64,000 bases of DNA from contig CALVBA010000006.1 of NCBI GenBank assembly GCA_944325695.1, positions 1-64,000 on the forward strand. Reading direction: 5' to 3'. Numbering within the stretch: position 1 is the stretch's first letter; each line of letters opens with the position of its first letter. The stretch is from an uncultured Anaeroplasmataceae bacterium. Lineage in GTDB: Bacteria; Bacillota_I; Bacilli_A; Acholeplasmatales; Anaeroplasmataceae. The position numbers and the translations under genes were made by a program. Shown here in pieces: positions 1 through 64,000 of the stretch. The notes beneath the pieces were generated by a model that was given only the letters and a program-made list of their open reading frames with translations, was not told the origin of the DNA and searched no databases.

Positions 1-533
1 AAACGATATTTATAAAAAATTCAAATTTAATAGATATCTAACAAATATAATCACAATTTAAGGGATTATTATAATTAATATTGTAATAAAATAAAAATTT
101 TTAATAGGTTATTGTATGATTTTATCACTTTATATTTTTTTAATAACTACTTTATCTATTTTTAAAAACGATTTAATTTTTAGTTTCGATTTTTATTAAT
201 ATCTTATAAAAAAGACTGTTTTAAGGAGATATATTATTTTTATATCGATATCGCAGTAAAAAATTATTATTATTTTTTACAAGTTTTACTTAAGATTAAA
301 AATTATATTTATTTAATTTATAATACTATTTGTCATCATATTACAAACGATTTGTTTTTTTAATTAAAAAAATGTCATAATATATAAAAAAATGATTAAA
401 TTGCGCTTATTTTTAATATTATATTTTTATTATTATAAATTTAATGCTTTATTTTAATTGATTATTAGAAAATCATATTAAACCGATAAACTTAATCATT
501 CTAATAATATCTATCAATTTGGCTTATTATAAC
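1..533. other. Gene-free AT-rich stretch
   Basis: About 530 bases of extremely AT-rich DNA. I see no open frame with a ribosome site, no tRNA or rRNA signature and no convincing promoter. Short A-rich words such as AAACGAT recur near 1, 168 and 346 but do not form a regular repeat. It may hold the distal end of an intergenic region whose gene lies left of the window. Confidence 0.5.
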
Positions 534-560
534 AAAAAACACCACATTGCTGCGGTGTTT
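534..560 (-). terminator. Intrinsic terminator after the 107-aa protein gene
   Basis: Read on the minus strand, AAACACC and GGTGTTT form a stem around a ten-base loop and run into a T-tract. It lies about 35 bases after the stop codon of the gene at 594-917. Confidence 0.8.
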
Positions 561-593
561 TCTCATTTATTGTTTATTTAGTTTAGCTCTAAG

Positions 594-917
594 TTATTCA
601 TTAATTAGTTCCACTTCATGAATTTCTTCAATTCTGATAATTTTTGTAATGTTTTTTTCTTTTTTATCTGAATGACAAGTTTCAATTTTAATCCATTCAT
701 CATCAGCATCTAATACCGTACCCTTAATATCAAATGCATTTTCTAATACTATCTTGCATTTCTTACCAACTAAGTCACTAATTAATCTTGCCATATAACT
801 ATCTCCTTTTTGTTTCTTTTCTAATTTCTTTATCTTTGCTTCAAGTTTTTTTACTTTAGAAGGATAAGACGAATAACAAAGTAAAAGTAATAAAGCAATA
901 AATCCCAACCACTCCAT
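594..917 (-). CDS. Small membrane-anchored protein with Sm-like C-terminal half
   Basis: I do not recognise a named family with certainty. The 107-residue protein has one N-terminal hydrophobic segment (about residues 2-18), a short Lys/Glu-rich coiled-coil stretch (20-38), then a compact beta-rich part with the pattern LVGKKCKIVLENAF..GTVLDADDEWIKI. That pattern resembles the small SH3/Sm-like barrels of short Bacillota proteins. The start ATG has a strong ribosome site (AAAGGGGAG). An internal Met at residue 42 could yield the barrel alone. It is a single gene with its own terminator, downstream of lepA. Function is unknown; a membrane-tethered regulatory or nucleic-acid-binding role would be a guess. 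Confidence 0.75.
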   Translation of the reverse strand: MEWLGFIALLLLLCYSSYPSKVKKLEAKIKKLEKKQKGDSYMARLISDLVGKKCKIVLENAFDIKGTVLDADDEWIKIETCHSDKKEKNITKIIRIEEIHEVELINE

Positions 918-994
918 TTGATCTCCCCTTTCAAAATAAAATTTATGTCATATTTAATATTACACTTAAAATGAGCTTTTTTCAACATTAATTA

Positions 995-1036
995 TGAAAA
1001 AATACCTCCAAAGTAAACATCATAATTAGAGGTATT
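995..1036 (-). terminator. Intrinsic terminator of lepA
   Basis: On the minus strand AATACCTC pairs with GAGGTATT across a 20-base loop and is followed by six T residues, about 60 bases past the lepA stop codon. Confidence 0.8.
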
Positions 1037-1093
1037 GATTCTTAAATTATTTTGTCTATTTTAGAAGTATCCTAGTAATTTTTTTATTTAATA

Positions 1094-2926
1094 TTAATCT
1101 TCGCTTGATAAAATTGCCATGAAAGCTTCTTGTGGCACTTCAACACTTCCGATAGCCTTCATTTTCTTTTTACCTTCTTTTTGTTTTTCTAACAGTTTTT
1201 TCTTACGGCTGATATCTCCACCATAACATTTTGCTAAAACATCTTTACGCATTGCTTTTATATCCGTTCTAGCAATAACTTTATTGTTAACTACCGCTTG
1301 TACTGGGACTTCAAACATCTGACGTGGAATCAAATCTTTTAGTTTTTCGCAAATAACTTTACCTCTTGCGTAAGCAAAATCTTTATGAACAATTAATGAT
1401 AAAGCATCTACTGGATCACCATTTAGACAAATATCCATTTTTTGTAATTTAGATTCTTTATAATCACCTAATTCATAATCAAATGATGCATATCCTTTTG
1501 TACCACTTTTTAAGCGATCAAAAAAATCATATACGATTTCTAATAATGGCATATCATAATGGATTAAAACACGTTTTTCTTCAATATATTGCATATCTAA
1601 AAATGTTCCACGTTTCTTTTGACATAGCTCCATAATGGCTCCTACATATTCTGATGGAGTCATAATTGTTGCTTTTACATAAGGCTCTTCAATCGATTTA
1701 ATCTTTTGAACAGGAGGCATCATACATGGATTATCTAATTGAATTTGTGTTCCATCTGTTAAATTAACTTTATATATAACTGATGGAGCAGTAGCAATTA
1801 ATTCAATTCCAAATTCACGTGAAATACGCTCTTGGATAATATCCATGTGTAATAATCCTAAAAATCCAGTTCTAAATCCAAATCCAAGGGCTTGAGATGT
1901 TTCTGGTTCATAAACTAATGAAGCATCACTTAATTTTAATTTATCTAAAGCATCTTTTAAATCATTATATTTGGAAGTATCAATTGGATATAATCCCGCA
2001 TAAACCATCGGATTTAATTTACGATATCCAGCAAGAGGGATTAATGACTCATTTTCAAGTGTTGTAATGGTATCTCCAACATGAACCGTATTAATATCTT
2101 TGATTGAAGCTGTAATAAATCCAACATCTCCAACAGTAAGATAATCTAATTTCTTTTCTTTAGGTGTTCTAACACCTAATTCAACTACTTCATACATGGC
2201 ATTTGTCGCCATCATTTTAATCGTATCTCCACGCTTAATAGTTCCATTTACAATACGCACTAAAGCAACAACTCCACGATATGGGTCAAATGCACTGTCA
2301 AAGATTAAAGCTTGAACTGGAGCTTGTGGGTCCCCTTTAGGTGGTTCAACTTTATGAACAATTTGTTCTAAAATTTCTTCAATACCAATTCCTACTTTTG
2401 CTGATGCTAAGACTGCATCATCTGCTGGAAGACCTATTACATCCTCAATTTCTTGCTTAACTACATCAGGTTGAGCACTTGGTAAATCAATTTTATTAAT
2501 TAATGGTAAAATTTCTAAATTATTATCTAAAGCTAAATAAACATTAGCTAATGTTTGCGCTTCAATTCCTTGAGCTGCATCAACAACTAAAATCGCTCCT
2601 TCACAAGCTGCTAAACTACGTGAAACTTCGTATGTAAAATCGACATGTCCTGGAGTATCGATTAGATGTAAGATATATTCTTCACCGTCTAAAGCTTTAT
2701 AATTTAGGGCTACGGCATTTAATTTAATCGTGATTCCACGTTCACGCTCTAAATCCATATTATCAAGTAATTGCTCTTTCATTTCGCGTTTTTCTAAAGC
2801 ATTACATTTTTCCAATATTCTATCTGCTAAAGTCGATTTCCCATGGTCAATATGGGCAATAATAGAAAAGTTTCTAATCTTTTTTTGTCGTTCCTTTAAT
2901 TTTTCATAAGGGATTTCAATGGCCAT
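1094..2926 (-). CDS. lepA: Elongation factor 4 (LepA), back-translocating GTPase
   Basis: Ribosome-bound translational GTPase that remodels or back-translocates elongating or initiating ribosomes. The 610 residues are full length. The P-loop AHIDHGKST is at 24-32, DTPGH at 90-94 and NKID at 144-147, followed by EF-G-like domains and the LepA-specific C-terminal domain ([22 protein letters not shown] near the end). It is cytosolic or loosely membrane-associated. The start has a ribosome site GAAAGGAATG, and a TATAAT box lies at 2950-2955 just upstream, with only a weak -35. It appears to be a single-gene unit between the rnpB terminator and its own terminator. Identity is certain from sequence. 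Confidence 0.98.
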
Positions 2927-2977
2927 AGTATCATTCCTTTCAAGTAATTATTATACAATATTTTGTTAAAAAATAAA

Positions 2978-3003
2978 AGAAAAAAAGCATACTAAGATGC
3001 TTT
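2978..3003 (-). terminator. Intrinsic terminator of rnpB
   Basis: On the minus strand AAAGCAT and ATGCTTT form a hairpin with a short loop, followed by a run of seven T. It lies just past the 3' end of the RNase P RNA. Confidence 0.85.
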
Positions 3004-3013
3004 TTTTTAATTA

Positions 3014-3364
3014 ATGTAATTTCTATAAGCCATGTTTTGTACCTTTAAAAGGCGGTAATCATCTATCTGTAAGAAAAAATCTTACCTTCCTTGTGGCTTC
3101 TTAATTCGCCCTTAGAAGTGCTCCTACCAAATTTGGATTACTAGCTTGAGGGGTTTACCGCGTTTCATTTTACTATTTCTAGTAACATCGTTTCTGTGGC
3201 ACTTTATGATCATCATCATGGTCAAAGACTTTAGACTAAGATCGCCGTCACCCAAAAGGTGCCTTAACTTATTGTTTCGTTAAGCACAAACACTACATTC
3301 ATCACAGAATGTGCTAGCATGGACTTTCCTAACATATAAATATGCTCGATTACCCAAAATTACT
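3014..3364 (-). ncRNA. rnpB: RNase P RNA, Bacillus type (class B)
   Basis: Catalytic RNA of ribonuclease P, which matures tRNA 5' ends with the RnpA protein. I recognise the conserved blocks on the minus strand: GGGTAATCG near the 5' end, GAGGAAAGTCC-like GGAAAGTCCATGCT, the AAAGTGCCACAG segment, AACGCGGTAAACCCCTC, the class-B CCAAATTTGGTAGG stretch, AGATAGATGATTACCGCC, and ACAAAACATGGCTTATAG near the 3' end. The two ends (GTAATTT and AAATTAC) pair to form P1, which sets the boundaries to within a few bases. The ACAAAACATGGC block and long P10.1/P5.1 layout match the Bacillus class. Confidence 0.96.
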
Positions 3365-3369
3365 AGTAT

Positions 3370-3397
3370 ATTATATCATTTTTTTATAATAATTCAA
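3370..3397 (-). promoter_or_regulatory. Sigma-A promoter of rnpB
   Basis: Minus-strand TTGAAT (3397-3392), 16-base spacer and TATAAT (3375-3370). The predicted start lies about 7 bases downstream, at the first base of P1. Confidence 0.8.
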
Positions 3398-3399
3398 TA

Positions 3400-4650
3400 T
3401 TAATTTGCAACTCTTATACGTTTTTTCAACTCTTCATAAATACTTTCTGTTTTTACAAAATAGCGGAAAATAGAAAGGATAATCATTATAATTACCATCG
3501 GTAATAAAACAATTTTATATGATGCAAAATTAATTGCTAAGCAAATTGCTGTGAGTGGCAATTTAGTAGTATAAGCAAAAAGTGATAACATCGATAATAA
3601 AATACATAAATATAAAACATCGTTAGACAGAAAAGGCATAAATAATTTATATATTAATGCCCCCGTAATTGCGCCAATAGCTAAAGTTGGAATCAAAAGA
3701 CCTCCACTAATTTTAGCATTTGCACAAATAATCGTTAAGAACAATTTTAATGTTAATAAAAACACAAGTACAGAAAAACTTATATTAAAAATATTTCGAT
3801 TTAATAAAAAGTTAATTGTATTAACGCCACCACCAACTTGGGATGGGATTAAAAAGCCTAAGGCAATAAAAATTAAAAAAATGAAAATTAATCTATTTTG
3901 GACAATATTATTAGTTTTATATTTATCTAAAAAATCTTTAAGGCTGATAATGCCTTTAATAAAAATTATTGAAATTAGTAATGTCATAATCGAAATTACA
4001 ATAATTATCAAATAATCTTGAAATAAAAAACCATTTTCTATATCGATTTCAATTATTTTATGATTATTAATTAATCTTGTAATAATAATGGCCGATAAAA
4101 CAGTAATAATCGTCTTAATAATTAAAATTACACTAAGTCCTTTTTTATATGAATTTTCAATTGTATAAACTATTCCAGCCAAAGGAGCAAGAAATGCACA
4201 ACCAAATCCCGCTCCCATGCTAGCTTTAATTGTATCTGTGTCATCATCTTTAAATATCTTATTAGTAATTAGTCCCAAACAAGCTCCCATCGTCGCTGAA
4301 GGACCTTCACTTCCAAGCGATAATCCAAAGAAAAATGCGATTAAACTATTTACAAAAATTGCTGGTAATGCTAAATAATATTTTAAATTCCACTTGTGTT
4401 CTACTGTTAGTTCTACATATGGTATTCCTGATCCAGCAACGCAAAATGCTTTTTTAGATATATAATTAGCAATAATAAATAAAATAACCGCTAATATGAC
4501 CATAAAAAGATAATTTAATGACGATGGATTATAATAGATATTTTGAGATAAATTATTTAATATTTGAGCTAGTCGTTGATATAATCCAATTATAACTCCG
4601 ATAATAACACCACTAAAGATAGTTTTTAAAACCATTTTTAGATATTTCAT
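3400..4650 (-). CDS. ClC-family chloride channel/transporter
   Basis: A 416-residue integral membrane protein of the ClC family (about 10-12 hydrophobic segments), with no C-terminal CBS domains. The selectivity motif GSGIP is at 73-77, the gating-glutamate motif GSEGP at 113-117 (Glu115 equals Glu148 of E. coli ClcA), and the AFLAPLAGI helix at 152-160. The inner proton-path position equal to E. coli Glu203 is Asn166 (sequence TIEN), while the preceding Glu is kept. In known ClC antiporters loss of this Glu weakens or changes proton coupling, so this may be a channel or an altered exchanger. A conserved SY near the C-terminus matches the central Tyr. It lies 25 bases downstream of the unknown gene at 4676 and may be co-transcribed with it; ribosome site GGGTGAG. 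Confidence 0.93.
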   Translation of the reverse strand: MKYLKMVLKTIFSGVIIGVIIGLYQRLAQILNNLSQNIYYNPSSLNYLFMVILAVILFIIANYISKKAFCVAGSGIPYVELTVEHKWNLKYYLALPAIFVNSLIAFFFGLSLGSEGPSATMGACLGLITNKIFKDDDTDTIKASMGAGFGCAFLAPLAGIVYTIENSYKKGLSVILIIKTIITVLSAIIITRLINNHKIIEIDIENGFLFQDYLIIIVISIMTLLISIIFIKGIISLKDFLDKYKTNNIVQNRLIFIFLIFIALGFLIPSQVGGGVNTINFLLNRNIFNISFSVLVFLLTLKLFLTIICANAKISGGLLIPTLAIGAITGALIYKLFMPFLSNDVLYLCILLSMLSLFAYTTKLPLTAICLAINFASYKIVLLPMVIIMIILSIFRYFVKTESIYEELKKRIRVAN

Positions 4651-4675
4651 ATTCTCACCCGTAAATTATACCCTA

Positions 4676-5758
4676 TTAAATTTGTAATGAGTTTAAATAT
4701 TCTAAAGCTTCTTTCTTTTCATTATCTATTTCATTTTTAGGAAACATTTTTTTCAATTTCTTAAAATCATCTTTAAAATTTAGATCTTTTTTCTTATCAT
4801 TTTTGATACTATCATTTAACGATGTAATAACATTATTAACATCATTAATTAATTTAGTTATATATAGTTTTTGTTTATCATCTTCAACTAAAAGATAACA
4901 TTTAGCAAGATTTTCGGCGATTTTAATATCTGTAGCTAATGTTTTTTCACTACTATTAGCATAAGTATTTTCCATTTTAGCGATGTGAATTAAATTAACC
5001 GCATCACTTAAATGCATTGTAACTGTTTTTAGTATTTTTTCAAGCTTAATTCTTTTTTTATTATTATTTAAAGTATTTAACAATTTATGTGCTTTATTTA
5101 AACGTTTAACCGCAATTTTTAAAGTGTTTGTAGTAAACGCAAAACGAATTATAATAATAATGAAAATAATACTTAACGGTACTGCAACTAATAAAAATAT
5201 TCTTTCTAATCCTAATACGACAATTAAATTCGATGAAAAAGAAACACGAATATCATTTACAACTGCACTGATACTGACATAATCTTTTTTTGCAATCGTA
5301 ATTATATTACTTGTTTCAGGCAATGTTTCTCCATTTACTTTCCATGTAACATCACTTAAAATTTCATCATAATCACCAGCTAAAAGCTTAAATTGCATCA
5401 TATCATCAATATCATCTAGTCTTTCAATGCGTAAGCGATCTAATTTTTCAACAATTTCAATATTATATTCTTGCATTAATATTTCATTATCAACATTATA
5501 GGCTAAGGTAAAACTAGCATCTCCAGCAGAAAGCATTGTAACATTAATCGTTAAAACATCCTCATCTAAAACAACTGATTTAGTTTCAGCAACATCTTCA
5601 TCATTATATAAAATAGTAAAATTAGTGCTATTTTCAGGGACATTAATCTCAATATCAAAAACTTTTTCATCTAAAATTGCGCAATATTTTAATGATTTTG
5701 CCTTAGCATTAATAAAGAATAATGGAATTAATAAAAATAAAACAAATAATTTGCGCAT
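4676..5758 (-). CDS. Unknown secreted-anchored protein partnered with MscS
   Basis: I do not recognise the family. The 360 residues begin with a clear signal peptide (MRKLFVLFLLIPLFFINAKA). An extracellular beta-rich domain of about 160 residues follows, with repeated V-x-V strands resembling Ig-like folds. Then comes a transmembrane helix (roughly residues 183-207) and a charged helical cytoplasmic tail of about 150 residues, likely coiled coil. The start codon is one base after the stop of the mscS-family gene, so the two are almost certainly translated together. An envelope-stress or tension-sensing partner of the channel is a possible role, but this is inference from position only. Confidence 0.8.
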   Translation of the reverse strand: MRKLFVLFLLIPLFFINAKAKSLKYCAILDEKVFDIEINVPENSTNFTILYNDEDVAETKSVVLDEDVLTINVTMLSAGDASFTLAYNVDNEILMQEYNIEIVEKLDRLRIERLDDIDDMMQFKLLAGDYDEILSDVTWKVNGETLPETSNIITIAKKDYVSISAVVNDIRVSFSSNLIVVLGLERIFLLVAVPLSIIFIIIIIRFAFTTNTLKIAVKRLNKAHKLLNTLNNNKKRIKLEKILKTVTMHLSDAVNLIHIAKMENTYANSSEKTLATDIKIAENLAKCYLLVEDDKQKLYITKLINDVNNVITSLNDSIKNDKKKDLNFKDDFKKLKKMFPKNEIDNEKKEALEYLNSLQI

Positions 5759-5759
5759 C

Positions 5760-6581
5760 TTATTGCTCCTTCTTTACATTGATATCGATTGTTTGATATG
5801 GAATACTGATTAATGCTTTATCAAACTCAGCTAAAACACCTTCCATAATATCATAATATACATCCCAATAATCAGCACGATTTACATAACAGCGAGCGAT
5901 AAATGTTAATGAACTTGCCGCATGAAACTTCAAACGACACATTGCATCTTGGTTTTTTAAAACACGTGGATGATTATTAATAACATTTAAAACTGTTTTT
6001 TTAACTAATTCAATATCACTTCCATAAGCTACGTCAAATGAAAAATCAACACGACGTGTAGTTCTTCCATTGTAATTGATAATATTTTCAGAAGTAATAT
6101 TACTATTTGGTACAATAATTTTTTTATTATCTGGAGTTGTTAGTTCAGTTGAAAGCATATTTATAGCAGAAACTGTTCCACTAATATCATTGATTTCAAC
6201 GAAATCACCTTCTTTAAATGGTTTTGTAAAGATTAATACAATACCATTTGCTAAGTTTGAAAGTGAACCTTGAACAGCTAAACCAATTGCTAAACCTCCA
6301 GTTGCTAAAATAGTAACAAAACTTGCCATTGGAATACCAATTACATCTGCAATTAAGAACATATAAACAACATATAATAAGAATTTAACAATCGAAAAAA
6401 TAAAAGTACACACCGTATTATCTAGTGGGCTACGATAAATAAAACGTTTAATAATTTTAATAGCAATTTTTAAAACGATAAATCCTAATATGATGATAGA
6501 AAGACCTCTTAAGAAATTCCATCCAAAATTAACTAACCAGTTTTCAATGGCATTTAATGCCTTTAATAATTCTTCTTTCAT
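5760..6581 (-). CDS. MscS-family small-conductance mechanosensitive channel
   Basis: A tension-gated membrane channel that releases osmolytes on hypo-osmotic shock. It has 273 residues, with three N-terminal hydrophobic helices. The pore helix is Gly/Ala-rich (FVTILATGGLAIGLAVQGSL), followed by the signature SNLANGIVLIFTKPFKEGD and the beta-domain motif VPNSNI, then the alpha/beta C-terminal cage. Length matches E. coli MscS and B. subtilis YkuT. The ribosome site AAGGAAAGG precedes the ATG. It lies 15 bases past the pnp terminator and is coupled to the unknown gene 4676-5758 by a one-base gap. Confidence 0.96.
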   Translation of the reverse strand: MKEELLKALNAIENWLVNFGWNFLRGLSIIILGFIVLKIAIKIIKRFIYRSPLDNTVCTFIFSIVKFLLYVVYMFLIADVIGIPMASFVTILATGGLAIGLAVQGSLSNLANGIVLIFTKPFKEGDFVEINDISGTVSAINMLSTELTTPDNKKIIVPNSNITSENIINYNGRTTRRVDFSFDVAYGSDIELVKKTVLNVINNHPRVLKNQDAMCRLKFHAASSLTFIARCYVNRADYWDVYYDIMEGVLAEFDKALISIPYQTIDINVKKEQ

Positions 6582-6596
6582 GATTTAATCCTTTCC

Positions 6597-6622
6597 TTAA
6601 AAAAGAACACAAATTGTGTTCT
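6597..6622 (-). terminator. Intrinsic terminator overlapping the pnp stop codon
   Basis: AGAACACAATTTGTGTTCT is a perfect palindrome on the minus strand, followed by six T. Its first base pairs use part of the pnp TAG stop codon. Confidence 0.88.
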
Positions 6623-8771
6623 AGTTTTTATTTTCTTCTTTTACTAAAGCATCTTTTCTTGATAAATCAATACGTCCTTTTTCATCAATACCAATACATT
6701 TAACGATGATTTGATCACCAACTGATACGACATCTTCGCATTTTTCAACACGTTTACTATCAAGTTTAGAAATATGGACTAACCCTTCGCATCCTTCCCA
6801 TAACTCGCAGAAACAACCGAATTTTTCAATGCGAACTACTTTAGCTTGATAAATTTCGCCAACTTTAGCTTCACGAACAATAATTTCAATCTTATTAATA
6901 GCTTTGTTAATAACATCCATACTAGAATGCATTACAAAAACACGACCATCTTGCTCAATATCAATTTTTACATTGTCACACTCTTCGATAATCTTAGTGA
7001 TAACTTTTCCACCAGCTCCAATAACATCTTTAATTTTGTCTGGTTCAATTTTAATCATACGAACTTTTGGTGCATGAATTGATAATTCACTACGATATGC
7101 TGGAATTGTATTTAACATATGGTCTAAAATTTCTAAACGTCCTTTTTTAGCTTGAGCTAACGCTTCTTTTAAAATTTGGGCTTTAATTCCACGAATTTTG
7201 ATATCCATTTGTAAAGCAGTAATTCCATCTTTAGTACCAGCTACTTTAAAATCCATATCTCCTAAGTGGTCTTCCATTCCTTGAATATCAGTTAAAACAG
7301 TATAATCAGTTTCTGAGGTTTGAATTAATCCCATGGCAATTCCTGCTACAGGTGCTTTAATTGGAACTCCAGCAGCCATTAATGACATACATCCTGCACA
7401 AATAGATGCTTGTGATGATGAACCGTTTGATTCTAAAATTTCTGAAACTACACGAATTGAATATGGAAATTCATCTTCACTTGGAATGACTTGTAATAAA
7501 GCTCTTTCTCCTAAAGCTCCATGTCCAATTTCACGTCTACCAGGTGATGAATATCTTCCTGTTTCCCCAACTGAGAAAGCAGGGAAATTGTAATGTAACA
7601 TAAATCTTTTTGTCGATTCATCTTTTAAACCATCAATAATTTGGTTATCTGATAGCGAACCTAATGTCGTTACTGATAAACTTTGTGTTTGTCCACGTGT
7701 AAAAAGAGCTGAACCATGAGTACGTGGTAAAACATCTACCCGACTAGAAAGTGGACGAATTTCATCGCATTTTCTGCCATCAGGACGAACCTTATCTTCA
7801 GCAATTAAACGACGTACCTCTGTATGTAAAATATCATCTAAAGTGTGTTTAACATTTGTTAAATATGTTTTTTGCGCTTCAGTATCTAACACTTTTACGC
7901 CTTCTACTTCCATGAAAAAAGCTTTTTTACCGAAATGTTCTAATGTATCTTCATTAATTTTATCAATCGCGGCATAGCGTTCAAGCTTATCAACGATTTT
8001 AATCGCTTGTACTAATTTATCAAAAGCATATTCACGAACTAATGCATCAACTTCCTTATCAACTTCAAATAATGAAACTTCCATCTTTTCTTTGGCAATT
8101 TCATTAGCAATTTGAATTTGAATTTCACATAATTTTTTAATTTCTTCATGTCCAAACATCAATGCTTCAAACATATCTTCTTCAGATACTTGCTTAGCAC
8201 CAGCTTCAACCATGTTAATTGCATCTTTAGTTCCGGCAACTGTTAAATTAATATCTGATTGTTCAAGTTCTTCAGGTGTAGGATTGCAAACAAATTGTCC
8301 ATTAACACGTCCAACAATAACCCCTGCAATTGGTCCTTCAAATGGAATATCAGAGATCATTAACGCTAATGATGATCCAAACATTGCCGCCATTTCTGGT
8401 GTACATTGAGGATCGCTTGACATTACCGTATTAACAATTTGTACTTCATTGCGGAATCCTTCAGCAAATAAAGGACGAATTGGTCGGTCAATTAAGCGAC
8501 TTGTTAAGGTTTCATGTTCACTTGGACGCCCTTCTCTTCTTAAAAATCCTCCCGGAATTTTCCCAGCTGCATATAGTTTTTCTTGATATAAAACCATTAA
8601 TGGGAAAAAGTCAGCTTGTGATGGTTCGTTAACCGCACAAACCGCAGATAAAACACTTGATTCACCGTAAGTAATCATTACAGCACCATTGGCTTGTTTT
8701 GCTAATTCGCCAGATTCAACGATTAACTTTCTACCAGCCCAATCAAACTCATAACGTTTGTATTCACTCAT
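6621..8771 (-). CDS. pnp: Polynucleotide phosphorylase
   Basis: A 3'-to-5' phosphorolytic exoribonuclease of the RNA degradosome. The 716 residues carry two RNase PH-like domains with the alpha-helical linker, the catalytic second-half core ([19 protein letters not shown]), then KH (about 571-630, GxxG loop as GAGG) and S1 (about 636-706) RNA-binding domains. It is full length, cytosolic and trimeric in the family. It follows rpsO, as in most bacteria. A TATAAT box at 8829-8834 suggests its own promoter in addition to any read-through past the rpsO terminator. The ribosome site AAAAGGAGAAG is strong. Confidence 0.98.
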
Positions 8772-8828
8772 CTTGTACTTCTCCTTTTACAAATATATTT
8801 ATTACTATTTCTTATCCATGTCTTTATT

Positions 8829-8857
8829 ATTATATCATCTTTTATCGATAATAAAAA
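8829..8857 (-). promoter_or_regulatory. Possible pnp promoter
   Basis: A consensus TATAAT (minus strand, 8834-8829) lies 60 bases before the pnp start. The -35 at 17 bases (TTTTTA) is poor, so the assignment is tentative. Confidence 0.45.
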
Positions 8858-8946
8858 CAGTATTTTTGAATTATTATCCTAGGATTTTGTTTTTTATATC
8901 AAAAAAGTTTCTTTTATGATAATATTTTTTATAAAAATTGGCATAA

Positions 8947-8979
8947 AATAAAAAGATGCCGACATAAAATGTCCGCATC
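8947..8979 (-). terminator. Intrinsic terminator of rpsO
   Basis: On the minus strand GATGC-G-GACAT and ATGTC-G-GCATC form a ten-pair stem with one G/G mismatch and a TTT loop, followed by TTTTTATTTTA. Confidence 0.88.
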
Positions 8980-8988
8980 ATGTTCAAA

Positions 8989-9258
8989 CTATCTTCTTAA
9001 TCCTAATTTAGCGATTAAAGCTGCATATCTTTCAGGATTGTCGTTTTTTAAATATTTTGATAAAGAACGACGAGTACCAACTTTGATTAATAATCCTCTT
9101 TTTGAACTATAATCATGTGGGTGTTTAGCTAAGTGAGCATTTAAATCGTTGATTTCAGCTGTTAAAATAGCGATTTGTACATCTGCTGACCCAGTATCTC
9201 CTTCTTTAATTGCAAATTCTTTGATAATTTGTTGTTTTCTTTCTTTTGATAAAGCCAT
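8989..9258 (-). CDS. rpsO: 30S ribosomal protein uS15
   Basis: Binds the central domain of 16S rRNA early in small-subunit assembly. The 89 residues have the typical four-helix pattern, with [11 protein letters not shown], a [16 protein letters not shown] segment and the C-terminal [12 protein letters not shown]. It has a strong ribosome site (AAAAGGAGAAA), its own sigma-A promoter and an 80-base leader, suggesting the usual S15 autoregulation. Neighbours ribF upstream and pnp downstream match the common Bacillota order. Confidence 0.98.
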
Positions 9259-9340
9259 GTCAAATTTCTCCTTTTATAATATAATTTTGTCTCGATATTC
9301 AATGAAAATCGTTGGAGTATCGATTATCTTTGAATTCGAC
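9259..9340 (-). promoter_or_regulatory. Structured 5' leader of rpsO, candidate S15 operator
   Basis: The roughly 80-base untranslated leader can form TCGATA/TATCGA around a 20-base loop, and alternatively TGTC/GACA with ATTC/GAAT as an outer stem. The two foldings share bases. In several bacteria S15 represses its own mRNA by binding such a leader. I see the complementarity; its function is inferred. Confidence 0.45.
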
Positions 9341-9346
9341 ATTTTT

Positions 9347-9375
9347 ATTATAACATCATATTATATTAATTGCAA
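9347..9375 (-). promoter_or_regulatory. Sigma-A promoter of rpsO
   Basis: Minus-strand TTGCAA (9375-9370), a 17-base spacer and TATAAT (9352-9347), with transcription predicted to start near 9340. Confidence 0.85.
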
Positions 9376-9377
9376 CA

Positions 9378-10262
9378 TTAATTTTGCGAAATAAACGCAT
9401 CAAGTTGTAATTGTGCGATCAATTCATCTTTAGAGTTGAATTTTTTTTCACCTCGAATAAAATCTAAGAAAGAAACTTTAAGCGTTTCTCCATAAATATT
9501 ACCATTAAATCCAATAATATTAACTTCCATTCGAATATCTTCAACATAATTAAAAGTTGGATTGTTCCCAATATTAATCATCGCTTTATATTCTTTATTT
9601 TTATATTGAACTAATCCTTTATAAACACCTATTTTCGGTAAATAATGGTATCCATAATCAATATTTGCCGTTGGATAACCGATTGTACGACCCAACTTAT
9701 TTCCGTGAATAACTCGTCCGACAATTTCATAGGGACGATTCAATAGTTTATTAGCATATACTATATTTCCATCAGATAATAACTCTTTAATATAAGTTGA
9801 AGAAATCCTAATATTATCAATTTCTACTTTAGAAATAATTTTAGTATTAAAATTGTGGGCTAAATCATAGGCATTACCACTAGCGTGCTTAGCAAAATGA
9901 TAATCTTCTCCCACAACAACCATCTTAACATTTAATTGTTTTAACATCGCCATAAACTCTTCTTTTGACTTGATAGCTGTTTTCTCATTAAATCCAATTA
10001 TGATTAAATAATCAATTTCAAAACAACTAATTAAATCAATTTTTTCTTCAATGGGTGATAATAAAGAATATCTTCTTATATTTTTTAAATAAAAAAATGG
10101 GTGTGGAAAAAAAGTAATTACAGCACTTTTATAACCATGTTTTTTGGTCTCTTCAATCAGTTTTTGATGACCTAAATGAACACCATCAAAGTTTCCTAGT
10201 GCTGCACAAATTCCTTCTTTAATTGCAAACACGTTAAAATCTTCATAATAAATTACTTTCAA
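9378..10262 (-). CDS. ribF: Bifunctional riboflavin kinase / FAD synthetase
   Basis: Makes FMN from riboflavin and then FAD. The 294 residues have an N-terminal nucleotidyltransferase (FAD synthetase) domain with GNFDGVHLGHQ, then a C-terminal flavokinase domain with GYPTANI and a P-K-I-G-V-Y strand. The start codon is TTG, preceded by AAGGTGA six bases upstream. No ATG fits the N-terminal strand MKVIYYEDF, so I keep TTG. It begins 13 bases after truB and is surely in the same operon. Confidence 0.96.
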   Translation of the reverse strand: MKVIYYEDFNVFAIKEGICAALGNFDGVHLGHQKLIEETKKHGYKSAVITFFPHPFFYLKNIRRYSLLSPIEEKIDLISCFEIDYLIIIGFNEKTAIKSKEEFMAMLKQLNVKMVVVGEDYHFAKHASGNAYDLAHNFNTKIISKVEIDNIRISSTYIKELLSDGNIVYANKLLNRPYEIVGRVIHGNKLGRTIGYPTANIDYGYHYLPKIGVYKGLVQYKNKEYKAMINIGNNPTFNYVEDIRMEVNIIGFNGNIYGETLKVSFLDFIRGEKKFNSKDELIAQLQLDAFISQN

Positions 10263-10275
10263 ACTAAATCACCTT

Positions 10276-11145
10276 CTAAAAAAGTACTACTGGTTTATAT
10301 TGATATTCAGCAAATGGTTCATATATCGCAATTAAATTCCCTTCAAAAAAAACTTTAAAAATACTATCTGTTTTAATTTGTCTTGAATCTAAAACAATAC
10401 CATTTTGAATCATTTTAGCTAAATTACTATTGACATTTATTGTAGGATAATCCTTAAAAACATCTAAAACATCAATTAAATGAAATTGGTTATTTTCTAC
10501 ATCTTCTAAAGTATAAGCTTGTTCTAAAGTAAAAAAACCACTTTGAAGACGTTTTAAATAACTCATACATCCTTCTTGGTGTAAGATACGTGCCAAATCA
10601 TAAATTAGTGTTCTTACATAAATTCCTTTTGATCCTTCAATTAATAAATCAAATGAAATAGTATTATCATCATTATATCTAATATCGCTTTGAAGTTCTA
10701 AACGATAAATCGATATCGGTCGCGGCTTTCTTTCAACTACGATATTAGCTCTAGCGTATTCATATAATTTCTTTCCTTTTACTTTTACCGCCGAATACAT
10801 CGGTGGAATTTGTTCTTTTTGCGTTTTTAAAATATCAATAGCTTTCAAAACGTCCTCTTTCTTAATCTTACTAGCATCACTTTTGCCAATTATTTTACCA
10901 TAAATATCTTCCGTTTCAGTCGATATACCAATTGTTGCTGTTGCATAATATGTTTTATGTTTTTCTTCTAAAACATTAATTAATTTAGTTGCTTTATTGA
11001 TTGCTAACACTAATACACCTTCAGTTTCTGGATCAAGTGTACCTGTATGACCGACTTTTTTAGTTTTCAATAAATACCTAACTTTAGCTACGACATCATG
11101 ACTTGTCATCCCCTTTTTTTTATTAATTACTAAAAAACCATTCAT
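10276..11145 (-). CDS. truB: tRNA pseudouridine(55) synthase TruB
   Basis: Forms pseudouridine 55 in the T-loop of elongator tRNAs. The 289 residues include NKKKGMTSHDVV near the N-terminus and the catalytic motif GHTGTLDPETEGVLV (the Asp of LDP is the nucleophile). A conserved YVRTLIYDLA segment follows; the C-terminal PUA-like part is short. The ribosome site AAAGGTGG precedes ATG, and a good sigma-A promoter lies about 50 bases upstream. It is the first gene of truB-ribF. Confidence 0.97.
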   Translation of the reverse strand: MNGFLVINKKKGMTSHDVVAKVRYLLKTKKVGHTGTLDPETEGVLVLAINKATKLINVLEEKHKTYYATATIGISTETEDIYGKIIGKSDASKIKKEDVLKAIDILKTQKEQIPPMYSAVKVKGKKLYEYARANIVVERKPRPISIYRLELQSDIRYNDDNTISFDLLIEGSKGIYVRTLIYDLARILHQEGCMSYLKRLQSGFFTLEQAYTLEDVENNQFHLIDVLDVFKDYPTINVNSNLAKMIQNGIVLDSRQIKTDSIFKVFFEGNLIAIYEPFAEYQYKPVVLF

Positions 11146-11188
11146 TAAAAAACCACCTTTAAATCCATAAATTAAATACGTTAGTTAC

Positions 11189-11216
11189 ATCATACCACAA
11201 TTTTGAAAATTTTCAA
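11189..11216 (-). promoter_or_regulatory. Sigma-A promoter of truB-ribF
   Basis: Minus-strand TTGAAA, a 16-base spacer and TATGAT with an extended TGG just before the -10. Confidence 0.78.
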
Positions 11217-11244
11217 ATAATAAATATATGGTAAAATTTTTCTT

Positions 11245-11290
11245 TAAAAAATAAAAAGGATTAAAACCTACCTAATATAGATATTAATCC
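11245..11290 (-). terminator. Intrinsic terminator of thiT
   Basis: On the minus strand GGATTAA pairs with TTAATCC over a 19-base partly structured loop and is followed by TTTTTATTTTTT. Confidence 0.78.
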
Positions 11291-11327
11291 TCAAAAAAAT
11301 AGTATTAATTTTTATAATAATTATTCT

Positions 11328-11888
11328 TTAATTTAAAGGGATTTCTTTTAAACGTTTTTCTAATAACGGATATAAAAGCATCGTAATGATGGTTGTTATT
11401 GCCATGTATGGTAAGTTATAAACAATAAAGGAATAAAAATAAGGATTTAAATTACCAGCATACTCTTTAAAAAAAATTGCTCCACTTAAAGATGATGATA
11501 TATAGCGAATTAATCCCGCTATAAAAATAAACAATACGATTATAGCTGTATTCTTTTTTTCTTTATCTAAATAAAGATTAGAAACAACACCTACAACACC
11601 ATAAGCACCAAAAGCTATTAGATAATCAAGAAAAATAGAACCTGGATGCAAGATATATCCATCAAAAACCCAGTTTAACATTCCATAGATTAATCCACTA
11701 ATAATTCCAATTGATACACCACGGCGTAAACTTAAAATAACAAGCGGAAACATCGCTAATGTAATATGTCCACCTTGGGGCATATTTAAAAATGGAATTA
11801 GCTTACATATGTAATCTAAAACGACGGCTAAAGCAATTAGAATTCCCGCTTCAGCAATGATATTGATTCTTAATTTATTTTTGTTCAT
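11328..11888 (-). CDS. thiT: Thiamine ECF-transporter substrate-binding protein ThiT
   Basis: The membrane S-component that binds thiamine and docks on the shared energizing module (EcfA, EcfA', EcfT; not in this window). It has 186 residues and six hydrophobic helices, starting MNKNKLRINIIAEAGILIAL. The sequence FDGYILHPGSIFLDYLIAFG matches the ThiT ligand region. It is placed directly behind a TPP riboswitch with a terminator, which strongly supports thiamine rather than another vitamin. The ribosome site AAGGAGG is strong. Confidence 0.92.
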   Translation of the reverse strand: MNKNKLRINIIAEAGILIALAVVLDYICKLIPFLNMPQGGHITLAMFPLVILSLRRGVSIGIISGLIYGMLNWVFDGYILHPGSIFLDYLIAFGAYGVVGVVSNLYLDKEKKNTAIIVLFIFIAGLIRYISSSLSGAIFFKEYAGNLNPYFYSFIVYNLPYMAITTIITMLLYPLLEKRLKEIPLN

Positions 11889-11905
11889 AATTTTACCTCC
11901 TTAAT

Positions 11906-11931
11906 AAAAAAATTCTTCGTCAAACGAAGAA
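11906..11931 (-). terminator. Riboswitch-controlled terminator before thiT
   Basis: TTCTTCG-TTTGA-CGAAGAA followed by seven T on the minus strand, between the TPP aptamer and the thiT ribosome site. This is the expression platform: termination is expected when TPP is bound. Confidence 0.9.
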
Positions 11932-11936
11932 CATGA

Positions 11937-12033
11937 AAAAAATATGTTCCTACGCTAGCATTACCTAGATCAGGTTATGGGTCGAAGTTGATTACTTCCT
12001 CTCAGCCTGCCTACAAGCTCCCCGTTTACGAAG
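11937..12033 (-). promoter_or_regulatory. TPP riboswitch (THI element)
   Basis: On the minus strand the aptamer shows the conserved GGGGAGC, GGCTGAGAGGA, ACCCATAACCTGATCTAGGTAATGCTAGCGTAGGAA blocks (given in part), the hallmark of thiamine-pyrophosphate sensors. The outermost 5' bases CTTCGTAAACG are complementary, with one bulge, to CGTTTGACGAAG in the downstream terminator, so they can act as an antiterminator. Confidence 0.96.
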
Positions 12034-12057
12034 TATAAAAAAAATTATGACATCTAT

Positions 12058-12086
12058 ATTTTAACTTATCTTTTCTTATAATGCAA
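12058..12086 (-). promoter_or_regulatory. Sigma-A promoter of the thiT unit
   Basis: Minus-strand TTGCAT (12086-12081), a 17-base spacer and TAAAAT (12063-12058), starting transcription about 20 bases before the riboswitch. Confidence 0.72.
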
Positions 12087-12093
12087 TACCAAA

Positions 12094-12123
12094 TAAAAAA
12101 AGCTATGAAATTAACCATAGCTT
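12094..12123 (-). terminator. Intrinsic terminator overlapping a stop codon
   Basis: On the minus strand AAGCTATG and CATAGCTT form a stem followed by seven T. The stem begins inside the TAA stop codon of the Bax-inhibitor-like gene. Confidence 0.87.
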
Positions 12124-12853
12124 AATTATCTGAACGACTAAATATAATTGCTAATAAGCGTAATGCTTCTACATATATCCAAACAATAGAAACCATTAAT
12201 CCAAGCGCTAAACTCCATTCATAATTGCGATCAACACCCATTTCAACCATAATTTTCGAACGTTCAAAATCTTGTACCAACATTAAAGAACCTAAAATTA
12301 TTAAAACAATACTAAAGATTAAGGCAATATTTCCAGTTCCATAAAACATTTCAACTAAAGAACTTGTAAATATTGATGAAATACCTACTACTATATTTAA
12401 TAAAATAAGAGATATTAAAGAAATTAAAATAAATTTATTTAAAGCTTTAGAAGCACGAAGTACTTTAATTTTATATAAACCTAATGTCACTGCAAAAATA
12501 ACTAGTGTTGTGATTACTGCAACTGTGGCAATTCCAGAATACATTCCTTCAAAAATTGCTGTTAACAAACCTAACGATAACCCTTCTCCTAAAGCATAAA
12601 TCAATGATGCTATAGCTGAATATTTAGGTTTTCTTAGTGCTACAAAAACACAAATAATTGAAGAAATAGCTGAAACAATTAATAATGGATATAAAAGTGA
12701 TGCTGGCATCATTAAAGCAGCAATTCCACTTAGTACCGCCACAAGTAATAAAATAATGGTTTTTGTAGTAATTCCTCCATAAGTAGCTTGATTGTCAGTA
12801 TAATAAGTATCTTGCTTTATACTATTAAAAACAGGGTTGTTTGATTTAAACAT
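12122..12853 (-). CDS. Bax inhibitor-1 / YccA-family membrane protein
   Basis: A 243-residue protein with seven hydrophobic helices and a cytoplasmic N-terminus. The GEGLSLGLLTAIFE segment and the final Asp/Arg-containing helices (QDFERSKIMVEMG and YVEALRLLAI) match bacterial BI-1 proteins related to YccA/YetJ. YetJ is a pH-dependent calcium leak, while E. coli YccA modulates FtsH; which applies here is unknown. It has a very strong ribosome site (AAAGGAGGAA) and its own terminator. A TATAAT box lies in the 60-base gap after the pseudouridine synthase gene. Confidence 0.92.
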   Translation of the reverse strand: MFKSNNPVFNSIKQDTYYTDNQATYGGITTKTIILLLVAVLSGIAALMMPASLLYPLLIVSAISSIICVFVALRKPKYSAIASLIYALGEGLSLGLLTAIFEGMYSGIATVAVITTLVIFAVTLGLYKIKVLRASKALNKFILISLISLILLNIVVGISSIFTSSLVEMFYGTGNIALIFSIVLIILGSLMLVQDFERSKIMVEMGVDRNYEWSLALGLMVSIVWIYVEALRLLAIIFSRSDN

Positions 12854-12912
12854 TGTAATTCCTCCTTTTGTTGTTTATTATAATACACATTTTCAATCAA
12901 AATATCTTTTAA

Positions 12913-13743
12913 TTATGTTAATTTATGTGAAAAATCTAAGGATAAAGGATAATTTATTTCTATTTCCTTTTTTAAAATAGGATGTTTAAAAGAAAGATAA
13001 TAACTTTGTAGTTGTAAAAAATCTTTTTTATTTCCATATAAGGAATCACCTACAATTGGTAAATTTAAACTAGCAAGATGAACGCGTATTTGGTGTGTTC
13101 TTCCTGTGTGAAGTAAAACATTTAATAAAGTTTTTTTTCCATCACTTTGTAATGGAAAAATCGTTGTTTTAGCATACTGACCACGTTCATCGATAATACG
13201 TAACATCGAATTTTCTTGTTTTAAAATCGGTTTTTCAATTATCATTTCTTGATTAATTACACCTTGAACAACAGCATAATATTTTTTAGTAATTGAAACG
13301 TTGGAAAATAAGTGATGAACAAAAGCATTTTTAGCAACCATCACTAAACCCATTGTAGCATAATCGATACGATTTACAAAATGAATTTTAGATTTTATAT
13401 TATTTTTTTGATAATAACTACGAATATAATTACTTAAATTATGCTCGTAATGTTTAAATGTTGGAATACATGCAATATTATGGGGTTTATTAATTATTAA
13501 TATATAATCATCTTCATAAACAATTTCTAAAAAACCCTCTTCTAATATTCCATCATCTTCTTCATCTAAGTTAACAACAACTTCATCATTTATATAAACT
13601 TTTTCCCAAAGTCTTATGTATACTCCATTTACAGATACTAATTGTCTTTTTTTAATATCAACTAACATTTTATTAGAATACCCACATTCTAATAAAAAAT
13701 CACTTAAAAGACATTCTTTATGACATTGATATTTAAATTGCAT
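12913..13743 (-). CDS. RluA-family 23S/tRNA pseudouridine synthase
   Basis: Converts uridine to pseudouridine in rRNA or tRNA; the exact target is not readable. The 276 residues have a short S4-like N-terminus, the strand IINKPHNIACIP, and the catalytic NRIDYATMGLVMVAKN with the nucleophilic Asp (family consensus HRLDxxTSG, here with His replaced by Asn). HTGRTHQIRVHLASLNLPIVGDSLYG also appears (given as family pattern). Its ATG overlaps the mutS2 stop as TAATG, so translation is coupled. A second, more canonical RluD lies at 18719-19654. Confidence 0.9.
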   Translation of the reverse strand: MQFKYQCHKECLLSDFLLECGYSNKMLVDIKKRQLVSVNGVYIRLWEKVYINDEVVVNLDEEDDGILEEGFLEIVYEDDYILIINKPHNIACIPTFKHYEHNLSNYIRSYYQKNNIKSKIHFVNRIDYATMGLVMVAKNAFVHHLFSNVSITKKYYAVVQGVINQEMIIEKPILKQENSMLRIIDERGQYAKTTIFPLQSDGKKTLLNVLLHTGRTHQIRVHLASLNLPIVGDSLYGNKKDFLQLQSYYLSFKHPILKKEIEINYPLSLDFSHKLT

Positions 13744-16070
13744 TATTTAAGCTCCACAATAGTACATCCATTTAATCCTTCACCTTCGCCACCAAATCTT
13801 GTCGATTTAACATAAGGACATTTTTTTAAATAAGCATAAACTGCTTGACGGACAGCACCTGTACCAAATCCATGAATAATTGATACTTGTCTTAAACCCG
13901 CTAAAAAAGCATTATCAATAAATTTATCTAAGGCATCATGAACTTCTTCATATCTAAAACCACGTAAATCCAGTTCCATCTTCGCATGTTTTTTTAATGA
14001 TGGTTCGTATTTTTTCTTTGGCTTATCAATTTTAATTGTTTTAACTTTTCTAAATTCTAAATCATTTTTCTTAAAAGAAAACTTTAAAGGTCCCATTTTA
14101 ACTTCATAGCGATCTTTAGCAGTATCAATTGTCAAAATTGTTCCTTCTTTAGCATATTTTTTAACATAAACCGTATCGCCAACTTTAAAATCATATTTCA
14201 TAATATCTTCTGATGAAACACCATCTAAATTTAGATTACGCGCTTTATATTTAACAGAAGCAATTTCATGTTCTTTGTATTCTTTTTTCTTTAATTGTTC
14301 AATTTCATGCAATAACTCTTCTGATTTAGTCTTAGCATCTGAAAGTAGCTTACTAGCATTGATACTCGCCTTTCTTAAGATTTCATCTTGCATATCATTT
14401 AACATTTGGCGTTCTTCACGTATTTTTTGAAGTTCTTCTTCCAATGTTTCCTTTAATTTAGCATTTTCTTCTTGTAAACGTGATACTCTATTATTTTCTT
14501 TTTCTAAATTCTCTAAGAAAACATTTAAATCACTTTGATCTTCAACAACATATTTATATGCCGTATCACAAATATAATTTGATAGTCCTAATCTTTTAGC
14601 TATTTTTATCGCGTTTGATGACCCTGGTACACCTAATAGTAATTTATATGTTGGTTCTAGGGTGTCTAAATTAAATTCCACACTGGCATTAATAATATCT
14701 GTTTTTCCAAAAGCATAAGCTTTTAAATCAGCATAGTGCGTTGTTGCAATTGTAATAGCACCAATCCCTTTTAAATACTCAATAATCGCAATCGCTAAAC
14801 AAGCTCCTTCTTTTGGATCAGTTCCACTTCCTAATTCATCAAGTAAAACTAATGAATTAGCTGTTACCTCTTCAGTGATTTGAATAACATTTTTCATATG
14901 TGATGAAAAAGTTGAAAGACTTTGTTCAATCGATTGTTCATCCCCTATATCAACAAAAACATTATCAAAGACATTTAAGTTCGCATTTGTAGCTGGTGTC
15001 AGAATTCCTGTTTGTGCCATTAAAGTAAGTAATCCTGTCGTTTTTAATGCAACCGTCTTTCCACCAGTGTTTGGACCAGTGATTATAATAGTATTATAGT
15101 TTTCACCAATTTTAATATCAATAGGAACAATCTTATCTTGATCGATTAAGGGATGGCGTGCCTGTTTTAAATCAATAATTAAATCTTGATTTAAAGATGG
15201 TTTTATCGCATTAGTGAAATTAGCGTACGTCGCTTTAGAAAAAATAATATCTAAAGTAGTAATATTTTCTAAATTGACAAGTAGCTCTGTAATATTTGCA
15301 CAAACACTTGCCGATAAAATACGTAAGATATTTTCTATCTCTTCTTTTTCCATATTTTCTAAACTAAAAAGTTGATTTGTTAATCCAACAACTTCTTCTG
15401 GTTCAATATAAACAGTTGTATGTGAAGCTGACTCATCTAGGATAATTCCTTTAAATGAATTTTTATATTCAGCTTTAACACAGACACATAAACGATCTTT
15501 ACGTGAAACAATCAAATTCTCAGTTAAAAATGATGCCTTTTTTGTAACAATCTCTTGTAGCTTTTGTTTACGTTTTATTTCAGCTTGATTGATATTACGC
15601 CTGATAGTCGCTAATTGAAGAGATGCTTGATCTAAAATTGTTGCTTTTTCACTAATACAATAATCAATTTCTTTTTTTAGTTTATCTAAAACTTTAATAT
15701 GATTAAAATATTCATCTAAAGCTAGCGTATCTAATTTTAAATTTAAAATTTGTCGATAATAGTTTAAGACATTTTTGGTCGCATAAATAAAATTACTAAT
15801 ATTTAATAATTCATTTGCTAAAAGCATTCCACCTATTTTAGCTTTATTCAATGATTCTTTTAAATCATAAACACCACCTAAAGGAATATTGCCATATGAA
15901 ACAAGCATTTTCCGTGCTGTTTCAGTTTCTTCTAATAATCTTAAAACATTTTCATACACATTAGATGGTCTTAATTTTAATATTTCTTCTTTTGCATAAT
16001 TTGTTTGGGCATATGGAACGATTTTGGTTAATACTTTATCAAATTCCAATGAGTCTAAATCATAAATCAT
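13743..16070 (-). CDS. mutS2: Endonuclease / ribosome-rescue ATPase MutS2
   Basis: A MutS-like ATPase with a C-terminal Smr domain. In B. subtilis it splits collided ribosomes and may also limit recombination. The 775 residues contain the core and clamp helices, Walker A GPNTGGKT, Walker B with LLDELGSGTDP, and a long coiled coil (about 500-600). A KOW-like segment (VGDTVYVKKYAKEGTI) and Smr (698-775, with LDLRGFR and HGFGTGAVR) follow. It lacks the mismatch-recognition domain of MutS. The ribosome site is AGGTGATTAAAG. Its upstream region carries a palindrome shared with the divergent gene at 16136. Confidence 0.96.
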   Translation of the reverse strand: MIYDLDSLEFDKVLTKIVPYAQTNYAKEEILKLRPSNVYENVLRLLEETETARKMLVSYGNIPLGGVYDLKESLNKAKIGGMLLANELLNISNFIYATKNVLNYYRQILNLKLDTLALDEYFNHIKVLDKLKKEIDYCISEKATILDQASLQLATIRRNINQAEIKRKQKLQEIVTKKASFLTENLIVSRKDRLCVCVKAEYKNSFKGIILDESASHTTVYIEPEEVVGLTNQLFSLENMEKEEIENILRILSASVCANITELLVNLENITTLDIIFSKATYANFTNAIKPSLNQDLIIDLKQARHPLIDQDKIVPIDIKIGENYNTIIITGPNTGGKTVALKTTGLLTLMAQTGILTPATNANLNVFDNVFVDIGDEQSIEQSLSTFSSHMKNVIQITEEVTANSLVLLDELGSGTDPKEGACLAIAIIEYLKGIGAITIATTHYADLKAYAFGKTDIINASVEFNLDTLEPTYKLLLGVPGSSNAIKIAKRLGLSNYICDTAYKYVVEDQSDLNVFLENLEKENNRVSRLQEENAKLKETLEEELQKIREERQMLNDMQDEILRKASINASKLLSDAKTKSEELLHEIEQLKKKEYKEHEIASVKYKARNLNLDGVSSEDIMKYDFKVGDTVYVKKYAKEGTILTIDTAKDRYEVKMGPLKFSFKKNDLEFRKVKTIKIDKPKKKYEPSLKKHAKMELDLRGFRYEEVHDALDKFIDNAFLAGLRQVSIIHGFGTGAVRQAVYAYLKKCPYVKSTRFGGEGEGLNGCTIVELK

Positions 16071-16093
16071 CTTTAATCACCTATATCATTTTA

Positions 16094-16123
16094 TCACATA
16101 TTATGTTATAATAGAATATGTGA
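16094..16123. promoter_or_regulatory. 9-bp inverted repeat framing a -10 box, candidate operator
   Basis: TCACATATT and AATATGTGA are perfect inverted copies separated by 12 bases that contain TATAAT (16107-16112), the -10 of the plus-strand gene. The repeat also lies in the mutS2 promoter region, so a dimeric regulator bound here could control both genes. No regulator is identified. Confidence 0.5.
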
Positions 16124-16135
16124 GAGGTGAAAAAG

Positions 16136-16948
16136 ATGAAAAGATTAATAAATGTTACTTTAAACCAAGTTGAAGTATTAAAAACGTTTTTTTGCTCTTA
16201 CTTGATTCCTTTAAGTGATGAAACTGTTTTATTACACATTATTAAAGATAATAACAAAATAATGATTCATGACAACGGAGAACTTATTATAACTGGCCCT
16301 GATACCGATTTATTATATGAGTTAATCATTAAACTTATTGAAGATGAAAATTATTCTTCTTTAGGAATCAATATGGCTGGACTAAATGATATTTTTGGTC
16401 CATTAATTTGTGTTTGTACTGCCATAAAAGATAGCGATATTACAAAAATTTCATCAATGATAAAATTGGATGATGAGCTAAGTGACTATCAAATTATGCA
16501 AATCGCTCCGTACTTGATGAATCAGTTCAATCACACTAAGGTAACTTTAGAACCTGAAAAATATCATATTATGAAAAATGTTAAAAAATTATCAAAAGAT
16601 AAGATATTATGTTTATTTTTAATGCAAACTATTAAAAGAAACTTAGACATATATCCTAATCTACCGTTAATTCTTGATGAGCAAATCAAAGAAGCAACAC
16701 TTGCAAAACACATTACAGATCATAGTTATAAAGCTAATTTATTTTTTAACGAAGAAGCGACAAGAATTAATTATGCTGCAAAGGTTAGTATGATTATTGC
16801 CCGATTTTTATTTTTAAATTACTTACATAATTATAGCCAACAAGCAAAAACCCATTTAATTAAAGGTAATTTAGAGCATTCTAAAAATCAATTTAATTTA
16901 TTAAAAAATGAAAATATCGAACTTCTTAAAAAAATCGCTATTTTTTAA
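16136..16948 (+). CDS. Unknown 270-aa cytoplasmic protein
   Basis: I do not recognise this protein. It starts at ATG 16136 behind GAGAGGTG; a GTG nine bases earlier overlaps that ribosome site and is less likely. The 270 residues have no signal or membrane segment. The first about 75 residues (TVLLHIIKDNNKIMIHDNGEL) resemble the Asp-Asn-Gly hairpin of DUF1828-like N-terminal domains, found next to uncharacterised or phage proteins, but the match is weak. The remainder is helical. It is read divergently from mutS2 and ends at its own terminator, so it is an independent unit. Confidence 0.8.
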   Translation: MKRLINVTLNQVEVLKTFFCSYLIPLSDETVLLHIIKDNNKIMIHDNGELIITGPDTDLLYELIIKLIEDENYSSLGINMAGLNDIFGPLICVCTAIKDSDITKISSMIKLDDELSDYQIMQIAPYLMNQFNHTKVTLEPEKYHIMKNVKKLSKDKILCLFLMQTIKRNLDIYPNLPLILDEQIKEATLAKHITDHSYKANLFFNEEATRINYAAKVSMIIARFLFLNYLHNYSQQAKTHLIKGNLEHSKNQFNLLKNENIELLKKIAIF

Positions 16949-16960
16949 GATTATAATAAA

Positions 16961-16993
16961 TTACTTCCAACCAAAAGGTTGGAAGTTTTTTTA
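16961..16993 (+). terminator. Intrinsic terminator
   Basis: ACTTCCAACC-AAAA-GGTTGGAAGT followed by TTTTTTT on the plus strand, a perfect ten-pair stem just after the unknown gene's stop. Confidence 0.92.
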
Positions 16994-16995
16994 TC

Positions 16996-17529
16996 TTATA
17001 AGATTTTTTTATTTTCCATTTTTGAATCGCAGTCATATTCTACTAGCCAAACAAGTGGATTTATACCATTTCGATAACAATATAAAAAATCTTCTAACAG
17101 TTCTTCTAATATTTTTATATCGCATCTAATTATCGCAATAGATACAGCATAGTTTACTACTAAATTAATATTTTTAACATAGAAAAAATCAGTTTTTCCA
17201 TCACAATTATTCAAATACTTAATAATAGTAACACCCTTTTTATAAAAAGATATTTTACAGATAATAAAGGATGTCAAAAAACAAATGATTTTTAAAAATT
17301 TACTTTGATCTCTACCTACATTGCATATTAATTCAACAATAAATAAAAAGCTAAAAATAACATATATTAAAAACAACAATATGAAAGTTACTATTACCAA
17401 AGGTAAGTAAATGATGATAAATGCAATTGTAGATGTTAAATGTGTTGTATTTAATCGATAATTATTAATCAAATAATAAAAAACAAACAAATAAAAACCT
17501 AAAAAACATATTAAATAAAAATAAATCAT
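16996..17529 (-). CDS. Unknown polytopic membrane protein with a structured leader
   Basis: I do not recognise the family. The 177 residues have about three N-terminal hydrophobic helices within the first 100 residues. A more soluble C-terminal part carries Cys residues and a GINPLVWLVEYD segment. The ribosome site AGAGGAGG seven bases before ATG is one of the strongest in the window. It stands alone, convergent with the gene at 16136. The 187-base leader holds a 14-codon ORF and two stem-loops, which suggests control of translation or attenuation. Confidence 0.75.
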   Translation of the reverse strand: MIYFYLICFLGFYLFVFYYLINNYRLNTTHLTSTIAFIIIYLPLVIVTFILLFLIYVIFSFLFIVELICNVGRDQSKFLKIICFLTSFIICKISFYKKGVTIIKYLNNCDGKTDFFYVKNINLVVNYAVSIAIIRCDIKILEELLEDFLYCYRNGINPLVWLVEYDCDSKMENKKIL

Positions 17530-17570
17530 GCTAATCCTCCTCTTTTTTAAATGTGATTTAACTTCTTTAA

Positions 17571-17629
17571 GATAGATAAATCATTTAAATTACATCTTGT
17601 TAAAATAAGTTTGAATGATTTATTCTATC
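17571..17629. repeat. Long stem-loop in the 17529 gene leader
   Basis: GATAGATAAATCATT (17571-17585) pairs with AATGATTTATTCTATC (17614-17629), fifteen pairs with one bulged T and a 28-base loop. It lies in the transcribed leader about 40 bases before the membrane protein start. Confidence 0.7.
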
Positions 17630-17633
17630 ACAT

Positions 17634-17661
17634 ACATGATTATAATTTTGCAAAATCATGT
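17634..17661. repeat. Second stem-loop overlapping the leader ORF
   Basis: ACATGATT and AATCATGT pair around a 12-base loop. On the minus-strand transcript the 5' arm lies inside the last codons of the 14-codon ORF and the 3' arm just after its stop, the geometry of a ribosome-sensitive hairpin. Confidence 0.65.
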
Positions 17662-17684
17662 TTTAATTTAATTACTAAAAACAT
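17640..17684 (-). CDS. 14-codon leader ORF
   Basis: A short frame encoding MFLVIKLKHDFAKL with its own ribosome site (AAAAGGGGG, seven bases before ATG). It is placed between a sigma-A promoter and the membrane protein gene and runs into a hairpin at its stop codon. The arrangement resembles leader peptides of translational-attenuation systems such as erm or cat genes. No sensed drug or amino acid is evident from the composition. It could also be a chance ORF; the strong ribosome site argues against that. Confidence 0.5.
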   Translation of the reverse strand: MFLVIKLKHDFAKL

Positions 17685-17722
17685 TTTTTATTCCCCCTTT
17701 TATTTGATTTGGTTACGTTTAC

Positions 17723-17750
17723 TTTATAGTCTTTTTACTTAAAAAAACAA
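17723..17750 (-). promoter_or_regulatory. Sigma-A promoter of the leader ORF/membrane protein unit
   Basis: Minus-strand TTGTTT (17750-17745), a 16-base spacer and TATAAA (17728-17723). It places transcription start near 17716, about 187 bases before the 17529 start. Confidence 0.6.
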
Positions 17751-17764
17751 CTTTATTCATAATA

Positions 17765-17792
17765 TAAATAAAAAAAGCCATTCAAATGGCTT
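17765..17792 (-). terminator. Intrinsic terminator of the lspA-rluD operon
   Basis: On the minus strand AAGCCATT and AATGGCTT pair over a two-base TG spacer (effective loop four bases) and run into seven T, just past the amidohydrolase stop. Confidence 0.88.
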
Positions 17793-17796
17793 ATTT

Positions 17797-18705
17797 TTAT
17801 TTATTAAAATACACTTTATTAGCATTATCATAGAAAATCTTTTGTTTATCACCATTACTTATAAAATCACTATTTAAAAGATAATTAATTTGTTTTTCAT
17901 AACTTGTTTTGCAACAAGCACTAGGAAAATCACTTCCCCATAACAATCTATCACTTCCAACAATACTAATAGCTTTTTGGATATATTTAATAGCTGTTGG
18001 AAAAGGATATTCTTCAGGTTTAACATTGTTCGATAAACTTGCTAAATCAAAATAAACATTAGGCAAACGTAATTTAGATAAAGATTCTTCTAATAATTGA
18101 TCATCGCCCAGTTGAGGAGCTAATAAATGACAAATAACAAAAGTCATATTCGGATATTTTTTAATGGCATTTACTAAATTGTCAACTTGCCAGCAATCAT
18201 TTCGAGGGCGTCCGATATCTATTGTAAAAATCAAATTACGGCTATTAGCCATAGAATATACTTCATGCATTAATGGTCCATCTAAATCAACTGTATCATG
18301 ATTGCACATTAATCCTGAACCATTGCTTACTTCCATTTTGATTATTTTAAAACCTAATTCATCAAATAAATGATTTATAATCTTTTGTTTATTACGTGAA
18401 AAAGGGTCATATGTCGCAGCCCCTACAAAACGATTAGGGTATTTTTTTACGCATTCATATGTATAAAGATTTTGAAATCCTAAGTAATTTCCTTGCAATA
18501 AGACTGCTTTTTCCACGTTATGGTCGTCCATAACTTTTAATAAATCTTCTGGGGTAATCTTTTGATCATATCCATTAGGAAAAACTTTAATAACTTGCCC
18601 TGATGCATATTGAGCTTTCCCATTACCGATACTACGTAATTCACCTTGAGAACCAATTCCCGCGATTACTTCTACTAAATGCATATGACTATCAATAATT
18701 TTCAT
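17797..18705 (-). CDS. Amidohydrolase-family (TIM-barrel) metal hydrolase
   Basis: A metal-dependent hydrolase or decarboxylase of the amidohydrolase-2 group; the substrate is not predictable. The 302 residues show the first metal motif DSHMH at 5-9, a mid-barrel Lys/Glu (KIIKMEVSNG), a His strand FVICHLL and the final catalytic Asp in LLWGSDFP. The fold spans the whole protein and no domain is missing. It is the last gene of a seven-gene operon, 13 bases after rluD, with ribosome site AATGGAGGAA. Its link to the lipoprotein and rRNA genes is unclear. Confidence 0.88.
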   Translation of the reverse strand: MKIIDSHMHLVEVIAGIGSQGELRSIGNGKAQYASGQVIKVFPNGYDQKITPEDLLKVMDDHNVEKAVLLQGNYLGFQNLYTYECVKKYPNRFVGAATYDPFSRNKQKIINHLFDELGFKIIKMEVSNGSGLMCNHDTVDLDGPLMHEVYSMANSRNLIFTIDIGRPRNDCWQVDNLVNAIKKYPNMTFVICHLLAPQLGDDQLLEESLSKLRLPNVYFDLASLSNNVKPEEYPFPTAIKYIQKAISIVGSDRLLWGSDFPSACCKTSYEKQINYLLNSDFISNGDKQKIFYDNANKVYFNK

Positions 18706-18718
18706 TTTAATTCCTCCA

Positions 18719-19654
18719 TTAAAACTTAGCTTTAACTAAATCATCACGCTTTCTTAATTCCTCTAAGAAAGATGTAAAATATTCTGGTAGAGGACTTTCA
18801 AATTCTAAATATTTGCCAGTTTTCGGATGATTAAATCCTAATAAACGTGCATGTAAAAATTGTCCTGTATCACCGATGACATGTCTTGGTCCGTATAAAG
18901 GATCGCCTACTAATGGATGATTAATATATTTAAAATGAACTCTTATTTGGTGTGTTCTTCCTGTTTCAAGACGACATTCAACTAATGTAAAATCTTTAAA
19001 ACGTTCTAAAACAACAAAATTTGTAACTGCTTCTTTTCCATCTTCAACTACAGCCATTTTTTTACGATCTAATTCATCTCGACCGATTGGTGCATTAATT
19101 TTTCCAGCATCATGTTCAATTTTACCGTAAACTAATGCAATATATCGACGATTAACTGTTTTTTTAGCTAATTGTTCTGAAAGTGAATTATGAGCTTGAT
19201 CATTTTTAGCAACCATCAACAATCCCGATGTATCCTTATCGATACGATGCACAATTCCAGGACGCATTACGCCATTTATACCACTTAAATTTTTAAGTTG
19301 GTATAATAATCCATTAACTAATGTATGTTGATAAATACCACTTGCCGGATGGACAACCATTCCATATGGCTTATCTACAACTGCAACATCATCATCTTCG
19401 TAAACGATGTTTAAATTTAAATTTTCAGGAAGAATTTCGTATTCTTTTACTTCTGGTAATTCAATTGTGATGTAGTCATTTGGTTTAATTTTATATGATT
19501 GTTTTTCTTTTTTATTATTAACTAATACTAAACCTTGTTCAATCATTTCTTTACATAACGATCTTGAAACATCAGTTTTATCACAAACAAATTTATCTAG
19601 TCGTTCGTTTGCTTGTTCATTAATTGTAAATTCTAGTATTTCTTTTTCATTCAC
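18719..19654 (-). CDS. rluD: 23S rRNA pseudouridine synthase RluD type
   Basis: Makes pseudouridines in helix 69 of 23S rRNA in the E. coli homologue. The 311 residues have an N-terminal S4 RNA-binding domain (ERLDKFVCDKTDVSR), then VVDKPYGMVVHPASG. The catalytic HRIDKDTSGLLMVAKN carries the nucleophilic Asp, with RLETGRTHQIRVH after it. It is full length. The ribosome site GAGGTGA is nine bases before ATG, 15 bases after lspA, the common lspA-rluD order of Bacillota. Confidence 0.95.
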   Translation of the reverse strand: MNEKEILEFTINEQANERLDKFVCDKTDVSRSLCKEMIEQGLVLVNNKKEKQSYKIKPNDYITIELPEVKEYEILPENLNLNIVYEDDDVAVVDKPYGMVVHPASGIYQHTLVNGLLYQLKNLSGINGVMRPGIVHRIDKDTSGLLMVAKNDQAHNSLSEQLAKKTVNRRYIALVYGKIEHDAGKINAPIGRDELDRKKMAVVEDGKEAVTNFVVLERFKDFTLVECRLETGRTHQIRVHFKYINHPLVGDPLYGPRHVIGDTGQFLHARLLGFNHPKTGKYLEFESPLPEYFTSFLEELRKRDDLVKAKF

Positions 19655-19669
19655 GATAAATCACCTCTA

Positions 19670-20143
19670 CTAATACATTTTATTTCGACGATCTTCTAAA
19701 AAACAAAGATCAAAAAGAAATAAAGCAATTCCTACACATAAACAGATATCTGCAACATTAAAAATGGGGAAATCATATCCCAAAATAATAAAATCCAAAA
19801 AATCAATTACTTTGCCACCATTAAATAAACGATCAATAAAATTACCAATTGTTCCACCGATTGCTAATGAAATTCCAATTGTATAAACTTTCATTGTCTT
19901 AAAATCAGCTTTTTTAAAAAAATATCCAAAAACCACTAAAGAAATAACTGTCATTATAATTAAAAAAGCTAAATTACCTGAAAAAAGTGACCAAGCTCCT
20001 CCAGTATTTTCAGCATGTGTTATATTAAAAAAATTAGGAATAACAGGAATTGATTCATATAAACCTAACTGTCCTTTTATAATATGCTTTGTTAGTTGGT
20101 CGATAATAATTGATACTAAAATAATAATCCATCCATAAATCAT
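19670..20143 (-). CDS. lspA: Lipoprotein signal peptidase II
   Basis: An aspartyl protease in the membrane that cleaves prolipoprotein signal peptides after lipidation. The 157 residues have four hydrophobic helices, and the conserved blocks are IDQLTKHII near the N-terminus, HAENTGGAWSLF, the catalytic GNFIDRL and the second catalytic Asp in FNVADIC. The ribosome site GAGGTG overlaps the end of the preceding gene, only two bases upstream. It belongs to the long operon from 22672 to 17797. Confidence 0.97.
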   Translation of the reverse strand: MIYGWIIILVSIIIDQLTKHIIKGQLGLYESIPVIPNFFNITHAENTGGAWSLFSGNLAFLIIMTVISLVVFGYFFKKADFKTMKVYTIGISLAIGGTIGNFIDRLFNGGKVIDFLDFIILGYDFPIFNVADICLCVGIALFLFDLCFLEDRRNKMY

Positions 20144-20146
20144 ATC

Positions 20147-20524
20147 CTAGACACCTCGCAAAATTAAAATAATAAAAAATAAACTAATTGGGATAAATAT
20201 TAACGCAAAAAAACATGTATTTACAATCACAAGCGACGATATTTTTAACTCTTTTAAATCTTCATTATATGTTTGTATTGTTTTATAATAATAAATTAAG
20301 TAAATTGCATACCATAAAACAACTACAATCACAATCATAATAATTGTAATTGTGATATAACGTAAAAATATTAATAAATTAATCAATATCATTAACGGTA
20401 CAAGCATGATAAAACATGAGAAAAATACACCACAAACAATGGATTTTATCAGACTATTAAAACTAAGATTACTTTTACTTAAAAGCATTTTAGCTTCGCT
20501 AAAATTTTGGATTATCTTTTTCAT
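20147..20524 (-). CDS. Small membrane protein of unknown function
   Basis: Not recognised. The 125 residues have an amphipathic N-terminus and about three hydrophobic helices (roughly 24-52, 55-78 and 95-122). Its ATG overlaps the protease gene's stop as TAATG, and its own stop lies inside the lspA ribosome site, so it is translationally tied to both. Membrane topology resembles Yip1-like or ComE-type small proteins, but I see no diagnostic motif. Position suggests a role around envelope protein processing; this is inference. Confidence 0.75.
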   Translation of the reverse strand: MKKIIQNFSEAKMLLSKSNLSFNSLIKSIVCGVFFSCFIMLVPLMILINLLIFLRYITITIIMIVIVVVLWYAIYLIYYYKTIQTYNEDLKELKISSLVIVNTCFFALIFIPISLFFIILILRGV

Positions 20525-21519
20525 TAAATACCTCGCAAATAATTAATCGCGTCACTAAATGTTTTAACACATACAAGGTGCATATCATTTGGAATTTGTG
20601 TATCATTATAAGTTTTTAATGCTTCTTCGTAATTAGCTTCTGGACAGAAAAAAACATCAACATCATTATATAAAGCTGTATAAATTTTTTGTTTAATTCC
20701 ACCAATAGCTCCTACACTTCCATCAACATTGATTGTTCCAGTTCCAGAAATAATTTTTCCTTGTGTTAAATCTTCATCAATTAAATTATTATAAACATAA
20801 ATAGTTTGTAACAAGCCTCCTGATGGTCCACCTGTTCCATCGGCCTTAAAAGAAAATTGTGGTACTGAATTATTTCCATCAACAATATATTTTTCATATA
20901 GATATATACCACCAGTTTGAACTTGAATATCAATTAACTCATCATTACGTAATACTTGGCATGTACGTTCAATATCTTTATTGAATAATATTTCTTCAAA
21001 TAAAATACGATCATCTTTTGCCTGAATACCGTTAACCCCAACAATAATATCTCCCAATTGGAAAGTTGTATTTTCTTTTGTATAATAATGAACAATATAC
21101 CCTTGAAATTCGTAGACTAATTTTATTTTTGAAGATGATTGACTAGCTTCTAAATAAGCTGTGATTATCGATGCCTCATTCGATTGATTTTTTTGAATTT
21201 GCCCCATTAAATAATTTTCATAATCAGAAAAAGATGAATCATTTTCATTTATTTCATGGATATCATTAATCTTTTTACTCTGATTAACTAAAAAATTTTG
21301 AAACCTTGTTGAATGTGAAAAACTAATAACATAAATCGAGTTAATACTCCCAGATAAATCTTTTGCTCCATCTACAACAATCGATGTTTCAATTGGGGAA
21401 ATATTTCCTGGTAATGTAATTGAATAGTTTGTTCTATCACATAACAAAAACATCATAAAACAAAATGGAAAAAGGTAAATCGCAATAAATAAGCGATTTT
21501 TTTTAAAGATCTGTTTCAT
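20524..21519 (-). CDS. Membrane-anchored PDZ-Lon (S16) protease, SepM/YlbL-like
   Basis: A secreted-side serine protease. SepM of streptococci trims a competence peptide, and YlbL of Bacillus acts in the DNA damage response; the substrate here is unknown. The 331 residues start with a membrane anchor (about 10-27), followed by a PDZ domain (FQLGDIIVGVNGI near 150-160) and the Lon proteolytic domain. Its Ser is in GTGGPSGGLLQ and its Lys in GAIGGIKQK, the catalytic dyad. It overlaps the comEB 3' end by 17 bases and the next gene by one base. Confidence 0.92.
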   Translation of the reverse strand: MKQIFKKNRLFIAIYLFPFCFMMFLLCDRTNYSITLPGNISPIETSIVVDGAKDLSGSINSIYVISFSHSTRFQNFLVNQSKKINDIHEINENDSSFSDYENYLMGQIQKNQSNEASIITAYLEASQSSSKIKLVYEFQGYIVHYYTKENTTFQLGDIIVGVNGIQAKDDRILFEEILFNKDIERTCQVLRNDELIDIQVQTGGIYLYEKYIVDGNNSVPQFSFKADGTGGPSGGLLQTIYVYNNLIDEDLTQGKIISGTGTINVDGSVGAIGGIKQKIYTALYNDVDVFFCPEANYEEALKTYNDTQIPNDMHLVCVKTFSDAINYLRGI

Positions 21520-21973
21520 TTATCGATACTTCCAATTTTTTCATTTTGCGCATTTTGACATTTGCACTTGTAAACATTCTTATACTGGCTTTAATAGCTT
21601 CTGTTTCATTATATTTATCATCCATATAGACAACTTCTTTAATTCCGCTTTGAATAATTAGCTTAGCACATTCATTACATGGAAATAACGTAACAAATAA
21701 CGTTGCCCCTTTAAGAGAACTAGTTGAATTTAAAATCGCATTTGGTTCAGCATGAACGACATAGGGATATTTACTATCTAAAAACGAACTTTTGTCATTA
21801 CACCATGGATAAACATCATCACTACATCCAAAAGGAAATCCATTATATCCAATACCTATAATTCTTTTATCTTCATTCACAATACATGCCCCGACTTTAG
21901 TATTTGGGTCTTTACTTCGTTTTGCTGAAAGCAAGGCTACTGACATGAAATATTCATCCCATGAAATGTGCAT
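21503..21973 (-). CDS. comEB: dCMP deaminase (ComEB-like)
   Basis: Deaminates dCMP to dUMP for thymidylate synthesis. The 156 residues contain the zinc and proton-shuttle motif HAEPNAILNS, the second zinc motif PCNECAKLII, and DPNTKVGACIV near the N-terminus. The name follows the Bacillus competence-operon homologue; no comEA/EC genes are here. The ribosome site AAAGGAGGAA lies inside the end of the upstream gene, whose TAG directly precedes this ATG. Confidence 0.93.
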   Translation of the reverse strand: MHISWDEYFMSVALLSAKRSKDPNTKVGACIVNEDKRIIGIGYNGFPFGCSDDVYPWCNDKSSFLDSKYPYVVHAEPNAILNSTSSLKGATLFVTLFPCNECAKLIIQSGIKEVVYMDDKYNETEAIKASIRMFTSANVKMRKMKKLEVSINETDL

Positions 21974-22672
21974 CTAAGATTCCTCCTTTAAATCAAATAA
22001 ATTAATTAATTCTTGATATTCTTCTTTTATTTTATCATCAACATCTTTATATGATAAAAAGTAAGCTTCATTTTGCTCATTATAATTAAAATATGCAAAA
22101 CATACATTTTCCATTGAAAAAGACATCTTTAATGATAATTGTCGTGATATTTCTGAATCTTCAACAAAAATAAAATTAATCATTTTTTTAGCTTTAGAAA
22201 GAATTGGTTTTTGTTTTGGTTTGACATAATTAGGATTTTTATTTAATTCTTCCATTATTACTTCATCTTCGATAAGTTTACAATAAACTTGATAACGATA
22301 TAAATCCTTTATAATCGTAATTTTTTGATAATTAACCCCTGTTAAACGATAATATTCTATAAATGATGGATCTAATTCATCTTTTTTAAATCCTAAGCTT
22401 AAAGCCTTTTGCTCTACTGCATCAACACCATTAAAGTGATATTTTATCAATGTCGTATGATATCCTTGTTGCATCTTTTTATTTATTTTGCGTGTCGTTA
22501 AAACACGGATACACATATTTAAATGAATAATCCCTGCAAACATGACAATAATTCCTAAAATACTATTTATAAAATAAAAAAAGATACTTCCAATGATAAT
22601 CAAAAATGATAAACATATTAATAAATATAATACTTTAGTTGATTTGTTTTTATATATTCCTCTTTCATTCAT
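21974..22672 (-). CDS. Unknown protein with two N-terminal membrane helices
   Basis: Not recognised. I start at ATG 22672, eight bases after GAGGTG; the GTG nine bases further upstream overlaps that ribosome site. The 232-residue product has two adjacent hydrophobic helices (about 15-57) and a soluble mixed alpha/beta C-terminal region of about 170 residues with KITIIKDLYRYQVYCKL. It is the first gene of the comEB-protease-lspA-rluD operon, with a TATAAT box at 22692-22697 just upstream. Its role is unknown. Confidence 0.78.
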   Translation of the reverse strand: MNERGIYKNKSTKVLYLLICLSFLIIIGSIFFYFINSILGIIVMFAGIIHLNMCIRVLTTRKINKKMQQGYHTTLIKYHFNGVDAVEQKALSLGFKKDELDPSFIEYYRLTGVNYQKITIIKDLYRYQVYCKLIEDEVIMEELNKNPNYVKPKQKPILSKAKKMINFIFVEDSEISRQLSLKMSFSMENVCFAYFNYNEQNEAYFLSYKDVDDKIKEEYQELINLFDLKEES

Positions 22673-22900
22673 TCTTAACACCTCAGTTACAATTATACAT
22701 TAAACAAACTTATTTTACCATCTTTTTATATCTGATAACTCAAAATAGGTTTATAATATTTTATTACTAATTTTAAGAAGTTTTCTTAAGTAAAAAAAGA
22801 TTTTTATCAATTGGTTTTAATATATTATTTAGTAATATTCTTAATTATCATAAATAAAACAAGTTTTGTTTTTATAAAGATTTGACAAGATAATGAAATT

Positions 22901-22962
22901 AACCCCATAAGTAATACCAATTAAAATTGGAAAGACTTATGGGGATTATGAAAATAATTTTT
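22901..22962 (+). repeat. Solo hairpin related to the left end of the 63.5-kb IS
   Basis: AACCCCATAAGT and GAAAGACTTATGGGG frame an inner CCAAT/ATTGG stem, followed by ATTATGAAAATAATTTTT. The transposon end at 63491-63547 (minus strand) has the same outer arms, the same GAAAGACTTATGGGG, and ATTATGAAATTAATTTTT, the first codons of its OrfA. Here the frame closes after about ten codons. It is therefore a stranded IS end or a short derivative of it. Confidence 0.7.
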
Positions 22963-22972
22963 TATCTATATT

Positions 22973-23683
22973 TTATTTAATTAGATCATTAATTACGTAA
23001 CTAGCTAATAATAATCCTGCTGTTGCCGGAACAAAAGAATTAGAAAGTGGTGGGATAACTTCTTTTCTTATTTGATCTTTTATATCTTCTTTTGTGTGTT
23101 TTTTCGGATATTCAGTTGAACAAACACACATCATTTTATGATATTTAGGATGTTTTTTTAACTTATTACGCAATACTTTTGCCAAAGGATCGACGCTTGT
23201 TTTTTCTAAACGCATAATTTCTAATTTTGAAGGATCAAACTTATTGGCTGTTCCGCAGCACGTAATCAACTTAATATTTCTTTTATAACATTCATAAACT
23301 AAGTCAATCTTGTAAGTAACAGTATCAAAACAGTCAATACAATAATCAATTTGATGATTTAAAATTTCATTTTTAGTATCCATATTATAAAATGACTGAT
23401 AAGTGATAACTTCACAATCAGGATTAATACTTTTAATACGTTTTTTTGCTACCTCAACTTTTGGACAACCAATTGTATCGTAAGTTGCAAGAATTTGTCG
23501 ATTTAAATTAGAAATCGAAACAACATCATGATCGACGATAATCACTTTAGAAACACCACTTCTAACAATGGCTTCTAAAGCATATCCTCCTACGCCTCCC
23601 AATCCAATAATTAAAACACAAGCTTGCTTAATTTTTAAAAATTTATCTGATCCAACTAATTTTTCAGTTCGTGAAAAAGGCAT
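22973..23683 (-). CDS. tcdA: tRNA threonylcarbamoyladenosine dehydratase TcdA
   Basis: An E1-like enzyme that uses ATP to cyclise t6A37 to ct6A on ANN-decoding tRNAs. The 236 residues carry the nucleotide-binding GLGGVGGYALEAIVRSG (about 28-44), the VDHDVVSISNLNRQ strand, and the CTerm motif ending NSFVPATAGLLLASYVI. A Cys-containing loop (MMCVCSTEYPKK) is in the expected place. It lies two bases after aspS in a T-box operon, consistent with a tRNA-related role. Confidence 0.93.
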   Translation of the reverse strand: MPFSRTEKLVGSDKFLKIKQACVLIIGLGGVGGYALEAIVRSGVSKVIIVDHDVVSISNLNRQILATYDTIGCPKVEVAKKRIKSINPDCEVITYQSFYNMDTKNEILNHQIDYCIDCFDTVTYKIDLVYECYKRNIKLITCCGTANKFDPSKLEIMRLEKTSVDPLAKVLRNKLKKHPKYHKMMCVCSTEYPKKHTKEDIKDQIRKEVIPPLSNSFVPATAGLLLASYVINDLIK

Positions 23684-23685
23684 TT

Positions 23686-25413
23686 TTATTCCTCTACTTT
23701 AATATGAACATCTTTTAATTGTTGAATATCAACTGAAGATGGTGATTCCATCATTAAATCACGCGCGCTTTGTGTTTTAGGGAAAGCGACAACATCTTTA
23801 ATGTTATCTGTTTTAGTCATTAACATTACAATTCGATCTAAACCTAATCCCATTCCACCATGTGGAGGAGTTCCATATTTTAATGCATCAATGAAGAATC
23901 CAAAACGATCTTTAATTTCTTCTTCTTTTAATCCAATTACATCAAAGATTTTTTGTTGTAAATCTTGATCATAAACACGTAAAGACCCACTTCCAAGCTC
24001 ATATCCATTTAATACTAAGTCATAAGCATTAGCTAAGCATTTTTCATGATCAGATTCAAGATATTCTACACATTCTGGTTTAGGAGCTGTAAATGGATGT
24101 GTAGATACAATATAATCTTCTAAATCTTGGTCCCATTCAAAAATTGGCCAATCATTTACCCAAGTAAATTCATAACGATTTGGATCAGCTAAATTCATCT
24201 GTTTAGCTACAAAAACACGTAAAGCCCCTAAAGCAACATTCGTTACTTTTTGAGAATCAGCGACAATCAAAACTAAATCATCATTTGTTAACTTGAAATC
24301 TTCAACTAAACGTTTTTGAACATCAGCATCTAAGAATTTAACAATTGAACCTGTTAACTCATTGTTTTGATATTTTAAATATGCTAATCCTGAAGCTTTA
24401 TATTTTTTAACAAAAGCTGTATACTCATCAATTTTCTTTCTTGTGATATTAGCACCGTTATTTACAACAATTCCTTTAATTAAATCTTTATCTTGCATAA
24501 ATGGAACAACATTTAAGTACTCTTTGAAATTTTGTAGTTCTAAACCATAGCGTAAATCCGGTTTATCAGATCCATATTTATCCATCGCATCTTTATAAGC
24601 GATTACTTTAAAAGGACGAACTAAATCAATGTTTAGTATTTTTTTGAATGTATGTGCCATTAAACGTTCGATAATATCACGAATTTCTTCTTCATTTAAG
24701 AAACTAGTTTCTAAGTCAATTTGTGTAAATTCTGGTTGACGGTCAGCACGTAGGTCTTCATCTCTAAAACATCTTGCAATTTGGAAATAACGTTCCAATC
24801 CAGCAACCATACATAATTGTTTAAAAATTTGTGGTGATTGTGGTAAAGCATAAAATTCACCAGCATAAAGGCGCGATGGCACTAAATAATCACGAGCTCC
24901 TTCTGGAGTTGATTTAGCTAAAATTGGTGTTTCAATTTCTAAAAAACCTTCATTAACTAAAAATTCGCGAATTGCATTTGTTATTTTACTTCTTTGAATT
25001 AAATAATTTTGCATCACTGGACGGCGTAAATCTAAATAACGATATTTTAGACGTGTATCTTCTAAAGCATCAGTTTTATCTGCAATAATCATCGGTGGTT
25101 GTTGTGCTTTATTTAAAATTTTAACCTCTGTAACATCAACTTCCACATCTCCTGTTGGCATATTAGGATTTTTAGATTCACGTTCAACAAGTAAACCCTT
25201 AGCATAAATAACATACTCATTTTTTAACTCGTTAGCAACTTCATAATAAGCATTTTCTGGACGAACTACTAACTGACTGATTCCACTACGATCACGTATG
25301 TCAACAAAAATAATTCCACCTAGATTACGTTTTTTACTTACCCAACCTTTAAGTTCAACTTCTAAGCCAATATGTTCTTTTCTTAGTTCTCCACTATAAT
25401 GTGTTCTATTCAT
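23686..25413 (-). CDS. aspS: Aspartyl-tRNA synthetase
   Basis: A class II synthetase charging tRNA-Asp. I start at ATG 25413, behind GTAGGAGGAA; an in-frame ATG 36 bases upstream lies inside hisS and before that ribosome site. The 575-residue product has an N-terminal OB anticodon domain, motif 2 FRDEDLRADRQPEFTQID and the bacterial GAD insertion. The C-terminal motif 3 is GMGLGLDRIVMLM. It is the bacterial-type enzyme. It is third in the T-box-GNAT-hisS-aspS-tcdA operon; the Asp codon in the leader fits control by uncharged tRNA-Asp. Confidence 0.97.
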   Translation of the reverse strand: MNRTHYSGELRKEHIGLEVELKGWVSKKRNLGGIIFVDIRDRSGISQLVVRPENAYYEVANELKNEYVIYAKGLLVERESKNPNMPTGDVEVDVTEVKILNKAQQPPMIIADKTDALEDTRLKYRYLDLRRPVMQNYLIQRSKITNAIREFLVNEGFLEIETPILAKSTPEGARDYLVPSRLYAGEFYALPQSPQIFKQLCMVAGLERYFQIARCFRDEDLRADRQPEFTQIDLETSFLNEEEIRDIIERLMAHTFKKILNIDLVRPFKVIAYKDAMDKYGSDKPDLRYGLELQNFKEYLNVVPFMQDKDLIKGIVVNNGANITRKKIDEYTAFVKKYKASGLAYLKYQNNELTGSIVKFLDADVQKRLVEDFKLTNDDLVLIVADSQKVTNVALGALRVFVAKQMNLADPNRYEFTWVNDWPIFEWDQDLEDYIVSTHPFTAPKPECVEYLESDHEKCLANAYDLVLNGYELGSGSLRVYDQDLQQKIFDVIGLKEEEIKDRFGFFIDALKYGTPPHGGMGLGLDRIVMLMTKTDNIKDVVAFPKTQSARDLMMESPSSVDIQQLKDVHIKVEE

Positions 25414-25423
25414 AAAATTCCTC

Positions 25424-26728
25424 CTACTTACAGCTTTTACAGTTTCCATTGCAACTTTGATTATTTTGCATTGTGTGTATTATATAACGATATAAATCAT
25501 CGATATTAATCGTTACTTGCGTATCTAATTTATTATCTTTTACATTAATTTGATTTTGTGATAATTCATCATCACCTAAAATAGCTGTAAAACGTGCTTT
25601 ATTTTTATCGGCCAATTTAAATTGTCCTTTTAATCCTCGGTCATTATAATCTGCATCACAAACTAGTCCTGCAAAGCGCAGTGTTTGCATAATACTTTGG
25701 ATTTTTAAACGTGCTTTATCACCTAAACCAATTAAATATAAATGGATTGTTTTATCAGGAACAATCTTTTTCCCTTCTGCTTCTAAAACCAATAACAAGC
25801 GTTCTAATCCAAATGCTAAACCGACACTTTCCTTACGTGGACCACCTAAATCAGAAACCAAATTGTTGTAACGTCCGCCACCACAAATTGTATTCTGATT
25901 TCCTAAATATGTACTATCAACTTTAATTTCAAAAACTGTATTAGAATAATAGTCTAATCCACGTACTAATCGTTCATCAATTTCATAATCAATATTTAAG
26001 GCTTGTAGTCCTAAAATAACATTATTAAAATGTTGTTTTGATACATCATTTAAATAATCATTTATCTTAGGAGCATTTTTAAAGAAATCTTTATCTTTAT
26101 CAACTTTACAATCTAAGATTCTTAAAGGATTAGTTTCTAAACGTTTTTTGCAATCAGCACACAATTCATCTTCAAATTGCTTAAAATAATCAACTAAAAT
26201 ACGACGGTAATTAGTTCGTGATTCTTCATCACCAATTGTATTGATGTAAACTTTAATCCCATTTAATCCTAAAGCTTTTATAACAGTTACTCCAAGAGAA
26301 ATAACTTCAATATCTAATAAATAAGAATTGCTACCAATTGCTTCAATCCCAAATTGATGGAATTGTCTTTGACGACCTTTTTGTGGGTTTTCATATCTAA
26401 AAATTGGTCCCATATAAAATAATTTTTTTACTGTTTCATCAGCATACAATTTATTTTCGATATATGAACGAACTATAGAAGCAGTTCCTTCGGGACGCAA
26501 AGTTAATTTACGATTAGCACGGTCTAAAAAATCATATGTTTCTTTTGTAACCATATCCGATGCTTCATTTTCCCTATGAAAGACTTCACTATGTTCAAAA
26601 ATAGGTGTACGAAGTTCATCATAATTGTATAATTTACAAATTTGTCGAATAACTTGTTCTAATTTTTCCCAACGTCTTGCCTCTTCAGGTAAGATGTCAT
26701 ATGTTCCACGTGGTTTATTTATTGCCAT
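25424..26728 (-). CDS. hisS: Histidyl-tRNA synthetase with a Cys-rich C-terminal tail
   Basis: A class II synthetase charging tRNA-His. The 434 residues include RGTYDILPEEARRWE at the N-terminus, motif 2 FRYENPQKGRQRQFHQFG, the histidine motif LVRGLDYYSNTVFE, and motif 3 SVGLAFGLERLLLVLE, followed by the anticodon domain. The protein ends QSCNGNCKSCK, three Cys in the last nine residues, which is not part of the usual HisRS core and might bind metal. The ATG overlaps the GNAT stop by ten bases; aspS follows ten bases later. Confidence 0.97.
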   Translation of the reverse strand: MAINKPRGTYDILPEEARRWEKLEQVIRQICKLYNYDELRTPIFEHSEVFHRENEASDMVTKETYDFLDRANRKLTLRPEGTASIVRSYIENKLYADETVKKLFYMGPIFRYENPQKGRQRQFHQFGIEAIGSNSYLLDIEVISLGVTVIKALGLNGIKVYINTIGDEESRTNYRRILVDYFKQFEDELCADCKKRLETNPLRILDCKVDKDKDFFKNAPKINDYLNDVSKQHFNNVILGLQALNIDYEIDERLVRGLDYYSNTVFEIKVDSTYLGNQNTICGGGRYNNLVSDLGGPRKESVGLAFGLERLLLVLEAEGKKIVPDKTIHLYLIGLGDKARLKIQSIMQTLRFAGLVCDADYNDRGLKGQFKLADKNKARFTAILGDDELSQNQINVKDNKLDTQVTINIDDLYRYIIHTMQNNQSCNGNCKSCK

Positions 26729-27294
26729 GGTAAAACACCTCTTTCATAATCAATTTTATCTAAATAGTAATACATAATATCATAATATCTTCCAACACGT
26801 TTATCATAAAAAGCATTTCTATTTATTTTTTCATATTTAAATCCACATTTTTTAATAACACGCATTGAAGCATAATTTTCGACAATATGACCAATTTTTA
26901 AATGATCAAAATTCATATAGCTAAAAGCTAAACGAATCATTTCTTTTAAACAAGCAGTCATAATTCCTTGATTCCAATAATCATTTGATAAAGAAAAACC
27001 AATTTCACATGTATTATAATAAAAATCATACGTATGAAAATCAATTGTTCCAATCATTTGATTATTTTTTTTTAAAACTATTGCATATCCTACAGGCAAA
27101 CCATTTTTAGGTCGTGTTAAATAGACTTTTTCAATAAACTTTTCAGTTTCTTCCACACTTTTAAAAGGCCCCCATGTCATATACTGACAAACCTCAAATC
27201 TTGAACCGAAAGCAAAATAATCTGCCGCATCACTTTTTACAATATCACGTAAAAAAACTTTTTTTAACTGTATAATCGGCATAATTGTTTTCAT
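26719..27294 (-). CDS. GNAT acetyltransferase (RimJ/RimL type) leading the hisS-aspS operon
   Basis: Transfers acetyl from acetyl-CoA to an amine; the substrate is unknown. The 191 residues have the GNAT order: acceptor half, the IGTIDF strand, CEIGFSLSNDYWNQGIMTACL with a modified CoA loop (NQGIMT for the usual R/Q-x-x-G-x-G/A), and a C-terminal SMRVIKKCGFKYE. It is directly behind a T-box leader and overlaps hisS, so it is induced together with HisRS and AspRS. This suggests a substrate linked to aminoacylation (tRNA, aminoacyl-tRNA, amino acid or ribosomal protein), by inference. Confidence 0.88.
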   Translation of the reverse strand: MKTIMPIIQLKKVFLRDIVKSDAADYFAFGSRFEVCQYMTWGPFKSVEETEKFIEKVYLTRPKNGLPVGYAIVLKKNNQMIGTIDFHTYDFYYNTCEIGFSLSNDYWNQGIMTACLKEMIRLAFSYMNFDHLKIGHIVENYASMRVIKKCGFKYEKINRNAFYDKRVGRYYDIMYYYLDKIDYERGVLPWQ

Positions 27295-27313
27295 GAATTA
27301 ATCTCCTTTTTAT

Positions 27314-27348
27314 TAAAAAAATACGTCCTTATAAAAAATATAAGGACG
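27314..27348 (-). terminator. T-box-controlled terminator
   Basis: CGTCCTTATA and TATAAGGACG pair on the minus strand, followed by a long T-run, right after the T-box antiterminator sequence. Confidence 0.92.
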
Positions 27349-27526
27349 AGTTTACCCGCGGTGCCACCTTAAATTCTAAGTTTTATCTTAGCGCTTAAAT
27401 CTTTTTTAACGCAAAAGCTACGGATAGTTTAGGTTTGTATTTGTCCCCAATATTATAATTTCAAAAGTTTTCACCAACCACTTTTTCTCTAAATGAAATC
27501 AATTAACATTGCATAATACAACTATC
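27349..27526 (-). promoter_or_regulatory. T-box leader, Asp specifier
   Basis: The T-box core AAGGTGGCACCGCGG is clear on the minus strand. Stem I closes by GATAGTT/AACTATC and GTTGTATT/AATACAAAC, with an upper CAATGTTA/TAATATTG stem and the apical GGTTGGTG loop. Between the stems the 3' side of the specifier loop reads GGGGACA, giving GAC (Asp) followed by A. That fits aspS in the operon. The leader begins right at the efp stop codon and I see no good promoter of its own, so it may be fed by efp transcription. Confidence 0.93.
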
Positions 27527-27528
27527 TA

Positions 27529-28086
27529 CTATTTTTCTCTTGAAACATATTCTCCTGTTTCCGTAGAAATGATGATACGTTCACCTTGTTCAATAAACAT
27601 CGGTACTTTTAATTTATATCCTGTTTCAACTTCACAGTCTTTTAAAGCATTTGTCTTTGTATCACCTTTTACAGCTGGATCAGCTACTTTAACCTCTAAA
27701 GTAACTTTATCTGGTAAATCAATTCCTAATAATTCACCTTTATAAGAAATGATTGTTACATTCATTCCTTCAACTAAAAAGTTTAACTCTCTTTCACATT
27801 GTGATTTAGGGATTTCTTGTTGTTCATATGTTTCGTTATTCATAAAAACAAGAGAATCTCCAGCTTGATAAATATATGACATTTCTGTGCGTTCAATTAT
27901 CGCTTTAGGAAATTTTTCTCCTGGTAAAAATTTCATATCTGTTGTTGAACCAGTGCGTAAATTTTTAACTTTTGCTCTTACGAAAGCTGTTTTATTTTGT
28001 AAAACGTGCATGAATTCAATAATTACATAAATGTTACCATTGTACTCAAACGTTAATCCATTTTTAATATCACTTGTTGTTACCAT
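27529..28086 (-). CDS. efp: Elongation factor P with a non-canonical tip loop
   Basis: Rescues ribosomes stalled at polyproline by entering the E site. The 185 residues make the usual three domains, ending TGEYVSREK. The tip loop that carries the modified residue normally reads KPGKGAA in Bacillus-like EF-P; here it is HVLQNKTAFVR, one residue shorter and without Pro or Gly, but Lys32 is kept in place. How or whether Lys32 is modified is unknown. It has an excellent sigma-A promoter and ribosome site AAAAGGAGT. Confidence 0.95.
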   Translation of the reverse strand: MVTTSDIKNGLTFEYNGNIYVIIEFMHVLQNKTAFVRAKVKNLRTGSTTDMKFLPGEKFPKAIIERTEMSYIYQAGDSLVFMNNETYEQQEIPKSQCERELNFLVEGMNVTIISYKGELLGIDLPDKVTLEVKVADPAVKGDTKTNALKDCEVETGYKLKVPMFIEQGERIIISTETGEYVSREK

Positions 28087-28123
28087 TCTTTTACTCCTTT
28101 TTTAAAAATTATTTTATTTTTAT

Positions 28124-28152
28124 ATTATAATATAAATTGTTTTTATTTTCAA
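28124..28152 (-). promoter_or_regulatory. Sigma-A promoter of efp
   Basis: Minus-strand TTGAAA (28152-28147), a 17-base spacer and TATAAT (28129-28124), about 40 bases before the efp start. Confidence 0.85.
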
Positions 28153-28158
28153 GATTAA

Positions 28159-28680
28159 TTATTTTCTATTAATAACATGATTTTCAATGTATTCAGTAAA
28201 AAGTTTATCCCGATAAAAATCAAAATGACTTTCTTTTTCTTCATTTATAGCATTAATCCAACGCAAAAAAATTGATTCATATTCTTTATTCATTAAAAAA
28301 CTATACTTTTTTTCATTATTTAACGTGATACGAATTTTAAAAAAACCAAAAATACCATATAAATCACGTTTTAATCGAAATTCTTTAATATCATCATAAA
28401 AAAGTTTGAAAGTTTTTTTTCCCTTCATATAAAGAATATGACCTTTGTTAAAAGAATATTTCACATTATAATAATGAAAATGTCTAACATAAACTAACAA
28501 ATAAATAATCGTAAATAAAATAACACTATCTAAAATTAAAGTTATAATTGGACGTCGAAGATAAAAATATGTTATTTTATGGAAACCTAAAAATTCAAAT
28601 AATGGAAAAACGATAATTGTAATAATAAGGGCTAAAATAATGGTCTGGATAAAAGATAAATATTTACTTTTGACGATCAT
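28159..28680 (-). CDS. Membrane protein with PH-like C-terminal domain
   Basis: Unknown function. I use ATG 28680, which gives 173 residues and an overlap of 17 bases with dtd; an ATG at 28710 would add ten residues, and neither has a clear ribosome site. Two hydrophobic helices (about 9-28 and 42-62) precede a soluble part with KYSFNKGHILYMKGKK and FKLFYDDIKEFRLKRD, typical of bacterial PH-like (YdbS/DUF304) domains. It is the last gene of apt-rel-dtd, ending before the efp promoter. Confidence 0.72.
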   Translation of the reverse strand: MIVKSKYLSFIQTIILALIITIIVFPLFEFLGFHKITYFYLRRPIITLILDSVILFTIIYLLVYVRHFHYYNVKYSFNKGHILYMKGKKTFKLFYDDIKEFRLKRDLYGIFGFFKIRITLNNEKKYSFLMNKEYESIFLRWINAINEEKESHFDFYRDKLFTEYIENHVINRK

Positions 28681-29113
28681 TTGAATCCATAATGATGGTA
28701 ACTGGTCCATCGTTAATAAACTCTAATTGCATAAAAGAACCGAATACTCCTGTTTGAACAGGAATTTCTAAACTTAATAATCGATTAAACTCATCATAAA
28801 GTTTAGAAGCTTTTTCAGGGTTCGCTGCATTAGTAAAAGAAGGACGGTTGCCCTTAACCGTATTAGCATATAATGTAAACTGTGAAACGGATAAAATTTT
28901 TCCATTAATATCTTTAACACTCAAATTCATTTTATGATTTTCATCTTCAAAAATGCGAAGATTAGCACATTTTTTAACTAAATAGGTTACATCATCATAA
29001 GTATCTTCATGTGTTATCCCAACTAAAATTAATAAACCTTCATCAATTTCTGAAAAAATCTTTTCATCAATTATACATTTAGCATATTTAACCCTTTGAC
29101 ATACTAATTTCAT
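28664..29113 (-). CDS. dtd: D-aminoacyl-tRNA deacylase
   Basis: Hydrolyses D-amino acids (and Gly mischarged on tRNA-Ala) from tRNA. The 149 residues contain the active-site motif SQFTLYANT and the cross-dimer loop NDGPVT, with the GNRPSF segment between them. It is full length and cytosolic. The ATG overlaps the rel stop as TAATG, and rel-dtd adjacency is common in Bacillota. Confidence 0.97.
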   Translation of the reverse strand: MKLVCQRVKYAKCIIDEKIFSEIDEGLLILVGITHEDTYDDVTYLVKKCANLRIFEDENHKMNLSVKDINGKILSVSQFTLYANTVKGNRPSFTNAANPEKASKLYDEFNRLLSLEIPVQTGVFGSFMQLEFINDGPVTIIMDSNDRQK

Positions 29114-31281
29114 TAATTATAATCCCTTTCTACAATGTGAACATGTGCAATTTTATTTAAATTAGCACATATGCGATCTAATTCTTCCTTATTTGATAAC
29201 ACAATTTTAGCTTTAATTACCGATTCTAATTTTGGTGTATTAACACAAGAGATTTCTGCTAAATGTAATCCTTGTTGTGTAATTGTTGCGATTACTTCAG
29301 CTAAAACGGTATTATACTGTTCAGAGATAATAATAATATTAACTGGATACTTACGTTTTATATTGCTTGCCCATTCCAATTTCATCACACGAGCTTGATC
29401 AAGTGCTTTTAAATTAGGGCATGAATCAGCATGAACAACAATCCCATTACTTTTTGATACATAACCATAAATTTCATCTCCTGGAATTGGGTTACAACAA
29501 CTAGCAAGCTTGATTAATGGATTAGTTAATCCTAAAACTACTACACCAGTTTCCGAATTAGTTGTTAAGATACGTTGTGATTTTTCAAGTTGTTTTTGTA
29601 ATAATTGTTCTTTATCAACTGTTGTTCCTAAATATTTTGAAACAACTGTCTTACTACTGATATTACCTTTACCAATTTCATTATATAAATCTTCTAAACT
29701 TTCAATATTATTTTTTCCAAAGAATTCTAACGCAAATTTATCGGTTAAATCATACTCAAAGATCTTTTGTGCTTCAAATTCACGTTTCACTTGGTCTTTA
29801 CCTGATTCAACTAATAATTCTCGATTTTGTTTATTTAAAAATGTTTTAATTTTATTTTTAGCATGATTTGTCTTAACAATCTTCAACCAGTCTACACTTG
29901 GACCTGACGAATTTTTATTGGTATTAATTTTAACAATATCAGCGGTTTTTAATTCATATGTTAAAGGTACAATTTTACCATTAACGATTGCTCCAACCGT
30001 TTCATTTCCAATATTAGTATGAATTTTATAAGCAAAATCTAATGGCGTTGATCCTTTTGGAAGATCAATAACTGCTCCTTGAGGTGTATATACATAAACA
30101 TTAGCATCAAAAATATCTGCTTTTACAGTTTCAACAAGCGATTCTGCATCATCTTTTTCTTCTTTAGCTAATTGTAATAGTTCGCCGTACCATTTTAATT
30201 TCTGAGCAATTTCATACTGTTCTTTATCTTTAGAATAGCTTGCATTTTCTTTATAAGCCCAGTGTGCAGCAATCCCTAATTCGGCAATTTGATCCATTTC
30301 TTCTGTACGAATTTGAACTTCAAAAGTCAAACCATTACCCGCAATTACTGTTGTATGTAGAGATTGATACATATTTGGTTTAGGAACAGCAATATAATCT
30401 TTAAAACGTTTCGGAATTGGAGTATAGTTAGCATGGATTAAACCTAAAATACGGTAACAATCCTCAATTTTTTTAACGATTATTCTAACAGCAACAATAT
30501 CATAAATATCCTCAAAATCTTTGTGTTGAGAAATCATTTTTTTATAAATCGAATAAATATTTTTGATACGACCTTTAATTCTGTATTCGACAATTCCTTG
30601 CTTTTTTAAAATATCGTTTATCTCAGCAATCATCGTTTCAATTGTATTAACACGTGTTTGTTTTTCACTAATTAAATAATTAGTAATCTTACGATAATTT
30701 TCAAAATCAGTATATCTTAACGCGCGATCTTCTAATTCTGCTTTAATTTTAAAAATCCCTAAACGATGTGCTAGTGGCGCATAAATTTCTAGTGTTTCCA
30801 TTGCGATACGATATCTTTTTTCCGGTTTCATCGCATCAAGAGTACGGATATTGTGAAGACGATCAGCTAATTTAATAACGATAACACGAATATCCTGAGC
30901 CATTGCAATTAACATTTTCTGATGATTAACGACTTGGGCTTTTTCTAATGATGAAAAAACTAATTTTGATACTTTAGTCAAACCTTCAACCATTGAGGCA
31001 ATATCATCACCAAATAATTCACTAACTTCTTCAACAGTCGTATCAGTATCTTCTACAACATCATGTAATAACCCAGCACAAAGCGTATTAGGCCCCACAT
31101 GTAAATCGGTTAAGATAATGGCTACTTCTAATGGATGTATGATATACGGTTCTCCCGATTTACGAACCTGACTTTGATGTTTTTCACAAGCATAATCGTA
31201 AGCTTTTTTAATTAATATCAAGTCATCCTTTTTATGAATATACGTTTCCACACGATCTAATAAATCATCAAAAGTAACCAT
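29113..31281 (-). CDS. relA: Bifunctional (p)ppGpp synthetase/hydrolase Rel
   Basis: The stringent-response enzyme that makes ppGpp from GTP and ATP on stalled ribosomes and degrades it otherwise. The 722 residues have, in order, an HD hydrolase domain (HPLEVAI, GLLHDVVEDTD), the synthetase (MYQSLHTTVI, EVQIRTEEMD), TGS (YVYTPQGAVIDLPKGS), a Zn-finger/helical part with ASCCNPIPGDEIYGY and a C-terminal ACT domain. The HD residues are intact, so both activities are expected. Ribosome site AAGAAGGGAA; 16 bases after apt. Confidence 0.97.
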   Translation of the reverse strand: MVTFDDLLDRVETYIHKKDDLILIKKAYDYACEKHQSQVRKSGEPYIIHPLEVAIILTDLHVGPNTLCAGLLHDVVEDTDTTVEEVSELFGDDIASMVEGLTKVSKLVFSSLEKAQVVNHQKMLIAMAQDIRVIVIKLADRLHNIRTLDAMKPEKRYRIAMETLEIYAPLAHRLGIFKIKAELEDRALRYTDFENYRKITNYLISEKQTRVNTIETMIAEINDILKKQGIVEYRIKGRIKNIYSIYKKMISQHKDFEDIYDIVAVRIIVKKIEDCYRILGLIHANYTPIPKRFKDYIAVPKPNMYQSLHTTVIAGNGLTFEVQIRTEEMDQIAELGIAAHWAYKENASYSKDKEQYEIAQKLKWYGELLQLAKEEKDDAESLVETVKADIFDANVYVYTPQGAVIDLPKGSTPLDFAYKIHTNIGNETVGAIVNGKIVPLTYELKTADIVKINTNKNSSGPSVDWLKIVKTNHAKNKIKTFLNKQNRELLVESGKDQVKREFEAQKIFEYDLTDKFALEFFGKNNIESLEDLYNEIGKGNISSKTVVSKYLGTTVDKEQLLQKQLEKSQRILTTNSETGVVVLGLTNPLIKLASCCNPIPGDEIYGYVSKSNGIVVHADSCPNLKALDQARVMKLEWASNIKRKYPVNIIIISEQYNTVLAEVIATITQQGLHLAEISCVNTPKLESVIKAKIVLSNKEELDRICANLNKIAHVHIVERDYN

Positions 31282-31297
31282 TTAAATCATTCCCTTC

Positions 31298-31810
31298 TTA
31301 ATATTTCATTAGTGATAAGATTTTTGTTTGTGCAAGTTTTTCACGACCTTTTAATTCTTCTAATTCGATTAAAAAGGCACATCCAACAACTTCTCCTCCT
31401 AATTTTTCAACTAATTTAATTCCTGCTTCTACTGTACCTCCAGTAGCTAATAAGTCATCAATAATTAACACTTTATCACCTTTTTTAACGGCATCTTCAT
31501 GAATAGATAAAGTGTTTGTTCCGTATTCCAAATCATATGTAACATCAACTGTTTTACGTGGTAATTTGTTAGGTTTACGAATAGGAACAAAACCAATTTT
31601 TAATTCATTGGCAACAGGACAACCAAAGATGAACCCACGTGCTTCCGGTCCAACAATTAAAGTTGCGCCAATTTCTTTGGCAAATTCCGTAATTTTTTGA
31701 CACGCATAATGAAATGCTTTTCCATCTAACATTAAAGGAGTAATATCTTTAAATAAAATTCCTTCTTTTGGGAAATCTTTTACATCTTTGATATAGTTTT
31801 TTAAATTCAT
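31298..31810 (-). CDS. apt: Adenine phosphoribosyltransferase
   Basis: Salvages adenine to AMP with PRPP. I start at ATG 31810 behind GAAAGGATG; an earlier in-frame ATG overlaps the ribosome site. The 170 residues include [15 protein letters not shown], the PRPP-binding motif [13 protein letters not shown] and the VGPEARGF loop. It is full length. It leads apt-rel-dtd, an arrangement shared with Bacillus, and has a likely promoter at 31846-31874. Confidence 0.97.
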
Positions 31811-31845
31811 TTTTATACATCCTTTCAAATACTTTTACTTTATTC

Positions 31846-31874
31846 ATTATAACAAATTTTTTCGATATTTTAAA
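31846..31874 (-). promoter_or_regulatory. Sigma-A promoter of apt-rel-dtd
   Basis: Minus-strand TTTAAA, a 17-base spacer and consensus TATAAT (31851-31846). Confidence 0.6.
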
Positions 31875-31927
31875 TATATCTACGCATGATTTACGTTTTT
31901 TTTCATAAAATTTCATGAGGTATCAAT

Positions 31928-33403
31928 ATGAACACAAAAAAATTTTTTAAAAACTTAAGTATCTTAATTTCCACAGGTTTAATTATTAAAGCATTAAGCA
32001 TGGCTAATCGTGTTTTGGTTACACGGTTTTTAGGTTTAGAAATATTAGTTAAATACGCTTTATTTACTCCAACTATGTTACTTTTTTTATCTTTAGCAGA
32101 TTTTTCATTACCAACTTCCTTACAAAAATTTATTGCTAAAGAATCGATTAAGCCTGATGCGAATATTAAAGGTATTTTGAAAAATGCTTTTACAATCATG
32201 ATTAATGTATGCTTAATTTTATCAATTATTTTATTAATTACTGCAAATTTCATAACTAAGTATCTATTGTTTGAACCACTTTTATTTAAACCGTTAATTT
32301 TTGTAATTCCTTTAATGTTTTTTGTTTCTTTTTCTGGTATTTTAAAAGGACTCTTGCAAGGATTGGAATATGTCAATGTAACTGGTTTTAACAATTTAAT
32401 GGAAGCAATTTTAAAAATTATAATCAATTTTATAATTATCTTTTACTTTAAAACTAACATCTATCAAACGATTTTATATATTGTAATTGGCTTAAATATT
32501 GAAGAATTTTTATCTTGTTTATTTTTAATTTATAAAGTTAAAAGGTTAAAAATTATTCCTAAATACGAAAAAAGAGAGCCTGTTTCCCCTCTTTTTAAAA
32601 TGACAAGTATTATCACACTAAATCGTCTTATATATACTCTTTCTAATTTTTTAGAACCAATTATCTATACATACGCTTTAATGCAAATTAAAATTCCTCA
32701 AGCAATCATTCAAGAAGAATATGCTTTAATCACAAGCTATGCTATTGGCCTACTTTTAACATCATCTTTTATATCACATGCCATAAGTATGGCCCTCTTG
32801 CCGATCTTATCAAAACACAATCAAAATAAAGAAGATTTACATAAAATTCTTTCTAAAGCTTTATTTATTTGTTTTATCCCAAGTATTATCATATCACTTA
32901 TCTTCTTTTTTCATGGTGGAGATTATTTAAAATTAATTTATGATATTAATCGTGGTGGTAATTATGTCAAGATTTTAGCTTTTCCTTTTATGCTAGCATA
33001 TTTTGAAGGACTTTTTTACATTGTTTTACACTCTATTAATAAAACAAAAACTACTTTCTTCATTAATTTGTGTGTTACTTTAACCAAAATATCACTACTT
33101 TTTATTACAACTAAAAATCCCTATATTGGAGTTTACGGCTTATGCATTAGTAGTATCGTTGGTAATATATTATCATTTGCTTTAAGCTATCTATCAGTAA
33201 GAAAAGAAATTCATTACCAAATTAAATTAAAATCATTCATCTTAACAATAATACTCATTTTTGTCATTGGATTATATTTTAATTTTCTAAAAAATTTTTC
33301 AATTCATTTTATCATGCAAGATTTTCTAGCTTCAATTTTATATTTAGCTATTATTTTAATTTACTATAAGAAATATTATGCATATGATATTCATGCGGAA
33401 TAA
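31928..33403 (+). CDS. Polysaccharide/lipid flippase of the MATE-like (SpoVB/MurJ/Wzx) superfamily
   Basis: A membrane exporter expected to flip a lipid-linked saccharide. The 491 residues have about 14 hydrophobic helices. The N-terminus with GLIIKALSMANRVLVTRFLGLE resembles SpoVB-like proteins of Bacillota (residues given in part). The FSGILKGLLQGLEY segment is typical of the superfamily. The ribosome site GAGGT lies seven bases before ATG. It is divergent from apt. The last 53 bases overlap the 3' end of the DUF421 gene on the other strand. Which polymer it serves is not visible. Confidence 0.88.
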   Translation: MNTKKFFKNLSILISTGLIIKALSMANRVLVTRFLGLEILVKYALFTPTMLLFLSLADFSLPTSLQKFIAKESIKPDANIKGILKNAFTIMINVCLILSIILLITANFITKYLLFEPLLFKPLIFVIPLMFFVSFSGILKGLLQGLEYVNVTGFNNLMEAILKIIINFIIIFYFKTNIYQTILYIVIGLNIEEFLSCLFLIYKVKRLKIIPKYEKREPVSPLFKMTSIITLNRLIYTLSNFLEPIIYTYALMQIKIPQAIIQEEYALITSYAIGLLLTSSFISHAISMALLPILSKHNQNKEDLHKILSKALFICFIPSIIISLIFFFHGGDYLKLIYDINRGGNYVKILAFPFMLAYFEGLFYIVLHSINKTKTTFFINLCVTLTKISLLFITTKNPYIGVYGLCISSIVGNILSFALSYLSVRKEIHYQIKLKSFILTIILIFVIGLYFNFLKNFSIHFIMQDFLASILYLAIILIYYKKYYAYDIHAE

Positions 33404-34016
33404 TTAGTGTTTTTCCATTTGAGAAAACAAGTAACTCTTCTTTATAATTTTTATTTATTTTCGCGAACATTCTTAATAAAATTTCATCGTCAATTTTTAA
33501 TAAAGCTAAGTTTTCTAACAAAATTTCTCCTGATTCCACTACTGGTAAAACTAATTCATTATTATCACTTCGTTTAAAAACCGATAATTGACCATTGGTC
33601 TCTAAAATAGCTATTAAAACATCGCTTATAACTAAACATCCTGATGTCCTTAATTGAAGTAATAAGTCACTAACGTTATACATTTGTTTTTGTAATGACT
33701 CATAGCATATTTCACCATTAATAACCAAAACAACTGGCCTTCCTTCGACAAGTTTACGAATCTTATTACTTTTAAGACAAATAATCGAAAAAAGACGTTG
33801 TAAAATAACAATCATAATTAAAAAAATCAAGGTTATATAGTCATAAGCTTCTAGCTTTTCTAAACCTAAAACGGCGATATCGGCAATCAGAAGTAAAACT
33901 ACAAGATCAAAAATTGATAATTGTCCAACTTCTCTTTTTCCTAGAATGCGGATTAAAACAATTAATAATAAATAATAAAATGTAACTTTAATAACAGCGA
34001 TTAAAATCTTTATCAC
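33351..34016 (-). CDS. DUF421 (YetF-like) membrane protein
   Basis: A conserved membrane protein family with sporulation- and spore-germination-linked members (YetF, YkjA); biochemical role unknown. The 221 residues have three N-terminal helices containing RILGKREVGQLSIFDLVVLL, the family signature, then the cytoplasmic beta domain with GRPVVLVINGEI. GTG at 34016 is used as start, with GGGG next to it; the true ribosome site is unclear. It is convergent with the flippase gene, overlapping 53 bases, and divergent from the gene at 34078. Confidence 0.9.
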   Translation of the reverse strand: MIKILIAVIKVTFYYLLLIVLIRILGKREVGQLSIFDLVVLLLIADIAVLGLEKLEAYDYITLIFLIMIVILQRLFSIICLKSNKIRKLVEGRPVVLVINGEICYESLQKQMYNVSDLLLQLRTSGCLVISDVLIAILETNGQLSVFKRSDNNELVLPVVESGEILLENLALLKIDDEILLRMFAKINKNYKEELLVFSNGKTLIIPHEYHMHNISYSKLK

Positions 34017-34077
34017 CCCGTTATAGTTTTAACATATCTTATATAAGTTATGCATAAGTTTTAAAGGAGGTGATGAA

Positions 34078-34422
34078 ATGAAATTTATAAAGGCATATGG
34101 AATTAGTCTTATTTTTTATATCCTTTTATTATTCATTTTAACTTTATTGATGTATTTTGATTTTCTAAGTAATTTAAGTTTAATAAAAACGTTAAATTTA
34201 TTATGTTTAATTCTCGCAACTGCACTATTTACTAGGTTAAGCCTCGGTGATTTTAAAAAGGGAGGTTTAATTTTAGGTATTTGTTTTTCATTAGGATTTT
34301 ACACTAGCCTCTGGTTAGTTAAATTTCTAACAATTGAAAATTCTGAAATAAACTTTATTAATTTAGGAATTGTAATACTTTTCGGGGCTATTAGTGGAAT
34401 AATTTCTGTTAATTTACGATAA
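34078..34422 (+). CDS. Small four-helix membrane protein (TIGR04086-like)
   Basis: The 114 residues are four hydrophobic helices with a Gly-rich third turn (GGLILGICFSLGF) and a C-terminal LFGAISGIISVNLR. This resembles the TIGR04086/YrzE family of small Bacillota membrane proteins of unknown function; the match is by pattern only. It has an ideal ribosome site AAAGGAGGTGATG. The last nine bases overlap the histidine kinase gene on the opposite strand. Confidence 0.7.
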   Translation: MKFIKAYGISLIFYILLLFILTLLMYFDFLSNLSLIKTLNLLCLILATALFTRLSLGDFKKGGLILGICFSLGFYTSLWLVKFLTIENSEINFINLGIVILFGAISGIISVNLR

Positions 34423-36033
34423 AACTTTATTAATAAGGTTTCTAAGCTCATCAATTTCCACTGGTTTAGCTAAATAACCACTTATTAAATTTAAAAATTC
34501 TTGTGATAATTGCTCATCTGTATAACCACTTAAGATGATAAATTTAACTTCTTCATCAATATTTAAAAGTTCATAAAATGTATCTTTTCCATTTTTTAAT
34601 GGCATCATCATATCACAGATAACTACACTAATTAATTGATGATTTATTTCATAAAAACGAATAGCTTCATACGGATTAGAAAAATCAACGACTTGATACG
34701 ATAATGATTCTAATAACATTTTTATAATTTGTCTTACCATATTATCATCATCAATCAATAAAATAGAGGGTCTACTAACTTCTAAGCTTACTGAATCAAA
34801 GATGACTTCCTTAAAATACAAACTAAAGGTTGTTCCAACATTAATCTTACTATTTAAAGTGATTAAAACTTCATTATCATCTGCCATCCCTAAAACTTGT
34901 ACTAAACCTAAACCTGTTCCTTTATCGCTGTCTTTAGATGAAGAAAAAGGAGTAAATAAGCGTTTGATAATATTTTTAGGTATTCCTTTTCCATTATCAG
35001 TGACATCAACTTTAAAATAAAAACCTTTTTGAAAATGTTTTTTACTCACTAAATTATTGGGAGGAATATTTAAATATGTTTTACTAGCTTTAACTAATAG
35101 ATAACCTTCATCTAATTCTAAAGCTTCAATAGCATTTTTACAAAGATTTAAAAATGCATTTGAAATACTTGGTTCGACTCCATAAATCAACATTTCTTTA
35201 TTCTTACAATCAAAAACAACCCTACGTGCTTTATTAGAAGTATGACTAATCATAAAAATCACATCATTTAAAGTTTGTGTTAAGTTAAAATTCTCTTTTA
35301 TTAAAATCGGTGGTTTAGAAAGTTTTAATAACCGTTTCACTAATAAAGCGTTGGATTTAGCTGCTTCTTCAATATTATTTAGATAGTTTAATAGTAATGG
35401 ATTTTCAATTTGTTTTTTTAGCAACATCGTACTTCCACTAATAACCATCAATTTATTATTAATATCATGTGCTATTCCCCCAGTCATCAATCCAATACTC
35501 CTTAATTTTTCACTATGAATACTTCTTTTTAAACTATTGGCAAAGTTTGTAATATCGCAGACATATCCGAAAACCTGATTATCCTCTAAATAAAACTGCC
35601 ACTTCAAAGTTTTTTTCTCATGTTCTTTTTCAAAACTAAAATTATCATACGGAGCGTTAAGATATCCTTGAATAATTTCTTTCATTTTAATTGGCTCTAA
35701 AATATTTTTTGGATAAAACCATTTAACATTGTCAATTAATTCGTCAAATCGTTCATCTTTAGATAAAATATTTTGATTTAGATCATACGAAAAATATCCT
35801 TTAAATGCTTTTTTATTGAATACCGATAAAACTGTTAATATATAGATACCGCTAAAAAAATCAATAATACAATTAAAATATTTATTTTCAATAAATAACT
35901 TAAAACTATTACCTGAGCTTTCCTTCATTTCTAACTTAAGTGTTGAATAATTTTCGAAGTCAAAATAATCACATAACAAATAGCTTTTGTCTAATATATA
36001 GATTACTTCATCTTTAATGTAATAATTTATCAT
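34414..36033 (-). CDS. Orphan hybrid histidine kinase with C-terminal receiver
   Basis: I use ATG 36033 behind GAGGGGGGAAA; a TTG 15 bases upstream overlaps it. The 539 residues have no membrane segment. An N-terminal sensor-like region (about 1-165) precedes the phosphoacceptor helix with GGIAHDINN (His189). The ATPase follows with DNGKGIPKNII and GTGLGLVQV, then a receiver domain (about 422-539) with LIDDDN, phospho-Asp474 in VVICDMMMP and the final Lys in YLAKPVE. No DNA-binding partner is nearby. A soluble phosphorelay that feeds a distant regulator, perhaps Spo0-like, is inference. Confidence 0.93.
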   Translation of the reverse strand: MINYYIKDEVIYILDKSYLLCDYFDFENYSTLKLEMKESSGNSFKLFIENKYFNCIIDFFSGIYILTVLSVFNKKAFKGYFSYDLNQNILSKDERFDELIDNVKWFYPKNILEPIKMKEIIQGYLNAPYDNFSFEKEHEKKTLKWQFYLEDNQVFGYVCDITNFANSLKRSIHSEKLRSIGLMTGGIAHDINNKLMVISGSTMLLKKQIENPLLLNYLNNIEEAAKSNALLVKRLLKLSKPPILIKENFNLTQTLNDVIFMISHTSNKARRVVFDCKNKEMLIYGVEPSISNAFLNLCKNAIEALELDEGYLLVKASKTYLNIPPNNLVSKKHFQKGFYFKVDVTDNGKGIPKNIIKRLFTPFSSSKDSDKGTGLGLVQVLGMADDNEVLITLNSKINVGTTFSLYFKEVIFDSVSLEVSRPSILLIDDDNMVRQIIKMLLESLSYQVVDFSNPYEAIRFYEINHQLISVVICDMMMPLKNGKDTFYELLNIDEEVKFIILSGYTDEQLSQEFLNLISGYLAKPVEIDELRNLINKVLS

Positions 36034-36082
36034 AATTTCCCCCCTCAATTATCTAGGTTATACCATAAAAGAGGATTTAAAT

Positions 36083-36112
36083 GAAAAAAAAGATGTAATT
36101 ATACATCTTTTT
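36083..36112 (-). terminator. Intrinsic terminator of valS
   Basis: AAGATGTA and TACATCTT pair on the minus strand around a four-base loop and run into T residues. A T-run on the plus side could make it bidirectional. Confidence 0.85.
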
Positions 36113-36125
36113 TACATCTTTTAAA

Positions 36126-38549
36126 CTAATTATTTACTTCATCTAGATTTAAAGTAACCTCTTCGACATTAAATCCTGATTCTATTTCGTTTAATGTTAA
36201 TGATTCAATGAATAATGTTGCTTTAAAATCTTTTAATGAATTATTAATTGCTTCTTTTAAACCTTTATTTACACTTATAACTAGTGATTTAATTGGTGTT
36301 TTTAAAGAAACATTATTATTTGTTTTAGCTCCACGAGCGATACTAATAATTTCTAAAATTTGTTCTCCAAAATTTACTTCATCAACAAATTCATATAAGA
36401 ATGGTTTAATTTCAGTTTTATGAATTGATACTTCATTATGATATAATTCTTGGAAAATTTCTTCTGTAATAAATGGGAAGAAAATACTGAAGTTTTGTAA
36501 GAATTTATATAAAATCATATAAACAGTTTTTTGGCCACTATAACGGTTGATAACCCCAAATTCTTCAGGACGATATAAACGATGTTTAACAATTTCAATA
36601 TAATTATCACAGAAATTCCAAAAGAATTTTTCTAACGCATTTAATGCTAATCCTACTTCATATTCTTCTAAATAATTAATAAATTGTTTTTCCATTGCGG
36701 CAAAACTTCCTAGGATATAACGATCGATATATTCAAAATCATTAAAATCTTGGTCTTTAAAATCAGCTAAATGCATTTCAATGAATTTAGATACATTCCA
36801 AATTTTATTAATTAATTTTTTACCACGTTGTAAAGTTTCCTCACTAAAGACGATATCCGTTCCTAAACGACCTGAACCAGCCCAATAGCGAATAACATCT
36901 GCTGAGTAATTTTTAATTAAATCAATTGGTTCAACTTTACTATTACCTTTACTTTTACTTATTTTTTCTCCTTTATTTGCCATAACAAATCCAGAAATCA
37001 TTACATTATCCCATGGTTTTTCACCAAAATGATAGAAACTTTTAACAATCGTATAAAAATCCCATGTACGAATAATTTCACTTGCGTTTGTTCTTAAGCT
37101 CATTGGACGTAAGATTTTTTCATAATTATTTTCTTCACCATAATTCATGTTAATTAATGGCGTTACAGACGATGTGGCCCAAGTATCCATAACATCAGTT
37201 TCTGGTACAAAATCATGGCAACCACATTCACATTTAGATATATGTGGCTTGTCAACTAATGGATTAACCGGTAAATCTTCTAATCTAGCAAATACCGGCT
37301 TTCCGCAATCTTTACAATACCAAACTGGAAAAGGTACTCCAAAATATCTTTGACGAGAAATACACCAATCCCAAGCAATATTATTAACCCATTCTTCATA
37401 ACGTTTTTGCATGTGTTGTGGATACCATTTAATTTCACGACCGATACGTAAAAAATCTTCTTTATGGCTCATAATATCAATAAACCATTGTTTCATAACC
37501 GCATATTCTACTTCATGACCACATCTTTCATGTGTTTGAACCTCGTGTTCTAATTCTTCAATCTTAACAATATACCCACCGGCATTTAAATCTTCAACAA
37601 TTTTTTTACGAGCTTCTTTAATTTTTAAACCACCGTAATTAGCTACGCTATTTACGATATACCCATTTGGTGTAAAAATATTTTTTAATGGTAAATTGTA
37701 TTTTTTCCACCATTCAATATCTGTTTGGTCACCAAATGTACAACACATTACAACTCCTGTTCCTTTATCGATAGCTACTTTTTCATCAGCCATGATTGGA
37801 ACTTCAACATTTACTACAGGAATAACAGCTGTTTTTCCAACTAAATGGGCTCTTTTTTCATCATTTGGATTGACAAAAACACAAACGATTGCTGGTAATA
37901 ACTCTGGACGAGTAGTCGCTATTGTAAATGTTTCATTATCTTCTTTTGTTGTAAAATTAACATAGTTAAACGTTGTTTTAACCGTTTTTGTTTCTAATTC
38001 AGCTTGTGCAATTGAAGTTAAACATTCATTACACCATAATGCTGGACTTTCTTTGTGATAACAATGTCCTTTGCTTACTAAATCTAAAAACGATTTTTGA
38101 CTGATTTTGATTGTTTGTGGACTTACAGTTTTATAACAAATATCCCAATCTGTACTAACTCCTAATTTTGAAAATAAAACTTTAAAATCTTGTTCGTATT
38201 TATCAGTTGTATCATAACATAATTTAGCAAAAGCTTCACGACCAATTTCATGTGCTTTCTTACCTTGTTCTTTTTCAACTAAACGTTCACTTGGTAATCC
38301 GTTATCGTCAAATCCAAATGGATAAAAAATATTATATCCACGTAAACGTTTATATCGAGCTAACATTTCAGCTTGTGAATATGAAAAAATATGCCCAATA
38401 TGAATTTTTCCACTAACAGTTGGTGGTGGTGTATCAATTGAATAAACCTGTTTGTTATCCTCATTTTTAAAAGCATAAATTTTTTTATCATGCCAATAAT
38501 TTAACCATTTTTCTTCTTTTTCTAAGGCATTATATTTTTTATCTAGCAT
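36126..38549 (-). CDS. valS: Valyl-tRNA synthetase, archaeal-like short form
   Basis: A class I synthetase charging tRNA-Val, with an editing domain. The 807 residues are shorter than typical bacterial ValRS (about 880) because the C-terminal coiled-coil arm is missing. The start PPPTVSGKIHIGHIFSYSQ, HIGH at 50-53 and KISKSKGN read like archaeal/Rickettsia-type enzymes rather than PPPNVTG-HMGHA. Zn-type Cys pairs are at CNEC and CKDC/CECGC. It lies four bases after a GNAT gene, and the leader T-box carries a Val codon, which confirms specificity. Confidence 0.96.
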   Translation of the reverse strand: MLDKKYNALEKEEKWLNYWHDKKIYAFKNEDNKQVYSIDTPPPTVSGKIHIGHIFSYSQAEMLARYKRLRGYNIFYPFGFDDNGLPSERLVEKEQGKKAHEIGREAFAKLCYDTTDKYEQDFKVLFSKLGVSTDWDICYKTVSPQTIKISQKSFLDLVSKGHCYHKESPALWCNECLTSIAQAELETKTVKTTFNYVNFTTKEDNETFTIATTRPELLPAIVCVFVNPNDEKRAHLVGKTAVIPVVNVEVPIMADEKVAIDKGTGVVMCCTFGDQTDIEWWKKYNLPLKNIFTPNGYIVNSVANYGGLKIKEARKKIVEDLNAGGYIVKIEELEHEVQTHERCGHEVEYAVMKQWFIDIMSHKEDFLRIGREIKWYPQHMQKRYEEWVNNIAWDWCISRQRYFGVPFPVWYCKDCGKPVFARLEDLPVNPLVDKPHISKCECGCHDFVPETDVMDTWATSSVTPLINMNYGEENNYEKILRPMSLRTNASEIIRTWDFYTIVKSFYHFGEKPWDNVMISGFVMANKGEKISKSKGNSKVEPIDLIKNYSADVIRYWAGSGRLGTDIVFSEETLQRGKKLINKIWNVSKFIEMHLADFKDQDFNDFEYIDRYILGSFAAMEKQFINYLEEYEVGLALNALEKFFWNFCDNYIEIVKHRLYRPEEFGVINRYSGQKTVYMILYKFLQNFSIFFPFITEEIFQELYHNEVSIHKTEIKPFLYEFVDEVNFGEQILEIISIARGAKTNNNVSLKTPIKSLVISVNKGLKEAINNSLKDFKATLFIESLTLNEIESGFNVEEVTLNLDEVNN

Positions 38550-38553
38550 TTTT

Positions 38554-39057
38554 TTATATTCCTTTCTTTAATGTGTATAAATATACGTCTTTGATCAATC
38601 CATTATCTAGCTTTTTAAAGCCATATAAAATTCCATCTTTGACAAAACCCAATTTTTGAGCAAGTTTGATACAAGCAATATTATCGGTAAAGACTAATAA
38701 ACAAATCATATCATATTCTAAAAAAAGATATGGAATAAATGTCCTTAAAACTTCTTCCATAACTTTTTTTCGATGAAAGTTTCGATTTAACATAAAACCA
38801 ATTTCAATGCTTGGTATAGCTTTATGCAAAAAATCTTGATATAAACCAATTGTTCCAATAACAATTTCATTGTGAACAATCACATACGTATTATCTTGAA
38901 AAATCATCCCACTAACAAGATAATTACATACATCAAGACTTTTTGTTGGTTTTAATCCGGCACTTCTTGCGACTATATCATCGCTTATAATTGCGTAATA
39001 ATCGAAAGCATCTTCTAATGATAATTTACGAATTTTATAATGGGCTGTTTCTAACAT
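38554..39057 (-). CDS. GNAT acetyltransferase leading the valS operon
   Basis: An acetyl-CoA-dependent N-acetyltransferase of the RimJ/RimL type; the substrate is unknown. I start at ATG 39057, eight bases after AAGGA. Longer readings run into the T-box terminator. The 167 residues show VIGTIGLYQDF, the IEIGFMLNRNFHRKKVMEEVL helix with an atypical CoA loop, and a C-terminal CIKLAQKLGFVKDG. It is four bases before valS and controlled by the Val T-box. The same GNAT-synthetase pairing occurs at hisS-aspS. Confidence 0.87.
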   Translation of the reverse strand: MLETAHYKIRKLSLEDAFDYYAIISDDIVARSAGLKPTKSLDVCNYLVSGMIFQDNTYVIVHNEIVIGTIGLYQDFLHKAIPSIEIGFMLNRNFHRKKVMEEVLRTFIPYLFLEYDMICLLVFTDNIACIKLAQKLGFVKDGILYGFKKLDNGLIKDVYLYTLKKGI

Positions 39058-39078
39058 TTTCATCTTCCTTTTTAAAAA

Positions 39079-39105
39079 TAAAAAAACGTCCTTAAAAAAG
39101 GACGC
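39079..39105 (-). terminator. T-box-controlled terminator
   Basis: GCGTCCTT and AAGGACG pair on the minus strand, followed by seven T, immediately after the T-box core. Confidence 0.92.
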
Positions 39106-39303
39106 AAAATAAGCGTGGTACCACCTTAATTCTAGCATAATGCTAGCACTCAACCTCTTAACGCGAGTAACGTTTTAGACTACTAAAATTCACCTAAACA
39201 CTCCACAGCTACCTTCATAAACCATCATTATGAAATCTTTCACCAATTGATTTCTCTCTTTTAATAATAATTGTGTTTATTACTCCTCTGTATCATTGCT
39301 TTC
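39106..39303 (-). promoter_or_regulatory. T-box leader, Val specifier
   Basis: The T-box core AAGGTGGTACCACG is present on the minus strand. Stem I has ACAG/CTGT below and ATAAAC/GTTTAT above the specifier loop. The loop shows AGTA on the 5' side and GAAGGTAG on the 3' side, that is the S-turn GAA, one base, then GTA (Val) and a purine, the standard register. The apical loop region is AGAGAGAAATC-AATTGGTG. It controls the GNAT gene and valS. Confidence 0.95.
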
Positions 39304-39309
39304 ATGTGC

Positions 39310-39338
39310 ATTATATCAAAAATAAATTAATTTGGCAA
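39310..39338 (-). promoter_or_regulatory. Sigma-A promoter of the Val T-box unit
   Basis: Minus-strand TTGCCA (39338-39333), a 17-base spacer and TATAAT (39315-39310). Confidence 0.88.
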
Positions 39339-39353
39339 GTAATATTTTAATTG

Positions 39354-40001
39354 CTAAATAGCAATATTGGAATGTTCAATTAGAAATTTTAAAGATTTAA
39401 GATTTAATCCTAAATGTTGCCAATAATATTCTTTTAAAAATACTAAAAGATTACGATAATAACTAATATCGATTTTTTGAATATCATCTTGCAAATCATT
39501 ATAAAAATAAAGCTGCTTCAATAAATTATAAGTTGTGGGATCAATATGATATTTTTTAATTTCCGCTTCACTAAAACCAACACCCAAAAGATAACTAACC
39601 TTAACTAAAAAAAGTAGTGTATAACGTAAAAAATCTTTATGTTTAATTTTATTTAAAATTTTAACTAAAAACTGAAAATATTTTTTTTCAAATCCATTAA
39701 ATTCATTTAAATGTGTTATCTCACATAAAACAGCAGCACACATCATTTTTTTATAATCAACTTTAATTTCTTGATAGCGCTCAATTAAAGTAGCATCAAC
39801 TAAAGAAAAAGGAATTTTATCGGAAATAATAAATTCATTTAAACATAATATATCACAAGTTGATAAAAGCTTTTTTTGATATTTTTTAACTCCCAAAGCT
39901 TTAACACTTATTTTTTGATATGGTGTAATAATATATAAAATTTTAGAAGTTTCTTTATAATCAATTTGATGTATTATGATTCCTTGAACTTTTTGACTCA
40001 T
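39354..40001 (-). CDS. recO: DNA repair protein RecO
   Basis: Loads RecA with RecF/RecR and anneals ssDNA. The 215 residues have the N-terminal OB fold (GIIIHQIDYKETSKILYIITP) and a helical C-terminal region; the zinc-finger Cys of many RecO proteins are not present, and the protein is slightly short. The ribosome site GAGGG is nine bases before ATG. It overlaps the YqzL-like ORF by 41 bases and closes the era operon, as in Bacillus. Confidence 0.92.
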   Translation of the reverse strand: MSQKVQGIIIHQIDYKETSKILYIITPYQKISVKALGVKKYQKKLLSTCDILCLNEFIISDKIPFSLVDATLIERYQEIKVDYKKMMCAAVLCEITHLNEFNGFEKKYFQFLVKILNKIKHKDFLRYTLLFLVKVSYLLGVGFSEAEIKKYHIDPTTYNLLKQLYFYNDLQDDIQKIDISYYRNLLVFLKEYYWQHLGLNLKSLKFLIEHSNIAI

Positions 40002-40098
40002 TTTGCTTACCCTCTAACAACTTTGCCATTTCTTTTTTATATTCTAAATAATCGGCAACTTTTCCTGTTTTAACAAATTTCTTAAATTGTTCATTCAC
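39961..40098 (-). CDS. yqzL: YqzL-like small protein
   Basis: A 45-residue ORF between era and recO, where Bacillus carries yqzL. It starts at GTG 40098, six bases after GAGGTG, with residues MNEQFKKFVKTGKVADYLEYKK. The FKKFVKTGKVADYLEYK pattern fits the YqzL motif (hydrophobic-x-x-F-x-x-TG-x-hydrophobic-x-x-YL-x-hydrophobic-K). Its 3' end overlaps recO by 41 bases in another frame. Function is unknown in the family. Position and motif support it; the short length limits certainty. Confidence 0.7.
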   Translation of the reverse strand: MNEQFKKFVKTGKVADYLEYKKEMAKLLEGKQNESKSSRNHNTSN

Positions 40099-40160
40099 AA
40101 CCATCACCTCTTAGTAATAGTCTATGAAAATATTACAAAATTATACAATAAAAACAAAAA

Positions 40161-41072
40161 CTAATACCCATCATTTGAATAACCAAAACTACGTAAATCA
40201 TTTAATTTGTTACGCCAATCTTTTTTAACTTTAATCCATAAATCTAAGTGTATTTTCGTATCTAATAAACGATTAACATCACGACGAGCCAATGTTCCTA
40301 CTTTTTTCATCATTTCACCATTTTTACCTATTAGTATTTTCTTTTGACTGTCGCGTTCAACATAAATTGTTGCATAAACATCTAAAATACCATCTTCATT
40401 TTTTTTCATCGATTCAACTACAACTGCAACACTGTGTGGAACTTCTTCTTTAGTGAAATACAAAATTTTTTCTCTAATCAATTCAGCTATAATAAATCGT
40501 TCTGGATGATCAGTTATTTGGTCTGTTGGAAAATATTTTGGTCCTTCTGGCATTAATGATTTTAATTCATCTAATAAGTGATCAATATTTGTTTTTTCTT
40601 TCGCACTGATTGGAAAAACACCTTTAAACGGGAATTCATTCATGTAGGCTAAAATAAATTTATCAATTTCAATTTTAGACTTCAACAAATCAATCTTATT
40701 TAATACTAAATAAACTGGTAGTTTGGTTTTCTTTAAATTTTCGATAATCATTTTATCTCCCGGACCAATTCTACCGTCACATGAAGCCATAAATAAGACA
40801 CAATCAACTCCACTTATTGAATCATAAGCCATTGAAGTTAACGTTTTACCTAACTCATGGTGTGGTTTATGAATTCCTGGAGTATCGATGAAAATTAATT
40901 GACAATCATCTTTTGAATAAACTCCTTGAATAGTATTTCTCGTTGTTTGTGGTTTTTCACTTGTAATAGCAATTTTACGACCTAAAACACTATTTAAAAA
41001 TGTTGATTTTCCAACATTTGGACGGCCAATAATCGTAATAAATCCCGAAACATGTTTCTTTTTATCGTTCAT
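40161..41072 (-). CDS. era: GTPase Era
   Basis: An essential GTPase for 30S assembly that binds the 16S rRNA 3' end. I use ATG 41072 rather than the TTG 12 bases upstream, which overlaps the AAGGAG site. The spacing is then 13 bases, a little long, so TTG cannot be excluded. The 303 residues have G1 GRPNVGKST, DTPGIHKPHH, NKID, and the C-terminal KH domain with ILIGKNGEMMKKVG. It directly follows cdd. Confidence 0.97.
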   Translation of the reverse strand: MNDKKKHVSGFITIIGRPNVGKSTFLNSVLGRKIAITSEKPQTTRNTIQGVYSKDDCQLIFIDTPGIHKPHHELGKTLTSMAYDSISGVDCVLFMASCDGRIGPGDKMIIENLKKTKLPVYLVLNKIDLLKSKIEIDKFILAYMNEFPFKGVFPISAKEKTNIDHLLDELKSLMPEGPKYFPTDQITDHPERFIIAELIREKILYFTKEEVPHSVAVVVESMKKNEDGILDVYATIYVERDSQKKILIGKNGEMMKKVGTLARRDVNRLLDTKIHLDLWIKVKKDWRNKLNDLRSFGYSNDGY

Positions 41073-41076
41073 AATG

Positions 41077-41469
41077 TTATTCAATCTCCTTAAATGAGTA
41101 TGGTAATAGTTCTGCTAAAGTCATTTCTTTAACATCACCATTTAAGTTTGTTAAATAAATTTTGCAATCATCAGGTAGTAATTCACTCATAACTTGACGA
41201 CAAGCCCCACATGGACTAATAGGACCTTTAGTATCACCGATAACTAAAAAACCAGCAATATCCTCTTTTTTTATACCTTCACTATAAGCTTTAAATAGGC
41301 ATGTTCTTTCAGCGCAATTTGTTAAACCAAAACTCGCATTTTCAATGTTACATCCTCCATAGACTTGTCCATCTTTAGTAATTAATGATGCTCCAATATA
41401 AAATTTAGAATATGGAACATATGCTTTTAATCGTGTTTCCTTCGCTTTTTCAAATAATTTTTTAAACAT
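41077..41469 (-). CDS. cdd: Cytidine deaminase
   Basis: Deaminates cytidine and deoxycytidine for pyrimidine salvage. I use ATG 41469, six bases after GAGGTG; a GTG nine bases upstream overlaps the ribosome site. The 130 residues contain [10 protein letters not shown], the zinc/catalytic motif NCAERTCLF and PCGACRQVM. The N-terminus overlaps the end of ybeY by eight bases. Its place between ybeY and era is conserved in Bacillota. Confidence 0.97.
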
Positions 41470-41908
41470 TTTTTTCACCTCTAGTTAAATTTGCTTTTTG
41501 TAAAATTTCTTCTTGTAATGCAAACATTTCTTTTTCATCTTCTTCTGTCATGTGATCATATCCTAATAAATGTAAATACCCGTGAACTGATAAAAATCCA
41601 ATTTCTCTTGCAACAGAGTGATTGTACTCTTTTGCTTGACGTAAGGCTTGATCAACACAAATAAAGATATCACCTAATTCATTTTCAGCCATCATAAGCA
41701 TCTCTTCTGAATCTTGTAAAGCAAAAGTAATTACATCCGTAACTTTATCTTTCCCACGATAAGTACGGTTAATTTCTTGTATTTCTTCATCTGTTACAAA
41801 GATAATATTAAAAATTTTTTTTGATTTATTATTTTTAAAAATATTTGTAATAATTTTTTCATATTTCCAAACTTTATTTGGTGTTTTATTATAAAAATTA
41901 ATTTTCAT
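41462..41908 (-). CDS. ybeY: Endoribonuclease YbeY (16S rRNA maturation)
   Basis: A zinc-dependent RNase for 3' processing of 16S rRNA and ribosome quality control. The 148 residues carry the metal motif [11 protein letters not shown] (H-x3-H-x5-H) and the [11 protein letters not shown] strand. The ribosome site AAGGAGGAA is strong. The PgpH/HD phosphodiesterase gene often found between phoH and ybeY is missing here; a terminator lies between them instead. Confidence 0.96.
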
Positions 41909-41925
41909 AAATTCCTCCTTGGGGA

Positions 41926-41947
41926 TAAAAAAGCCTACATAATGTAG
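41926..41947 (-). terminator. Intrinsic terminator of phoH
   Basis: CTACAT and ATGTAG pair directly on the minus strand (TCTACATTATGTAGG), followed by six T, between phoH and ybeY. The stem is short, so read-through is likely. Confidence 0.65.
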
Positions 41948-41949
41948 AA

Positions 41950-42897
41950 TTATTTTTCATAGCATTCAATAATTTTTTGTACTAATGGATGTCTAACAAC
42001 ATCAAAATTTAAAAACTCTATAATCGCAATTTCATTGATATCACGTAAAATAGAACATGCTTTTTTTAATCCTGATGTTACACCATGTGGTAAGTCAATT
42101 TGTGTAATGTCTCCAGTAATAACCATTTTGGTATTAAATCCTAATCGCGTTAAAAACATTTTCATTTGGCTATCTGTTGTATTTTGTGCCTCATCTAAAA
42201 TAACAAAGGCATTTTCTAAAGTTCTTCCGCGCATATAAGCTAATGGAGCAATTTCAATGACTTCTTTTTCAATTAAAGAATTAGTTACTTCTACTCCTAA
42301 TGTATCATATAAAGCATCATACAGTGGTCTTAAATAAGGATCAACTTTTTCTTTTAAATCTCCAGGTAAAAAACCTAAAGATTCCCCTGCTTCAACTGCT
42401 GGTCGAGTTAAAATAATTTTTTTAATTAAACCTTGTTTTAAAAGCCTAACCGCATATACCACCGCTAAATATGTTTTTCCCGTTCCAGCAGGACCAATTG
42501 CAAAAACCATATCTTTTTTATCTAAAGCATTCACATATTTAATTTGTGTTAAGGTCTTAGGATAGATCATTTTGCCACTTTGCGTTTGTCCAATAGCTCG
42601 CCTGTTTTCATAAACTTTTAAACCTTCTTTTAATTGATTTTGTTCAAGTAAATTAAGTAAATATAAAACATCGCGATTTGTAATAGTAATGTCTTTGTCT
42701 GCTATAAATAAAAGTGATTCAAAAATTAATTCTAATTTCTCTTTAACATCAATACTGACATCACTACAGATAATATCCTCTCCACGAATAGATAAATCAA
42801 TATTGTATTTTTTTTTAAGAATGTCTAAGTTTTGATCATTTACTCCGCTAATATTACGAGCTAATTCTGATGTATATATTTTTTTATCTAATATCAT
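41950..42897 (-). CDS. phoH: PhoH-like ATPase
   Basis: A P-loop ATPase of the PhoH/YbeZ group, probably an RNA-related partner of YbeY; biochemical role not settled. The 315 residues have an N-terminal KH-like region, Walker A GPAGTGKT near residue 130 and Walker [11 protein letters not shown], with [14 protein letters not shown] before it. The ATG overlaps the yqfD stop as TAATG. Confidence 0.95.
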
Positions 42898-43985
42898 TAT
42901 GCAATCTCCTTCGTCGCACCGATTTGCATATTTTTTAAAACTAAAATCCGAAAGCGATACGAATTTTCATCTTCTTCATCTAATAAAAGATGTTTTTCTA
43001 AAATCTCTTCTTCCTTATGAACTTTATACAGTTCAAAATCGTAATCTATTTTAGCATATGCATTTTTTATGGCATCATTATAACTATGTACCTTTATTAT
43101 ATCATTTTTTTCTGAATATGTATATTTATTAATATTAAATATACCAAAAAAACTAAATAAACACTCTTTTTTTACATCATAACTGGTAAATGTTACTTTT
43201 TTTTCTAAATAAAAATCTTTTTCGAAGCATTCAAAACTCAAACTTTCTATAGTATTATTAGAATAATTACTGATTTGTATTTCTTTTTTTATTTCAATTT
43301 GATATTCATCATATACTGAAGCAAAAATATAACCTTTAGCATTTGTTTTATTTTGATTTATATTTCCACTTACTAAAATATCACCTTTTTTAACATATTT
43401 ATTAGCATTAATTTGTGGTGTTCCATTATAAATAATATAATTATTAATAATACCTGATTTAGTTGCGATAATATCACATGGCTTAACAACTTCATTTTTT
43501 TCTTCAATATAGTTATCATTAGAGATATTAACTAAAATATCACTACCTTTTTTACTAACATCAATATAAGCATAGCTTGGATATTTACACCTTAAATCAT
43601 ATGATAGCTTCGATAAATTTTGATTACTAATATCTATAAAAAAAAGTTTTTTATAACTATTTTTAATCGACAATTCAATTTCATCATTAATCGGATAGTA
43701 ATCATTAAATTTAATTTCACTAACTCTAAAAAAATTAATATATAATATAAGCATCATTAGAACCATTCCAATGATTAATCCTTTTTTACTTAATATGCTT
43801 AAAAATGGATTAACTTTATTTAATAATGAGTACTCTAAATTTAAATTTTTAATTTTTTCTAAACCGTCAATAGTTGTGGTAAATTGCATATACTCATTAC
43901 TCGTTTTTAAATTATAAATTGTTACTTTTTTGATAATTTTATAAAAATCATCACTTTTCATTTCTAAGTCATAATAGATCATCAT
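42897..43985 (-). CDS. yqfD: Sporulation protein YqfD
   Basis: A membrane-anchored protein of spore-forming Bacillota, partner of YqfC at the forespore. I use ATG 43985 behind AAAGGG; a GTG six bases upstream is an alternative. The 362 residues have one membrane helix (about 70-90), then an extracytoplasmic region with repeated beta units (KKGDILVSGNI) and YPSYAYIDVSKKGSDILVN, typical of the family. It overlaps the end of yqfC by 17 bases and phoH by one base. Confidence 0.9.
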   Translation of the reverse strand: MMIYYDLEMKSDDFYKIIKKVTIYNLKTSNEYMQFTTTIDGLEKIKNLNLEYSLLNKVNPFLSILSKKGLIIGMVLMMLILYINFFRVSEIKFNDYYPINDEIELSIKNSYKKLFFIDISNQNLSKLSYDLRCKYPSYAYIDVSKKGSDILVNISNDNYIEEKNEVVKPCDIIATKSGIINNYIIYNGTPQINANKYVKKGDILVSGNINQNKTNAKGYIFASVYDEYQIEIKKEIQISNYSNNTIESLSFECFEKDFYLEKKVTFTSYDVKKECLFSFFGIFNINKYTYSEKNDIIKVHSYNDAIKNAYAKIDYDFELYKVHKEEEILEKHLLLDEEDENSYRFRILVLKNMQIGATKEIA

Positions 43986-44226
43986 CTTCACCCTTTAAAT
44001 GTATTTGCTTGATACACCCACCAATTTTAACTACTACCTCATCTAAATATAAAATGCTAAGATTATTCCCTAAAATCGTAACTAAACTAAAAGAGATTTT
44101 TTCAACACTTATATTTAAAAGATCATCAAAATTATAAATAATCAAAACATCATCAAAAATTATTTTTAAATGTCCAATTACTTCACGTGGAACATTGCTT
44201 GCGATCAATCGCTTAATATTTTGCAA
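43969..44226 (-). CDS. yqfC: YabP/YqfC-family sporulation protein
   Basis: A small protein needed for sporulation in Bacillus, forming a pair with YqfD. The 85 residues show VILGNNLSILYLDEVVVKIGG-like strands of the YabP/YqfC fold (HLKI, VTILGNNLSILYL). The start codon is TTG, seven bases after GGTGA; an upstream ATG is immediately closed by TAG. It follows rpsU and its terminator. Confidence 0.88.
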   Translation of the reverse strand: MQNIKRLIASNVPREVIGHLKIIFDDVLIIYNFDDLLNISVEKISFSLVTILGNNLSILYLDEVVVKIGGCIKQIHLKGEDDDLL

Positions 44227-44282
44227 TTTAAATCACCACTACATCATATGCATTAAAAGGAATAAATATGAATTATAAAAGC

Positions 44283-44308
44283 AAAAAAAATCAACCGAAG
44301 TTGATTTT
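44283..44308 (-). terminator. Intrinsic terminator of rpsU
   Basis: AAAATCAAC-TTCG-GTTGATTTT with a UUCG tetraloop and a T-run on the minus strand, 30 bases past the S21 stop. Confidence 0.93.
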
Positions 44309-44339
44309 AATTGTGCATTTTTGAAAACCTCTACATTAA

Positions 44340-44519
44340 TTAGTAGCTTTTTTTATTATTACGCGCAGCTTGGCGTTTTAATTTACGATTAACGCTAGGT
44401 TTAACATAGAATTCGCGTTTTCTTGATTCAGCTAATACACCAGAGCGTGAAACATCTCTTTTAAAACGACGTAAAGCGTCTTCAATTGTATCATTTTCGC
44501 GAACAACTGTCTTAGGCAT
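44340..44519 (-). CDS. rpsU: 30S ribosomal protein bS21
   Basis: A small basic protein near the 16S 3' end that helps mRNA selection. The 59 residues begin [20 protein letters not shown] and end [12 protein letters not shown], typical bS21 of Bacillota (family length about 57). Ribosome site AAGGAGGG and a consensus sigma-A promoter precede it; a strong terminator follows. As in Bacillus it is the first gene before yqfC-yqfD-phoH. Confidence 0.96.
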
Positions 44520-44553
44520 GCAAGCCCTCCTTCCGCTTCAAAACTCATGAATA

Positions 44554-44582
44554 ATTATACACTAAAATTATGATAATGTAAA
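44554..44582 (-). promoter_or_regulatory. Sigma-A promoter of rpsU
   Basis: Minus-strand TTTACA (44582-44577), a 17-base spacer and TATAAT (44559-44554). Confidence 0.85.
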
Positions 44583-44607
44583 GTGAATTTTTTTATTTTT
44601 TTTATTT

Positions 44608-45984
44608 TTACATAACCTTATTCCACGGTTTGTTTATAGTCGATAAAATTATAATGTATGGTATCATATATAAAATATAGAAAAATGTATTGTCAATCAT
44701 TCCATGAACTAATCCTACAAAAGTAAACGTTAAAATTGCTATTTTATCTAATCCACCTCTTCGGATAATACCAACAAAGCTTTCAATAAAATGATATACA
44801 ATAGCCAATAAACCAAACGTACCTCCAGCTGCTAAGCATGTCATAAACGTATTATGACATAACCAAGGATTAATGACAAACGTTTTATTAAAAAGGCTAT
44901 TTATTTCGATTAAAAAAACTGGTGATCCTCCAAATAAAAGATGGCGATGATCATTATAAGTATAATCGAAAATCCATTTCCAAAAAATATCTCTTCCTGT
45001 AACATCCAACCCTTTTAAGATTAATCGATCGATATTTACTTTTACAATTGGAATATTAAAATAAGATAAAAATCCTATAAAACCAATCAATAACATAATA
45101 GTAATAAAATTACGATATTTGTGTTTAGTTTGGTGTAATACAATATACAAAAGTAATGGCATCATAAAAATAGTTGTCACTTGGCCGCCACGAGAACCCC
45201 CAGTTATAACAAAAAATAACAATCCTGCCATTAAACATAATAAATCAATACGTTTAAAGTTTTTACTGTATAAGCATGCAATAAATGGCAGACACATTTC
45301 AATTGCGATGGCCATAGAATTTTTCTCACACCAAGCAATAAATGGATAGATTTCTTTAAAGTCAAAACTTTTTTTCGTAATGACTGCAATAACTAACTGA
45401 GTAAATAAATAAAGACCAAAAACGAAAAAAACTTTAGAAAAAAACGCTTGATGTTTTAAGTCATTACAACTAGATATAAATAAACTAAACAATGCCATTG
45501 CAAGAACAATTAAAGATAATAAATACCCATATTTAATGTTGTATACTGTTTCATATCCTGAATTAGGAAATGCAGGTTGATTATAAAAAATATGGCGTAT
45601 TACTGTGGCAATAAAACAACCTAAGGCTAATAATAATAAGCTATAAGATATAATACTCCCATTAAATTTAACTTTAATATGTTTTATATTACGGACTAAA
45701 TAAATAATAACACTTAAAGCAAGGCCAATAATGGTTATAATCATCTCAAATGGCATTTCCGACATATTAACAAACCCCTGATAGCAACTCATGGCAAAAG
45801 GGGCTACAGCTAAAATCGTTTTAGCATCTTTTGATAATAATGGCGTTAAAACTAAAAAAAATGTAATACAATAATATGCTATTTTTTGGTTACGAGTATA
45901 CCAAAAAATAAGACTAATTATCCCAATTAAACCAATATATATATAGCTGTGCGCAAAATCATCTAAACGCCTCTTAATATCCAT
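44608..45984 (-). CDS. O-antigen ligase/polymerase (Wzy_C) family membrane protein
   Basis: Likely polymerises or attaches a surface polysaccharide. I use ATG 45984, which overlaps the mtaB stop as TAATG; a TTG 27 bases upstream lies inside mtaB. The 458 residues have about 11 hydrophobic helices. GGSRGGQVT, a large extracellular loop with GRDIFWKWIF and a HNTFM motif match the Wzy_C signature. Coupling to mtaB, a tRNA-modification gene, is odd. No glycosyltransferases are near, though a flippase lies at 31928. Confidence 0.85.
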   Translation of the reverse strand: MDIKRRLDDFAHSYIYIGLIGIISLIFWYTRNQKIAYYCITFFLVLTPLLSKDAKTILAVAPFAMSCYQGFVNMSEMPFEMIITIIGLALSVIIYLVRNIKHIKVKFNGSIISYSLLLLALGCFIATVIRHIFYNQPAFPNSGYETVYNIKYGYLLSLIVLAMALFSLFISSCNDLKHQAFFSKVFFVFGLYLFTQLVIAVITKKSFDFKEIYPFIAWCEKNSMAIAIEMCLPFIACLYSKNFKRIDLLCLMAGLLFFVITGGSRGGQVTTIFMMPLLLYIVLHQTKHKYRNFITIMLLIGFIGFLSYFNIPIVKVNIDRLILKGLDVTGRDIFWKWIFDYTYNDHRHLLFGGSPVFLIEINSLFNKTFVINPWLCHNTFMTCLAAGGTFGLLAIVYHFIESFVGIIRRGGLDKIAILTFTFVGLVHGMIDNTFFYILYMIPYIIILSTINKPWNKVM

Positions 45985-47270
45985 TATTCTTCGACTACTT
46001 TCCCGTAGCAATAAGGATATTCGTATTTTTCAATTTTTACTTGAATATCTTTTCCAATAAAATCAGTCATTTTTGGAATTAAAACCTTTAAGTAATTTGT
46101 TGTGTGTCCCACTAAATATTCTTCATGTGTATTTTCAACAATAATATCTAATGTTTTTCCAACAAATTTTTGCGCATATTCAGCTTCTAATTCTTTACTT
46201 AAATTCATTAATTCTTTAACACGATTATCTTTTACTTGATCTTTAACTTGTGTCATTAATGCAGCTTTTGTCTTTTCACGTTTCGAATAAGGGAAAACAT
46301 GAATTCCACTAAATCGAACCTTTTTAATAAATTCTAAGCTTTCATTAAATTGTTCATCTGTTTCTGTTGGAAACCCAACAATTACATCTGTTGTAATTGA
46401 AATATCTTTACATGCGTTTCTAATTTTTTGAACTTTTTCATAGAAGTAATTTGTATCATATTTACGATTCATTAATTTTAAAATTTCATCTGAACCAGCT
46501 TGTAAAGGTAAATGCAGATGTTTAGCAATCACTTTTTCATTTTGTAGCATTTCTAAAAACTCATCATCGATTTCGTTAATTTCAATACTAGATAAACGTA
46601 AACGACGTAAACCTTTTACCTCATTTACAATCATTTTGACTAATGCAGATAAATTAACATCATTATCACGATATTTCCCCGTATGAATTCCTGATAAAAC
46701 AACTTCCTTATATCCTTTATAAACAATTCCTTGAATTTCTTTTAATACGTCTTTATAAGGTTTTGAACGTACTCTTCCACGAGTATATGGAATGATACAG
46801 TAACTACAAAAATTATCGCATCCATCTTCAATTTTTAGAAAAGCTCTTGTATGTTCAAACTCAAAACTCATTAAATCTTCATAAGTTGTATCGCGTAAAA
46901 TATCTTTAACATCGACATAACATTCATCAACTTTATTGTTTAAAACAAGTTCTACCATTTCTTTTTTATGATTATTTCCAATAACAGCATTTACCCCGAT
47001 GATTTTAGAAACTTCATCTGGTTTTGCTTGACTATAACATCCCATTACACCAACAAAGGCATCTGGGTTCATTTTAATTGCTTTACGAATCATTTTACGA
47101 CTTTTAGCATCCGCCGTATTAGTTACACTACATGTATTTATAATATAGCAGTCAGCTACACTATCAAAAGGAACACGGCTAAATCCTTTTTCAACAAACA
47201 TATTCGCAACAGCTTCAGTTTCATAATTATTTACTTTACACCCAAGAGTGTAAAAAGCTACTTTTTTAAT
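45984..47270 (-). CDS. mtaB: tRNA t6A37 methylthiotransferase MtaB with an ATT start
   Basis: A radical-SAM enzyme adding a methylthio group to t6A37 of tRNA-Lys. The first in-frame ATG (47201) would delete AFYTLGCKVNNYETEAVAN, which holds the first Fe-S cysteine. Reading back, a stop appears after 11 more codons, with no ATG, GTG or TTG between. The ATT at 47270, eight bases after AGGAG, is the only sensible start. The 428 residues have the N-terminal MTTase domain (TLGCKVN, CSVTN, MGCYSQ), radical-SAM CSYCIIPYTRGRVRS and a TRAM domain. It follows rsmE by 11 bases. Confidence 0.93.
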   Translation of the reverse strand: MKKVAFYTLGCKVNNYETEAVANMFVEKGFSRVPFDSVADCYIINTCSVTNTADAKSRKMIRKAIKMNPDAFVGVMGCYSQAKPDEVSKIIGVNAVIGNNHKKEMVELVLNNKVDECYVDVKDILRDTTYEDLMSFEFEHTRAFLKIEDGCDNFCSYCIIPYTRGRVRSKPYKDVLKEIQGIVYKGYKEVVLSGIHTGKYRDNDVNLSALVKMIVNEVKGLRRLRLSSIEINEIDDEFLEMLQNEKVIAKHLHLPLQAGSDEILKLMNRKYDTNYFYEKVQKIRNACKDISITTDVIVGFPTETDEQFNESLEFIKKVRFSGIHVFPYSKREKTKAALMTQVKDQVKDNRVKELMNLSKELEAEYAQKFVGKTLDIIVENTHEEYLVGHTTNYLKVLIPKMTDFIGKDIQVKIEKYEYPYCYGKVVEE

Positions 47271-47281
47271 ATTATCAACTC

Positions 47282-48016
47282 CTATTTTAATTCCCGTTCA
47301 TATGATAAAGCTGCTAAAAAATAAAGAGCGGCTGTTTCTGTACGTAAAATACGTGGGCCTAAAGCACAAGAAATAAAACCATTTTCTTTAAAGAATGCAT
47401 ATTCTTGATTAGATATTCCACCTTCTGGCCCGATTGCAATTAATACTCTTGAGCCTTTATTCAGATTTCTTAAAACAGCTTTTAAAGCACTTTTTTCACC
47501 ATCTTTAGCATCTTCTTCATACGCCAATATTTTAACATCATAATCAGAAAAAACAACTTTTGTTAGCTTTGTAATCGGATATACCTGTGGTAAAATGTTT
47601 CTGTGTGATTGTTCAGCGGCCTCTTTTACAATTTTTTGTAGACGCGCTGTTTTTTTAATTCCACGTTCTTCATCAAACTTAACTACACTTCTTTCCATTA
47701 GACAAGGTAAAAAAGCATCTGCTCCTAGCTCAGTTGCTTTTTGACAAATAAATTCCATTTTATCCGCTTTAGGATATCCTTGTAAAATTGTTACACTAAT
47801 ATCCATTTCACAGTTATTTTGGAGTACTTTTTCAATTTCAAAAGTTAATTCTTTTTTGGAAATAAAAGTAATTTTGGCTTCATAACATTTCCCATCATAA
47901 CAAACGATAATTAAATCATTAATATTCATCCGCATTACATTTGTAATATGATGAAAATCATCACCATAAATTTTTTTATTGATGAATGAATTTTGATCAA
48001 TAAAGTATTGTTGCAT
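47282..48016 (-). CDS. rsmE: 16S rRNA m3U1498 methyltransferase
   Basis: A SPOUT-class methyltransferase for U1498 of 16S rRNA. The 244 residues have an N-terminal PUA-like region (HHITNVMRM), the SPOUT core with LGADAFLPCLMERSVV and the SAM knot IAIGPEGGISNQE, ending LRTETAALYFLAALSYE. prmA, which often precedes it after dnaJ, is absent. It starts two bases after the unknown membrane protein gene with no clear ribosome site, so it depends on coupling. Confidence 0.96.
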   Translation of the reverse strand: MQQYFIDQNSFINKKIYGDDFHHITNVMRMNINDLIIVCYDGKCYEAKITFISKKELTFEIEKVLQNNCEMDISVTILQGYPKADKMEFICQKATELGADAFLPCLMERSVVKFDEERGIKKTARLQKIVKEAAEQSHRNILPQVYPITKLTKVVFSDYDVKILAYEEDAKDGEKSALKAVLRNLNKGSRVLIAIGPEGGISNQEYAFFKENGFISCALGPRILRTETAALYFLAALSYERELK

Positions 48017-48018
48017 AA

Positions 48019-48534
48019 TTATTTTTTAGCAAAATGATTTGTAACAACAATCGCTAATAGTGGAATTACCGAATTTGTTGAGACAGATAAAATAAATGAC
48101 AAAATATTATTAATTTCAAAAACTTCTTCTCCTGATGATGTTGATAAAAAAGAAACAATACTAGATAATAAATAAATAATTAATGCGACATATGAAACGA
48201 TAATTGTTAATTTATTAATATTGAATTGTTTACTTTTCATATAATCATATAATACTTCTAAATCTTTATCTTCAACGCTTTCTAATTCTAAAACTTCATA
48301 ATCGTAAACTTCTTTGTTTTCTGTTAATTCTTTAATTAAATATAACTTATGATTTTTTGAATACAATGAATAACCTTTAAAAACTTTAGAACTTGATGCT
48401 TCTAGTTCATACTCATTAATATTAAAATTATCTTTTGTATCCATTTTTTCATACAAACCTAGTTTATAAATTTTTTTAACACGATTTACTTCGTTATTGA
48501 TTATTAACTCTTCATTTAATTCTTGTAATTTCAT
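48019..48534 (-). CDS. Unknown protein with two C-terminal membrane helices
   Basis: Not recognised. The 171 residues have a charged, soluble N-terminal region of about 108 residues with YELEASSSKVFKGYSLYSK. Two hydrophobic helices follow (about 109-130 and 143-166), and the protein ends NHFAKK. It occupies the slot between dnaJ and rsmE where prmA is usual, but bears no methyltransferase motif. Ribosome site AGGAAGG; its own promoter lies 35 bases upstream. It is the first gene of the rsmE-mtaB-Wzy unit. Confidence 0.75.
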   Translation of the reverse strand: MKLQELNEELIINNEVNRVKKIYKLGLYEKMDTKDNFNINEYELEASSSKVFKGYSLYSKNHKLYLIKELTENKEVYDYEVLELESVEDKDLEVLYDYMKSKQFNINKLTIIVSYVALIIYLLSSIVSFLSTSSGEEVFEINNILSFILSVSTNSVIPLLAIVVTNHFAKK

Positions 48535-48567
48535 AACATACCTTCCTAAATTATTTTTAATAATTAA

Positions 48568-48596
48568 ATTATATCACATAAACATTTTAAATCCAA
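48568..48596 (-). promoter_or_regulatory. Sigma-A promoter of the 48019-rsmE-mtaB unit
   Basis: Minus-strand TTGGAT (48596-48591), a 17-base spacer and TATAAT (48573-48568). Confidence 0.72.
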
Positions 48597-48747
48597 ATAA
48601 TTATATAAAAAATGATTATATTAATTAAAACACTTCTATCAAATCATAATTATCTTACTTAAATTAACACTAAATACTAGTTAATATAGTTTTTGTAATT
48701 TGATCAATTTTATTTTATCTTTATTAAAATTTTAAAATATCGAAAAT

Positions 48748-48804
48748 AAATATAAAAACCCAATAAAGTATCCTATATTTAAATAGCTACTTTCATTGGG
48801 TTTA
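48748..48804 (-). terminator. Intrinsic terminator of the heat-shock operon
   Basis: On the minus strand AAACCCAAT-G-AAAGTA pairs with TACTTT-A-TTGGGTTT, with the single A-G opposition inside the stem, followed by a T-rich tract, just past dnaJ. Confidence 0.85.
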
Positions 48805-48814
48805 TTTATTCAAT

Positions 48815-49933
48815 TTATTTAAATAAATTTTTTATTTTATCAGAAAATTTTTCTTTTTTTGCTTCTAATTTTCCAAGAGATTCAAATATTTTCTTTTGTT
48901 CTGAAGTAAGGTTTGTTGGAGTTTCTACAATAACAGTAACTATTTGATCTCCTTTTGCTTTACTTCTAACATTACTTACACCTTTTCCACGAAGTTTTAA
49001 TTTCGTTCCGCTTTGCACACCTGCAGGAATCTTTAATTCAACATCACCATAAATAGTTGGAACATCAATCATATCTCCTAAAGCAGCTTGTGTAAATGTA
49101 ATTGGTACATCTAAATAGATATTATCATCTTCACGTTTAAATACTTTATGTGGTTTAACTTTAAATGTTACATATAAATCACCATTAGGTCCGCCATTAT
49201 AACCAGCTTCCCCTTTTCCTTCAATACGTAATGATAGTCCTGTATCAACCCCAGCAGGAACTTTAACTTCGATATCTTTCGTTTTACGAAGGCGTCCTTT
49301 ACCGTGGCATGTTGTACACTCACGATCAATAATTTTTCCTTTTCCCTTACATTTTGGACAAGTTGTTTGTGTTTGCACACGTCCTAAAATTGAGTTTTGA
49401 ACAACCGTAACGCGCCCTGTTCCATGACATTGATCACATGTGTGGATGTCTTTTGATGATTGAGCACCACTACCACCACAACTTGAACATTCTTCATCAA
49501 CAGTTACTTTAATTGTTTTTGTACAACCAAATACTGCTTCTTCGAAATCTAAATCAACGCGCATTTCAACATCATCACCTTGACGAGGCATATTGGAATT
49601 TCTTCTTGAAGATCCTCCGCCAAAAAAAGATGAGAAAATATCTTCAAAACCACCGAATGATGAACTGTCAAAACCACCAAAGCCTGAACCAGCTCCACCA
49701 AATCCACCATTAGCTCCTGCAAAACCAAAACGATCATATTGTGCCTTTTTAGTTTCATCAGATAAAACTTCATAAGCTTCATTAATTTCTTTGAATTTTT
49801 CTTCAGCACCAGGTTCTTTATTTAAATCGGGATGATATTTTTTTGCTAGCGTACGATATGCTTTTTTTATTTCATCACTAGAAGCATTTTTTGAGACACC
49901 TAACACTTCATAATAATCTCTTTTTTCTGCCAT
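48815..49933 (-). CDS. dnaJ: Chaperone DnaJ (Hsp40)
   Basis: Stimulates the DnaK ATPase and delivers substrates. The 372 residues have the J domain with HPD (KKYHPDLNK near 33), a Gly/Phe-rich linker (about 75-115) and four CxxCxGxG zinc repeats (about 140-215; first as CSSCGGSG). The C-terminal substrate-binding barrels and the dimerisation tail follow. It is full length. Ribosome site GAGGTG. It follows dnaK across a hairpin. Confidence 0.98.
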
Positions 49934-49954
49934 TAAAACACCTCATATCAAATT

Positions 49955-49977
49955 TTAGGGGCTTAAGAAGCCCCTAA
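49955..49977 (-). other. Hairpin between dnaK and dnaJ
   Basis: TTAGGGGCTT-CTT-AAGCCCCTAA, a perfect ten-pair GC-rich stem on the minus strand, four bases past the dnaK stop. The following AATTTGATATG has too few T for a strong terminator. It probably protects the upstream mRNA or lowers dnaJ expression. Confidence 0.75.
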
Positions 49978-49981
49978 TTTA

Positions 49982-51829
<1,848 letters not shown>

Positions 51830-51839
51830 TTATCGATTT

Positions 51840-52418
51840 TTACTCGCTTACTTTAACCATAGCAGGTCGTAATACGCGATCTTTATACATATATCCTTTT
51901 TGTAATTCTTCAACTACTAAACCAGATTCAACATCACTATTTGCCACTTTTTCAACAGCGTGATGGAATGCTGGATCAAATGGTTTATTTAATGCTTCAA
52001 TTTCTTTTAATCCATCTTGACGTAAAATATCAAAAATTTGATTTGAAATCATATTAAAACCATATAAGAAGTTTTTAAGTGTCGTATCTTCTGTTTCCAT
52101 ATTGCATGCTTTAGCTAAATACTCAACAGAATTTACTAAATCACCAACTAAACCTTGTGATGCATATTTACGTTCGCGAATCTTTTCTTCATTCGTACGA
52201 CGTTTAAAGTTTTCTAATTCTGCTCTTGCACGTAACATCATATCTTTTAAATCAGCAATTTCTTGCTTTAATGCATCGTTTTCTTCTTGTAGTTTTTCAA
52301 TTTTTTTGTTTACTTTAACCTTTTTTGGTTCATCATTATTTTTTTCTATTGTTGATTCTTCTAAATTAACATCTTCTTTTACTTGTTCTTCAACAACTTT
52401 ATTATCTTCAGTATTCAA
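51840..52418 (-). CDS. grpE: Nucleotide exchange factor GrpE
   Basis: Releases ADP from DnaK. The 192 residues have an acidic N-terminal tail (1-30), the long dimerising coiled coil (about 38-105) with LENFKRRTNEEK, a helical bundle and the C-terminal beta wing with GYMYKDRVLRPAMVKVS. It is full length. It lies 12 bases after hrcA, ribosome site AAGGAGGAT. Confidence 0.98.
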   Translation of the reverse strand: MNTEDNKVVEEQVKEDVNLEESTIEKNNDEPKKVKVNKKIEKLQEENDALKQEIADLKDMMLRARAELENFKRRTNEEKIRERKYASQGLVGDLVNSVEYLAKACNMETEDTTLKNFLYGFNMISNQIFDILRQDGLKEIEALNKPFDPAFHHAVEKVANSDVESGLVVEELQKGYMYKDRVLRPAMVKVSE

Positions 52419-52430
52419 TTTGGATCCTCC

Positions 52431-53444
52431 TTATTTCTTTTTATAAAGTTTAGATAAGTTATTAGCGATATATTCAACTAATGGAATAACTTTTTTATAC
52501 TCCATTCTCGTCGGCCCAATAACGGCAATTGTCCCATAATCTTCATCATCGATACTATATGGAATTGAAATAACTGAACAATTTTTCATCGTTTTAGGCA
52601 TATTATCATAACCAATTTTGATGGATAATCCACGATTTTCAGTATTAAAATTAATAAAATTCTTTTCAATTTGCGCATCTAAGAAATTTTTAATAAAATC
52701 AACATCACGAAATTCCGGTTGATTAAAAATGTTTGTTACCCCAGATGTGTAAACTTGTTCATTTTTTATTTCTTTAAAGGCATTATTGAAAATATTAATT
52801 AATTCTTCTTGATAATCCATATAATCATGAATACTTTCTAAACAATCATTGCTTTTTAAAATCGTAAAGATTTCATTGATTGGTTTGTCATGTACGATAT
52901 CATTTAATGTCGCAATCACTTTACACAAATGATCCATATCTAAATCATTGGAAATACGAATTAATTGATTAGAAACACTAGCTTGATTTGTTACAATCAG
53001 TAAAACAGCTTCTTTTAAATTAATCGGAATTAAATCTAGTCGTTTAATACGGATATTAGCACTACTTACACTATTAACAATCATATAGTTAGTCAATTCT
53101 CCAAGTAAAGTTACAGCTTCTTTTATCGCTTGTTTGCGTGCCTTTGTATTGTCAGCAAATATGCAATCAATTAATGGAAACGCATCAACAACATCATAAT
53201 CTCGTGTAACAAGATAATCAACATAATATTTATATCCTTTTTGTGAAGGAATACGACCACTTGAAGTATGAGTTTTCTCTAAATATCCAAGTTCTTCTAA
53301 TTTAGCCATGTCATATCGGATAGTCGCACTTGAAAAATCAAGATACGGTTTTTCTGTCAAAACTTTAGATCCTACAGGCTCAATTGATTCGATGTATTCT
53401 TCAACAATCGCTTTTAAAATAAGCTTTTGACGATCTGATAACAT
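52431..53444 (-). CDS. hrcA: Heat-inducible transcription repressor HrcA
   Basis: Binds CIRCE sites and represses the dnaK and groE operons; GroEL keeps it active. The 337 residues have an N-terminal winged helix (SSATIRYDMAKLEELGYLEK), GAF-like and dimerisation parts, and end YIANNLSKLYKKK. The CIRCE at 53461-53487 lies just upstream, so it autoregulates the four-gene operon. Confidence 0.97.
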   Translation of the reverse strand: MLSDRQKLILKAIVEEYIESIEPVGSKVLTEKPYLDFSSATIRYDMAKLEELGYLEKTHTSSGRIPSQKGYKYYVDYLVTRDYDVVDAFPLIDCIFADNTKARKQAIKEAVTLLGELTNYMIVNSVSSANIRIKRLDLIPINLKEAVLLIVTNQASVSNQLIRISNDLDMDHLCKVIATLNDIVHDKPINEIFTILKSNDCLESIHDYMDYQEELINIFNNAFKEIKNEQVYTSGVTNIFNQPEFRDVDFIKNFLDAQIEKNFINFNTENRGLSIKIGYDNMPKTMKNCSVISIPYSIDDEDYGTIAVIGPTRMEYKKVIPLVEYIANNLSKLYKKK

Positions 53445-53460
53445 ACAATCACTCCAATTT

Positions 53461-53487
53461 TTAGCACTCTATAACCTTTTGTGCTAA
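53461..53487. promoter_or_regulatory. CIRCE operator (HrcA site)
   Basis: TTAGCACTC, nine bases, TTGTGCTAA. The left half is perfect; the right half differs at two outer-inner positions from GAGTGCTAA. It overlaps the predicted transcription start of hrcA. Confidence 0.93.
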
Positions 53488-53491
53488 CCAT

Positions 53492-53520
53492 ATTATATTA
53501 CATTCAGTTTGCACTGTCAA
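53492..53520 (-). promoter_or_regulatory. Sigma-A promoter of hrcA-grpE-dnaK-dnaJ
   Basis: A perfect consensus: TTGACA (minus, 53520-53515), 17-base spacer, TATAAT (53497-53492). Confidence 0.94.
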
Positions 53521-53534
53521 TATATAAGTGCCAA
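53508..53534. promoter_or_regulatory. Degenerate second CIRCE over the -35
   Basis: On the minus strand TTGGCACTT, nine bases, CAGTGCAAA: each half differs from the CIRCE half at two positions and the spacing is correct. It covers the -35 hexamer. Whether HrcA binds it is unknown. Confidence 0.55.
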
Positions 53535-53651
53535 TTTTTTTACATTTTATTTTATGACCATTTTTTTAAATATATTCATCAGCTAAATAAATATTTATTA
53601 CTATTACATATTATAGTGATATCTAACAATAAATTATAACTAATAAATTAA

Positions 53652-53682
53652 ATAAAAAATTCAGCAAGATACCTTGCTGAAA
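53652..53682 (-). terminator. Intrinsic terminator of pyrR
   Basis: TTCAGCAAG and CTTGCTGAA pair around a short loop on the minus strand, followed by TTTTTT. Confidence 0.92.
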
Positions 53683-53697
53683 TTATTCTTTTTTAAA

Positions 53698-54195
53698 TTA
53701 TTTAAGATAAAAAGATAAATTGTCACAGTCGAAATAAACTTGTTCGTTTTTGGCTGTAGGGATATTTTTCCCAACAAAATCTGCACGAATCGGTAATTCA
53801 CGATGACCTCGATCAACCATTACCGCTAGTTCAATTTTTGAAACTCGTCCTAAATCCATTAAAGCATCCATTGCAGCTCTAACAGATCTTCCAGTATATA
53901 AAACATCATCAACTAAAATAACCGTCTTATCTTTAATAGGTGTTTTAAAATTCATAACTGACTGGTTTGCTTTTTTAGAATCATCACGATAATTAGAAAT
54001 ATCAATTTCTTCAATTGCAATGTCAATCCCTGTAAAAGTTTTGATATTTTCTTTGATGATTCTACAAAGTGGCATTCCTTTGCTTTTTATCCCAACTAAA
54101 CACGCTTCTTTTAAATCATCATTGTTTTCAATAATTTCATGACTAATACGTCTTAATGTTCGTAATGCTTGTTCTTTATCAATAATTAATTTCAT
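53698..54195 (-). CDS. pyrR: PyrR, uracil phosphoribosyltransferase / pyr attenuator protein
   Basis: Binds UMP and pyr mRNA to promote attenuation, and has weak UPRTase activity. The 165 residues include the PRPP motif VILVDDVLYTGRSVRAA and the RNA-contact region DISNYRDD and VDRGHRELPIRADFVGKN. It is not followed by pyr genes here; it ends at a terminator. It lies 11 bases after the nucleoside phosphorylase gene, suggesting a nucleotide-salvage unit. No PyrR-binding leader is seen next to it. Confidence 0.95.
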   Translation of the reverse strand: MKLIIDKEQALRTLRRISHEIIENNDDLKEACLVGIKSKGMPLCRIIKENIKTFTGIDIAIEEIDISNYRDDSKKANQSVMNFKTPIKDKTVILVDDVLYTGRSVRAAMDALMDLGRVSKIELAVMVDRGHRELPIRADFVGKNIPTAKNEQVYFDCDNLSFYLK

Positions 54196-54206
54196 TTCTA
54201 CCCATC

Positions 54207-55031
54207 CTATATGAATTTAGCCATTTCTTTAATTGCTTCATAAACAAGTGTTTCAAATTCCTTTTTCACGCGATTAGCAACTTCTTTTACTTCTTCATGA
54301 TTTAATTTTTCACCAGTAATTCCACTTGCCATATTGGTAATACATGAAATTGCACATACTTTCATTTGCATGTGCTTAGCAGCGATAGCTTCACAAACTG
54401 TTGACATTCCAACTGCATCAGCTCCTAAGTTTCGCATCATTTTAATTTCTGCAGGTGTTTCATAGCTTGGTCCTGAAAATTGTAGGTAAACACCTTTTTC
54501 CAAAGGAATATTATTTTGTTTAGCAGTTTTAATAATTAGATTTTGTAAGTCATAATCATAAACATTTGTCATATCTGGAAAACGAACTCCTAATTCATCA
54601 ATGTTAGGTCCAATTAATGGATTAGGGACAAAACCTGAAATATGATCTTCTAGCATCATTAGTGTTCCCGGTTTATAAGATAAATTAATCCCACCAGCAG
54701 CATTAGATAAAAATAAAATTTTTGCTCCTAATAATTTCATTACACGAATTGGTAAAACAACATCACTAATATCATAGCCTTCATAATAATGAACTCTACC
54801 TTTCATGCATACTACTTTAACATCATCTAAATACCCAAAAATAAATGCTCCATCGTGTCCTGAAACAGTTGAAACTGGAAAATTAGGAATTTCATTATAA
54901 CTAATTGTTTTTTCTACTGTAATTTTTTCAGCAAACTCTCCTAACCCACTTCCTAATACAATCGCAACATCTGGTTTAAATGTAATTTTATTTTGGATAA
55001 ATTCAACAGTTTTTTTTATTTTATTGTACAT
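54207..55031 (-). CDS. punA: Purine nucleoside phosphorylase (PNP-II, trimeric type)
   Basis: Cleaves guanosine/inosine to base and ribose-1-phosphate. The 274 residues carry VLGSGLGEF (phosphate loop), VSGHDGAFIFG, KGRVHYYEGYD, FLSNAAGGIN and AVGMSTVCEAIAAKHM. These match class II PNP (PunA/PupG) rather than DeoD. A TATAAT box in the 39-base gap upstream suggests its own promoter; pyrR follows. Confidence 0.94.
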   Translation of the reverse strand: MYNKIKKTVEFIQNKITFKPDVAIVLGSGLGEFAEKITVEKTISYNEIPNFPVSTVSGHDGAFIFGYLDDVKVVCMKGRVHYYEGYDISDVVLPIRVMKLLGAKILFLSNAAGGINLSYKPGTLMMLEDHISGFVPNPLIGPNIDELGVRFPDMTNVYDYDLQNLIIKTAKQNNIPLEKGVYLQFSGPSYETPAEIKMMRNLGADAVGMSTVCEAIAAKHMQMKVCAISCITNMASGITGEKLNHEEVKEVANRVKKEFETLVYEAIKEMAKFI

Positions 55032-55070
55032 CTATTTCACCTCGTTATATTATCTTTTATTATATCATAT

Positions 55071-55697
55071 CTATTTGTTAGTTGAACGCTTTTTTGCCAA
55101 TAAATAATACATGTTATTTTTTTTCTCATCTTTGATAGATGTTTTATTACCATGCCCTGGATAAACAGTAATATTGTCATCTAAATTATCAATAATTTTA
55201 ACCAATGATTCGTTCATCATCTTTTCATTTCCAGTTGGAAAATCTGTTCTTCCACAACCTTGTTCAAAAAGGGTATCACCTGAAAATAATTTGTTTTTAT
55301 AAAGGTAACAAACACTTCCACATGTATGACCTGGTGTATGAAGCACTTTAATTTTTTCATCGTTAAAATTTATTTCATCGCCATCATGGACAATATGTAA
55401 ATCTAAAGGAGGAAAATTTGATTTCATATGAAACATTTTATATAACGATAAACTATCATCTGTTAAAAAAGGAACTTCTTTTTCATGAAGATAAATGGGG
55501 CTATTAAAATATCTAATTCCATCGATGTGATCAACATGTCCATGTGTTAATAAAATAAATTGAATATTATATTCTTTTATTTCTTCTAACACTTTCAATA
55601 AATCCAAACTAGGATCGACTAAAAAGCAATCTTTACTATTAGGACTATCTACTAAATAAGTATTTGTTAATAAACTTCCAATTGTATATTTTTTCAT
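55071..55697 (-). CDS. MBL-fold metallo-hydrolase (glyoxalase II-like)
   Basis: A zinc hydrolase of the glyoxalase II/YcbL group; the substrate is not certain. The 208 residues have the metal motif THGHVDHIDG, the second His in TPGHTCGSVCYLY, the Asp in FSGDTLFEQGCGRTDF, and the final His in VYPGHGNKT. It is full length for the small single-domain form. Ribosome site AAGGAGAAAA; it lies just after the rpmG terminator. Confidence 0.9.
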   Translation of the reverse strand: MKKYTIGSLLTNTYLVDSPNSKDCFLVDPSLDLLKVLEEIKEYNIQFILLTHGHVDHIDGIRYFNSPIYLHEKEVPFLTDDSLSLYKMFHMKSNFPPLDLHIVHDGDEINFNDEKIKVLHTPGHTCGSVCYLYKNKLFSGDTLFEQGCGRTDFPTGNEKMMNESLVKIIDNLDDNITVYPGHGNKTSIKDEKKNNMYYLLAKKRSTNK

Positions 55698-55717
55698 CTT
55701 TTTTCTCCTTAATATAA

Positions 55718-55743
55718 GAAAAAAAACTAATCCAAAGGATTAG
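55718..55743 (-). terminator. Intrinsic terminator right after rpmG
   Basis: CTAATCC-TTT-GGATTAG followed by a long T-run on the minus strand; the stem starts within two bases of the rpmG TAA. Confidence 0.9.
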
Positions 55744-55744
55744 A

Positions 55745-55894
55745 TTATTTTTTTTCTCTATGAACAGTATGTTTTTGACATTTTGGACAATATTTTTTAA
55801 ACTCAATTCTTTCAGGATTAAGTTTTTTATTTTTGTCAGTGTAATAGTTTTCTTCTTTACATTCAGTACAAACTAATCTAACTAAATCTCTCAC
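55745..55894 (-). CDS. rpmG: 50S ribosomal protein bL33
   Basis: A small ribosomal protein near the E site. The 49 residues have two zinc-ribbon Cys pairs, [10 protein letters not shown] and [12 protein letters not shown], so it is the zinc-binding (C+) form. The start is GTG, eight bases after GGAGGG. It has its own consensus promoter and a terminator. With secE/nusG not visible it is a solitary L33 gene. Confidence 0.95.
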
Positions 55895-55932
55895 GTTTAT
55901 TTCCCTCCAAACATGTTAGTATTTCCTCGCTT

Positions 55933-55961
55933 ATTATACCAAAACAAAAACCAATATGCAA
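55933..55961 (-). promoter_or_regulatory. Sigma-A promoter of rpmG
   Basis: Minus-strand TTGCAT (55961-55956), a 17-base spacer and TATAAT with TGG before it (55938-55933). Confidence 0.88.
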
Positions 55962-56006
55962 GATATTTTTTATTATTTTTTTGAAAAAAACCGAAAGTCC
56001 TTCTTC

Positions 56007-56035
56007 TTTACAACATTTTATATTGTTGATATAAT
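56007..56035 (+). promoter_or_regulatory. Sigma-A promoter of ispG
   Basis: TTTACA (56007-56012), a 17-base spacer, TATAAT (56030-56035). The start codon is only 16 bases after the -10, so the leader is very short. Confidence 0.82.
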
Positions 56036-56050
56036 GAAAGAGGTGATATA

Positions 56051-57085
56051 ATGAAACGTAATGAAACAAAAAAAGTTAAAGTAGGTTGTTATACATTAGG
56101 GGGAAATGATAAAGTTTATATTCAAAGTATGACAAATACTAAAACAAAAGATATTGAAAATACTGTAAAACAAATTCACGAATTAGAACGATATGGTTGT
56201 GAAATTATTCGTGTTGCAGTATTAGATTTAGAAGATGCAAAAGCAATTAAAGAAATCAAAAAACAAATCAACATTCCTTTAGTTGCGGATATTCATTTTG
56301 ATTATAGACTAGCTTTAGAAGCTATTTCTAGTGGATGTGATAAAATTCGCTTAAATCCAGGAAATATTCAAGACCCTGAAAAAGTGAAATTAGTTGTTAA
56401 GGCATGTAAAGAAAAAAATATTCCAATTCGTATCGGTGTAAATAGTGGTTCTTTACCAAAAGATTTAGCTTTAACACCTGAAAATATGATTGCAGCTGCC
56501 AAAAGGCACATCGACATTTTAGAAGCTTTAGATTTTCATGATATTGTTATTAGTTTAAAATGTAGTGATGTTTTATTAACTATTAAAACTTATGAGCTGG
56601 CTAGTAAAGTTTTTTCATATCCTTTACACGTCGGTGTTACTGAAGCCGGAACACTATTTTCTGGAAGCATTAAAAGTGGAATGGGAATTGGTTGCATTTT
56701 ATATCAAGGAATTGGAAATACAATTCGCGTATCTTTAACTTCTAATCCATTAGAAGAAATTAAAGCTTGTAAAGAGATATTACGTAACTTCAACCTTACT
56801 AAAGATGTTCCTAACTTAACAAGTTGTCCAACATGTGGGCGCACACAATATAATATGATTCCAATTGCTAGTGCTATTGAAGATTATCTTCAACACGTCA
56901 AAAAAGATATCCATGTTGCTATTATGGGATGCGTCGTTAATGGTCCTGGTGAAGCAAGAGAAGCTGATTTAGGTATTGCTGGTGGAAAAGGGGAAGCTCT
57001 TTTATTTAAAAAAGGAATCCCAATTCGTAAGATCAAAGAAGCTGATATTTTAGATGAATTAAAAAAAGAAATTGATAATTTTTAA
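56051..57085 (+). CDS. ispG: HMB-PP synthase IspG (GcpE)
   Basis: A [4Fe-4S] enzyme of the MEP isoprenoid pathway converting ME-cPP to HMB-PP. The 344 residues form a TIM barrel (VYIQSMTNTKTKDI, LVADIHFDYRLAL, KIRLNPGNIQ) and the C-terminal cluster domain with CPTCGRTQ and MGCVVNGPGEAREADLG. Ribosome site GAGGTGATATA. It is a single-gene unit on the plus strand with its own promoter and terminator. It implies the MEP, not the mevalonate, route. Confidence 0.98.
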   Translation: MKRNETKKVKVGCYTLGGNDKVYIQSMTNTKTKDIENTVKQIHELERYGCEIIRVAVLDLEDAKAIKEIKKQINIPLVADIHFDYRLALEAISSGCDKIRLNPGNIQDPEKVKLVVKACKEKNIPIRIGVNSGSLPKDLALTPENMIAAAKRHIDILEALDFHDIVISLKCSDVLLTIKTYELASKVFSYPLHVGVTEAGTLFSGSIKSGMGIGCILYQGIGNTIRVSLTSNPLEEIKACKEILRNFNLTKDVPNLTSCPTCGRTQYNMIPIASAIEDYLQHVKKDIHVAIMGCVVNGPGEAREADLGIAGGKGEALLFKKGIPIRKIKEADILDELKKEIDNF

Positions 57086-57100
57086 AATAAATATAACATT

Positions 57101-57136
57101 TAAGACTTAATTCCAACATTGAATTAAGTCTTTTTT
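57101..57136 (+). terminator. Intrinsic terminator of ispG
   Basis: AAGACTTAATTC and GAATTAAGTCTT pair perfectly over a seven-base loop, followed by TTTTTAT. Confidence 0.92.
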
Positions 57137-57167
57137 ATTATAAAAAATAGGATTTTTCATCCTATTT
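57137..57167 (-). terminator. Intrinsic terminator of the ABC-F gene
   Basis: AAAATAGGAT and ATCCTATTTT pair on the minus strand, followed by T residues. It sits back-to-back with the ispG terminator. Confidence 0.85.
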
Positions 57168-57176
57168 TCTAAATTA

Positions 57177-58709
57177 TTACAACTTAATTGTTAAATCAAT
57201 GAATTGTTCATAAAAATCAGCATCATGACTAACGAACAAAACTGCCCCAGGAAATTCTTCTATAGCTTTATACAATGCTTTTTTAGCAAGCTTATCTAAA
57301 TGATTTGTTGGTTCATCTAAAACTAACAAATTACATTTTTTTAATGTCATTAATGTCAAACGAACTTTAGCTTGTTCTCCACCTGATAATTCTTGTAATT
57401 TTTTCGTTGCTAAAGATCCAGTTATTCCAAGACAACCAAGAGCAGTTCGTATTTCTTTGTCTGTCATTAACGGATAAAAACTACGAATATATTCAACTGC
57501 TGTTTCCGTATTTGAAAATAAATGTTCTTGTTCAAAATAATTAATATCAGCACTACTAGCTAATTTAATTGTTCCAGATAAGGGAGAAATAAAACCTAAA
57601 ATAGTTTTTAAAAGAGTAGATTTTCCAATTCCATTGTGACCAACAATAGCAACTTTTTTATTTCCAGTTATTAAAAAATTCAAATTATTTAAAATCGGTT
57701 TATCATATCCAATAACTAAATTTTCAACTTTTAATACTTCATTTGATAAATTTTTTGAAAATTTAAAATGAATATTTAAATGACGATCTTTTTCAGGTTT
57801 TTCAATAATATCTAATTTTTCTAAAACTTTTCTTCTTGATTGAGCTTGCTTAGATGTTGTCGCACGAACAATATTTTTATCAATAAACTCTTGTGTTTGT
57901 TTAATAAATTTTTGTTGGTTTACATATGCTTTTTCATTATGATCTTTTCTAATAGCCTGTTCTTTTAAATAAAAATCATAATTACCCTTATACTTTTCTA
58001 ATTTTTTATTATCTAATTCATAAATAACATTACTAATATTTTTTACAAAGTCTAAGTCATGACTAATAACAATAAATGAACCTTTAAATTCATTTAAAAA
58101 TTTTGTTAACCATTCAATGTGACTGACATCTAAAAAGTTTGTAGGTTCATCCATTAATAATACATCAGGATTTTTTAATAAAAGTTTTCCTAATATAACT
58201 TTAGCTTTTTGTCCACCACTTAGCGTTTTTATATTTCTTTCAATACCAATGGCATTAATTCCTAAACCATTAATAATATTTCCTAAAGTCGATTCTATTT
58301 GATAAAACTTAGCTTCTTCTAACTCTTCTTGAATCGATAAAGCTCGGTTTAAGTATTTTTCATAATCGGATTCTGGACATGTTGCTAGTTTTTCATAATA
58401 TTCTTGCATTATTTTTTCTTTATTAAATAAATCTTTAAAAACATCTGTCAAATAATCTTTTATACTCATGTCTTGATCAATTTTTAAATGTTGGTCTAAA
58501 TATCCATATTTTATATTAGGCATCCATTCAATTTTTCCGCTATCTGGAAGAATATTTTTTGCAATAATATTCATAAATGTTGATTTACCGCAACCATTTT
58601 TTCCTAATAAACACACATGTTCATTTACTAATAATCGAAATGATAAATCATTGTATAATTCTTGATCTGTGTACTTAAATCTTAAATTTTCTACTTCTAA
58701 TAAACTCAT
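57177..58709 (-). CDS. ABC-F subfamily ATPase
   Basis: A soluble twin-ATPase that binds the ribosomal E site; it may be a translation factor (YkpA/Ettα-type) or give antibiotic protection. I start at ATG 58709 behind AAGGTGATT; earlier starts run into the promoter. The 510 residues have Walker A GKNGCGKST and GHNGIGKST, signatures LSGGQKAKV and LSGGEQAKV, and Walker B MDEPTN and LDEPTN. A linker with RATTSKQAQSRRKVLEK is typical of ABC-F (P-site tip). The tip loop is short, which favours a housekeeping role. Confidence 0.94.
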   Translation of the reverse strand: MSLLEVENLRFKYTDQELYNDLSFRLLVNEHVCLLGKNGCGKSTFMNIIAKNILPDSGKIEWMPNIKYGYLDQHLKIDQDMSIKDYLTDVFKDLFNKEKIMQEYYEKLATCPESDYEKYLNRALSIQEELEEAKFYQIESTLGNIINGLGINAIGIERNIKTLSGGQKAKVILGKLLLKNPDVLLMDEPTNFLDVSHIEWLTKFLNEFKGSFIVISHDLDFVKNISNVIYELDNKKLEKYKGNYDFYLKEQAIRKDHNEKAYVNQQKFIKQTQEFIDKNIVRATTSKQAQSRRKVLEKLDIIEKPEKDRHLNIHFKFSKNLSNEVLKVENLVIGYDKPILNNLNFLITGNKKVAIVGHNGIGKSTLLKTILGFISPLSGTIKLASSADINYFEQEHLFSNTETAVEYIRSFYPLMTDKEIRTALGCLGITGSLATKKLQELSGGEQAKVRLTLMTLKKCNLLVLDEPTNHLDKLAKKALYKAIEEFPGAVLFVSHDADFYEQFIDLTIKL

Positions 58710-58797
58710 TTTAATCACCTTTATTATTTTAACAAATTTTTTCAAAGATGTATATAAATAAATAACCTTAATATAATTTAAGTAAGGAGATGATTTT

Positions 58798-59436
58798 ATG
58801 AAATATGTAGGGATAACTGCTCGTGGTGAGAATGTTAATAATAAATGGTCTAGCTATGTTAGTCATAGTTACATTAATGCTTTAAAAGATGTGGGATTAA
58901 TTCCCCTTATTTTGCCACTTGATGACAACATAGATCCACTGCTTGATTTGTGTTCATGTTTTTTAATCACAGGTGGGGATGATATTAATCCGCTTTTTTA
59001 TAATGAAGAAAATATTCATTGTAGTAAAATATGTGATTTAGAAGATGAATTGGATTTTACTGTTTTAAAACATGCTACTGAAACAAACAAACCTGTTTTA
59101 GGTATTTGTAAAGGAATGCAAAGTATCAATGTCTTTTTTAATGGAAGTTTATATCAAAATATTACAAATCATCAAAACAGTACACATTTAGTATGCAAGG
59201 ATCAAGAAACATTTTTAAGTAAATATTTAGACAAAAGTTTTCAAACAAATTCTTATCACCATCAATCAATTAAACTTTTAGGTGATAATTTAAAAATTGC
59301 CTATCAATCAAACGGTGTTATTGAAAGTATTGTTAGTACAAATTATCCTATTTTTGGTATAGGATGGCATCCAGAAAAAGAACATACCAAAAATAACGAT
59401 CAAATCTTTAAATGTTTTAGAGATTTAATTGTATAA
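58798..59436 (+). CDS. Class I glutamine amidotransferase-like hydrolase (peptidase C26/PuuD type)
   Basis: Likely cleaves gamma-glutamyl compounds. The 212 residues have YVGITAR at the start, the ITGGDDINP strand, the nucleophile elbow GICKGMQ (Cys), and the His-Glu of GWHPEKE. The domain is complete but short compared with E. coli PuuD (about 254). Ribosome site AAGGAGATG and a TATAAT box precede it. It stands alone on the plus strand with its own terminator, so the pathway is unclear. Confidence 0.9.
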   Translation: MKYVGITARGENVNNKWSSYVSHSYINALKDVGLIPLILPLDDNIDPLLDLCSCFLITGGDDINPLFYNEENIHCSKICDLEDELDFTVLKHATETNKPVLGICKGMQSINVFFNGSLYQNITNHQNSTHLVCKDQETFLSKYLDKSFQTNSYHHQSIKLLGDNLKIAYQSNGVIESIVSTNYPIFGIGWHPEKEHTKNNDQIFKCFRDLIV

Positions 59437-59440
59437 AAGT

Positions 59441-59469
59441 AAATGAGTCTTTCTTAAGACTCATTTTTT
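59441..59469 (+). terminator. Intrinsic terminator of the C26 hydrolase gene
   Basis: AAATGAGTCTT and AAGACTCATTT pair over a short loop, followed by TTTT, on the plus strand. Confidence 0.9.
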
Positions 59470-59473
59470 ATAT

Positions 59474-59497
59474 GATAAAAGGACCAATAAGGTCCTT
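59474..59497 (-). terminator. Intrinsic terminator of the DUF1540 gene
   Basis: AAGGACC and GGTCCTT pair over a short loop on the minus strand, followed by TTTATC. The T-run is short, so strength is moderate. Confidence 0.7.
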
Positions 59498-59500
59498 ACA

Positions 59501-59836
59501 TTATTTTAAAGCAAATGATTCACATTCTGTTTCACTACGATATCTAGCATTTTCATTTTTGATATTAATTTTTTTAGCCTGACAATAACTATTAAGATTA
59601 TGTGTACAATAATTAGCATTACAAGTTACTTCTGCTTTTGATCCAATTTTATCTTCATCAAAGATTTCAGATGATTCTAAGGAAAAATTAATTCCACGAG
59701 GCTCTAATTTAAAAGATTCGCAAAATGTTCCTAATTGACTTCGTGAAAACAACCCTTCAACACTAATTTTTCTTTTAGCACATAATTCACTATTGTTATA
59801 TTTACATTCTTTAGCAGTACAAATAATATTTGGCAT
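59501..59836 (-). CDS. Two-repeat DUF1540 Cys-rich protein
   Basis: A small protein of unknown role, possibly metal-binding. The 111 residues form two copies of the DUF1540 unit, each with four Cys: ICTAKECKYNNSELCAKRK ... TFCESF (C6, C11, C19, C39), then TCNANYCTHNLNSYCQAKK ... TECESF. Both are intact. It lies 52 bases downstream of the zinc/cadmium P-type ATPase on the same strand, so it may share its induction. Ribosome site AAAGGAGAAT. Confidence 0.85.
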   Translation of the reverse strand: MPNIICTAKECKYNNSELCAKRKISVEGLFSRSQLGTFCESFKLEPRGINFSLESSEIFDEDKIGSKAEVTCNANYCTHNLNSYCQAKKINIKNENARYRSETECESFALK

Positions 59837-59888
59837 ATTTAAATTCTCCTTTGTTAAGATACTTTTATTTTATGCACGAAAAAATTAC

Positions 59889-62279
59889 TTATACTTTTTT
59901 TTGATAATTATATTTTAATATTGTCAATGCATTAACAATCGATAGTAATGAAACCCCAACATCACTAAATAGTGATAAATACATATTAGAATATCCCATA
60001 AAACTTAAAATTGTTATAATAAATTTAATGATAATCGTAAATATAATATTTTGTAATGTTTTTTTGCGAGCTATTTTAGCTAAATATAAACACTCACTAA
60101 TATTTTCCATTTTATCATCTAAGAAAATGATATCACTAGATATGCTTGCTAAATCACTACCACTTGCAACAGAAATAGAAACATCACTTTGTTTTAAAAT
60201 AGGAGCATCATTGATTCCATCTCCAACATATAATAAGTGTTTTCCTTCTTTTTGCATTTTTTTCGCAATTTCTAATTTATCATCAGGCAATAAACGAGAA
60301 TAAGCTAATTTTAAATTTAATTTATCTTTAACATCATCACAAGCTTTTTGATTATCACCGCTTAACATTATAGTATCATATTTTGATTGATTCAAATCAT
60401 CGATCAATTTAAAGCAATCTTGTTTAATTTCATCAGTAATTATAAATTGAGCGATTAATAAATCATCTTCTAATAGATATAAACCTTCATCTTTTAATCC
60501 ATTTTTTAATTGATAATTTCCAATTTGGTACTTTTTATTATTAAAATTCCCACTGATTCCAACCCCTTCTAACTCCTTAACATTAGAAAAAAGCAAATCA
60601 TTATGTTTTTCTTTCGTAAATGCTTTAGCAATTGGATGGTTAGAGTATTTTTCTAATCCACACGCTAAATCTAAAACCTCTTGTTTAGTATATTTTGCAA
60701 AAATGTTAATATCGTTTATCAAGAATGATCCTGTTGTTAAAGTACCTGTTTTATCAAATACAACTGTATCAATATAATTTAATTCTTCAATTTTTTGACT
60801 ATTTTTAATAATAATTTTTTTCTTATACATATTAGTAATCGTCATAAAATTGATTAATGGAATTGAAATAACTAAAGCACATGGACAACTAATAACAAGT
60901 AAATTAATTGCTGAATAAAAAGCCTGATTAATGTTTTGAATTTTTAAAATGGGAAATATAATTAATAACGCTAAAGCCAAAATAATCATCGTTGGAGTAT
61001 AATATTTTGCAAATATTTTAATGAACTGTTCACTTTTAGGTTTATCATTAGTAGCTTTTTTAATCATTTCAGAAATTTTAAACATCATAGAAGATTCATA
61101 ATTTTTACTAACCTCAATATAAGTAATATCCCCTAAATTGATACTTCCTGAAAGTACATCATCTCCTTTAGATAGTAAAACTTGGCGTGATTCACCGGTA
61201 ATCTGTGCCATATTAAAGCTACTACTTTTATCTAAAATTTTACCATCTAAAGCAACAACTTCACCTTTTTTTACAACTATAACCGACCCCACCTTTACAT
61301 CTTCAGGGCGCATATATTGCATTTTTTCATCTTTTATGACACATACATCATGTACTTTAAATTCAATTGAATCGACAATTTGACGACTTTTTTGAACGGC
61401 TTTATCTTGTAAAAATTCCCCTATTTGATAAAAAATCATAATCGCCAATGCTTCAGTTCGTAAATTAATAATAAATGCTCCGACACTCGCGATAAACATC
61501 AAAAAGTTTTCATCTAAAAATTTAGATTTTAAAACATTTTTTAATGCTTTAAATATAATATCATATGCTAATATAATATATGCAACAATCATTAAGAATA
61601 AATTTAACAAGTCCATTTCAACAAAAAAAGCACAAGTTACTATTATTAAACTAATTATAAAACGATAGAATAATTGATTATTTTCTTTTTTGTCATTAAC
61701 TAGTCTAATCTTTAATTTATTATCTTTAATGCACTTATTAATCATTTGAATGAACTTTAAACTATTACCATCTTCGTAAATAATTAAATTCATTAAAGCA
61801 GCTTGACAATGTATTTCTTTATTTAATATGTGACAAAGATGTCTAACATCTTCTTTATTTCCTTTTAAAGAAAAAGTCAAATGTCTTTTATTTTCAAGAA
61901 TATATACACCACTTTCAAAATTATCAGCTGCAATACTTACATCATCGATGTTAACTTTTTTAGAATTGATTATTTTAATTAATCCATTCATAAAGTCGAT
62001 TTCACAACTAATTAATTGAAATTTTTCTTTTAAATGTTTTTCTAATTTCATAGCGCAATTAGCACAATCTAAATTATAAATTTTCCATTCATATCGATAC
62101 AAATTAGCTTTGATTTTATTCTTAACAAGACTAACTTTTTGATATTTATAATGTTTTAATAATTCTTTTATATCTTCTTCATATTGTTCGTCAAAAATTA
62201 AATATCCATTATTGTATGTATGAGGAATATCTTTTAATATATTTTTATCTTCCAAAATAACCTTATATTTAATCTTCAT
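59889..62279 (-). CDS. Zinc/cadmium/lead-exporting P1B-type ATPase
   Basis: An efflux pump for divalent heavy metals. I start at ATG 62279, behind GGAGGG inside the end of the regulator gene (11-base overlap). The 796 residues have a metal-binding HMA domain with LDCANCAMKLEKH (Cys72, Cys75). An upstream region of about 60 residues may be a degenerate HMA without Cys. The rest has about eight helices with the CPC motif SCPCALVIS, DKTGTLT, HPIAKAF and GDGINDAPIL. The CPC plus an ArsR sensor of CzrA type favours Zn/Cd over Cu. Confidence 0.95.
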   Translation of the reverse strand: MKIKYKVILEDKNILKDIPHTYNNGYLIFDEQYEEDIKELLKHYKYQKVSLVKNKIKANLYRYEWKIYNLDCANCAMKLEKHLKEKFQLISCEIDFMNGLIKIINSKKVNIDDVSIAADNFESGVYILENKRHLTFSLKGNKEDVRHLCHILNKEIHCQAALMNLIIYEDGNSLKFIQMINKCIKDNKLKIRLVNDKKENNQLFYRFIISLIIVTCAFFVEMDLLNLFLMIVAYIILAYDIIFKALKNVLKSKFLDENFLMFIASVGAFIINLRTEALAIMIFYQIGEFLQDKAVQKSRQIVDSIEFKVHDVCVIKDEKMQYMRPEDVKVGSVIVVKKGEVVALDGKILDKSSSFNMAQITGESRQVLLSKGDDVLSGSINLGDITYIEVSKNYESSMMFKISEMIKKATNDKPKSEQFIKIFAKYYTPTMIILALALLIIFPILKIQNINQAFYSAINLLVISCPCALVISIPLINFMTITNMYKKKIIIKNSQKIEELNYIDTVVFDKTGTLTTGSFLINDINIFAKYTKQEVLDLACGLEKYSNHPIAKAFTKEKHNDLLFSNVKELEGVGISGNFNNKKYQIGNYQLKNGLKDEGLYLLEDDLLIAQFIITDEIKQDCFKLIDDLNQSKYDTIMLSGDNQKACDDVKDKLNLKLAYSRLLPDDKLEIAKKMQKEGKHLLYVGDGINDAPILKQSDVSISVASGSDLASISSDIIFLDDKMENISECLYLAKIARKKTLQNIIFTIIIKFIITILSFMGYSNMYLSLFSDVGVSLLSIVNALTILKYNYQKKV

Positions 62280-62571
62280 TTTGATTCCCTCCATCTATAT
62301 GATTTATATGTTCAAGTGCAAAGAATATTACTTTTTCAACATGTTCATCATCTAAATAATAAATACTACTTTTACCAACTTTTCTAAAATTAACAATGTT
62401 GTTTTCACGTAAAATCTTTAATTGATGCGAAGTTGATGTTTGACTCATATTAATTTTTTGTGATAATTCATTTACACTCAACTCTCCTTCTAATAAATTA
62501 ATGATGATAGACAAGCGCGTTTTATCACCAAAGTTTTTAAAGAAATTAGCTACACGATTTATTTGATCCAT
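62269..62571 (-). CDS. ArsR/SmtB metal sensor, CzrA-like
   Basis: A repressor that leaves DNA when zinc (or Co/Cd) binds. The 100 residues are a winged helix with LSVNELSQKINMSQTSTSHQL and KILRENNIV. The C-terminal helix has Asp75, His77, His88 and His91 in the same spacing (2, 11, 3) as Staphylococcus CzrA Asp84, His86, His97 and His100, an intact alpha-5 site. No Cys is present, so the alpha-3N (CadC) site is absent. It overlaps the ATPase gene, giving a classic autoregulated pair. Confidence 0.93.
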   Translation of the reverse strand: MDQINRVANFFKNFGDKTRLSIIINLLEGELSVNELSQKINMSQTSTSHQLKILRENNIVNFRKVGKSSIYYLDDEHVEKVIFFALEHINHIDGGNQNED

Positions 62572-62582
62572 TTTATCACCTT

Positions 62583-62602
62583 ATATGAATATCATTTCAT
62601 AT
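62583..62602. promoter_or_regulatory. Candidate ArsR/CzrA operator
   Basis: ATATGAA and TTCATAT form a 7-6-7 inverted repeat just downstream of the -10, close to the transcription start; the ATGAA/TTCAT halves fit ArsR-family operators. A further half (ATGAATAT) continues to the right. Confidence 0.65.
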
Positions 62603-62606
62603 GAAT

Positions 62607-62635
62607 ATATTATCATATGTTTTTTTAAAATGCAA
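62607..62635 (-). promoter_or_regulatory. Promoter of the metal-resistance operon
   Basis: Minus-strand TTGCAT (62635-62630), a 17-base spacer and TAATAT (62612-62607). Confidence 0.65.
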
Positions 62636-62636
62636 T

Positions 62637-62663
62637 AAAAAAAAGACTTTTTGTAAAAAGTCC
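62637..62663 (-). terminator. Intrinsic terminator between the IS and the metal operon
   Basis: GGACTTTTT-AC-AAAAAGTC followed by eight T on the minus strand. It would stop transcription leaving the IS from entering the metal operon, and may be the original terminator of the gene left of the IS insertion. Confidence 0.75.
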
Positions 62664-62687
62664 TTTTATCTACTTTCATTTATATAA

Positions 62688-63547
62688 TGAACCCTATAAA
62701 TTGGACTAAGTAAAATTAACTTAATATTACTTGATTATTGGATTGATGTCTATACATTATAGGTGTCAATCCTTTTAATTTTGTTAAAATTCTTTTGTTA
62801 TTGTAGTAATTAATATATTCATGCATTGCTTTTTCTAGTTCATCAAGAGATTTAAATTCATATTCATGACCGTAAAACATTTCATTTTTCATTGTTCCAA
62901 AGAAAATCTCCATTACACAATTATCATAACAGTTTCCTTTTCTTGACATACTTTGTTTAATACCTTTGTAAGATAATTTATCTCTATATTGTTTCATTTG
63001 ATATTGTGATATTGTCATCATTAGGGGAACGTGAAATAGTATAAGATACTATCTCTCGGTTATGAACGTCAATAATTGGTGATAGATAAAGTTTACCTTC
63101 AGTAATATGAAACTCTGATACATCAGTAGTCCAAATTTGGTTTACAGATGTTGTATTAAAGTTTCGCTTATAATATGCTTTATGATTAATAATTAATCTT
63201 TTATTTCTAAGCTCTAAAGTTATTCTAAAATAATTATATCTTGTTTTATTTTCTTCAGAAATATCTGTAATTAGAGATTTAATCGCTTTATTCAATTTTA
63301 AAGAAATTTAACATCTTTTTAAGTTGATATTCCTTGATTCATACACAACTTTTTTTCTTCTTTTGTTGCTGTGTTCTTTGTTGAACCAAGACTTTCAATT
63401 TTTTTAATAGATCATTTTCCATTTCTAACTTTAGCATTTCTTTCTTCAAGTTCTTTAATAATGCTATCTTTATCTCTAAAAATTAATTTCATAATAAAAC
63501 CCCATAAGTCTTTCTAGTATTTTCTACTATTCTAACTTATGGGGTTC
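62688..63547 (-). mobile_element. Internally deleted IS3-family element
   Basis: An 860-base element. Its ends are inverted copies: TGAACCC-C-ATAA-G-TT at the left (minus-strand 5') end and TGAACCC-T-ATAA-A-TT at the right, with TG...CA termini. Intact IS3 elements are about 1.2-1.5 kb; here OrfA is short and frameshifted and OrfB is broken. The left end makes a strong hairpin. No clear target duplication is seen at the flanks. Confidence 0.85.
62716..63492 (-). pseudogene. IS3 OrfA-OrfB transposase remnant
   Basis: OrfA begins with ATG 63492 (MKLIFRDKDSIIKELEER). It keeps a leucine-zipper-like part that needs a one-base correction near 63420 (LEMENDLLKKLKVLVQQR) but lacks the usual HTH length. 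OrfB reads NKAIKSLITDISEENKTRYN, then WTTDVSEF (first Asp) and SPIIDVHNREIVSY (second Asp). It is frameshifted near 63000-63020 before CVMEIFFGTMKNE (catalytic Glu) and the C-terminal HEYINYYNNKRI. The DDE residues survive in pieces, so decay looks recent. Non-functional unless frameshifting restores it. Confidence 0.85.
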
Positions 63548-63651
63548 AGTATACAACTATAAGTTTTGATCATCTCATAAATTTAGTGTACTAAGATAAT
63601 TATTAAATTTTTAATAATCCAAAAAATAGCATTTATAAAATATATCAAAAT

Positions 63652-63684
63652 GAAAAGGATGCTACGACTACACATAGCACCCTT
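63652..63684 (-). terminator. Intrinsic terminator of the partial gene at the right edge
   Basis: GGGTGCTA and TAGCATCC pair (one G-T) over a ten-base loop on the minus strand, followed by TTTTC. Confidence 0.8.
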
Positions 63685-63720
63685 AATTTAATATATTAAT
63701 TAAATTTTATTATAAATTCA

Positions 63721-64000
63721 TTATATTTTGTCGAAATATTCTTCGAATTTCTTCTCAAGAACACCATAATTAGCCCAATGTCTTATATATTGATCGTATG
63801 ATTTTAGATTTCTTCTTGGACTATTACTAAAAAAATCATGTAATTCTTCTACAAGACTTTTAAAATAATCATCTTGATAATTAATTTCATTAGCATAGTC
63901 ACCCATAACAAATAATCCAAATTTTAAATATATTTGCTTCATAATTTGAATAGGTTCAGTTAATAAATTTATTATAATATCCTTATTAACATTAACTTTT
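63721..64000 (-). CDS. C-terminal part of an unknown protein, cut by the window edge
   Basis: Not recognised. The frame is open without interruption from the window edge to the stop at 63721, giving 92 or more residues. It covers KVNVNKDIIINLLTEPIQIM, then IYLKFGLFVMGDYANEINYQ, and SPRRNLKSYDQYIRHWANYG. The Met at 63942 has no ribosome site, so it is an internal residue. No signal or membrane segment is evident. It ends with a terminator and is followed by the IS element. Confidence 0.6.
   Translation of the reverse strand, partial: KVNVNKDIIINLLTEPIQIMKQIYLKFGLFVMGDYANEINYQDDYFKSLVEELHDFFSNSPRRNLKSYDQYIRHWANYGVLEKKFEEYFDKI

Follow-up and report, generated by a model that had tools for sequence, protein, structure and literature searches.

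Start site and N-terminus of mtaB

On its minus strand the window, a stretch of 64,000 nucleotides from the genome of an uncultured Anaeroplasmataceae bacterium, contains an mtaB gene whose first in-frame ATG lies behind the sequence for the TLGCKVN motif. At which codon does the translation of this gene begin? A first-pass annotation had suggested ATT at 47270 and had related this codon to the fidelity of initiation. The features of the locus are the following:

45984..47297, minus strand: stop-to-stop mtaB ORF
45984..47270, minus strand: mtaB, predicted tRNA t6A37 methylthiotransferase of 428 residues (initiator Met included) when read from ATT
47268..47270, minus strand: putative ATT start codon of mtaB, matching the position of ATG/GTG/TTG in orthologues
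47279..47283, minus strand: Shine-Dalgarno sequence (SD) AGGAG of mtaB, 8 nt (ttgataat) before ATT
47298..47300, minus strand: in-frame TGA closing the mtaB frame, 9 codons upstream of ATT
47199..47201, minus strand: first in-frame ATG of mtaB, SD score -3.0 (no SD); a start here would delete TLGCKVN
47276..47278, minus strand: out-of-frame TTG adjoining AGGAG; its use would need a frameshift or a missing A (rejected)
47282..48016, minus strand: rsmE, gene upstream of mtaB, with its stop 11 nt before ATT

The minus-strand sequence confirmed that AGGAG resides eight bases in front of ATT 47270 and that ATG, GTG and TTG are absent from the mtaB frame between the upstream TGA (47300-47298) and the TLGCKVN motif, as had been annotated. 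The frame above ATT is open for nine codons and not for 23; it is the first ATG that lies 23 codons from ATT, on the downstream side. ATT is followed by the codons AAA AAA GTA GCT TTT TAC ACT CTT GGG TGT AAA. The first two bases of AGGAG overlap the rsmE stop codon TAG (47284-47282), and the extended part of the SD contains one mismatch (AGGAGTTGAT). Its aligned spacing to ATT is 7, which is the commonest value in this genome (shared by 94 ATG genes), and it gave ATT an SD score of -9.8, as against a best usable score of -3.3 for TTG 47278. The mRNA structure around the start did not disclose anything unusual (z -0.07).

Identification of the product as MtaB is solid, the profile match to TIGR01579 reaching 454.2 bits at a cut-off of 357.05, with the UPF0004, radical SAM and TRAM domains all present. 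From its family membership, the predicted function is the methylthiolation of tRNA t6A37. In methylthiotransferases, the Cys of the TLGCKVN motif coordinates the auxiliary Fe-S cluster. Only when mtaB was read from the ATT side was the UPF0004 profile (positions 1-98) complete. A start at ATG 47201 lowered its score from 89.4 to 59.6 bits and removed profile positions 1-22 including the Cys motif, which bears out the annotated loss of TLGCKVN. The protein read from ATT also aligned from its residue 1 to the MiaB structures 7mjv and 7mjz.

Start codons of mtaB in other bacteria

Matches to mtaB (E <= 0.001) were found in 55 of 55 genomes of the family, its own included, those in G024 and G073 being weak and of paralogue level only. 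For the comparison of start sites, identical stretches were removed, leaving 56 distinct family and order rows besides that of the window. All 56 orthologues possess a canonical start six to eight codons upstream of TLGC (51 ATG, 4 GTG, 1 TTG), and the ATT of the window, at -7 codons, occupies the same place. In the relatives, the SD of mtaB is contained in the tail of rsmE and the start codon as a rule overlaps the rsmE stop or directly adjoins it, whereas in the window it is the SD that overlaps the rsmE stop, with ATT 11 nt beyond it. According to the first-pass annotation, ATG at this position in relatives would speak against an AUU start, and within the family ATG was indeed the prevailing codon (51/56). 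These ATGs indicate that the AUU is derived in this genome; they do not show that an ATG is hidden here. Judged from the alignment and from the one assembly that shows the ATT, no other member of the family appears to share the AUU at mtaB.

A wider set comprised 80 mtaB loci, in 78 of which the motif was matched. A canonical codon at -5 to -12 was present in 76 of these 78 (69 ATG, 4 GTG, 3 TTG); in the two unmatched loci, L052 and L103, ATG was recognized by eye. Three loci (L112, L113 and L114) exhibited ATT at -6 codons, preceded by an SD at spacing 8. No canonical start is available in L112 and L114, whose frame is closed by a TGA three codons above ATT. In L113, which is counted among the 76, ATT has an SD score of -7.4 and a GTG at -9 lacks a usable SD (-3.7). 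The three sequences belong to two MAGs titled Monoglobus sp. and one titled Clostridia; they are 72-89% identical in the mtaB region, where ATT is invariant while the next codon varies (ACC, ACA or ACT). At position 1495 of all three loci, the mtaB ATT follows a long ORF, judged helicase-like by eye, instead of rsmE. The SD-backed ATT in three Monoglobus-type MAGs thus makes the AUU start more than an oddity of one genome. From these sequences, mtaB very probably acquired an AUU start on two or more occasions.

Candidate AUU and AUA starts in the genome

The genome sample consisted of the window and L161-L200, altogether 849,309 bases with 707 coding ORFs or approximately 63% of the 1.34-Mb genome. 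We scanned it for non-canonical codons within the first 15 codons that were preceded by an SD (score <= -8.5) at an aligned spacing of 6-8. Sites were discarded if an SD-backed canonical start came before them, if any canonical codon occurred in the six codons that follow, or if an SD-backed canonical codon occurred in the following 20. These filters were fixed after a first look at the data, and the same rules were applied to the shift and relative controls; they replaced an earlier scoring, which admitted any chance-scored internal start and missed several candidates.

Sixteen sites passed (6 ATT, 5 ATA and one each of CGG, GTT, AAT, TTT and GAT). With a background of 9.3%, 1.5 ATT/ATA sites were expected and 11 of 16 were observed (P=1.2e-8). 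The ATT candidates are mtaB, infC, a DUF421/YetF gene, lysC, a ZIP transporter gene and L186 11672; the ATA candidates are gpr, a DAO oxidoreductase gene, a nucleotidyltransferase gene, L191 8398 and L182 944, the last of which is counted among the eleven and is doubtful, having a negative coding score. The nucleotidyltransferase was identified by an ILAAG-type motif and its relatives; its assignment as GlmU (at L184) was dropped, the relatives being only about 30% identical. Five of the eleven sites, mtaB not among them, have a GTG three codons upstream, which resides inside the SD and has no SD of its own; this GTG could be the true start of those five genes.

The excess was found at the right spacing only. 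When the spacing was shifted, using a slightly different filter, ATT/ATA accounted for 11 of 20 sites at spacing 6-8, as against 3 of 14 at 0-2, 4 of 20 at 3-5, 3 of 19 at 9-11 and 1 of 19 at 12-14. Six relatives (1.2 Mb, 929 ORFs) yielded 15 sites including a single ATA (1/929 vs 11/707, Fisher P=7e-4; 0.003 without L182 and infC). With the first 318 control ORFs alone P was 0.02 at the main threshold, and a laxer threshold (11/707 vs 1/318) gave no significance (P=0.12). The relative G002, which has the same GC content (27.7%), contributed one ATA in 376 ORFs, with P=0.067 when taken alone. This sole ATA candidate of the control set (L388, plus strand, 13256) stands behind GAGGTG. Another G002 gene (L203, plus strand, 10785; MurI-like by eye) may start with ACG, as this codon has an SD and none of the canonical starts does. 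Altogether, these counts place the window's mtaB within a more general excess of candidate AUU/AUA starts in this genome.

Individual candidate genes were compared with their counterparts in relatives. The infC gene of this genome reads GGAGGTG taacat ATT AAT AAA (L117, minus strand, ATT near 2030). At the infC loci of the family (L301-L329, 29 relative loci, a few of them motif-unmatched), ATT, once ATA and once ATC stand behind strong SDs, while in-frame ATGs further downstream mostly have no SD; the family infC ATT served as positive control for SD scoring. At lysC, which was matched in 42 relatives, ATT occurs at -5 here vs ATG at -5 in each of the 29 relative loci that were read. The ATA of gpr is located at -3; among 19 relative loci the motif was found in 16, all of which have a canonical codon at -2 to -4 (11 ATG, 4 TTG, 1 GTG), L290 remaining unscored as it lies too close to the locus end. 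The nucleotidyltransferase gene has ATA at -4 vs ATG at -5 or -8 in eight distant relatives. The DUF421 gene is the second ATT-start candidate in the window:

33351..34007, minus strand: DUF421/YetF gene, putative ATT start at 34007-34005, no SD-backed canonical start
34012..34019, minus strand: Shine-Dalgarno sequence GGGGTGAT of the DUF421 gene

Its ATT is at -19 and would make the protein two residues shorter than in most relatives, which have an SD-backed ATG or GTG at -21 or -22 (the list for L364 stops short of its ATG, and the motif was unmatched in L375). Besides mtaB, the start checks at relative loci cover infC, lysC, gpr, DUF421 and the nucleotidyltransferase.

Other elements were also recognized in the window. 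A class B RNase P RNA and a TPP riboswitch (3021-3361 and 11930-12034, minus strand) both lie above the Rfam gathering score. A GNAT-like stop-to-stop frame (38554-39174), situated ahead of an apparent aminoacyl-tRNA synthetase (36126-38567), is overlapped at its 5' end by a T-box leader (39095-39305, minus strand).

Alternative explanations

We consider it likely, with a probability of roughly 0.8, that mtaB is translated weakly from AUU 47270, thanks to its SD, and that the lineage tolerates starts at AUU/AUA. An assembly or base-call error, in which 47268 is really a G and the mtaB start an ordinary ATG, would agree with the canonical start found at that place in all 56 family and order orthologues and with an ATT at 47270 that is known from one assembly. 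A one-base error, however, cannot explain the set of about ten genes in the sample that show the same ATT/ATA replacement; the error rate needed, estimated at more than 1% per base, would put stops into ORFs, and the 707 coding ORFs are open. Moreover, ATT occurs at mtaB in three separate Monoglobus-type assemblies. Such an error thus appears improbable. We regard as still less probable a start at TTG 47278, from which the mtaB frame would be reached either through loss of one A from the A6 run (as an assembly indel or by transcript slippage) or through a -1 frameshift on A_AAA_AAG, which is a known slippery heptamer. The TTG does open a reading one base out of frame (TTG ATA ATA TTA AAA AAG TAG), and a likely poly-A frameshift exists elsewhere in the assembly, in an ABC ATPase gene (L168, minus strand, 1460..2113) whose N-terminus is, by inspection, apparently cut by it through mutation, assembly error or a programmed shift. 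But TTG abuts AGGAG without any spacer and has the poor SD score given above, the aligned ATT requires no indel, and the two Lys codons suffice to explain the A run. An indel restoring an ordinary start, which the first-pass annotation had considered as a way to dismiss the AUU, was not found at this site; TTG 47278 is the sole canonical codon nearby. Least probable is a start at ATG 47201 giving a truncated, inactive enzyme, i.e. an early pseudogene. Although it is the first canonical start and the one reported by the mechanical ORF list, it has no SD and would forfeit UPF0004 positions 1-22, and the remaining frame is intact with a score far above the family cut-off.

A further reading adds to AUU translation rather than excluding it: the AUU may be a selected control point that ties MtaB synthesis to the IF3 level, as for infC. 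The infC gene of this genome is itself AUU-started, and the AUU of mtaB, very probably of repeated origin, was kept in three Monoglobus-type species while the third position of the next codon varied. In E. coli, excess IF3 inhibits non-canonical starts, as stated in an excerpt of PMC2268962. On the other hand, the family orthologues of mtaB mostly have AUG, and the other AUU/AUA genes are without evident common function. As mtaB is one of about ten functionally mixed AUU/AUA genes, a special role in initiation fidelity is not the simplest reading. The earlier interpretation is supported as to AUU initiation, the SD and the requirement for the Cys motif at the N-terminus; its link to IF3 or fidelity is conjectural. 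IF3-dependent control of mtaB is a fair hypothesis; that the AUU was selected for this purpose seems unlikely.

Proposed initiation at AUU and possible causes

For the preferred reading, initiation at AUU 47270, we propose that this lineage exchanged an earlier AUG (or GUG/UUG) for AUU. AGGAG (47283-47279) would position the 30S subunit with AUU in the P site, where the initiator fMet-tRNA (anticodon CAU) could pair with AUU at two of three positions, yielding a protein that begins with fMet-KKVAFYTLGCK. Initiation would persist at a reduced rate owing to the strong, well-spaced SD, and coupling to the termination of rsmE 11 nt upstream may assist it. The genome-wide pattern, AUU/AUA starts at about ten sampled genes each with a strong SD, would fit this mechanism. 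Actual initiation, a lower yield and a tolerance of such starts as their cause are what we infer from these sequences.

Several causes of such a tolerance were considered. Loss of KsgA is linked with lax initiation; ksgA is present here (206 bits vs a cut-off of 171). A divergent IF3 was rejected as well, as the 12 of 90 near-invariant positions that differ are not distinctive (20 in another member, 10 and 8 in others). Low GC alone fails because G002, at the same GC, has almost no such starts. As regards an altered initiator tRNA as a possible cause, the whole-genome tRNA search gave 28 matches and no CAU or Ile tRNA, evidently due to an assembly gap, and rough motif patterns for RsmH, RsmI, IF1 and Fmt, too rough to mean absence, had no match in the genome sample. 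Tentatively, start discrimination might be relaxed in this organism, AUU/AUA serving as regular weak starts in about 1.5% of genes (some 17 when the sample is extrapolated to the genome); these might form an IF3-sensitive set including infC and mtaB, and AUU control might have been acquired by mtaB more than once among unrelated Bacillota.

If AUU/AUA starts are used, gene finders restricted to ATG/GTG/TTG shorten about ten or more proteins here, and MtaB loses its cluster-binding motif. A genome rich in such starts beside the equal-GC G002 with almost none would be a natural system for studying start-codon stringency (IF3, initiator tRNA, 16S rRNA), and the AUU at mtaB in Monoglobus-type bacteria would make regulated MtaB synthesis directly testable.

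Comparison with known systems

The titles and abstracts returned by searches of the open-access literature disclosed neither an AUU start at mtaB nor frequent AUU/AUA starts in Erysipelotrichia-like bacteria. An excerpt of PMC5622118 gives one AUG to AUU switch in 61,358 among 36 genome triplets. Such rarity speaks against initiation at AUU in mtaB, and it makes about ten starts of this kind in one genome exceptional. In vitro, AUU and the CAU anticodon form a weak pair, with very low full-length product in an AcPro assay (PMC10158994, in part).

Compared with the MtaB/YqeV family (TIGR01579), the window protein has the same full three-domain architecture and motif, the start codon of its gene being the sole difference. 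The closest parallels come from S. aureus, for which the consulted part of PMC13009471 describes an AUU start at cvfC1 and AUA starts at ccpN, infC and citZ. Extended SDs were predicted there for cvfC1, ccpN and infC, and cvfC1, ccpN and citZ reached approximately 10% of the AUG reporter yield in poor medium. Like mtaB, the latter three are Bacillota genes with a near-cognate AUN codon and a properly spaced SD, and citZ is lineage-limited too; four sites were identified according to this part of PMC13009471, whereas here 63% of a 1.34-Mb genome yields about ten candidates. The AUU start of E. coli pcnB, cited in the same excerpt, likewise concerns a housekeeping RNA enzyme limited by AUU, though in a different gene and phylum. 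The AUU/AUA start of infC, known for autoregulation by IF3, is a further parallel: mtaB shares with it the AUU behind a strong SD, which infC has here and across the family. Unlike infC, mtaB encodes no initiation factor and has AUG in most relatives.
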